DNA from: a virus
Virus record (IMG/VR): IMGVR_UViG_3300032296_001877
Coordinates: 1 to 30,089 of that record
DNA length: 30,089 bases
Reading direction: 5' to 3' (one strand)
The notes beneath the pieces are model-generated. The model searched no databases. It saw nothing but the letters and a program-made list of their open reading frames with translations, and was not told the DNA's origin. Numbering within the stretch: position 1 is the stretch's first letter; every line of letters begins with the position of its first letter. Shown piece after piece: positions 1 to 30,089 of the stretch. The translations under genes were made by a program, and so were the position numbers.

Positions 1-1
1 A

Positions 2-571
2 TCGTTCACCTGGGCGCGTGTCGGCAACTCCCTGAACGACATCTATGTTGGTGTGCGTGACACCGGGGAGGCGCAGATTGCCAGCACTGGCGCGCAGCCA
101 CTGGTGCTGTGGACAAACGGCGCCGAACGCATGCGCATCGACGCAAGCGGGAATGTGGGGCTTGGGACGGCTACGCCGGGGGCGAGGCTTGAAATTTCTA
201 CCAATGCGTCCAACCCATTGCGCATCACGAAGCCCGCGCCGTCGCAGGCGCCGAGCTACATACAGGATCCGGCAGACTTGTCGAACCTGACGCTGCAGGC
301 GGGATCGACGGCTGGTTTTTTCAGTGCAGTAGAGGTGATGGGCTGGAACGGCACCGGTAATCAGCCGAGGGTAACCGTTTGGACCGCAGGCGCCGAACGC
401 ATGCGCATCGACGCAAGCGGACACCAGATCAACACCCCCGGCAGCACGACCCCGCCGACGCTCACCGTCAACGGGCAACTGAACATCACGCCCACCAGCA
501 ACACCAACGTCCGCATCAGCTTCCGCGGCACGGATGGCGTGACGCGCGTGGCGAACATCACGCTGACATGA
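2..571 (+). CDS. Tail fibre / tail spike-like protein, C-terminal part (5' end outside window)
   Basis: The frame is open from base 2, with residues upstream of the first possible start (GTG at 53), so this is the last 189 residues of a longer protein. It contains two copies of a motif around GAERMRIDASG, the first followed by NVGLGTATPGARLEI. This motif type recurs in phage tail fibre and host-recognition proteins, where it lies just before or within the distal shaft. The C-terminus is Thr/Asn/Ser-rich and beta-like (TPPTLTVNGQLNI) and lacks a recognisable intramolecular chaperone domain. The stop overlaps the next start (ATGA), which puts the gene in the late operon just before the lysis genes. 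Assignment as a fibre-type structural protein is an inference from the repeat and position; the receptor-binding role is not shown. Confidence 0.7.
   Translation, partial: SFTWARVGNSLNDIYVGVRDTGEAQIASTGAQPLVLWTNGAERMRIDASGNVGLGTATPGARLEISTNASNPLRITKPAPSQAPSYIQDPADLSNLTLQAGSTAGFFSAVEVMGWNGTGNQPRVTVWTAGAERMRIDASGHQINTPGSTTPPTLTVNGQLNITPTSNTNVRISFRGTDGVTRVANITLT
119..420 (+). repeat. Exact 32-bp direct repeat within the tail-fibre gene (119-150 and 389-420)
   Basis: Bases 119-150 and 389-420 are identical over 32 bases and differ on both sides. They encode the same GAERMRIDAS core of the fibre motif in the same frame. Identity at every third position suggests a recent duplication or gene conversion between the repeats, or strong constraint. 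Recombination between the copies would delete 270 bp in frame (90 residues). Confidence 0.9.
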
Positions 572-825
572 CCAAGCTCCCCACCATCCCCCACGACAAG
601 GCCCTGCACGCTGTGTACGGCTCAGCAATCGCGTTCGTCGGTGCGCTGGCCGGCTTCATGCTGGCGGCACCGCTGTGGGCTGCGGCCCTGGCGCTGGTCA
701 CACTCATCGGCTTCGGCAAAGAGATCTACGACCGCGCCACCGACCGCGGCAACTCCGAGTGGGCCGATGCTGTCGTCACCGTGCTCGGCGGGCTGCCTGT
801 CGTGCTGGCGACCTTGCTCAACTAA
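568..825 (+). CDS. Small membrane protein in the lysis region
   Basis: An 85-residue protein starting at the ATG that overlaps the fibre-gene stop (ATGA). It has a short polar N-terminus (MTKLPTIPHDKALHAVYG), a long hydrophobic stretch at about residues 17-50 that could form two membrane helices, a charged segment with KEIYDRATDRGNSEWAD, and a hydrophobic C-terminal stretch at about 68-83. The HxxYG..IA start and KE.YDR...G.SEWADA..T.LGG pattern resembles small phage and bacterial membrane proteins of unknown role. The position directly before a three-TM holin and an endolysin suggests a lysis accessory protein, such as a second holin or antiholin. No spanin pair is recognisable nearby. Function is inferred from context only. 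Confidence 0.7.
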   Translation: MTKLPTIPHDKALHAVYGSAIAFVGALAGFMLAAPLWAAALALVTLIGFGKEIYDRATDRGNSEWADAVVTVLGGLPVVLATLLN

Positions 826-837
826 GAGGTACAACCG

Positions 838-1329
838 ATGGACTTGCTTCTGGGCCTTCTCGGTGCCGTCTCTGGCGGAATCTTTCGGCTTGCCCCCGAA
901 GTGCTGAAGTGGCTCGACCGCAAGAACGAGCGCGAGCACGAGCTTGCCATGTTCACGCGGCAGACAGACCTTGAGAAAGTACGCGGCACGTTCCGCATGG
1001 AGGAGCGCTACGCCGAATACTCGACGGCACAACTTGAGACCATCAAGGAAGCGTTCAAGGAGCAGTCAGCTACGGCCAAGGAAGCCGGCGCTTTTGTCTC
1101 TGCTATCTCCGCGCTGGTGCGCCCCGGCATCACGTGGGCGATCTTCTTCATGTACGCCACGGTCAAGATTGCTGCGCTCACGCTCGCCATCAACAGCGGC
1201 GGTGACTGGCGCGAGATCGTCGTCAAAGCCTGGGGGCCTGAAGATGTCGCTATGCTCAACATGGTGATTTCCTTCTGGTTTGTTTCGCGCGCTATTGAGC
1301 GGCACGGGTCGGGCATGGGGGCAACGTGA
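838..1329 (+). CDS. Three-TM holin-like protein
   Basis: A 163-residue protein with a good ribosome binding site (AAGAGGT, 7 bases before the ATG). It has an N-terminal hydrophobic helix (about 1-20), then a long charged amphipathic helix with KNEREHELAMF, then two membrane segments at about 98-118 (WAIFFMYATVKIAALTLAI) and 135-152 (VAMLNMVISFWFV). The arrangement resembles the three-TM holin family found in gene transfer agents and many phages (GTA_holin_3TM type); I recognise the pattern but could not run a profile. It would sit in the inner membrane and release the endolysin encoded next. Its stop overlaps the GTG start of the endolysin by 4 bases, so the two are probably translationally coupled. 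Confidence 0.75.
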   Translation: MDLLLGLLGAVSGGIFRLAPEVLKWLDRKNEREHELAMFTRQTDLEKVRGTFRMEERYAEYSTAQLETIKEAFKEQSATAKEAGAFVSAISALVRPGITWAIFFMYATVKIAALTLAINSGGDWREIVVKAWGPEDVAMLNMVISFWFVSRAIERHGSGMGAT

Positions 1330-1793
1330 ACGAAGCCATCCGCCTTGCAACGGAGGTGCTGCTCAAGCCCTTCGAGGGCTACCACAGGCGCTTGCCTGAC
1401 GGGGGCTGCAGGGCGTACCCAGACCCGGGGACCGGGGCGGAGCCGTGGACCATCGGCTGGGGCTCGACAGGCCCGGACATCACGGCCACAACCGTCTGGA
1501 CCGCGGAGCAAGCCGATGCTCGTGCCAAGGCCGACACCGAACGTTTCGCGCGGGCGGTGCTCATGCTGTCTCCAGGGCTCGACGAAGAGCTTCCGCGTCG
1601 ATTTGCGGCTATCATCTCGTTCGCGTACAACTGCGGCACAGGCAACTACCGCATCAGCACGCTGCGCAAGCGCGTCAACGCCCGGGACTGGGCCGGCGCG
1701 CAGCAAGAGATCGTTCGGTGGAACAAGGCCGCCGGCCGGGTGCTCCCCGGTCTTACGCGTCGACGTGCCGCGGAGGCAGCAATGCTGCGCTGA
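1326..1793 (+). CDS. Endolysin, GH24 (T4 lysozyme-type) muramidase
   Basis: A 155-residue soluble protein of the T4-lysozyme class, which hydrolyses the MurNAc-GlcNAc bond of peptidoglycan. The catalytic region is clear: Glu17 in KPFEGY, Asp33 in YPDPGTG and Thr42 in WTIGWG, matching the E-D-T triad of GH24. The family segment around SFAYNCGTGNY and the C-terminal LPGLTRRRAAEAAML also fit (usual form: GLxxRRxxExxL). There is no signal peptide or SAR-type N-terminal helix, so export depends on the upstream holin. The GTG start at 1326 overlaps the holin stop and is preceded by a G-rich stretch. Length is normal for the family. Confidence 0.95.
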   Translation: MNEAIRLATEVLLKPFEGYHRRLPDGGCRAYPDPGTGAEPWTIGWGSTGPDITATTVWTAEQADARAKADTERFARAVLMLSPGLDEELPRRFAAIISFAYNCGTGNYRISTLRKRVNARDWAGAQQEIVRWNKAAGRVLPGLTRRRAAEAAMLR

Positions 1794-1795
1794 AT

Positions 1796-3904
1796 ATGCT
1801 GAAAAAGGTATCATCTAGGCCCGGTATCAACAGAGAAAATACGAGGTATTTTACAGAAAACGGGTACTATGAATGCGACAAAATTCGCTTTCGTCAAGGC
1901 TCCCCTGAAAAAATCGGCGGGTGGGAGCAGCTTTCATCCAGCACGTTTCTGGGTGTTTGTCGGTCGTTGTGGGGGTGGACGACTCTCAGCGGGCTTAGTT
2001 TCGTCGGCGTCGGTACGCACCTGAAGTTCTACATCGAGAACGGTGGGCTCTACTACGACATTACGCCGCTGCGCGTTACCCGCACACTGAACGGCCCGTT
2101 CACAACCAACGGCACGACGACGGTTACCGTCACTGATGCCGGCGGAGGTTTCACTGCGGGAGAATTTGTCACGTTCAGCAACGCGACGACGGTCGGGGGT
2201 GTCAACATCAACGGCGAGTACCAGATCCAGTCGACTCCGACGGCGTCGACGTACACCATCACAGCCCCGGTCAATGTGCCGACAACGGTGGGTGGCGGTG
2301 GATCAGCAGTCACTGCTGCGTACCAGATCCCCGTGGGCTCCGCGACCAACGTGCCGCTAGTGGGCTGGGGTGCGGGTGGGTGGGGCCTCGGCCCCTGGGG
2401 TGTGGGCGGGACAACGACGCAGCCCGTGCGACTGTGGAACCAGCAGAACTTCGGGCAAGACCTCGTGTACGGCCCGCGTGGCGGAGCCATGTACTACTGG
2501 AACGCCGCCATCGGCCTTGGCCCCAACCAAGTCACGATCAGCGTGGCTGCGCCGGCTGTCGTCACGGCGACGGTGACCGTTGCCAACAACACCGCACTGG
2601 CGTTTAACAGCACAGGCGTGCTGCCCACGGGCCTGACAGCAGGCACGATCTACTACGCGGTCAACTCAACGGGCAGCAGCTTCCAGCTCGCGCTGACTCC
2701 CGGCGGTGCGGCCATCGCCACCACCCTGGCAGGCTCGGGCACGCACTTCATCGACACCCGCGGCATCCCACTGCCCTCGCTTGCCTTCGCCAGCGATGCG
2801 CCGGTTGTGCACAACGCGTTGGCGATTTCGGACACCAGCCGCTTCGTGTTGGCGATGGGCGTCAACGACTACGGCAGCACGGTGCAAGACCCCATGCTCA
2901 TCCGGTGGGCGGACCAGGAAAGCACCACGGCGTGGACGCCAAGCGCAACCAACCAAGCAGGTAGTCTGCGACTCTCTCACGGATCAGCCATCAGCACGGC
3001 GCTGCAGTCGCGCCAGGAGGTCCTGGTCTGGACAGACTCCGCCCTGTACTCTCTGCAGTACCTCGGCCCGCCGATTGTGTGGGGCTCGCAGATCCTGGCG
3101 GACAACATCTCCATCGTCGGCCCTAACGCAGTGGCGTTCGCCTCTGGCGTGGCGTATTGGATGGGTGTGGACAAGTTCTACAAGTATGATGGCCGCACGC
3201 AGACGTTGCGCTGCGACATACGCCGCTTTATCTACAGCGACGTCAACCTGGATCAGGCAAGCCAGATCTTCTGCGGCACCAACGAGGGGTTCAACGAAGT
3301 CTGGTGGTTCTACTGCTCTGCGGGTTCGCAAGTGGTAGACCGCTATGCCGTGTTCAACTACACGGAAAACAATGGCGAAGGTGCGTGGTACTACGGCACG
3401 CTGCGCCGAACTGCTTGGCTGGACTCAGGGCTGCGGAACTACCCCATCGCGGCCAACTACGATACAGCCACTCAGCGCGGCAAGTTGATCTACCACGAGT
3501 ATGGGCTTAACGACAACGAGACCGGCACGCCGCTGCCGATACAAGCATACATTCTCACGTCGGAGTTCGACATCGACGACGGCGACAGCTTTGCGTTTGT
3601 GTGGCGCGTGCTGCCGGACATCACGTTCCGTGGGTCTACGGCAGCTTCTCCGACTGTGACCATGACGCTCTACCCGCTGCAGAACGCAGGCTCGGGGTAC
3701 AACAACCCGTTGTCGCAAGGAGGCGTCAACTACGGCAGCATCTCGCGCAGCACGGAGTTCCCGGTCGAGGTCTTCACGGGGCAGATCAACGTGCGGGTGC
3801 GCGGGCGGCAGATGGCGTTCAAGGTGGAGAGCAACCAGCTCGATACCATATGGCAGCTCGGCTCGCCGCGGATCGACGTGCGGCCTGACGGGCGGAAGTC
3901 TTGA
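1796..3904 (+). CDS. Large tail-associated virion protein (podovirus type)
   Basis: A 702-residue protein. The open frame extends upstream through the endolysin gene, but the start is set at ATG 1796, directly after the endolysin stop, because the protein-like sequence begins here. The N-terminus carries RFRQGSPEKIGGW at residues 31-43, a signature I associate with a tail/neck protein common in environmental podoviruses. The middle holds Thr/Val-rich beta-like modules and a Gly/Trp-rich linker (GWGAGGWGLGPWG) near residue 190. The C-terminal half is a mixed beta region with many aromatic residues. There is no enzymatic motif. By position it could be a tail-nozzle or DNA-stabilisation equivalent. 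The first 45 codons are visibly richer in A+T than the rest. No strong Shine-Dalgarno precedes the ATG, so coupling to the endolysin stop is likely. Confidence 0.75.
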   Translation: MLKKVSSRPGINRENTRYFTENGYYECDKIRFRQGSPEKIGGWEQLSSSTFLGVCRSLWGWTTLSGLSFVGVGTHLKFYIENGGLYYDITPLRVTRTLNGPFTTNGTTTVTVTDAGGGFTAGEFVTFSNATTVGGVNINGEYQIQSTPTASTYTITAPVNVPTTVGGGGSAVTAAYQIPVGSATNVPLVGWGAGGWGLGPWGVGGTTTQPVRLWNQQNFGQDLVYGPRGGAMYYWNAAIGLGPNQVTISVAAPAVVTATVTVANNTALAFNSTGVLPTGLTAGTIYYAVNSTGSSFQLALTPGGAAIATTLAGSGTHFIDTRGIPLPSLAFASDAPVVHNALAISDTSRFVLAMGVNDYGSTVQDPMLIRWADQESTTAWTPSATNQAGSLRLSHGSAISTALQSRQEVLVWTDSALYSLQYLGPPIVWGSQILADNISIVGPNAVAFASGVAYWMGVDKFYKYDGRTQTLRCDIRRFIYSDVNLDQASQIFCGTNEGFNEVWWFYCSAGSQVVDRYAVFNYTENNGEGAWYYGTLRRTAWLDSGLRNYPIAANYDTATQRGKLIYHEYGLNDNETGTPLPIQAYILTSEFDIDDGDSFAFVWRVLPDITFRGSTAASPTVTMTLYPLQNAGSGYNNPLSQGGVNYGSISRSTEFPVEVFTGQINVRVRGRQMAFKVESNQLDTIWQLGSPRIDVRPDGRKS

Positions 3905-3907
3905 ATC

Positions 3908-4552
3908 ATGTCTAGCCTGATCGAGCTGATTAAGCGCTTCGTTGCTCCAGCGCTCCCCAACGCCCCTGCCAACTACAATGCGCAGTTCTTCGACAGCCTG
4001 TGCAACATACTGCGTCTGTACTTCAACCGCATTGACCAGCTACTGAGTGACATTCTTGCGGTGATTGAGGGACGCAACCGCGCTCGATACGGGCAGTTTG
4101 CGTCGTCTGTCACGCAGACTGCGGCGGCGATCAACACAGCCTACGCGGTCACTTTCAACACGTCCGCGTTCCAGATACAGAACCAGGGGGTGCGGCTGCG
4201 CACGCCCTCGACGAGCCAGATCGAAGTAGACGCGGCGGGCATCTACAGCTTCATCTTCTCTGTCCAGCTTGACAAGACGGCGGGCGGCTCGGCGGTGTTC
4301 TGGGTGTGGTGGCGTGTGAACGGCGTCAACGTGCCTGCTTCCGCGTCGCAGATTCAGATCCAAGGCAACAACCACGAGATCTTCTCGTCGGCTAACATCT
4401 TCTTGCAGCTTGCTGCGGGCGACTACGTGGAGCTTATGTGGGCTGTGTCGGACACCAGCGTGCAGCTTCAGTTCTTCCCGGCGGCGGGCGTTGTGCCTGC
4501 GATACCGTCGGTGATACTGACAGCGGCAAACAATGTTGAGGGGGAACTGTAA
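3908..4552 (+). CDS. Virion structural protein with jelly-roll-like C-terminal domain
   Basis: 214 residues. The helical N-terminus (about 1-60, containing NYNAQFFDSLCNILRLYFNRIDQLL) has the pattern of an assembly segment shared by several podovirus tail proteins. The rest (about 75-205) alternates beta strands with INTAYAVTFNT, GVRLRTPSTSQIEVDAAGIYSF and LQLAAGDYVELMWAV, which strongly resembles C1q/TNF-like jelly-roll head domains of phage fibres and baseplate proteins. It is probably a trimeric surface or adaptor protein. It starts 3 bases after the previous stop, with GGAAG upstream as ribosome binding site. The specific role is not known. Confidence 0.7.
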   Translation: MSSLIELIKRFVAPALPNAPANYNAQFFDSLCNILRLYFNRIDQLLSDILAVIEGRNRARYGQFASSVTQTAAAINTAYAVTFNTSAFQIQNQGVRLRTPSTSQIEVDAAGIYSFIFSVQLDKTAGGSAVFWVWWRVNGVNVPASASQIQIQGNNHEIFSSANIFLQLAAGDYVELMWAVSDTSVQLQFFPAAGVVPAIPSVILTAANNVEGEL

Positions 4553-6183
4553 TGGCTACGTGGCGCGGCATCAGACCGTGGGAATCCCAGACGTTTTTGG
4601 ACGACCAAGGCATCGAAGACCTGTGGGGGTACATCGGGGGGATGGGTCCGCAGCAGCCCGCCGTGCCTGTGGCGCCTGTGGCGCCTGCCGCACCCGCTGC
4701 GCAGCCGGCTGGGCCTTCGCCCGCAGCGGCGGACCCTTACGCGGCGATTCGGAACCTGCAGTTCACGTCGCAGCCGACCTACCGCCCCATCTCAGAAGAC
4801 GAGTGGGGCTACGAAAACACGTGGGAGGGTAGCCAGCGCGTGGCGCCCGCAGGGGCCGTCCAGATCATGGGCGACGACGGCAACATGGGCTGGGCTATGC
4901 CGTCTGGTCAAAGCTACGACTTCGACTGGGACACGGCCCGCATGCTGGAAAACACCCCGTTCCGCAGCAAGTACAGCAATGTGACGACGGGGCCGAACGG
5001 CACGATGCGGGTGACGCTGCAGCAGCCCGACGCCCACAAGTACGACACGATGGAGGCGATCTACGCCCAAGACCCGACCACGGGTCAGTGGACGCTGCAA
5101 AACGATCCGCGCACGGCGCCCACGCGGCAGGTAAGCACGGGCGAGTCGTTTTTCCGCGATCCGCTGGAGCAGTTTGGCAAAGATTTCGTGCTGCCCGCGG
5201 TGGCGATGTACACCGGGGCGCAGTTTCTGGCCCCGTATGCGGCACAGGCGACGGCGGCGCTTGAGGGAGCGTCTGCAATCGGTGCAGGATCGGCGGGCGG
5301 CGTCACGGCGGCCGAACAGGTGGCGATGATGGCTGCCAACGGCATGACGGATGTGGAGATTGCCGCGACGCTGGCATCTCAGGGCAACGCGGCAGCCGCG
5401 GCAACGCTCACGGGCCAGGGCTTCGGCGCAAGCGGGGCCATCAACACACTCCCCGACGCTCTCAGCGGCATGGACTTGGCGGCCGACGGCGGTGGAAACG
5501 CGCTGTGGGAAACGGGTTCGGAGGTCGCCACCAAAACGCTCCCCAACACCCTGCCCGAAGTCATGGCGGCGGAGCCCGGCATCCCGGCCTCAAGCATCGC
5601 GCCTGTGACGCCACCGGCGCCCCTGCCGGCGCTGCCCAGCCTGAACGCTGCGGGCAGCGGGGCGTCCGGACTCTTGGACTGGGTTAAAGCTAACCCGAAA
5701 CTTTCCAGAGGGATTGGCGGCGGTGTGGCCGCACTGCTCTCTGCGCTTGCATCCAAGAACGACAGGCCGCAGGATTCTGCCGGAGGTGTAGGCGCGGCGT
5801 ACGCAGGCCCGCGGCAGATGACACGCACAATGGAGCAGGGCAAGTACGGCCCGATAGCCCGTTACGCTGCTCAAGGCGGTGTGATGCAGGCATACGCACA
5901 GGGCGGCTCCGTGCGGCCCTTCCCGATGCAGGACGGCGGCTTCGTCATGACCAAGCGCGCAGTGGATGGCGCTGGCGGCATGGAGAACATGAAGCGCATC
6001 TTGCCGGAGACCGTGCCGATTCGTGGTCCGGGACACGGCACAAGTGATAGCATCCCGGCCTACATTCAGGGGAAGAACAGCCGCAGCCCGGCGGCAGTCT
6101 CAAACGGCGAGGCATACGTGCCCCCAGGCCGCAATGCCAAGGGGCTTTACTCGCTGATGAAGACGCTGGAAAGGAAGGCTTGA
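4552..6183 (+). CDS. Ala/Pro-rich virion structural protein with C-terminal GPGxGTSDSIPA motif
   Basis: 543 residues, starting one base into the previous stop (TAATG) with GAGGGGG as ribosome binding site. The N-terminal 50 residues are followed by a low-complexity Pro/Ala/Val linker (PVAPVAPAAPAAQPAG). A hydrophobic Ala-rich segment lies at about 225-290 (LPAVAMYTGAQFLAPYAAQATAAL). The C-terminus (about 430-540) has Gly-rich repeats (AAQGGVMQAYAQGGSV) and GPGHGTSDSIPAYIQGK near 492-508, followed by SNGEAYVPP. This SDSIPA...GE.YV motif recurs at the C-terminus of phage tail and internal virion proteins, but its function is unknown to me. Hydrophobic segments would fit a protein that interacts with membrane during DNA ejection; that part is inference. 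Confidence 0.65.
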   Translation: MATWRGIRPWESQTFLDDQGIEDLWGYIGGMGPQQPAVPVAPVAPAAPAAQPAGPSPAAADPYAAIRNLQFTSQPTYRPISEDEWGYENTWEGSQRVAPAGAVQIMGDDGNMGWAMPSGQSYDFDWDTARMLENTPFRSKYSNVTTGPNGTMRVTLQQPDAHKYDTMEAIYAQDPTTGQWTLQNDPRTAPTRQVSTGESFFRDPLEQFGKDFVLPAVAMYTGAQFLAPYAAQATAALEGASAIGAGSAGGVTAAEQVAMMAANGMTDVEIAATLASQGNAAAAATLTGQGFGASGAINTLPDALSGMDLAADGGGNALWETGSEVATKTLPNTLPEVMAAEPGIPASSIAPVTPPAPLPALPSLNAAGSGASGLLDWVKANPKLSRGIGGGVAALLSALASKNDRPQDSAGGVGAAYAGPRQMTRTMEQGKYGPIARYAAQGGVMQAYAQGGSVRPFPMQDGGFVMTKRAVDGAGGMENMKRILPETVPIRGPGHGTSDSIPAYIQGKNSRSPAAVSNGEAYVPPGRNAKGLYSLMKTLERKA

Positions 6184-6184
6184 C

Positions 6185-7198
6185 ATGGCGACAAACATGA
6201 TGTTCCAGCCGACCACAGGCCCCGTCGCAGCTCCGGCCGCGGGGGGCACGCCGACCACGCCGCTCGCCCCCAACAGCTCCACGCTGTCGCCCAACTTCGC
6301 GTCCTACGTCTACAACATGCTGGGGCGTGCGGAGGGGCTCGCCAACCTCCCGTATCAGGAGTTCACCGGCCAGCGCTTCGCGGGCACGTCTCCGCTGCAG
6401 CAGCAAGCGTTCGGCGGCATCGGCGCGCTGGGGCCGTCTGCCGGCACCCAAGCTGGCGCGAGCGCTGCGCAGCAGGCCATCACGGGGCTGCAAGGGCTGG
6501 GGCCGTACCAAGCAGGCACGTTCAACACGGGCCTGGGGCCTGTCGGCTCCGTTGACTCGTACATGAACCCCTACATGCAGGGGGTGGTGGACATCCAGGC
6601 GCGGGAGGCACGCCGGCAAGCGGACATCGGCCGTCAGTCGGAGCAAGCGCGCTTGTCTCAGGCCGGAGCGTTTGGTGGGTCACGACAGGCCATCATGGAG
6701 GCGGAGCGCCAGCGCAACCTCGGACAGCAGATCGGCGACATCCAAGAGCGCGGGCTGCAGTCTGCGTTCGACCGCGCCACGCAGCAGCGGTTCCAAGAAG
6801 CCGGGCTCGGGCTGCAGGCGCAGCAGCTTGGCGAGCAGTCGCGGCAGTTCGGCGCTAACCAGGGACTGCAAGGACTCACTGCGCAGATCTCGGGCGCCAA
6901 TGTGCTGGGCGGCATTGGGCAACAGCAGTTCGGACAGGAGTTGCAGGCTGCGCAGGAGCAGCTTCGTGCCGGCACGCAGCAGCGGCAGATCGAGCAGGAG
7001 CCGCTTGACTTTGGCTACCAGCAGTTCCAAGAGTCCATGAAGTACCCGTACCAGCAGACCTCCTACATGCAGAGCATGCTGCAGGGGCTACCCCTGTCGT
7101 CGCGTCCGCAAGAAGAGGGGCAAAGCTCGATGAGCGCGCTGCTGGGCGGGGGCCTTAGTGGCTTGGCGCTCTACAACGCGCTGTTTGGAGAAGACTGA
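6185..7198 (+). CDS. Gln/Ala-rich internal virion (ejection-type) protein
   Basis: 337 residues with a strong ribosome binding site (AAGGAAGG). A Pro/Thr-rich N-terminus leads into a mostly helical Gln/Ala/Gly-rich body. The segment YMNPYMQGVVDIQAREARRQADIG at about 122-145 and the following QAGAFGGSRQAIMEAERQR are typical of a family of podovirus structural proteins located between tail genes and giant internal proteins. The sequence continues as long Gln-rich heptad-like helices to about residue 290, then a Gly/Leu-rich tail. No catalytic residues are seen. The next gene overlaps its stop (TGATG). I infer an internal core or ejection protein; the family name is not known to me. Confidence 0.65.
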   Translation: MATNMMFQPTTGPVAAPAAGGTPTTPLAPNSSTLSPNFASYVYNMLGRAEGLANLPYQEFTGQRFAGTSPLQQQAFGGIGALGPSAGTQAGASAAQQAITGLQGLGPYQAGTFNTGLGPVGSVDSYMNPYMQGVVDIQAREARRQADIGRQSEQARLSQAGAFGGSRQAIMEAERQRNLGQQIGDIQERGLQSAFDRATQQRFQEAGLGLQAQQLGEQSRQFGANQGLQGLTAQISGANVLGGIGQQQFGQELQAAQEQLRAGTQQRQIEQEPLDFGYQQFQESMKYPYQQTSYMQSMLQGLPLSSRPQEEGQSSMSALLGGGLSGLALYNALFGED

Positions 7199-8787
7199 TG
7201 ATGCAGCCGCAACCCCCAGCACAAGCACCGGGGCAGGCGCCCGCTGCGGCGCTTCCGAGCATGCTCGCTCAACAGAAGGGGTCGACGCCACCCCCGCAGA
7301 TCGGGCAGCTTGCGCAGATGCCTGTCGACCAGCTCAAGCACCTGTTCGCTCAGACGATGCAGTCGGACACCGGCATGCAGCCGTTGACGATCCTGGCAGC
7401 CATCAAGCAGGCGTCGGAGCGCCAGCGCATGCAGCAGGCGATGGCAGGGCAAGCGGCGCAACAGCAAGCTGCTCAACAGCCCGGCACGGTGCGGGACGAG
7501 GTGCTGGCGCAAGCGTACGCGGGCGGCGGCACCGTTGCGCTCAACAGCGGTGGTTCGACCAAGAACCAGATGGATGCGGCGCTGGAGGACTGGCTGAACG
7601 GGCTTGTGTACGACGCTTCGTTGCACCCGGGCTCGCCGGCAAAGCGGCAGCCGAAGCCTGAACCCGAACGTCCTGTGTTCACCGACACGGACCTTATCCT
7701 CAGCCCGGAGGAGGGGGCCGCACGCGACGTGGCGCAGGCACGCAGCGAACAGGCGCTCAGCACGGTCACACCTCCTACGCGGGATTACCCCGAGCCGGGG
7801 CCTGTGCGGCGTGCGGCGCAAGCACCACCAGCTGCTACTCCGACGCCGCGTCCCCAGGCTGCGCCTGCAAGTGCAACTACGGCCCCTCGTGCAGGGGGTG
7901 CACGCACCCAAGGCGGGCTCGACGCGCTGATCGAGCGATACGCACGGCAGGCTGCGGGCGACACGGACCCACGGCTGGAAGCGCTCGGCAAGACGATGGA
8001 GGCGAACGCACTCGCGCGGGGCGAAGCTCTGCGGTCGATGCAAGGGCTGTCCCCGGAAGAAGCTGCTGCCCGCGCCCGGTACTACGACACGGTGCGCGGT
8101 GCCTACGACCCGCAGCGCAAGGCGATGGAGGAGGCGCGTGCGTCTACGCGGCAGGGGTTGCTGAGCAACCCGGAAGCACTCGCGCGCATGGCGGCGGCCG
8201 TCAGCGGCAAGAAGCGGTTCGGGGAAGCGCTGGGCGCAGCGGCCGGCAGTGCCGGGGAGTTCATGGGCGAGCGCCGTCGTCGCGCTGAGCAGCTTGAGGC
8301 TCAGTACCAGACGCTGCAGTCGCAGCTCACCATCACCCTGGCCCAAGCCCAGCGAGCCGACGCTGAAGGCGACGAGAAGCGCAAGCGTGAGTTGCTCTTG
8401 CAAGCCCAGGCCATCAAGGATAGCCTCGCACAGGCGCAGCTTGAGCTTGTCAAGACCGGCTCGGAGATCCAGGGGCGCAACGTCGCGGGGCTGGCGGCGT
8501 TGACAAACGCACGGGCGAGCGAGCGGCAGGCTGCGGCGGCGCAGGCACGCGCGGCGCAAGAAGACACACAGCAGCGACAGGTGCAGCGCTATGCGCAGCT
8601 TCAGCAAGCTATCAACACGAGCCCGAAACTGCGCGCACTTGCAGAGCGCATGAAGATGATGCCGTCGCCGGAGCTGTCCGCGGAGTACGCGGCTGAAGAG
8701 CAAAGAATCATTCGGCAGTGGCTGCCGGAGATGCTGAACAACGCGGAGGTGATTCCTCCGGGTGCGGTACGTATCAAGGGGCAATAA
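7198..8787 (+). CDS. Gln/Ala-rich virion protein with C-terminal coiled coil
   Basis: 529 residues, starting at ATG 7198, which overlaps the previous stop. The first 110 residues are Pro/Gln/Ala-rich (linker-like, with AQMPVDQLKHLFAQ as one ordered helix). Next comes a Gly-rich AYAGGGTVALNSGGS segment similar in style to the end of the gene at 4552. After a second Pro/Ala linker at about 195-240, the C-terminal 280 residues are a long charged helix region, probably coiled coil (about 350-500, with many Ala/Gln/Glu/Arg heptads). No enzyme motif is visible. Its place between two virion genes, with a one-base overlap to the giant protein gene, suggests a partner of the giant protein in the virion or in DNA ejection. 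Function is unknown. Confidence 0.6.
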   Translation: MMQPQPPAQAPGQAPAAALPSMLAQQKGSTPPPQIGQLAQMPVDQLKHLFAQTMQSDTGMQPLTILAAIKQASERQRMQQAMAGQAAQQQAAQQPGTVRDEVLAQAYAGGGTVALNSGGSTKNQMDAALEDWLNGLVYDASLHPGSPAKRQPKPEPERPVFTDTDLILSPEEGAARDVAQARSEQALSTVTPPTRDYPEPGPVRRAAQAPPAATPTPRPQAAPASATTAPRAGGARTQGGLDALIERYARQAAGDTDPRLEALGKTMEANALARGEALRSMQGLSPEEAAARARYYDTVRGAYDPQRKAMEEARASTRQGLLSNPEALARMAAAVSGKKRFGEALGAAAGSAGEFMGERRRRAEQLEAQYQTLQSQLTITLAQAQRADAEGDEKRKRELLLQAQAIKDSLAQAQLELVKTGSEIQGRNVAGLAALTNARASERQAAAAQARAAQEDTQQRQVQRYAQLQQAINTSPKLRALAERMKMMPSPELSAEYAAEEQRIIRQWLPEMLNNAEVIPPGAVRIKGQ

Positions 8788-11700
8788 TGCCGTTGTTTGA
8801 TGTCGATGTCGAAGGCGTAACCTACGAGGTTAACGCACCCGATTCCGCCACCGCTTGGCGCTGGGCCAACCAGACACATCAGCAGCAAAGAGCGCTGGCG
8901 CCTGCCCCGGCGACTAAGCCGCAACCTCAGTCGGGCTTTCGCGCAGCACTAGGTGCGGGTATCCAAGGGCTTTTTGGTGCCGGCGCTGCGCTTGCGGGCC
9001 GCACAGGGTTCATGGACATGGAAGAGGCGCAGCGTGCGGTCGACGCGCGGCGTCAACGCCAGCAGGAGATCTTCAAGCCGACCGAGGAGTGGGGGCTCAC
9101 CAAGCTGAGCGAGCTGCTCGGCGGGTCTATCCCGTACATGGCGGCTCCGGTGGCCGCTGCAGGCGCCGTTGCGGCGCTTCCTGTCACGGGTACGGCTGCG
9201 GTTGCTACGGGTCTTGGCGCGGCGGGGCTGGCGTCTGCGACGCAGTTCACGGGCACGAACCTGTCCCGTCAGATCGAAGAAGGCAAGAAGCTCGCGGAGA
9301 CGGACTTGGGCAGCGCAGCCCTGGCGGCCGTGCCAATGGCGCTGCTCGACACGCTGTCTCTGCGCATGCTGCCTGGAGTGGGCAAGCTGTTGGGCGGCGC
9401 AGGCATCAAGGTCACCAAAGAGACCGCCAAGGAAGTCAGTGAGCAGATCCTGAAGAAGGCGGCCATCGACTACACAGCGGCCACGGGCCGGGCGATGACC
9501 GTGGAGGGGCTTACCGAGGCTGCACAGCAGGGCTTCGAGCGGCTGCAGGCAGGGCTGAACATCGCGGACGCTGATGCACGCAAGGAATACTTCGACGCCC
9601 TGGTGGGCGGCGCGTTGCTGGGTGGTGCCATCGCCCCTGTGGGGCGCTCCATGGAGCGTGGCAAGGCCAAGCGCGAGATCGCCGCCATCGAGCAGGAAGA
9701 AGCCGACCAGCAAGCCGCCGCTGCGCGCGAGGCAGACGCGAAGCGGAAGCAAGACCCGGCGTACCTGGAGGGCCTGAGCAAGACCTACCAGGAGCTTCTC
9801 GCGCAGAAGACCGCGCTCACCCAGCAGCTCAAGAAGGGCACCAAGGAAGCGCCGCTGTCGCAGGAAGACCGCGACGCCAACGCCGTGATCAACGAGCAGA
9901 TCAGTGCGCTGAAGCAACCGTTTGAGCGTGCCCGTAAGGAGTTCATCAGTGCCGGCGGCCCGCAGGCGCTTGCCAAGCTGCGCGAGGGGCAGTTTGCGCT
10001 GACGCCCCCGCCCGCAGAGACGCCGACAGCGCCTGAAAAACCTGAAGCGCCCGAGGCGCAGCGTGCGCGGTTGGCGCAGGATGTCGCCAAGCTGACAGAG
10101 TTGTTGGAGCAGCAACGCGAAGCGATCCTCAAAGCGGCTACGCCGGAGGAAGCGCTGCAGATCGCGCAGCAGGCTCAGCAGACGTACGAGGCGCTGACTG
10201 CAGCCAACACGGAGCTTGGCAAGCTGCCGTCGGTCCCGACGCGGAAGAGTCTTGAGCGCAAGGAGAAAGACCTCCTGAAGAAGTTCGAGGCGGCACGCGA
10301 GAGCGGCGACCAGCAGGCCGTGCTTGACATCGTGCCGAAGCTGCAAGAAGTGCGTAAGCAGCTTGCGGAAGCTGCGCCCTTTGACCTTGCGTCGCCAGAG
10401 TACGCGGCGGAAGAACAGAAGAAGCTCGACGCGCTAGGGCAGGCAATGGGCGAGGGGCGTGAGACGGCGCGCGAAAACACGCGGCAGACGGAGCTTGAGC
10501 AGCAAGCTGCTCGGGAGGAAGACGCTCGGCTGGCGGCGCAGCAACAGCAGCTTGACCTGGAGAACTGGGCCGAAGGCGAAGTTGCGCGAGAGCAGGCCGA
10601 GAACGCAGATTACCAAGCCAGCATCAAGGCGTCTGAGCCGTTGCGCACGGCGCCGCAGTTGGCGCTGTTCCCTGAAGCACAAGGCCGCGTGGCGCGGGCA
10701 GAGACGCCGCTGAAGCCCAGTGAGCGCCCCCCGGAGGTGCTGCCGTTGCGTGCAGAGCTGGCGAGGCTGCTGGCCGAGAAACGCAAGCTGAAACAGCCCC
10801 GCGTGGAGGTCGACGACGGTCGAGTTGCCGAGATCGATGCGCGTGTCGCGGAGATTGACGCACGCATCGCTGAGCTAGAGGCGGTGTCGCGGACTGCGCC
10901 AGGGAGCCTGTCTGAGTTGGTTCCACTACGTCCCGAGATGTCAAGGCTGCTGGCTGAAAAGCGGGCTTTGGAACAGGAACGCGCGACACCACGCGGTGAA
11001 CCCGTCAACGACCGCATCCGCGAGATCGACACGCGCGTCGCGGAGATCGAAGAACAACTCACTGGGCTGACCCAGCGTGCGGTCGAGACGCGGTCCGTGA
11101 TGGCGCCGCCGGATACGCCGCAAGCTGACACACGCCCCCAAGGGCCGCTGCCGGAGCGCCTCAACGCGCTTGCCGAGCGGATACTGGCGTCTCCCCGGGT
11201 CGACGAGGAGACCAAGGAGCTGGTCCGTCAGGTACAGGACAACCTGCCGGCGCTTATGCAGCGCGATGCAGGGAGTGTTGGTGGCTGGCTCTACCGCACG
11301 CTGCAGGGTACGGCGCCGCCGGACCTGACGCAGGACATCCGCAACCGGCTGGCGGAGCTGGAGGCAGGGCGCCGCTCGGAGACTGAGCAAGAGACGCAGC
11401 GCGTTCGCCGGCCGCTGACGGCCGATGAGCGGAAAGCCGTTGCAGGCACGTCGCTGCAGGGGCAGCGCACCGTTGGGCAGCCGCAGCCCACAGGCGAGAC
11501 CCACCGCGCTGTGCAAACCGAACTGGACATGCCTGAGCCCAGCGCCACGGCGTTCGAGACACTGAAGGAGTTCCAGGATTACCTTGCGAGCGACATGCTT
11601 GCCGCGGTGCGCGGCAGTGTCGGGCCTGTGCGCCCTACCGCTGAGCGCTTGGAGCGTCAACTGGACGAGCTGCGACAGCAAGCCGCGCGCTACCGCGAAG

Positions 11701-14700
11701 ATCAACGCCTGCTGGATCTGGCCGCTGCCGCGCTGCGGCAGTACGTGCCTGAGGTTGTGCCTCCCGGTGCCCCGGTAAACGCTAATCCGCAAGCGCTCGC
11801 GGTCGCGATGGAGCGACTGTCTGAGGCAAACACTGAAGCGATTCGCGCAGCGCAAGCGCTGTTGGACAACCAGCAAGCATTTGAAGCGCAGGTTGAGACA
11901 GCATCCGACGCAGACTTCAAGCAGTTTTTGGTTGAGGACACCAAGCGCTACTTTGACCTTCAGCAGCAACTTCGACGTGTTGCGGGCTTCAAGTCTCAGG
12001 TCAGTAAGCAACGCAACCTGATTGCGGCGGCTGAAAGACGCGCCAACCTCGTGGAACTCGAAGCGTCTGCTGCGGCTACCGCGGCGCCCGCTGAGCGCCG
12101 CGCGGACTTTAGCGACGCGCTGGCGAAGGCCAAAGCGAAAGAAGCAGGCGCACTGGAGAAACAAGTCCGCGAGCAAGAGGCGACGGCAAAGAAGCGTGCT
12201 GCGGAAGGCGCTGCGCGGCGGCAGCCGGCGACGTTTACGCCAGAGGTCGAAACCCAGGGGCAGCGCGAGGCACGGTCGGCCAAGACGCGTGCCGCTGAGC
12301 AAGCGAGCCTTGAACGGCTCGAGGCGCTTCCTGGTATGCGCATCACGTACGACCGCGAAGAAAAGCAGGACTTCAAGCGGGCACTGAAGGCGTTGGAGGA
12401 GCGGTTCCTGCTCGCTACGACTAAGGACGAGATCGACGCTGTCAAGGCGGACATCGACACATATCTCGCATCCTATGCGGCCGACCAAGACGCCAAGATC
12501 GATGAAGCGAAGCGCAAGGCGTCCAAGAACCTGCAAGACCTGAGCGCCCGGCGTAAGGAAGTCGCGGAACTCACTGAGCGGCTAAAGGGCAAACTCACGC
12601 CGAAGCGACGCGCGTCTGCGGAAAAGCAGCTCAAGGAAGCGCAAGAAAGAGTGCAGGAACACCAGCGTCGCTACGCGATTAACGCGAGCGAGATCAAGCT
12701 CGTGCGCACGGACATCCAGGCTGCTCGCAAAGCGCGGAACGACGCGCTGGCGGAAGCGAACCGGAAAGTCGTTGCTGGAAAACGTCTCGGTGTTGCCGAG
12801 GATACGCGCAAGCGCGCCATCGGCCCTGTCACGCGGCCGGAGGTCTACCCGCCGAAGACAATGTATACCGGCTCGGAAGAGAGCCGTGCAGGCGAGACAA
12901 CGGCCAACAAGCGCAACGCGCTACAAGAAGCCCGCGGTGTGCAGCAGCGCGACGTGCCGATGAAGGCGTCTGAGCAAGCGGAAGCGAACAAGATCGCGGA
13001 AGCTCTGCGCAAGAAGACGCCGGAGCAGCAGGCCAAGGAGCAGAAGGAAGAGGCGGCTGTTCAGAAAGAACAGGCTGCGCTGCAGGCGCAACCGACGAAG
13101 GTCAAGCCGCTTAAAGAAGCGGCTAAAAAGAGCAAGACTAAACCGACACGGTCAGAAGTCGTCGAGGGGATCGACGAAGACCTGTACGAAGAGCCGGACA
13201 TTGAGCTCCTCGGCGGGCCTGAAGAGGACGTGTACCTGCGCGAAGCGGGGCAAAAGTACGAAACCCGTGACCTCACTGACCTGAGCCCTGCCGCGACAGA
13301 TGCGCTTGAGGACGGAGACATCCGTACGGCGCTGGCCGATCTGGAGAAGAACGGCTCCACGCCGTTTGTGCGTGCGCTGGCAAAGCGGCTTGGCGACATG
13401 ACGATGCGTACCACGCTGGATGTGCGAGACAGCGTTGTCCATGATGGCGAAGTGGTTGAGGGCGTGTACTCCCCGACGCAAAACAGCGTGCTGCTGCACC
13501 GCGCGGCGCTTTCGGAAGAGACGCTTACACACGAGCTTGCGCACGCCGCCACCGTGCGTGCGCTGGAGGCCGACCCGAAGACGCTCACTCCTGCGCAACA
13601 AGCGGCACGCAAAGAGATCGAAGCGCTGCATGCGGCAATCCAAAAGCAGCCCGACTTTGCACGCGAGTACGGCCGCAAGAACGTCAAGGAGTTCGTGTCC
13701 GAGCTACTGTCTAACATCGACTTCCGCAACAAGCTGGACAAGCAGAAGCCGAGTTTCATCCGCCGTGTGTACGACGCACTCCTGCGCTTGCTAGGAGTCC
13801 CGCAGGCCACGCGGTCTGAGCAGGCGGTCAAGGCCGCATACGCGCTGTTCATGCCCGCGCAAAAACTCAAGGCAGCGGCGGCTCCGTCCGCGCAGCGCGG
13901 CGGCGCAGGGCTGGCGACAGCATCCCGCGTGGCCGACTCACTCATCGCCAAGGAGAAGGGCTGGCTGGACAAGATCAAAGCCAACCTGCGGGCAGGGCGC
14001 GCACAACACATCGACAAGCTGGCGCCCGTCGAGGAGGCGCTGAAGGGCGGCAAGGTCGACGATCTGAAAGCAACACAGGCGCGGTACAACCTGCGGATGT
14101 ATGACCAGCGGATGCACTTCACGGCCCAGGCGATCTATGACGGAGCGCCAGGACTCATCGAGAAGACGCGGAAGGACGGGCGCACGGAGCGCTTGGTCGA
14201 GTCCGTCCCCGGCGCCAACATCAAGCAGATCGTCGACATCCTCAAGGCCAAGGACGTAGTCAAGGAAGCCGGCAGCCCCGATGCGGCCAACAAGCTGTTC
14301 ACGCTCTATCTGGCGGCCATCCGCGGCGAGCGTGTGGGGTACGACGCGCTGAACTTCAAAGTCAATGCCGACGACATCAACGCCGCACGCGCCGAGATCG
14401 AAGCGAACCCCACGCTCAAGACGGCGTTCGACAAGGCGCGAGAGGTCTACAACAACTACAACCGGAACCTGATCCAGTTTGCCATCGACACCGGGGCCAT
14501 TGGCAAAGAGAAGGGCCGTGCGCTGCTGCAGTCTAACGACTACATCCCGTACTATCGCGTGCGCGACGGCGTGGCGGAGCTGATGATCGGCAAAGAAACG
14601 CCTGTCCGAATCGGCAACCTGAAAGACAGCCCGCACCTCAAGGAGCTTGTCGGCGGTGACGAGGCGATCTTCGACTTCCTGACGAGCAGCGTGCAGAACA

Positions 14701-16445
14701 CGTCGATGCTGATGGACATGTCCATGCGTAACCTCGCGGTGAAGAACCTGATGTTCGAGTTCCGCGACGTCGGGCTGGCGAAGATCGGCAAGGTCAAGGG
14801 CGGCAAGGCGCCGACGGGCAGCGTGACGTTCACGAAGGACGGCGAGGACTACTTCGCCGTGGTCGACACGGACGCCATCGGGGTTGATAGCGAGCTGCTG
14901 GTCAAGGGCTTGGCAGGCATCCCGACGATGTTCCCCACGCTCATCCAGGTCTTTGGCGTGCCTGCGCGGTTGCTGCGGCGGCTGGTGGTGGCGTCTCCGG
15001 TCTACATGGCGAAGGCGCTGGTGCGTGACTCTTCCAACGCGGCCATCGCCAGCGGCGCGGACATCGCCCCGGTGCTGAGTTCCGTGAAGCAGATCGGCAA
15101 GCCCAGCGTGCTGGCGCGCCGGGGCATCACGGGCGGCATGGTGTTCACCGGGATGCCGGAGGACCAGACGCGGCTGCTCAAGGAGATGCAGGCCGGCAAG
15201 ATCAGCCTGTCCAGCGGGCTGGCCCGCCTGGAGGCGCTGTCTGCCAAGGTCGACGCGCTCACGCGCGAGGCACAGTACGAAAGCTACCGCGAGCAGGGGC
15301 TGTCGGAGATGGAGGCCACGCTCATGGCGCTGGAGTCGATGAACTTCAGCCGCCGCGGCTTGTCGCCCACCATGCACATGCTCAGCACGCTGCTGCCGTT
15401 CTTCAACGCTCAGATCCAGGGCCTGGACGTGCTGTACAGATCTTTCCGCGGCGACATGCCGTTCAACGAGCGGCTGCAGGTCCGTGAGAAGCTCTTCAAG
15501 CGCGGCATGATGCTGTTCGGCATGAGCATGATGTACGCCACGCTGATGCAGGACGACGAGGCGTACCAGAACGCCAAGGTGGAGGAGAAGTACAGCAACT
15601 TCTTCGTGCCGGTCCCCGGCACTGACCAACTGATGCGCGTGCCGATCCCGTTCGAGCTGGGGTACATCTTCAAGGCGCTGCCCGAAGCGTTGGTGAACAT
15701 GATAGCGAACGAGGGCGGGGGTGAGGAAGCGCTCAAGGCGCTGCAGCACATTGCCAAGCAGACGGTGCCCGGGCTGTCGTCGTGGTTCATCCCGCAGGCG
15801 CTCAAGCCCGCGCTGGAAGTGGCAACGGACTACTCGATCTTCACCGGCCGCGGGTTGGAGTCGTCGCGCGAGACACTGGTCGAGCCCGGCTTTCGCTACC
15901 GCGACAACACCACCGAGCTTGCCAAGATGGTGGGCGAAGCCACAGGCTTCTCTCCGATCAAGATGGAGTACCTGATCCGCGGCTACACCGGGAGCCTGGG
16001 CATGGCGGCCATGGCGGCGCTGAGCGCGCCCTTCGGCAGCAGTGGGCCTGAGTCGGCCGCCAAGCGCCCGTCCGACTTGCCGGTGGTGGGTACGCTCTTC
16101 CAGCCGACCGACGCCAGCGGCATCATCGACCTCGTCTACGAGAAGCTGGGCAAAGCGCGAGAGGTCCAGCAGACCTACAAGAGCCTGATCGAGAAGGGAC
16201 GGCCGGAGGACGCGCAGAAGTACCTGGACGAGAACATCGAGAGCTTGATGCTCACGACGATGGCCGGGCAGTTCACGAAGCACATGGGCGAGATCACGGA
16301 GTACGAGCGCAGCATCCGCAGCTCAAACATGACGCCGGAAGAGAAGCGCGCGGCGCTCGACGAAGCGCGGCAGGCCAAGATCGAGCTGGCTAAGGCCGTT
16401 CGTGACCAGCTCGGTAAAACCACACGCCAAGCAGTCCCAGCCTGA
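8787..16445 (+). CDS. Giant polyvalent-type virion protein with embedded HExxH metallopeptidase
   Basis: 2552 residues, one quarter of the window. The start is ATG 8787, overlapping the upstream TAA and preceded by AAGGGG. Order: a small N-terminal beta-type domain (MPLFDVDVEGVTYEVNAPD); hydrophobic Gly/Ala segments at about 55-75, 112-156 and 170-205, as in proteins ejected into the host envelope; very long charged coiled coils from about 295 to 1450, with one duplicated unit (652-699 and 712-761); a zincin domain with His1582, Glu1583, His1586 (HELAH) and a likely third ligand Glu1635 or Glu1639 in NVKEFVSEL; then an ordered C-terminal region of about 800 residues. Part of the C-terminus (about 2130-2330, with NFSRRGLSPTMHMLSTLLPF and RVPIPFELGYIFKALPEAL) resembles large polyvalent protein-associated domains (LPD38-like, from memory). 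It probably enters the cell with the DNA; the peptidase could process virion or host proteins. Confidence 0.8.
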   Translation: MPLFDVDVEGVTYEVNAPDSATAWRWANQTHQQQRALAPAPATKPQPQSGFRAALGAGIQGLFGAGAALAGRTGFMDMEEAQRAVDARRQRQQEIFKPTEEWGLTKLSELLGGSIPYMAAPVAAAGAVAALPVTGTAAVATGLGAAGLASATQFTGTNLSRQIEEGKKLAETDLGSAALAAVPMALLDTLSLRMLPGVGKLLGGAGIKVTKETAKEVSEQILKKAAIDYTAATGRAMTVEGLTEAAQQGFERLQAGLNIADADARKEYFDALVGGALLGGAIAPVGRSMERGKAKREIAAIEQEEADQQAAAAREADAKRKQDPAYLEGLSKTYQELLAQKTALTQQLKKGTKEAPLSQEDRDANAVINEQISALKQPFERARKEFISAGGPQALAKLREGQFALTPPPAETPTAPEKPEAPEAQRARLAQDVAKLTELLEQQREAILKAATPEEALQIAQQAQQTYEALTAANTELGKLPSVPTRKSLERKEKDLLKKFEAARESGDQQAVLDIVPKLQEVRKQLAEAAPFDLASPEYAAEEQKKLDALGQAMGEGRETARENTRQTELEQQAAREEDARLAAQQQQLDLENWAEGEVAREQAENADYQASIKASEPLRTAPQLALFPEAQGRVARAETPLKPSERPPEVLPLRAELARLLAEKRKLKQPRVEVDDGRVAEIDARVAEIDARIAELEAVSRTAPGSLSELVPLRPEMSRLLAEKRALEQERATPRGEPVNDRIREIDTRVAEIEEQLTGLTQRAVETRSVMAPPDTPQADTRPQGPLPERLNALAERILASPRVDEETKELVRQVQDNLPALMQRDAGSVGGWLYRTLQGTAPPDLTQDIRNRLAELEAGRRSETEQETQRVRRPLTADERKAVAGTSLQGQRTVGQPQPTGETHRAVQTELDMPEPSATAFETLKEFQDYLASDMLAAVRGSVGPVRPTAERLERQLDELRQQAARYREDQRLLDLAAAALRQYVPEVVPPGAPVNANPQALAVAMERLSEANTEAIRAAQALLDNQQAFEAQVETASDADFKQFLVEDTKRYFDLQQQLRRVAGFKSQVSKQRNLIAAAERRANLVELEASAAATAAPAERRADFSDALAKAKAKEAGALEKQVREQEATAKKRAAEGAARRQPATFTPEVETQGQREARSAKTRAAEQASLERLEALPGMRITYDREEKQDFKRALKALEERFLLATTKDEIDAVKADIDTYLASYAADQDAKIDEAKRKASKNLQDLSARRKEVAELTERLKGKLTPKRRASAEKQLKEAQERVQEHQRRYAINASEIKLVRTDIQAARKARNDALAEANRKVVAGKRLGVAEDTRKRAIGPVTRPEVYPPKTMYTGSEESRAGETTANKRNALQEARGVQQRDVPMKASEQAEANKIAEALRKKTPEQQAKEQKEEAAVQKEQAALQAQPTKVKPLKEAAKKSKTKPTRSEVVEGIDEDLYEEPDIELLGGPEEDVYLREAGQKYETRDLTDLSPAATDALEDGDIRTALADLEKNGSTPFVRALAKRLGDMTMRTTLDVRDSVVHDGEVVEGVYSPTQNSVLLHRAALSEETLTHELAHAATVRALEADPKTLTPAQQAARKEIEALHAAIQKQPDFAREYGRKNVKEFVSELLSNIDFRNKLDKQKPSFIRRVYDALLRLLGVPQATRSEQAVKAAYALFMPAQKLKAAAAPSAQRGGAGLATASRVADSLIAKEKGWLDKIKANLRAGRAQHIDKLAPVEEALKGGKVDDLKATQARYNLRMYDQRMHFTAQAIYDGAPGLIEKTRKDGRTERLVESVPGANIKQIVDILKAKDVVKEAGSPDAANKLFTLYLAAIRGERVGYDALNFKVNADDINAARAEIEANPTLKTAFDKAREVYNNYNRNLIQFAIDTGAIGKEKGRALLQSNDYIPYYRVRDGVAELMIGKETPVRIGNLKDSPHLKELVGGDEAIFDFLTSSVQNTSMLMDMSMRNLAVKNLMFEFRDVGLAKIGKVKGGKAPTGSVTFTKDGEDYFAVVDTDAIGVDSELLVKGLAGIPTMFPTLIQVFGVPARLLRRLVVASPVYMAKALVRDSSNAAIASGADIAPVLSSVKQIGKPSVLARRGITGGMVFTGMPEDQTRLLKEMQAGKISLSSGLARLEALSAKVDALTREAQYESYREQGLSEMEATLMALESMNFSRRGLSPTMHMLSTLLPFFNAQIQGLDVLYRSFRGDMPFNERLQVREKLFKRGMMLFGMSMMYATLMQDDEAYQNAKVEEKYSNFFVPVPGTDQLMRVPIPFELGYIFKALPEALVNMIANEGGGEEALKALQHIAKQTVPGLSSWFIPQALKPALEVATDYSIFTGRGLESSRETLVEPGFRYRDNTTELAKMVGEATGFSPIKMEYLIRGYTGSLGMAAMAALSAPFGSSGPESAAKRPSDLPVVGTLFQPTDASGIIDLVYEKLGKAREVQQTYKSLIEKGRPEDAQKYLDENIESLMLTTMAGQFTKHMGEITEYERSIRSSNMTPEEKRAALDEARQAKIELAKAVRDQLGKTTRQAVPA
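10740..11069 (+). repeat. Internal duplication in the giant protein coiled coil
   Basis: Residues 652-699 (LPLRAELARLLAEKRKL ... RVAEIDARIAELEA) and 712-761 (VPLRPEMSRLLAEKRAL ... RVAEIEEQLTGL) are clearly homologous. They start 180 bases apart (10740 and 10920). Within the first unit the heptad-like VAEIDAR is itself doubled. The protein repeat is stronger than the DNA identity, so the duplication is not very recent. Confidence 0.85.
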
Positions 16446-16480
16446 CACGAAACACTGCACGCGCATCGGTGATGTGTTCG

Positions 16481-16501
16481 CGGACTGCTGCCAGCAGTCC
16501 G
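16481..16501. other. 21-bp inverted repeat between convergent operons
   Basis: CGGACTGCTG, one central C, then CAGCAGTCCG forms a 10-bp perfect palindrome just after the giant gene. In RNA it would fold as a short hairpin (realistic loop of 3-5 bases). It has no T-run, so alone it is not a standard terminator. It may assist the terminator 24 bases downstream or mark a protein or processing site. Confidence 0.6.
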
Positions 16502-16524
16502 GCCTCTTTGGTGGCTTCGAGGTC

Positions 16525-16557
16525 AAGGGCAGGGATGAAGAACCCCTGCCCTTTTTT
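16525..16557 (+). terminator. Rho-independent terminator of the late operon
   Basis: AAGGGCAGGG (16525-16534), a 9-base loop, CCCTGCCCTT (16544-16553), then a run ending at T 16557. This is a perfect 10-bp GC-rich stem followed by six T on the + strand. It ends the late operon 80-112 bases past its last stop. On the - strand the flanking A/T is too short for a strong terminator, but the stem starts right after the primase gene's stop, so it may also weakly stop converging transcription. Confidence 0.92.
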
Positions 16558-19462
16558 AACTGCGCTCCACGGGTAGGATTTCAAAGTCGTCATCGGGCGT
16601 CACGGGGCGGGTGATACTCATAGCGCGCACACGCATCTGCGGACCCTTGGTGCGCGCCATCATGTCCTTGCGCATGAACTGCACGACGTAGCCGGGGACG
16701 TTCGATATCTGCTGGCGGAAACGGTCGTAGCCGAACGACATCGCCACGCAGTGTGCCTTGAGCACCTGTTCCTCGATGAAGAAGTCCACGTGCCCAACCT
16801 TGCTGACTTGGTGCTCTACGCGCCCCATGACCTTGTTGCGAGTGATGCTCTGGTCGATGGCCTGCCCTGTGCCCAGGTGCGCCAGCAGCTCGCGCCGCTC
16901 GGGGTCCACGCGCAGCACGACAAACGACCCGTAGTTGTCCCGGATGAACGCGTTGAGCACGTCCTCTGATGTGCGTGCGCCTGTACGCACAACCTTGCGG
17001 GCCTTCTCCACCAGCTTGTACAGGCTCTTGATGATCTCAGCCACCGGCAAGTCGATGATGTTGGCGTGGGTTGACGACGCAAGGATCGCGCCCGCCACAA
17101 CGGCGCCGCAGCCCGCAGCCCAGAACCGCTCATCGCCGGACATCTTCCAGTCTTGCTTCAGCCGAGCGATGGTGCGCAGCGTGACCTCCCGCGCCGTGGC
17201 TTCGTTCTGCACCAGCCACCGGACATATGCTTCGCCGGCTACGCCGTAGTTCTCCCACAGCGCCTTGATGGCGTCTTCCTCGTCCGGGCTCCAGTTGAGC
17301 TTTACCTCGGGTATCCACTCCAGCATCCGCAGCAGCTCGCCCTGCGACGTGTGGTCGCGCACACCCGACATGTAGTCGTGCATGTGCGTGTTCGACGTGA
17401 GCAGCACCAGCGTGCTCCACGACACGTTGTTGATCCGCTCGCGGTTGTGGTGGGCCTCGGACTTCTCCTTGCCCTGGCCCTCCGAAGCATCGAACACGAA
17501 GCCCGGGAACCACTCCATGTCCTGGCGCGACTTATGGGTGATCTCGTCGCTGGTGAAGGGCAGGCTGTTGAGGTTGCCCATGCGCTGCTGCATGGTGACC
17601 GGAGACGTGCCCTTGCCTGTGCGGTAGCGGATGGGGTGGCCCCAGATCGAGTTCAGCAGGTTCAGCGCCAGGGACTTGCCGGTGCCGGAGTCAGTAGACC
17701 CTGCGTGGAACGTAAGCGCGTTCATCTGGGTGAACCGCATCAGCGGCGCACCGAACCCGATGCACCCCATGGCGAGGTGGTCGAACAGCCCTCGGCGGAT
17801 CAGCATCTGGGGCATCTTGCGCCAGCCCTCCAGCGTGCCGTGCCCCCGCGTGACGCGCGTCACGTTCGACAGGTCAGGCATCGGCATGGTGCGCGAGCCG
17901 CCGTTCTGGAAGAACACACGCCCGGAGTACACGAAGCTGCCGTCCTCCTGCCACCCGTACTGCGCAGGGATCTTGATCGCTTGCTTCTGCGTGCTGGCGT
18001 CCTCGACACAGGCGCGCACGTACTCATAGAGGTTCTTGTCGTTGCCCGAGCCGAAGGCAGACAGCACGTTCTGCTGGGCCAGCGTCTTCAGGCACTCATC
18101 CTTGCTCACCGCGTAGCGCTGGGGCATGAGCACGTCCACGGCTCGCTTGTCGCGCGTCGCCACCATGTGGACGATGTGCTCGCCATCCTTGTGCAGGAGG
18201 TCGACAACGAAGAGGTCGTAAGGCAGCAGCATGACTTGCTGCTTGCGCTTGGTGCCGTCTGCTTCCTCGACGATGCGGTCCGCAAAGACACCGCCGTTCG
18301 CCCCGTAAGCGTACCCCTTGGGCGGGAGCGGGCGCATGACCTTGATCGTCTCTGTCTCGGTCTCTTCCGCGCCCTCGACGATCAGCTCGACCTCCTTGGC
18401 CTGTGTGTCTGCGATCAGCTCGCGCCCGAGCGCCAGGGGGTTCGTGATCTTGCCGAAGTGCTTGCATCCGGTGCAGATGCCCGGGTTCTCGCTGTCGAAC
18501 TTGACGCACGGGTACGGCCCCTTGATGGCCGCCAGCTTCTGCTGCATGCGGTCCGGGTCGTAAGGGTGTAGCTGACTCAGCCAGATCGCCGCGCGCTCAC
18601 CGTCCGCACACTGCTTGGCCTGCGACAGCCAGCCGCGCCACAGGGGCTCCATGCCTTCCTGCGCTGCGTTCTCAACGAAGTAGGCGAGCTGCGCGCAGCC
18701 GTCCCCGGCGCTGGTGCGCTGGAGGATGTTCTTGAACCGCGTGGTGGTGTTCTCCATCAGCTTGACGGTGCTGACAGAGGGCGCGCTTGCCGGCCGCGTG
18801 CCGGCCAGATCGAGCGTGGGCTGTGGGGTAGCCTGAGGAACAGCCGCGGGGTGCAGGCGCTCCAGTGCCTCGGCGAAGGCGCCGAACTCGATGGGGGTGG
18901 ATGTTGCCAGCAGCCGCACCGGGCGCGGGGTGGGGTACTTCTTCTTGAAGTTCGTCGTGCCGGGCACGCGCAACACACGCGCCGCGTCGGCCGTGACCGT
19001 CATGTCGATGACCAGCCCGCGCTCTTTGCACAAGCGCTTGAACCGCTCAGCGACCGGCTTCCAGATCCCGACCGTGACCGGCGTGTCGAATGCCCAGTAG
19101 CAGTGCAGCCCACCGCCCGAACCGACGATCCACGGTGTACCGAAGGCGTCAAGCCCCGTGCTCTCCAGGAACGCGTTGAGCGCCTGGGCAGCAGCTTGTT
19201 TCGTCTCGTAGCCATCCATGTCGATGAACAGCGAGCGCAGGTACTCTGCGTTGGCAGCCTCGCGGCTCCCCGGCTCGTTGAACGTAGCCAGCGCGAAGTA
19301 GACGTCTTGCTTGGCGCTTAGCCACTGCTGCGCTTGCGCATCGATACCCCCTATGTCTTCTGTGAAAACGTGCTGCTTCTTCTTTGAAGACAGCTCTGCC
19401 GTGCAGTAGTACCCGAAACCGGGTGGCGGAAGCACAGCCGCAAGAAACTCATGCGGGTACAT
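16556..19462 (-). CDS. Primase-polymerase / helicase fusion (archaeo-eukaryotic primase type)
   Basis: 968 residues. The N-terminal ~200 residues are an AEP (PrimPol) domain: LFIDMD with Asp81 and Asp83 as metal ligands, GSGGGLHCYW (113-122) with His120, and ADAARVLRVPGTTNFK (159-173). A Cys cluster at 319, 330 and 333 (with His335) could bind zinc. The C-terminal half is a P-loop ATPase: Walker A GSTDSGTGKS (588-597), an acidic Walker B-like PFTSDE (635-640) and a sensor-like LVLLTSNT (685-692). Such proteins synthesise primers and unwind DNA at phage forks. It is the last gene of the early operon, with GGAAG before ATG 19462, and ends next to the late terminator. Exact ATPase family (DUF927/SF3-like) is not certain. 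Confidence 0.88.
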   Translation of the reverse strand: MYPHEFLAAVLPPPGFGYYCTAELSSKKKQHVFTEDIGGIDAQAQQWLSAKQDVYFALATFNEPGSREAANAEYLRSLFIDMDGYETKQAAAQALNAFLESTGLDAFGTPWIVGSGGGLHCYWAFDTPVTVGIWKPVAERFKRLCKERGLVIDMTVTADAARVLRVPGTTNFKKKYPTPRPVRLLATSTPIEFGAFAEALERLHPAAVPQATPQPTLDLAGTRPASAPSVSTVKLMENTTTRFKNILQRTSAGDGCAQLAYFVENAAQEGMEPLWRGWLSQAKQCADGERAAIWLSQLHPYDPDRMQQKLAAIKGPYPCVKFDSENPGICTGCKHFGKITNPLALGRELIADTQAKEVELIVEGAEETETETIKVMRPLPPKGYAYGANGGVFADRIVEEADGTKRKQQVMLLPYDLFVVDLLHKDGEHIVHMVATRDKRAVDVLMPQRYAVSKDECLKTLAQQNVLSAFGSGNDKNLYEYVRACVEDASTQKQAIKIPAQYGWQEDGSFVYSGRVFFQNGGSRTMPMPDLSNVTRVTRGHGTLEGWRKMPQMLIRRGLFDHLAMGCIGFGAPLMRFTQMNALTFHAGSTDSGTGKSLALNLLNSIWGHPIRYRTGKGTSPVTMQQRMGNLNSLPFTSDEITHKSRQDMEWFPGFVFDASEGQGKEKSEAHHNRERINNVSWSTLVLLTSNTHMHDYMSGVRDHTSQGELLRMLEWIPEVKLNWSPDEEDAIKALWENYGVAGEAYVRWLVQNEATAREVTLRTIARLKQDWKMSGDERFWAAGCGAVVAGAILASSTHANIIDLPVAEIIKSLYKLVEKARKVVRTGARTSEDVLNAFIRDNYGSFVVLRVDPERRELLAHLGTGQAIDQSITRNKVMGRVEHQVSKVGHVDFFIEEQVLKAHCVAMSFGYDRFRQQISNVPGYVVQFMRKDMMARTKGPQMRVRAMSITRPVTPDDDFEILPVERS

Positions 19463-19476
19463 AGGCTTCCGGAGGG

Positions 19477-19626
19477 TTAGTACGTCAGCAGCCTGTCGTC
19501 GAGAAGCTCTTCAAAACGCTTCAGCAGTTCCGCCACCCACTCAGGCGGCACGTCTTCTGCACGTACGAGCGTCGCGTAACGGAGCAGTTCTTCGTTAGTC
19601 AGGCTTGAAGGTTGAATGCCGCGCAT
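19477..19626 (-). CDS. 49-residue phage protein, unknown function
   Basis: A short ORF in what would otherwise be a 136-base gap: MRGIQPSSLTNEELLRYA at the start and WVAELLKRFEELLDDRL near the end. The composition is highly protein-like (two amphipathic helices, Leu/Glu-rich, no rare run), and LTNEELLRYA followed by a second LxxRFEEL helix is a style I have seen in small phage proteins near primase genes. Its start lies 28 bases inside the upstream HTH gene, and it ends 14 bases before the primase start, giving a continuous - strand operon. No function can be assigned. Confidence 0.65.
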   Translation of the reverse strand: MRGIQPSSLTNEELLRYATLVRAEDVPPEWVAELLKRFEELLDDRLLTY

Positions 19627-19877
19627 GTCTTTGTCCAGGCTTCTTCTGCACTCTTCGAGTCGCGCAGAATGTCAGTGAGCTGCTCCACACGGGGCCGATA
19701 GGGCGTGAGTACCTCCCCGCCAACCATCCAGTTGTAGACGGTCTGTCGTGTGGCGCCCGTGGCTTTGGCGATGCGGAGCACCGAGAAGTCAAGCGCAATC
19801 GCCAGCCGCCCGAGCTTGTTGCCCAGACTGCGGGGACCGCGGTTGATCGCGTATATCGTTGATGTGGAGTAGGGCAT
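19599..19877 (-). CDS. Small HTH DNA-binding protein (Cro/XRE-like)
   Basis: 92 residues. The segment LGRLAIALDFSVLRIAKATGATRQTVYNWMVGG (about 22-54) fits a helix-turn-helix of the Cro/CI class: a first helix, IAKATG, and a recognition helix TRQTVYNWM. A C-terminal helical tail follows (VEQLTDILRD). It may regulate early transcription or act at the replication module. There is no clear Shine-Dalgarno before ATG 19877; instead a strong 9-bp hairpin lies 10 bases upstream, so translation may be controlled or transcript ends set there. The 3' end overlaps the 49-aa gene by 28 bases. Confidence 0.7.
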   Translation of the reverse strand: MPYSTSTIYAINRGPRSLGNKLGRLAIALDFSVLRIAKATGATRQTVYNWMVGGEVLTPYRPRVEQLTDILRDSKSAEEAWTKTCAAFNLQA

Positions 19878-19887
19878 GGTGGTGAAC

Positions 19888-19909
19888 AGGCCCCGGCGGA
19901 CCGGGGCCT
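19888..19909 (-). other. GC-rich hairpin upstream of the HTH gene
   Basis: AGGCCCCGG, loop CGGA, CCGGGGCCT: a perfect 9-bp stem with a tetraloop, between the stop of the gene at 19919 and the HTH start at 19877. No T-run follows on the - strand (GTTCACC), so it is not a classical terminator. A role as an RNA stabilising or attenuating hairpin, or an operator for the HTH protein, is possible; only the fold is seen. Confidence 0.65.
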
Positions 19910-19918
19910 AGTTAGAAG

Positions 19919-20911
19919 TCACTCCTCGTCATCCCACTGCGCTGCGAGCTGCGCGAGTGACTGCTTGGCAGCGGGGGCGGGCGCTGCGGCCTTCACCACT
20001 GTGGGCTCGGGCATCTCTTCGGGCTCGGCCGGAGCAGGGGCTGCAGCGGCCTTGGGCGGGCGCCCGCGGCGCGGAGCGGGGGCAGGCGGCTCGTCATCGT
20101 CAGACGCTGCTGCAGGGGCCGGAGCAGGGGCCGGAGCGGGGGCAGGTTTCGCTGCAGCCTTGGGCGGGGTGCCCTCCCGCGCCATCGGCTCGACCTTGTC
20201 GGTCTGCGCCACAGTCATCGTGATCGCGCGCTTGGCGTCCTCCGAAGCACCTTGGCGCACGGCGGCCTCGTACTCCTCCTCGCTCAGCCAACGCATGGCC
20301 TTGAAGAACAGCTTCGGGGACTCCGACTTGGTGTCGAACTTCATGCGTGTAACCACCGTCTCCGGCGACACGTTCTGCGCCGCCAGGAAGCGCGCGTAGG
20401 CTTGCAGCGGCATGTTGCCACTCTCGTCGCGGCCGAAGATGCTCGTAGCCGGGAGCTGGAGCTGCATCACGTCGCCCTCCACGTCGCTGGCCTGAACGAC
20501 CGCGAGGCGCTGGCTGAACCGGCAGGCGCGCGAGTCGCCAGTACCGGAGCCCTTCACGTTCTGCGGGCACGACGCGCAGTTGCTGGCCTGGGGATTCTTG
20601 GCGGTGGCGTCGGGCTTCTCGCCGTCACCGCTCCAGCAGTCGGGGGCAGCGGGCTTGTCCGAGTCGTACTGCGCCATGTAGAACGTGCGGCCGATCTTGG
20701 CAGCGGCGTTGACGATGACGACATCCAGGTAGCGATCCTCGATGGCTGCGACCTCCTTGCCATCGACCATCAGACGGAACACGCCGCCCTTGATGGAGAC
20801 ACGCTTGCCACCGCCGGCACCACCGACGAGTGACTTGGCGAGTGGGGACAGCTCCGCCTTGCGGGCAAAAGCGGGAACGGCGGCGCCGGAAAAAAGGGCG
20901 ATATTGCTCAC
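19919..20911 (-). CDS. Candidate ssDNA-binding protein with Cys4 cluster and acidic tail
   Basis: 330 residues; GTG start at 20911 with AAGGAG 8-9 bases upstream. The N-terminal ~240 residues look ordered: beta-rich (GGVFRLMVDGKEVAAIEDRY, DVVIVNAAAKIGRTFYM), with a Cys4 cluster Cys92, Cys112, Cys115, Cys130 that probably binds zinc, and later helices (LFFKAMRWLSEEEYEAAV). A long Pro/Ala linker (about 245-310) ends in an acidic tip, QWDDEE. Folded domain, disordered linker and short acidic tip is the layout of SSB and T7 gp2.5-type proteins, and the location among replication genes agrees. I do not recognise the fold by sequence, so the ssDNA-binding role is an inference. Shadow ORFs over the linker come from its GC-rich repeats. 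Confidence 0.6.
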   Translation of the reverse strand: MSNIALFSGAAVPAFARKAELSPLAKSLVGGAGGGKRVSIKGGVFRLMVDGKEVAAIEDRYLDVVIVNAAAKIGRTFYMAQYDSDKPAAPDCWSGDGEKPDATAKNPQASNCASCPQNVKGSGTGDSRACRFSQRLAVVQASDVEGDVMQLQLPATSIFGRDESGNMPLQAYARFLAAQNVSPETVVTRMKFDTKSESPKLFFKAMRWLSEEEYEAAVRQGASEDAKRAITMTVAQTDKVEPMAREGTPPKAAAKPAPAPAPAPAPAAASDDDEPPAPAPRRGRPPKAAAAPAPAEPEEMPEPTVVKAAAPAPAAKQSLAQLAAQWDDEE

Positions 20912-20924
20912 GGGTTTTGGCTCC

Positions 20925-21311
20925 TTACTTGGAGGGTTTGCGGACAGAAATGTCGAACTCCGTGTCGGAGTTCAAACCTGGGGGTACAAGCGCGGGGTTC
21001 TCTTCCAAGAACGTACGCATGTTGAGTTGCGAAATGCGCTTCTCCAGCAGATCAACGGCGTCGTTCTGGACGATGAATCGCTTGAACGAATCCCAGTCGT
21101 GGGTGTAGTAGCGCGTTTTTTCGGCCAGAGAGACAGTGCCAAAGTCGGTCTTGAGGGACTTGGTGCCCATCGACCGCATGCGGTCTTTGATCTCGTTCTT
21201 GACCTCTTGTTGTTGTGCTTTGATCGCCTCGATCTGCGCGTCGAGGTCAGTGATGGACGCCCGCATCTTCATGTAGATGCGTACCAGTTTGTCCAGGGGC
21301 GGCTCTTCCAT
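20925..21311 (-). CDS. Gp157-like phage protein with N-terminal coiled coil
   Basis: 128 residues; AAAGGA lies 7 bases before ATG 21311. Residues about 5-45 form a coiled coil (LDAQIEAIKAQQQEVKNEI), followed by TKSLKTDFGTVSLAEKTRYYTHDWDSF and a C-terminus with PPGLNSDTEFDISVRKP. The pattern (coiled coil, then K.T.FG..S..K, then a C-terminal basic strand) matches a widespread phage family related to siphovirus Gp157, found beside recombination and SSB genes. Its biochemical role is not established here. It sits between the SNF2 helicase and the candidate SSB. Confidence 0.7.
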   Translation of the reverse strand: MEEPPLDKLVRIYMKMRASITDLDAQIEAIKAQQQEVKNEIKDRMRSMGTKSLKTDFGTVSLAEKTRYYTHDWDSFKRFIVQNDAVDLLEKRISQLNMRTFLEENPALVPPGLNSDTEFDISVRKPSK

Positions 21312-21340
21312 GCTTGGTCCTTTGTGTCAAGGGTTAGACA

Positions 21341-23836
21341 TCATACAGCGTGCTTCGGTTTCTGCAACCCCCCTTCTTTGATTTCAGCCTCGAACATCTG
21401 CACGACGAGGCGGGCATCGTCGACCTTGCTCGCCAGGGCCTGGAACATGCGCTTCTCCACGGGCGAGCCCTGGATGTGGATGACCGTGACCTTGTCGGAG
21501 TCCTGGCCCTTGCGGTCGGCGCGGGCGATGGCTTGTGTGTACTGCTCGACGCTCATCAGTGGCCCGTAGAAGATCACCGTGTCGGCCGCAGTGAGCGTGA
21601 TCCCGTGCGCCGCAGCCTGCGGCTGCATGACCAGCACGCTGGGCTCGGCTTGGGTCTGGAAGCGCCGGATGATGTCCCCGCGCTTGGTGGCTGTGACGCC
21701 GCCGTGGATCTCCTCGCTGGCGATGCCGTGCTTCTTGAGAAAGGTGCTGATCGACTCGATGGCTGCGCGGAACAACGCGAAGATGATGACTTTGCGCTCG
21801 GTCTGCTCGACAGCTTCCAACAGCACGTTCAACCGCGGAGTCGCATCGAACTCGACTGTCTCCTTGTCATCTGTGTAGGCCACCCCGCAGTTGTGAACGA
21901 TAAGCGGCTGTCGATCTTGCCCAAGCACTACAAAACGGTTTCTTGGGCCGCAGGCCGCGATGTCGTATACGTCTTCCTCCCTGGTGTCGTCAGTGCTTTT
22001 TCCAACGGCCATCCGTACCGTTTCAAACGCGCAGCCAGCGTTACTGAACGCAGGCCGTAGACCGCTGCTGCGTCCTCCAACAGCATGCGGCCTTTTGGCG
22101 TGTCCAGCCAGATAGAGGTGCGGCGATTGCGGGCTTGTTCCTGCGCCGTTGCCCAACGACAGTTCTCCGGCGAATAGGGGCCGTTGTTGTCGATACGCTC
22201 CAGCGATAGGTTGTGTACGTAGGTAGGCCCCATGTCGCGCCAAAAAGCCTCGAAACTGTCGGCCCAGTCCGAACAAACCGTTATGCCACGCCCGCCATAA
22301 CGAGGCCAGTCTTTGTCGGCAGTATCTAGGCAACGCCGTCGCATGTTTGACCACAGGTGATACACGCGCGTCCTCGACAGCGCGTGCGTTTTGTTGCCGT
22401 GCCGACATCCGCAATGTCGCGGAGCTGGTCGGTGCGGGGTCCGCAGGTATTGGCTCTCCCGAACAACGGTGTTCCCACAAGTACACCGGCACAGCCACCG
22501 CGCTTTCGTGCTCTTCCCACCGCTCGTGCCTTGTCGTTGCAGAACAGTCAGGAAGCCGAACGTCTGCCCGGTCAAATCCTTTGCACGCCGAAGCAGGTTG
22601 CCATCCTTCATTCGTAAGCACCTCATGGTCAGGGGTCATGCGGACCCCGTAGCACGCCACTGTTTGTTTGCGTCCGCGTCTGAGCAAACCCTTATGCGCC
22701 ACAAACTCCTCGCCGTCCCAGACAAGGTCGTCGTCTCGTACCGTCTGTATCGGAACCCAGCCGTGATTTGTCAGGACGGGCGTATTATAGGCTATGCAGC
22801 TTATCTGGAGGAGCTTGTTAAGCGCCGCTGCCGCGTTAACCGCAGTGATGGTTTCCCCCGCCGCCTGCACCAGCATCTGGGTCTTCAGCAGGTTGTAGTA
22901 TTTCGCCTGCTGCGGCGTCAGCGGCACCTCGCGTGTAAGCGTCACGACAGGGGGCAAGTCCATGCACTGTGCTTTGGTGTAGCGAATCGCCGGCTGTAGC
23001 GCGGCGAACACCTTGTTGGCTGCGTCCGGCTTGGCCGCCCACTTGAACATCGTGATCTTGTTCATGACCATATCGCGCCACCCCGTCATGAACTTTGGCA
23101 CACCCTCCGGGTTCACCAGCTTGGCAAGACCGTAGGCGTCCATCGGCGACTGCGATGCGGGCGTACCCGTCATCATCCACAGCCATGTGTGCGGCGCTAA
23201 GATGTATGCCAGTGCTTTCCACCGCTTTGTTTGTGGGTTCTTGTAGGAATTCGCTTCATCAACTATTACTAGATCAAACCGCCCATCATTCTTGAGCTCT
23301 TTAGCGATCAGGTCTACACCCTCGTAGTTGCTGATGACGAACTCGTAGTCTTGTTGAACGATCTCGATGCGCCGCGAAGCCTGCGCGTGGTGCGCCACCA
23401 CAGCGGTGCGGTGAATGATGGAGTTGCTGATGTCCTGCATCCAGGCGCTGTGCATGATCGACAGCGGGCAGAGGATCAGGCAGCGTCGGATCTTGCCGCG
23501 CTGCATCAGGTAGTCGGCCGCCCACAGCGCGCTCATGGTCTTGCCGGTGCCGGGCTCTGACAACACAAAAGCGCGGCGGTTGAGCGTCAGGAACGACGCC
23601 GTCTCGCGCTGGTGCGCCATGGGCGTGTAGCGCCCCGGCCAGTTGTAGCGCCCGTAGATGGGCGAGGGGACGTTCTTGACGCCCAGGTTGCGCAGCACGC
23701 GCACTTCGTCCAGGCCCCAGTGAACCGCTACCTCGTAGCCCCCGCTGACCGGGAAGACCTTGTGCTTGGGCAGAAGCTGGTACTTGTCCGGACTACGGGT
23801 GCGAAAAAGCAGCACCCGGTTGTCGATGATCTCCAT
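21341..23836 (-). CDS. SNF2-family DNA helicase interrupted by an intein
   Basis: 831-residue precursor, 528 after predicted splicing. SF2/SNF2 motifs: HQRE near 75-78; Walker A SEPGTGKT (93-100); DEAN (193-196) as motif II; TGTP (223-226) as motif III; and, after the intein, the C-terminal helicase lobe ending in ARADRKGQ (motif VI). Such phage helicases remodel forks or displace bound protein. The intein occupies residues 347-649, between LLQIS and CGVAY, i.e. between the two helicase lobes, so the unspliced protein would probably be inactive. No frameshift or stop breaks the precursor. Start ATG 23836 lies 5 bases after the upstream stop with little Shine-Dalgarno, so coupling is likely. 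Confidence 0.9.
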   Translation of the reverse strand: MEIIDNRVLLFRTRSPDKYQLLPKHKVFPVSGGYEVAVHWGLDEVRVLRNLGVKNVPSPIYGRYNWPGRYTPMAHQRETASFLTLNRRAFVLSEPGTGKTMSALWAADYLMQRGKIRRCLILCPLSIMHSAWMQDISNSIIHRTAVVAHHAQASRRIEIVQQDYEFVISNYEGVDLIAKELKNDGRFDLVIVDEANSYKNPQTKRWKALAYILAPHTWLWMMTGTPASQSPMDAYGLAKLVNPEGVPKFMTGWRDMVMNKITMFKWAAKPDAANKVFAALQPAIRYTKAQCMDLPPVVTLTREVPLTPQQAKYYNLLKTQMLVQAAGETITAVNAAAALNKLLQISCIAYNTPVLTNHGWVPIQTVRDDDLVWDGEEFVAHKGLLRRGRKQTVACYGVRMTPDHEVLTNEGWQPASACKGFDRADVRLPDCSATTRHERWEEHESAVAVPVYLWEHRCSGEPIPADPAPTSSATLRMSARQQNARAVEDARVSPVVKHATALPRYCRQRLASLWRAWHNGLFGLGRQFRGFLARHGAYLRTQPIAGAYRQQRPLFAGELSLGNGAGTSPQSPHLYLAGHAKRPHAVGGRSSGLRPAFSNAGCAFETVRMAVGKSTDDTREEDVYDIAACGPRNRFVVLGQDRQPLIVHNCGVAYTDDKETVEFDATPRLNVLLEAVEQTERKVIIFALFRAAIESISTFLKKHGIASEEIHGGVTATKRGDIIRRFQTQAEPSVLVMQPQAAAHGITLTAADTVIFYGPLMSVEQYTQAIARADRKGQDSDKVTVIHIQGSPVEKRMFQALASKVDDARLVVQMFEAEIKEGGLQKPKHAV
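21928..22611 (-). CDS. HNH homing endonuclease nested out of frame in intein 1
   Basis: 227 residues in the +1 frame of the intein. Start chosen at ATG 22611, since GAGG lies 9 bases upstream; an ATG at 22626 is possible but has no such site, and an in-frame stop lies just above it. N-terminal DLTGQTFGFLTVL and CRCTC ... HCGC (41-69) form a zinc-type DNA-binding region. The HNH core, about 106-163, contains GGRGITVCSDW, SLERIDNNGPYSPENCRWA and a final NRR. The C-terminal helix-turn-helix (about 176-206) has LEDAAAVYG and RLKRYGWPLEKAL, as in homing-nuclease DNA-binding modules. Its last ~17 residues overlie the intein's C-terminal splicing block and have no family-like sequence. Probably cleaves intein-less helicase alleles to spread the intein; this is inference. 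Confidence 0.88.
   Translation of the reverse strand: MKDGNLLRRAKDLTGQTFGFLTVLQRQGTSGGKSTKARWLCRCTCGNTVVRESQYLRTPHRPAPRHCGCRHGNKTHALSRTRVYHLWSNMRRRCLDTADKDWPRYGGRGITVCSDWADSFEAFWRDMGPTYVHNLSLERIDNNGPYSPENCRWATAQEQARNRRTSIWLDTPKGRMLLEDAAAVYGLRSVTLAARLKRYGWPLEKALTTPGRKTYTTSRPAAQETVL
22621..22624 (-). promoter_or_regulatory. Ribosome binding site of the nested HNH gene, inside intein block B
   Basis: GAGG on the - strand, 9 bases before ATG 22611. The same bases code for the end of the intein TPDHEVLT block, so one segment serves splicing and initiation of the nested gene. It decides the start in favour of the second of two in-frame ATGs. Confidence 0.6.
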
Positions 23837-23841
23837 GCTGT

Positions 23842-24078
23842 TCAGTGCCCGTTGTCCGCTTGGTTGGCTTTGCGCGACCGAAGCCGCGTATTGCCCTTGG
23901 TGCTCTTGCCGCCGTTGCGCAGCGGCTTGACGTGGTGAATGTCCTTGCCGGAGCGGTCGATGCCATCCTTGTCGTATGCGCGGCGTGCGCGCTGGCGCTC
24001 AATCTGGTCTTTTGTTTCGCCCGAGGCTTTCTGCAGCTTGTATGCGTGCTTCCAGTCCCTCTTTCCATTTGTTTGCAT
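23842..24078 (-). CDS. Small HNH nuclease-like protein
   Basis: 78 residues, GAGGGAC upstream of ATG 24078, one base after the exonuclease stop. Basic N-terminal helix (KRDWKHAYKLQKASGETKD, then RQRARRAYDKDG), then KDIHHVKPLRNGGKSTKGNTRLRSRKANQ. The HH...N...N spacing fits the beta-beta-alpha metal nuclease (HNH) core found in many small phage proteins with this layout. It is a different lineage from the two intein-nested nucleases. It may be a free-standing HNH endonuclease or a DNA-processing factor. It lies between the exonuclease and helicase genes. Confidence 0.7.
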   Translation of the reverse strand: MQTNGKRDWKHAYKLQKASGETKDQIERQRARRAYDKDGIDRSGKDIHHVKPLRNGGKSTKGNTRLRSRKANQADNGH

Positions 24079-24079
24079 G

Positions 24080-24745
24080 TCAGTCCCTCTTGGTGTTAAA
24101 CGCGCACGTCTTCACAGGACACCAGCCGCAGAGTGGCGACTGCTTGGGGTTCCACACACCATGCGCGTGTGCGGCTTCGATCTTTGCAACGCGCTCCCTG
24201 TACCTCTGCCACGCCTCGTCCGCGTCTTCGCGGTCGATACTGTGCTTCGCCATGCTCCCCTTGACGATGAACATGAGCGCTGAGCGAACGCGCCGAATGT
24301 GGGGGAAGTGGATGAACACCATCAAACCCATCAGCAATAGCTGGTCTGTGTCTGGGTACTTATTGTTGCCCGTTTTCCAGTCTACCACCCGTGCGGTCAG
24401 ATTCTCGTCGTCAATGACGAGTAGGTCAGCGATACCACGCACCCACACTTGCTCGTCCTTAAACCCACACGGCTTGAGGTCCGTGGTCACACCCATCTCG
24501 TGCTCGAATAGCTTGCGCCCGGGCTTAGCCAGCACCGCGTCCACCACCGGTTTGTACTGCGCGAAGGCTGCGGGTAGTGCCGCCGCCGTCTTGCCGTAGT
24601 CCTCGATAGCTTTGTGTACGTCCTTGCCGTAGAGCGTCTGCGCCGTGTCCTTGAACGGATAGCGCTTGAGCACCTTGACTTCGTGATACCGCCGTGGGCA
24701 GCCCTCGAAATCCTTGAGTGCTGAATGCGACCACTTGACCGTCAT
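24080..24745 (-). CDS. Cas4/RecB-like PD-(D/E)XK exonuclease with probable Fe-S cluster
   Basis: 221 residues. Nuclease core: His44 in GKDVHKAIE, Asp107 in GIADLLV, Asp122 and Lys124 in VVDWKTG, Gln135 in DTDQLLL, matching the RecB-family active site. Four cysteines placed as in Cas4/AddB-type iron-sulfur nucleases: Cys16 (EGCPRRY) near the N-terminus, and Cys206, Cys209, Cys214 at the C-terminus (LCGWCPVKTC). Probable role is end resection for recombination or replication. No cas1 or CRISPR repeat is nearby, so it is a phage replication nuclease, not a CRISPR adaptation gene. Its ATG overlaps the stop of the zincin gene by 4 bases. Confidence 0.85.
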   Translation of the reverse strand: MTVKWSHSALKDFEGCPRRYHEVKVLKRYPFKDTAQTLYGKDVHKAIEDYGKTAAALPAAFAQYKPVVDAVLAKPGRKLFEHEMGVTTDLKPCGFKDEQVWVRGIADLLVIDDENLTARVVDWKTGNNKYPDTDQLLLMGLMVFIHFPHIRRVRSALMFIVKGSMAKHSIDREDADEAWQRYRERVAKIEAAHAHGVWNPKQSPLCGWCPVKTCAFNTKRD

Positions 24746-25041
24746 AGTTTAGCCGTTGTGATTACCTGCGTGAGTCGGTTGGCAAACGCGGTCACGAATT
24801 TCTCGTCGTTCCATTGCCGGTGCCCCATGTCGCGGAGAATGGCGTGTGTGACTTCGTGCCAGAACGTGTCGGCAACCTCTTCTGTCTTGAAGCTGCGGTC
24901 GCTTATGCTGCTGTTGGTTGCGACATGTACGATTCCGGCCTCGTAGTGGACCTTGCCCATAGTGCCGCGAGGGGCCGTGTGGCGCACAAGAGACACGGTG
25001 TAAGTCTTCTTACCCAGCTTGAACTCTTTGGGGATCTGCAC
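24742..25041 (-). CDS. Small zinc metallopeptidase-like protein (HExxH)
   Basis: 99 residues; GTG start at 25041 with AAGGAG 7 bases upstream. The core is ADTFWHEVTHAILRDMG: His62, Glu63 and His66 form the zincin motif, with Glu80 in NDEKFVTAFA a likely third ligand. The layout resembles short phage and prophage zincins related to SprT/ImmA-type proteins, but no partner repressor is obvious. It may cleave a host or phage regulatory protein or simply bind zinc. It overlaps the upstream 77-aa ORF by 32 bases and the exonuclease gene by 4, so it is part of the operon. Confidence 0.8.
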   Translation of the reverse strand: MQIPKEFKLGKKTYTVSLVRHTAPRGTMGKVHYEAGIVHVATNSSISDRSFKTEEVADTFWHEVTHAILRDMGHRQWNDEKFVTAFANRLTQVITTAKL

Positions 25042-25243
25042 GTCGTTGCTCCTTCTCTTCCATGATAAACAGCGTCTGCTGCAACATGCGCGCCTCGACG
25101 TTGATTAGCAACGCCGTGTATCGCGCTTCCTCATATCTGTGCTCCAGGCACAGATCATGTAGTTCTTTTGCAAGCCGCTCAATGTCGAGGAGCGGCTTAG
25201 CGTAGTCGACCAGATCAGTTCTTTGCGAGTCCATAGCGCTCAT
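25010..25243 (-). CDS. Small helical protein, unknown function
   Basis: 77 residues (or 74 if ATG 25234 is used; neither start has a strong Shine-Dalgarno). Almost wholly helical: LLDIERLAKELHDLCLEHRYEEARYTALLINVEARML, with a Glu/Arg/Gln-rich C-terminus. It overlaps the end of the DNA polymerase gene by 29 bases and the zincin start by 32 bases, and resembles the short helical proteins often found between phage replication genes. No domain is recognised. Confidence 0.55.
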   Translation of the reverse strand: MSAMDSQRTDLVDYAKPLLDIERLAKELHDLCLEHRYEEARYTALLINVEARMLQQTLFIMEEKEQRRADPQRVQAG

Positions 25244-28091
25244 TCACGCCGACATCCGCGTTGAGCGGGATGCCCGGCAAGTATTTTGGAACCATGACCA
25301 TCTGGGCCAAGACCCAAGTCTTGGCCTCATCAGCCTCTTCTGCGGGCGCTACGGCCAGCAGCTCGTCGTGAACAGTACCTACCACGGGGTAGCGCTTGTC
25401 CACCCGCAGCATTCCGTCCGACATCACGCAGCGCGCAGTGCCCTGCACGCAGTTATGTACTATGAAGGGTCCTCGGGTCCCTTTGACAACGAAGCGGTTT
25501 CTCGGGCCACAGTTGACAATGTCGTACACCTGTTGCTGAACGAGGGCGGCAGCGTTAGAAGCTCCACCGGCCAACCCGATTTGAGCCGGTTGTACAGCGT
25601 AGTTCTCCCTATGCCCGTTGCCACGCTTAGCGCGGGTACGTCTACTACTCGAACGGTTGTGCGCCGGTTCATCGTGTTCATCCGCCGAGAGACCCAGCGA
25701 CAGTTCTCCGGCGAATACGGGCCGTTGTTGTCCGTGCGATCCAACTCCAAGCCGCGCACATATGTAGCGCCCATGTCTTCCCAAAAAGCCTCGAAGCTGC
25801 TGCGCCATTTTTCGCAAACATATACGCCCCGTGCGCCGTAGTTTTTGTACGCCGGCTCCGCAGGACTGCTGCACCGCGCATTCATGTTTCGCCAAACGAT
25901 GTATGCGGGGTGCCTGCTCATGCCATGCTTGGCGTTCTTTTTCCCTATCAGATGCCGTGTCACGCAGCCACAGTTCGGAGTCCCCCCGCGCTTGACCTCT
26001 TTGGTTACATCTGAGCCGAGCTTCACTGTCTGTGCCCCGCACCGGCATAGGAATCGCCACTTCCACGCTCTCCCCGTTGACGTTTCGGGGTGCAACGCCG
26101 TCAACATGCCGAAGGTATGGCCGGAAAGGTTCTTGAACTTGTGATGCGGCTTCCCATCCATGATCTGTGAGAACGAAGTGTTCTGGGGTAATGAGGACGC
26201 CGTCCACGGTAACACAGCCCTGAACTCCGGTCAAGATCTTTCCCGCGTGCGGCACGAACTCGACACCGTCGTGTACCAAGTCTTGTGGCTCGACGTTCTC
26301 TATGGGTACCCAGCCGCGCAAAGTAAGAACAAGCGTCCCTGCGGCCAAGCAGTTGTTGCATACCTTGCCGGCGTACAATTTGACCCGCGTCTTTCCAGCG
26401 GCGTAGGTCCACTGCACGCGCCCTTTCTCGTCTTCCTCAGGGCGGAGGTCAGGATACCTGATGGGCATGCCGCTTGGCAAGATGATCTCTTCCTTGCGGA
26501 AGGTCAGGCACTTGTGCTGGTACTCCTTGCCCCGGTACAGGCTGTGCTCGATGAGGCTGCCCAGCAGCTCCCAGAAGGCCACGACAGGGGTCGCCGTGGC
26601 GCGGTAGCGGTCGATGATGGCCTTGGCGGCAAGGCAGTGGTACAGCAGCTCGGCGTCGGCGCACGTGTGCGGGATCTCGGCCATCTTGCGGACGTTCTCA
26701 TCCCAGGACAGGAACTTCTCGGCAACGTCTCGGGTGACGCCCAGCGCCTTGGCCTCGGCCTGCGTGTAGCGCTTGGGAGGCGCCTCCAGGAAGCCGGTCA
26801 GCAGCTGCGCGGCGAACGACGCCCACCCCAGCATGTAGCCTGCGCCCAGCAGCGCCGACTTGGCCGACTGCCGCTGCACCGGGTGTGAGTCCTTCGTCAT
26901 TCCCGGGATCTGGAACATCTGCGCGCCAAACGTGGCGTAGGGGTCGCCCCCCATGCGGAAGATATCCAGAAGCTCTTCGTAGTCGGCCAGCCACGCGAGC
27001 ACCCGCGGTTCGATCTGCGACAAGTCGCCAACACCCAGTACGTGCCCCGGAGGCGCCATGATCGCCTTGCGCAGGAAACTCCCGCGCTTAAGATTCTGCA
27101 TGTTGATCGCAGCTCCCTTGGCCGCCGTCCACCGCCCCGTGCCGGCACCGTAGTAGCTCAAAGGCACAGGCAGACGCCCACGCGAAGCGATGTCTACAAA
27201 CCGCTGCGCTCGGGTGCGCTCGGAGGTAGACTTGACGCGAAGACGGGCTTCACAGATAAGCGCGATGTCTTCGTTGTCCGAATTACGCAGGGCCTGAAAG
27301 AGCGCGTCGTTCTTCGCAAAAGCGAATGTATTTTCTCCAGTAGTTTTGCTTGTCTTCGTTGGCGGAGTGGCACCCAAGGATGCGAGAACTTCCGCAAACT
27401 TTTGATTTGACGCGAGCGCAGCTTCTTCCACGCCGGCCCTTTGTAGTAGGTCTTCGCGGGCAGTCTTTTCTTCTTCAATAGCATTTTGAAGCATCTCCTG
27501 GTCAAGGCGCAGCAGCGGGCGCGTGTACATCCGCATCGTCATGTCGATCAGACGCAGCTCTTTCGTCGGGTAGCCCTGGATTAGCTGCAAAAACACCTGC
27601 TCGCAGAGCCACGTGTCGTGGCGGCAGTAGTCGGCCAACTCGATCTCGACCTCGAACGGGATGCTGTCAAGCATGCCATCCGTGCTGTGCACCGCTTTGC
27701 CCTTAGGCGGCAGGCCGAAGTCCTCGGCCAGCTTCGCCAGGGAGTTCCCCGCCTCGATGCCGCGCAAGGCGCGGGCCATGCTCAGCGTGTCAAAGATGAA
27801 TGCCGGCTGCACGCCGTAGCGCCAGCTCAGGATGGTGCAGTCAAACTGCGCGTTTTGCGCTGCTACCGCGGTGCGGCTCCAGTCAACACTAGCCGCCCAC
27901 TCCGCGATGTCATTGCCGCGCACCCAGACGGGCGAGTGGTCGACGCCGATTTCCTTCCAGCACAACCCCCACGCCTTGAAGCGTGGGTCACGGACGTACT
28001 CCTCGGTGGTCATCTTGCTGAGCGTGTAACTCGAACGGTCCCAGGCCGTTTCTAGGTCCAACGCAAGTATCCGGTCGTAGGGCGCAGTCAA
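25215..28091 (-). CDS. polA: Family A DNA polymerase with 3'-5' exonuclease, interrupted by an intein
   Basis: 958-residue precursor, 658 after predicted splicing. Exonuclease motifs: Asp12 and Glu14 (LDLET), Asp84 (AQFD), Asp159 (YCRHD). Polymerase motif A is DLSQIEPR (356-363), motif B R407-K411-Y419 (SAKSALLGAGYMLG), motif C HDE (908-910, after the intein). There is no 5'-3' exonuclease domain, as in phage replicative family A polymerases. The intein (residues 581-880) is inserted in KVCNN/CVQGTAR, the conserved strand before motif C, so splicing must precede activity. The start is TTG 28091, overlapping the previous stop, with GGAGAAG 6 bases before it; no in-frame ATG is closer. Confidence 0.95.
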   Translation of the reverse strand: MTAPYDRILALDLETAWDRSSYTLSKMTTEEYVRDPRFKAWGLCWKEIGVDHSPVWVRGNDIAEWAASVDWSRTAVAAQNAQFDCTILSWRYGVQPAFIFDTLSMARALRGIEAGNSLAKLAEDFGLPPKGKAVHSTDGMLDSIPFEVEIELADYCRHDTWLCEQVFLQLIQGYPTKELRLIDMTMRMYTRPLLRLDQEMLQNAIEEEKTAREDLLQRAGVEEAALASNQKFAEVLASLGATPPTKTSKTTGENTFAFAKNDALFQALRNSDNEDIALICEARLRVKSTSERTRAQRFVDIASRGRLPVPLSYYGAGTGRWTAAKGAAINMQNLKRGSFLRKAIMAPPGHVLGVGDLSQIEPRVLAWLADYEELLDIFRMGGDPYATFGAQMFQIPGMTKDSHPVQRQSAKSALLGAGYMLGWASFAAQLLTGFLEAPPKRYTQAEAKALGVTRDVAEKFLSWDENVRKMAEIPHTCADAELLYHCLAAKAIIDRYRATATPVVAFWELLGSLIEHSLYRGKEYQHKCLTFRKEEIILPSGMPIRYPDLRPEEDEKGRVQWTYAAGKTRVKLYAGKVCNNCLAAGTLVLTLRGWVPIENVEPQDLVHDGVEFVPHAGKILTGVQGCVTVDGVLITPEHFVLTDHGWEAASQVQEPFRPYLRHVDGVAPRNVNGESVEVAIPMPVRGTDSEARLRCNQRGQARGDSELWLRDTASDREKERQAWHEQAPRIHRLAKHECAVQQSCGAGVQKLRRTGRICLRKMAQQLRGFLGRHGRYICARLGVGSHGQQRPVFAGELSLGLSADEHDEPAHNRSSSRRTRAKRGNGHRENYAVQPAQIGLAGGASNAAALVQQQVYDIVNCGPRNRFVVKGTRGPFIVHNCVQGTARCVMSDGMLRVDKRYPVVGTVHDELLAVAPAEEADEAKTWVLAQMVMVPKYLPGIPLNADVGVNERYGLAKN
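25452..26351 (-). mobile_element. Intein 2 (in DNA polymerase), splicing-competent ends
   Basis: 300 codons. Cys1 is residue 581 (CLAAGTLVLTLRGWVPIENV); block B TPEHFVLT with its His; C-terminal VYDIVNCGPRNRFVV ending FIVHN; Cys+1 is residue 881. It is clearly homologous to intein 1 (shared GWVPI..V, DLVxDGxEFVxH, TPxHxVLT, GPRNRFVV, IVHN). The middle again has no in-frame nuclease motif and shows a shadow (RGFLGRHGRY, FAGELSLG) matching that of intein 1, driven by the +1-frame HNH gene. Confidence 0.93.
25460..26161 (-). CDS. HNH homing endonuclease nested out of frame in intein 2
   Basis: 233 residues in the +1 frame of the intein; start set at ATG 26161 because it aligns with the nested start in intein 1 (MDGK against MKDGN), at the same place just after intein block B. 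An upstream in-frame ATG (26215) would add 18 residues; no convincing Shine-Dalgarno is seen for either. N-terminal NLSGHTFGMLTAL, zinc-type CRC ... CGC (39-66), HGMSRHPAYIVWRNMNARC, then an HNH core with GARGVYVCEKW, LDRTDNNGPYSPENCRW and NRR, and a C-terminal helix-turn-helix (SVATGIGRTTLYNRLKSGWP). The tail after LPP overlies the intein end. Probably drives homing of the intein into intein-less polymerase genes. Confidence 0.87.
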   Translation of the reverse strand: MDGKPHHKFKNLSGHTFGMLTALHPETSTGRAWKWRFLCRCGAQTVKLGSDVTKEVKRGGTPNCGCVTRHLIGKKNAKHGMSRHPAYIVWRNMNARCSSPAEPAYKNYGARGVYVCEKWRSSFEAFWEDMGATYVRGLELDRTDNNGPYSPENCRWVSRRMNTMNRRTTVRVVDVPALSVATGIGRTTLYNRLKSGWPVELLTLPPSFSNRCTTLSTVARETASLSKGPEDPS

Positions 28092-28324
28092 TGCACTTCT
28101 CCTGGGTTATGCGTCAGCGTCTCGGGCTCCAACGCGGAGCATGCGGTCGCAAGCAGTGCGTAGGCTTCCTCTTGTGTCAACCGGAATGGCGTGACAACAA
28201 GGCTGCGTCCGTCCGTGACGAGCATCACGGCTCCGAGCTTGCTGCCTTCCTGCGTGACGCGCTGTGCGAGCTCAAGCATTTCAGCGCGAGCCAGCACCGT
28301 CTTCTGCGTGTCGTCAAGCAGCAT
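28088..28324 (-). CDS. Small phage protein, unknown function
   Basis: 78 residues from ATG 28324, preceded by AGGAG 6 bases upstream within the VRR-NUC 3' end (overlap 11 bases). The open frame runs further up, but that part is Arg/Ser-rich shadow of the VRR-NUC gene. The protein starts MLLDDTQKTVLARAEMLELAQRV, has a strand GAVMLVTDGRSLVVTPFRL and a helix TQEEAYALLATACSALE. It overlaps the DNA polymerase TTG start by 4 bases. No domain is recognised. Confidence 0.7.
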   Translation of the reverse strand: MLLDDTQKTVLARAEMLELAQRVTQEGSKLGAVMLVTDGRSLVVTPFRLTQEEAYALLATACSALEPETLTHNPGEVH

Positions 28325-28616
28325 GTCCACTCCTGCGTAGCCAAGTTGCAAGCATCTCGATTGTGTCTTCTCGAATGACGAGCGTTTCTCCGCCAGCCTT
28401 CCGTATCTTTGCCATCTCTGCTTCTTGCAGCGCCGTGGGTTTGTTGTATCCCGCCTTGCACTCAATGGCAAGGAAGCGGCCCTTGTGGCAGACGACGATG
28501 TCCGGAACGCCAGAGCGCCCATACCCCCCGGTGACCGGGAAGAAGTAATACGCGCCGTGTTCATTGAGCATCGTGGTGCACGCCTGCTTGACTCTTTTCT
28601 CAGGTGTTGCTGCCAT
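28314..28616 (-). CDS. VRR-NUC domain nuclease
   Basis: 100 residues. VRR-NUC (PD-(D/E)XK-like) pattern: GVPDIVVC with Asp39, then KGRFLAIECKAG with Glu52 and Lys54, then KPTALQEAE with Gln64 and a final helix AGGETLVI. The stand-alone short form is common in phages, where it may act as a structure-specific or Holliday-junction-type nuclease. It lies directly upstream of the polymerase pair and starts 17 bases inside the NrdR-like ORF. No strong Shine-Dalgarno precedes ATG 28616. Confidence 0.88.
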   Translation of the reverse strand: MAATPEKRVKQACTTMLNEHGAYYFFPVTGGYGRSGVPDIVVCHKGRFLAIECKAGYNKPTALQEAEMAKIRKAGGETLVIREDTIEMLATWLRRSGHAA

Positions 28617-28779
28617 GGGGGTGTGCTTTCTTTTGTTGCTTGGTTTCGTACACGGCCTCTACCGTGTTGAATCTGTGTTCGCGGTTGGCTACGCATTCGT
28701 AGCGGCGCCGCACAGTCCGGTCTCTTCTAGTGCGCGTCGCCAAAACGCGTGCTCGTGCGAAGCAATGTATGCAGTTCAT
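28600..28779 (-). CDS. NrdR-like small zinc-ribbon protein
   Basis: 59 residues, too short for most gene callers. It begins MNCIHCFARARVLATR, followed by RDRTVRRRYEC and NREHRFNTVEAVYE. The layout CxxC, V..TR, RRRxxC...RF.T.E is that of the N-terminal zinc ribbon of NrdR, the repressor of ribonucleotide reductase genes; the last zinc ligand position is His (EHRF) in place of Cys, a variant I recall from small phage proteins. It lacks the NrdR ATP-cone. It may bind DNA or regulate early genes; no ribonucleotide reductase gene is in the window. Its end overlaps the VRR-NUC start by 17 bases. Confidence 0.7.
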   Translation of the reverse strand: MNCIHCFARARVLATRTRRDRTVRRRYECVANREHRFNTVEAVYETKQQKKAHPHGSNT

Positions 28780-28942
28780 CTGGCGTTGCTCGGTTAGTGT
28801 TGGGTGAGGGGGAGACGTAGATTCCCAGCCCCCTCGGTCTGGGTGAAGGAGTGCCTGCCAGCACTACGAACGGCTGACACGCTGGCAGGCCCCAACGGTG
28901 CTTCGCATCTACGAGGCTAGAACACGGTTGCGTGCAGTGCAT
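28727..28942 (-). CDS. Possible small protein, unknown function
   Basis: 71 residues (MHCTQPCSSLVDAKHRW ... ATPDELHTLL). Start ATG 28942 is 2 bases after the upstream stop with CAGGG nearby, which suggests coupling, and the C-terminus looks helical. Against it: low complexity Pro/Ser stretch, a strong DNA inverted repeat inside, and a 53-base overlap with the more convincing NrdR-like ORF. If it is not a gene, 28780-28944 is a 165-base non-coding or control region ahead of the replication genes. Confidence 0.35.
   Translation of the reverse strand: MHCTQPCSSLVDAKHRWGLPACQPFVVLAGTPSPRPRGLGIYVSPSPNTNRATPDELHTLLRTSTRFGDAH
28853..28890. other. 10-bp inverted repeat ahead of the replication genes
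   Basis: GCCTGCCAGC (28853-28862), an 18-base spacer, GCTGGCAGGC (28881-28890). No T-run on either side. It may be an operator, an RNA hairpin or coincidental within the weak ORF at 28727-28942. It lies just upstream of the NrdR-like, VRR-NUC and polymerase genes. Confidence 0.55.
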
Positions 28943-28944
28943 CG

Positions 28945-29316
28945 TCAGCCCTGATTGCTGTGTTTGATGCGCGTCTCAGCGCGTTCTCGATAACTCGGCC
29001 GTTTCGGGATGTTAGCCCGAACCCACTCGGACATCTCCGTGGCGGTGACGAGTCGCCCGTCGGCATTGCAGTGCTGGTCGCATCGACGGCCCCGCGCAGG
29101 CACGTACAGTGTGCGCGAGTGCAGCACCCCGGCCTTGCCGATGATGGCGAGCGTCACCCACGCGTCGCCGGGCTCTGGATCGGGCGGGATCGGCGGCAGT
29201 GTGGCGCACATCCCCTCGCGCTTCGCGTCTGCGATGGCGCGTCGGTTGCGCAGACCAGTCGGGCTGTTATTCCACGCCCAGCGGCTTGCGCTACGGTTGG
29301 TTGCTTGACTTTGCAT
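28945..29316 (-). CDS. Hypothetical protein beside the cassette junction
   Basis: 123 residues if started at ATG 29316; no Shine-Dalgarno is visible there, and a start at ATG 29211 (88 residues) has GAGGGG but too close. The clearest protein-like part is GDAWVTLAIIGKAGVLHSRTLYVPARGRRCDQHC, then TEMSEWVRANIP. A Cys-x-x-x-Cys pair (RCDQHC) could bind metal. No family is recognised. The gene start lies 18 bases from the left edge of the first cassette, so its 5' region and promoter could have been changed by the insertion. Confidence 0.6.
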   Translation of the reverse strand: MQSQATNRSASRWAWNNSPTGLRNRRAIADAKREGMCATLPPIPPDPEPGDAWVTLAIIGKAGVLHSRTLYVPARGRRCDQHCNADGRLVTATEMSEWVRANIPKRPSYRERAETRIKHSNQG

Positions 29317-29330
29317 AGTTGCGGTAACGA

Positions 29331-29594
29331 CTAGTTAGGCGTCAGTCCTTCCACGGCCAGCGCGTACATCCGCTTCGCCAGCCCAATCGCGTAGGCTTCC
29401 TGCGCATGCACCGGCTCGCCGCACTCTGCCCCAGCCCATTCTTCTGCAATCTCGTGCAGGGCGCGGCGCATCCGTTCGCGCTCCAGCCACGCATAGATAA
29501 GCTGCTGCGTCTCCCACGCGGTAAGCGGCGGGTGCTGTCCGCGTTCGCATCGGGCCAGCGCATCGCGCGCAAGGTCTTCGGTAATCTGTGCCAT
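29331..29594 (-). CDS. Cassette 1 ORF, unknown function
   Basis: 87 residues from ATG 29594, with GGAG 9 bases upstream; a GTG at 29609 in the same frame would add 5. A helical protein: MAQITEDLARDALARC, TAWETQQLIYAWLERERMRRALHEIAEEW, AYAIGLAKRMYALA. Reads away from attC 1 and crosses the left cassette edge: its last codon (AAC) is part of the R' box, and the TAG stop is in the flanking phage-side DNA. Most integron cassette genes run towards their attC; this one is antisense to it and in line with the phage early operon. Function is unknown. Confidence 0.65.
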   Translation of the reverse strand: MAQITEDLARDALARCERGQHPPLTAWETQQLIYAWLERERMRRALHEIAEEWAGAECGEPVHAQEAYAIGLAKRMYALAVEGLTPN

Positions 29595-29675
29595 GTCCTG
29601 TTTCTCCACCGCTGACGCCTAACCACCGCTCAACCGGAGGTCAGCGGCAAGCCGCTGCCCCCGGTTAGCTTTTCG
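29335..29675. mobile_element. Integron gene cassette 1 (341 bp)
   Basis: Bounded by two GTTAGGC boxes (29334-29340 and 29675-29681), with an attC at its right end. Its left edge GTTAGGCGTCAG (29334-29345) is the exact complement of CTGACGCCTAAC (29612-29623) at the start of its own attC, 12 bp. That pairing is expected because, in the free circle, the cassette's 5' end supplies the R' box of its own attC. No attC or recognisable attI lies left of 29334, so this is the array's left boundary. Confidence 0.88.
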
Positions 29676-29681
29676 TTAGGC
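29617..29681 (+). other. attC: attC site 1
   Basis: 65 bp. R'' GCCTAAC (29617-29623), L'' GCTCAACCGG (29628-29637), central stem CAGCGGC/GCCGCTG (29642-29657), L' CCGGTTAGC (29661-29669), spacer TTTTC, R' GTTAGGC (29675-29681). L'' pairs with L' except for an extra C at 29631, the extrahelical base typical of attC and on the expected arm for a + orientation. The exchange point would be between G29675 and T29676. The C-terminus of the cassette 2 ORF is encoded across this site on the - strand. Confidence 0.9.
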
Positions 29682-30031
29682 CGCTCGTGGCTGCTCGGCA
29701 GTCCCCAGTCCACCACCCGCGCCAGTTCTCGCCCATCAGCGTCGCGCTGCAGCGTCACGGTGGCTGACGTCCGTGGGATCGTCTGTCCCTGGTCGCAGGC
29801 CCACCCTGCGCCGCGAATGCGCAGTTCCAGCATGCCCGGCCGGTCATGCGGCACGTACACGCTATCGATGTACGCGCCCAGCGGAAGCTGCAGAAGCTCT
29901 TGCAGGGCCTCGGGTGTTGCAAGCAGTATTGCGGCCAGTCGCTGGGTGTCAGTACGCTCCGGCTGCAGCGGCCTAACCCCTCGCTCAAGCTGACCCGCTA
30001 CGGCAGCGTTGCCCTGCGGTTCTTCGGTCAT
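29630..30031 (-). CDS. Cassette 2 ORF, unknown function
   Basis: 133 residues from ATG 30031, with a perfect AAGGAG 7 bases upstream; both lie in the loop of attC 2. Mixed alpha/beta content: DTQRLAAILLATPEALQELL, then YIDSVYVPHDRPGMLELRIRG and SATVTLQRDADG. It reads antisense to the attC, crosses the cassette junction at 29675 and ends inside attC 1, so its last ~16 residues (after HERPN) come from the neighbouring cassette and would differ in another array position. No family is recognised. Confidence 0.65.
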   Translation of the reverse strand: MTEEPQGNAAVAGQLERGVRPLQPERTDTQRLAAILLATPEALQELLQLPLGAYIDSVYVPHDRPGMLELRIRGAGWACDQGQTIPRTSATVTLQRDADGRELARVVDWGLPSSHERPNEKLTGGSGLPLTSG

Positions 30032-30089
30032 GTCAATTCTCCTTCGCCCCGCAGGGCAACGCCGCCTCCGCGGGCAGCTTAGCTCGAAC
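29971..30089 (+). other. attC: attC site 2 (lacks its final R' box at the window end)
   Basis: R'' GCCTAAC (29971-29977), spacer CCCTC, L'' GCTCAAGCTG (29983-29992), long central palindrome GCGTTGCCCTGCGG (30006-30019) with CCGCAGGGCAACGC (30049-30062), L' CAGCTTAGC (30075-30083), spacer TCGAAC; the R' box would begin at base 30090. Outer arms pair as GCT-C-AAGCTG-A-CCCGC with GCGGGCAGCTTAGC, leaving C29986 and A29993 extrahelical, the attC signature. Larger than attC 1 (about 126 bp if completed). Confidence 0.88.
30039..30044 (-). promoter_or_regulatory. Ribosome binding site in the attC 2 loop
   Basis: AAGGAG on the - strand, 7 bases before ATG 30031. Both lie in the unpaired loop between the arms of the central palindrome, so folding of attC as RNA or single-stranded DNA would leave the initiation signal exposed. 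It supports the ORF at 29630-30031 as a translated gene. Confidence 0.7.

Follow-up and report, generated by a model that had tools for sequence, protein, structure and literature searches.

What are integron-type cassettes doing at the end of a phage genome, and do they belong there? The window, meaning the whole stretch of DNA that was analysed, is the complete IMG/VR record IMGVR_UViG_3300032296_001877 (30,089 bases), and the cassette finding spans its final 755 bases. It is a phage contig: the minus strand encodes a primase, an SNF2-type helicase, an exonuclease and a DNA polymerase, and the plus strand virion structural, tail and DNA ejection proteins. A 2575-aa ORF (8718-16445, plus) is possibly a large internal virion protein, and within the replication operon we observe a small HNH-like ORF recognized by eye (23842-24078, minus) and a weak SprT-like ORF whose E-value of 8e-4 falls below the Pfam cut-off (24742-25041, minus). 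A 100-aa ORF at 28314-28616 (minus) resembles a VRR-NUC nuclease by eye and has relatives in the DNA polymerase neighbourhoods of L015-L019 (G and L numbers are our own handles). Portal, terminase, major head, tape measure and tail genes occur on the array contigs G002, G003, G008, G009, G025 and G040, and few genes are common to different array contigs.

The original prediction placed two integron attC sites at the contig end and proposed a covariance-model search as a check. We ran this search with a model, R1, trained on 40 attC sites from bacterial chromosomal integrons only and containing no phage sequence, and both sites were matched, more strongly on the minus strand than on the plus.

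29617-29681, minus strand: attC1, 65 nt; R1 score 33.1 bits, E 2.8e-7; DNA fold z -4.2
29971-30089, minus strand: attC2, a long hairpin clipped by the contig end; R1 score 84.3 bits, E 1.7e-21; DNA fold z -6.0

Because the R1 scores of the plus strands are far lower (12.9 bits for attC2 and 16.5 bits for attC1) and single-stranded DNA folding agrees, the plus strands folding less well, we take the minus strand to be the recombinogenic bottom strand. By the R1 match and the DNA fold, the paired R''/R' boxes, the L''/L' stem and the extrahelical bases are all present. At 84.3 bits attC2 is a genuine site, but it is incomplete, as the contig end cuts through it, and the cassette array may extend beyond that end. 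The gap between the two sites is 290 bases, within the spacing of a CALIN (two or more attCs in about 4 kb of sequence, with no integrase). An Rfam scan of the window returned no attC match, which is uninformative since, to our knowledge, Rfam has no attC family; a distant DNA search of isolated phages with attC1 and attC2 gave chance matches only. The presence of integron cassettes at the end of this phage contig is confirmed.

The two cassettes and their genes are laid out as follows.

29335-29675: cassette A by the canonical integron rule, with core boxes GTTAGGC at 29334 and 29675 and its gene inverted inside
29331-29594, minus strand: cassette A gene, 87 aa, with its own Shine-Dalgarno sequence and a stop codon immediately behind the core box
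29630-30031, minus strand: cassette B gene, 133 aa, starting in the attC2 loop and ending inside attC1

The first cassette begins at 29335, as had been proposed, because the cut falls after the G of the plus-strand core box GTTAGGC at 29334-29340. The complementary cassette edges likewise hold, with GTTAGGCGTCAG at 29334 pairing with CTGACGCCTAAC preceding attC1. The reading of these segments as cassette units therefore stands, but it overlooked the direction of the genes: being on the minus strand, the ORFs run against the canonical sense of the attCs. Whereas a canonical gene cassette consists of a sense gene followed by its own attC, the genes in the window are on the opposite strand, and attC1 additionally codes for the final codons of the 133-aa ORF. 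The 87-aa protein has up to 90% amino acid identity in other phage contigs, and its gene differs from those of G001 and G002 by substitutions distributed over codon phases as 11:1:2 and 15:0:1; judged from these alignments, the protein is conserved, with constraint at the level of codons. Profile scans, with the 87-aa protein in its correct frame, gave no family match for either cassette protein, and tblastn of the 87-aa and 123-aa proteins (the latter described below) found no relatives among isolated phages.

Is the inversion peculiar to the window? Sampling by an exact 18-base attC start yielded 98 stretches from viruses and at least 120 from bacteria. With sites defined by R1, genes called by an ORF/GC3 heuristic and contigs chosen by this one exact 18-mer, the inverted sense is found in 100/113 distinct viral cassettes (34 contigs versus 1, with one tie; sign test 1e-9) and the canonical sense in 91/101 bacterial cassettes (25 loci versus 0, with two ties). 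Bacterial loci such as L143 carry their genes on the strand opposite to the one modelled by R1, and in L147 and L145 intI is on the side expected under the canonical layout. The window's cassette genes count as inverted because they lie on the R1-modelled strand, whereas bacterial genes lie on the other. A weak test based on the strand of substitutions points the same way, with 28 viral pairs favouring the inverted sense and 13 against it (the bacterial pairs numbering only 5).

These statistics bear on one alternative, that a phage acquired ordinary host cassettes in a single event at a secondary site hit by chance. Insertion by IntI at secondary sites is known, and the attC type is the same as in host chromosomal integrons. 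Such a capture is nonetheless improbable: the systematic inversion of the genes already argues against it, as do, described below, loop starts specific to phage attCs, a docking site common to unrelated phages and phage-type cargo.

The inner boundary of the array has an anatomy of its own.

29334-29340, minus strand: core (R) box at the docking-side end of the array, GCCTAAC on the minus strand and GTTAGGC on the plus
29317-29333, minus strand: conserved spacer TAGTCGTTACCGCAACT between the core box and the docking gene, an attI-like candidate
28945-29316, minus strand: docking (platform) gene, 123 aa, the fixed neighbour of the array

Along the minus strand, the GCCTAAC of the last cassette is thus followed by the spacer and the start of the 123-aa gene. 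We find this box ahead of the same spacer in L032, L105, L111, L181 and L289-L293; in L105, GCCTAACTAGACACTACCACGACC precedes a protein 68.8% identical to the window's docking protein. Homologs of the docking gene were located by tblastn and the docking DNA pattern in L181, G018, G040/G041 and others, while a peptide-pattern search for relatives of the 123-aa gene found none. The degenerate docking pattern AACTWGWMVHTACSNNRACYATGMAMASTC matched 8 viral contigs, and in all 8, as well as in the window and a contig of an Aquincola metagenome-assembled genome (MAG), a core-like box stands ahead of it and a member of the docking gene family behind. The last cassettes before this shared site are several different ones. 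Its likeness to known attI sites is loose only.

This recurrence decides whether the phage-cassette join at 29334 could be an assembly chimera, a phage contig misjoined to a chromosomal integron. The window is a single contig that terminates inside attC2, a typical repeat break, as a misassembly might. Against this, the same box, spacer and gene family appear with varied last cassettes in nine other records (eight IMG/VR contigs and the one Aquincola MAG), the separate records L105, L289 and L292 are near-identical downstream, and the arrays of G040 and G041 have 99.8% identical phage sequence on both flanks. We regard a chimera at 29334 as extremely improbable and treat it as excluded because L105, L292, L111, L032/G040, L293/G041, L291/G018 and L181 share the boundary and the downstream gene family; the join is genuine.

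Several further features of docking regions were observed. L105 and L292 at first appeared to differ by a cassette swap, which proved to be a deletion: the last cassette is missing 77 bases up to exactly the core box, the contigs being otherwise identical. The Aquincola contig (L181, 900-2998) combines inverted-type attCs with the window's type of docking gene and is perhaps a prophage or a host link. A second docking type is found at the array ends of G003 and G015, where the core box is followed by GTGTTTTAGGCARCGTNGCGCAACTTTGC, and more loosely in G007 and G001; a MRFRTRS-like gene start lies behind its core box, and it has some likeness to attI1 (CCTAAAACAnnGTTAGGC).

How such arrays change is best seen in G040 (47,353 bases, probably complete because it has a 114-base terminal repeat) and G041 (29,016 bases). 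Across 23.3 kb these contigs are 99.75 to 99.86% identical, yet the arrays that fill the interval from the docking box to the last gene in common, about 3.1 kb and 5.0 kb long, are wholly unlike. Both arrays contain inverted genes, including methyltransferase-like proteins. Their shared flanks lose identity within core boxes, the docking-side flank at CCTAAC and the opposite one at CGCCTAACG. Cassettes that behave as mobile units with core boxes as their limits, a further mark of a CALIN, are thus seen in these relatives and not in the window itself. Taken together, the comparisons establish, at the level of sequence, the anatomy, orientation and recurrence of a phage cassette locus, of which the window is an informative end piece. 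The original prediction did not recognize this recurrent and hypervariable locus with a docking site of its own, nor the start signals in the attC2 loop described below.

As the original prediction stated, the cassettes stand in a phage genome with no integrase in view: neither the window nor G040, G041 and G043 contains a Phage_integrase match, and the window has no IntI and so lacks the intI of a complete integron. Because G040 is probably complete and has no tyrosine recombinase, we infer that a host IntI acts in trans. An IntI above the cut-off was found in only 2/39 records tested, G025 and G027; in both, the attCs have the canonical polarity with respect to intI, toward which the cassettes read. 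In G025 there is, besides IntI, a second tyrosine recombinase as well as a major head gene. G027 has ParB and an H-NS-like gene, and a scan of seven of its proteins revealed no phage hallmark. As observations in their own right, G025 (L269, 16072-18658) is an apparent temperate phage with an intact-looking IntI (428 bits to TIGR02249), its IntI and second recombinase lying side by side, both on the strand of the inverted cassettes and downstream of them; G027 (L271) may be a phage-plasmid or a plasmid, and the IntI that it carries is 100% identical to that of L048.

The scarcity of IntI in most array phages favours the main rival, in which phage homologous recombination, and not an integron integrase, now moves the hairpins as attC-derived repeats. 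Consistent with it, attCs and gene bodies assort independently: near-identical attCs stand ahead of different gene bodies in 23/27 pairs, and near-identical bodies are flanked by different attCs on both sides in G002, G007 and G009. This assortment does not fit canonical single-box recombination, under which one attC should stay with the body. Two explanations are left: both boxes take part, or recombination runs through short homologies in the attC arms, which are conserved and could serve in this way. Homologous recombination would not readily explain, however, why the G040/G041 identity ends within the core box on both sides with few shared bases beyond, why core boxes and extrahelical bases are retained, or why some phages retain an intact-looking intI. 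On balance, we consider this rival unlikely and favour exchange by an integron integrase.

A Shine-Dalgarno sequence and start codon within the attC, with the frame open for at least 30 codons past the box, occur in 55/168 viral attCs versus 4/150 bacterial ones; on the opposite strand, the counts are 2/168 and 0/150. The window's attC2 belongs to this class, with AAGGAG and ATG in its apical loop, where both remain in the RNA fold, so that the N-terminus of the 133-aa ORF, MTEEPQGNAAVAGQLERGVR, is encoded by the attC. The same attC-encoded leader, beginning MTEEPQGN, stands ahead of different genes in six other contigs (L009-L014). In L010 (about 4980-5480; G005), two copies of GTGAGACTCAGCCGGG flank the right half of the MTEEPQGN attC and its gene; this phage has no other attCs. 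According to a review (PMC8876359), ordinary attC hairpins impede translation of the downstream cassette (Jacquier 2009); a start within the loop would be a plausible solution. The loop starts, and ORFs that end in the next attC, could also mean that the hairpins are now only elements of gene expression, as leaders or couplers, and have lost recombination. This we consider very unlikely, as arrays turn over at the boxes between near-identical phages and short attCs without starts are retained too.

What the arrays carry is only partly recognizable. Few of 62 phage cassette proteins have Pfam matches, and these are to N6/N4 and C5 methyltransferases, a YfbR-like nucleotidase, Band 7 and regulators, to which PHROGs adds an HNH endonuclease and a dNMP phosphatase; the methyltransferase-like protein of G040 matches phage DNA methyltransferases. 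Judged by these matches, the recognizable cargo is made up of phage-type accessory genes, oriented opposite to host cassettes. The suggestion that such phages are a notable route for the spread of bacterial cassettes is, with this cargo and orientation, weakly supported.

Our preferred reading, to which we assign a probability of roughly 70%, is that the window holds the docking-side end of an inverted phage cassette array with integrase-exchanged, loop-started and swappable cargo. The sequences themselves show small genes divided by attCs of the Burkholderiales chromosomal-integron type; being inverted relative to the attCs, these genes all point to the docking box and share their direction with the phage replication genes that follow, from whose operon transcription would be supplied. 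In many attCs, attC2 among them, the loop-start hairpin doubles as a 5' leader and N-terminal coding sequence for a gene that ends in or before the next attC, and it would allow ribosomes to load past a structure that normally hinders translation. The array occupies the conserved box-spacer-gene site in several unrelated phages and would be replaced by an integron integrase acting on folded single-stranded attC DNA, with IntI normally supplied by the host and only a few phage contigs having their own. The cargo would form a swappable accessory pool of DNA methyltransferases, nucleotide enzymes and others, probably directed against host defences. The stronger proposal is of an integron domesticated by phages into a distinct, inverted form. 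One hairpin would serve recombination, ribosome loading and the protein N-terminus, a cassette would bring its own start wherever it is inserted in a phage operon, and whole arrays would be exchanged at a dedicated docking site through the host integrase; this proposal seems to us evenly poised.

If this reading is true, phages that infect common Burkholderiales of freshwater and soil borrow the gene capture of their hosts to swap blocks of accessory genes. Such site-specific swaps would be more precise than the usual phage mosaicism and would account for hypervariable loci in near-identical phages; attC together with the docking gene would be a marker for the discovery of counter-defence genes, and these attCs would combine recombination and translation in the same bases.

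Qi et al. (2023, PMC9892861) have described CALINs from both virulent and temperate phages, where 5/6 phage attCs assayed recombined with attI1 via IntI1. Those clusters resemble ours in being integrase-free and in having methyltransferases among their cargo. In TJE1 and PH101, however, the cassettes all point in one direction in a structure typical of bacterial arrays, and unlike the present work, that report mentions neither attC-inverted genes nor loop start codons, nor a conserved docking site, nor phages that are nearly identical but differ in their arrays. The inverted genes, the starts embedded in attC, the conserved docking site and the natural turnover of arrays all appear to be new: in the literature searched, neither systematic inversion of phage cassettes nor attC-embedded starts nor a phage docking site came up as already described, but its coverage misses most subscription journals and preprints, and for that reason novelty is unproven. 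Phage-borne intI with cassettes, as in G025, is known from Vibrio p16, a P1 transconjugant and Shewanella M16-3 (PMC9892861), but in those cases parts of host or class 1 integrons were captured, whereas the genes of G025 and G027 read toward intI. The sedentary chromosomal integrons of Rubrivivax and other Burkholderiales share the attC family and its polarity relative to intI, and differ from the phage arrays in having canonical-sense genes and almost no loop starts. Finally, integron sites are likewise known to affect cassette translation through ORF-11 in attI1 and through attC (PMC8876359, PMC4670013); in the known case ORF-11 lies in attI and attC hairpins hinder translation, whereas here the start codon lies in the loop of the cassette's own attC.
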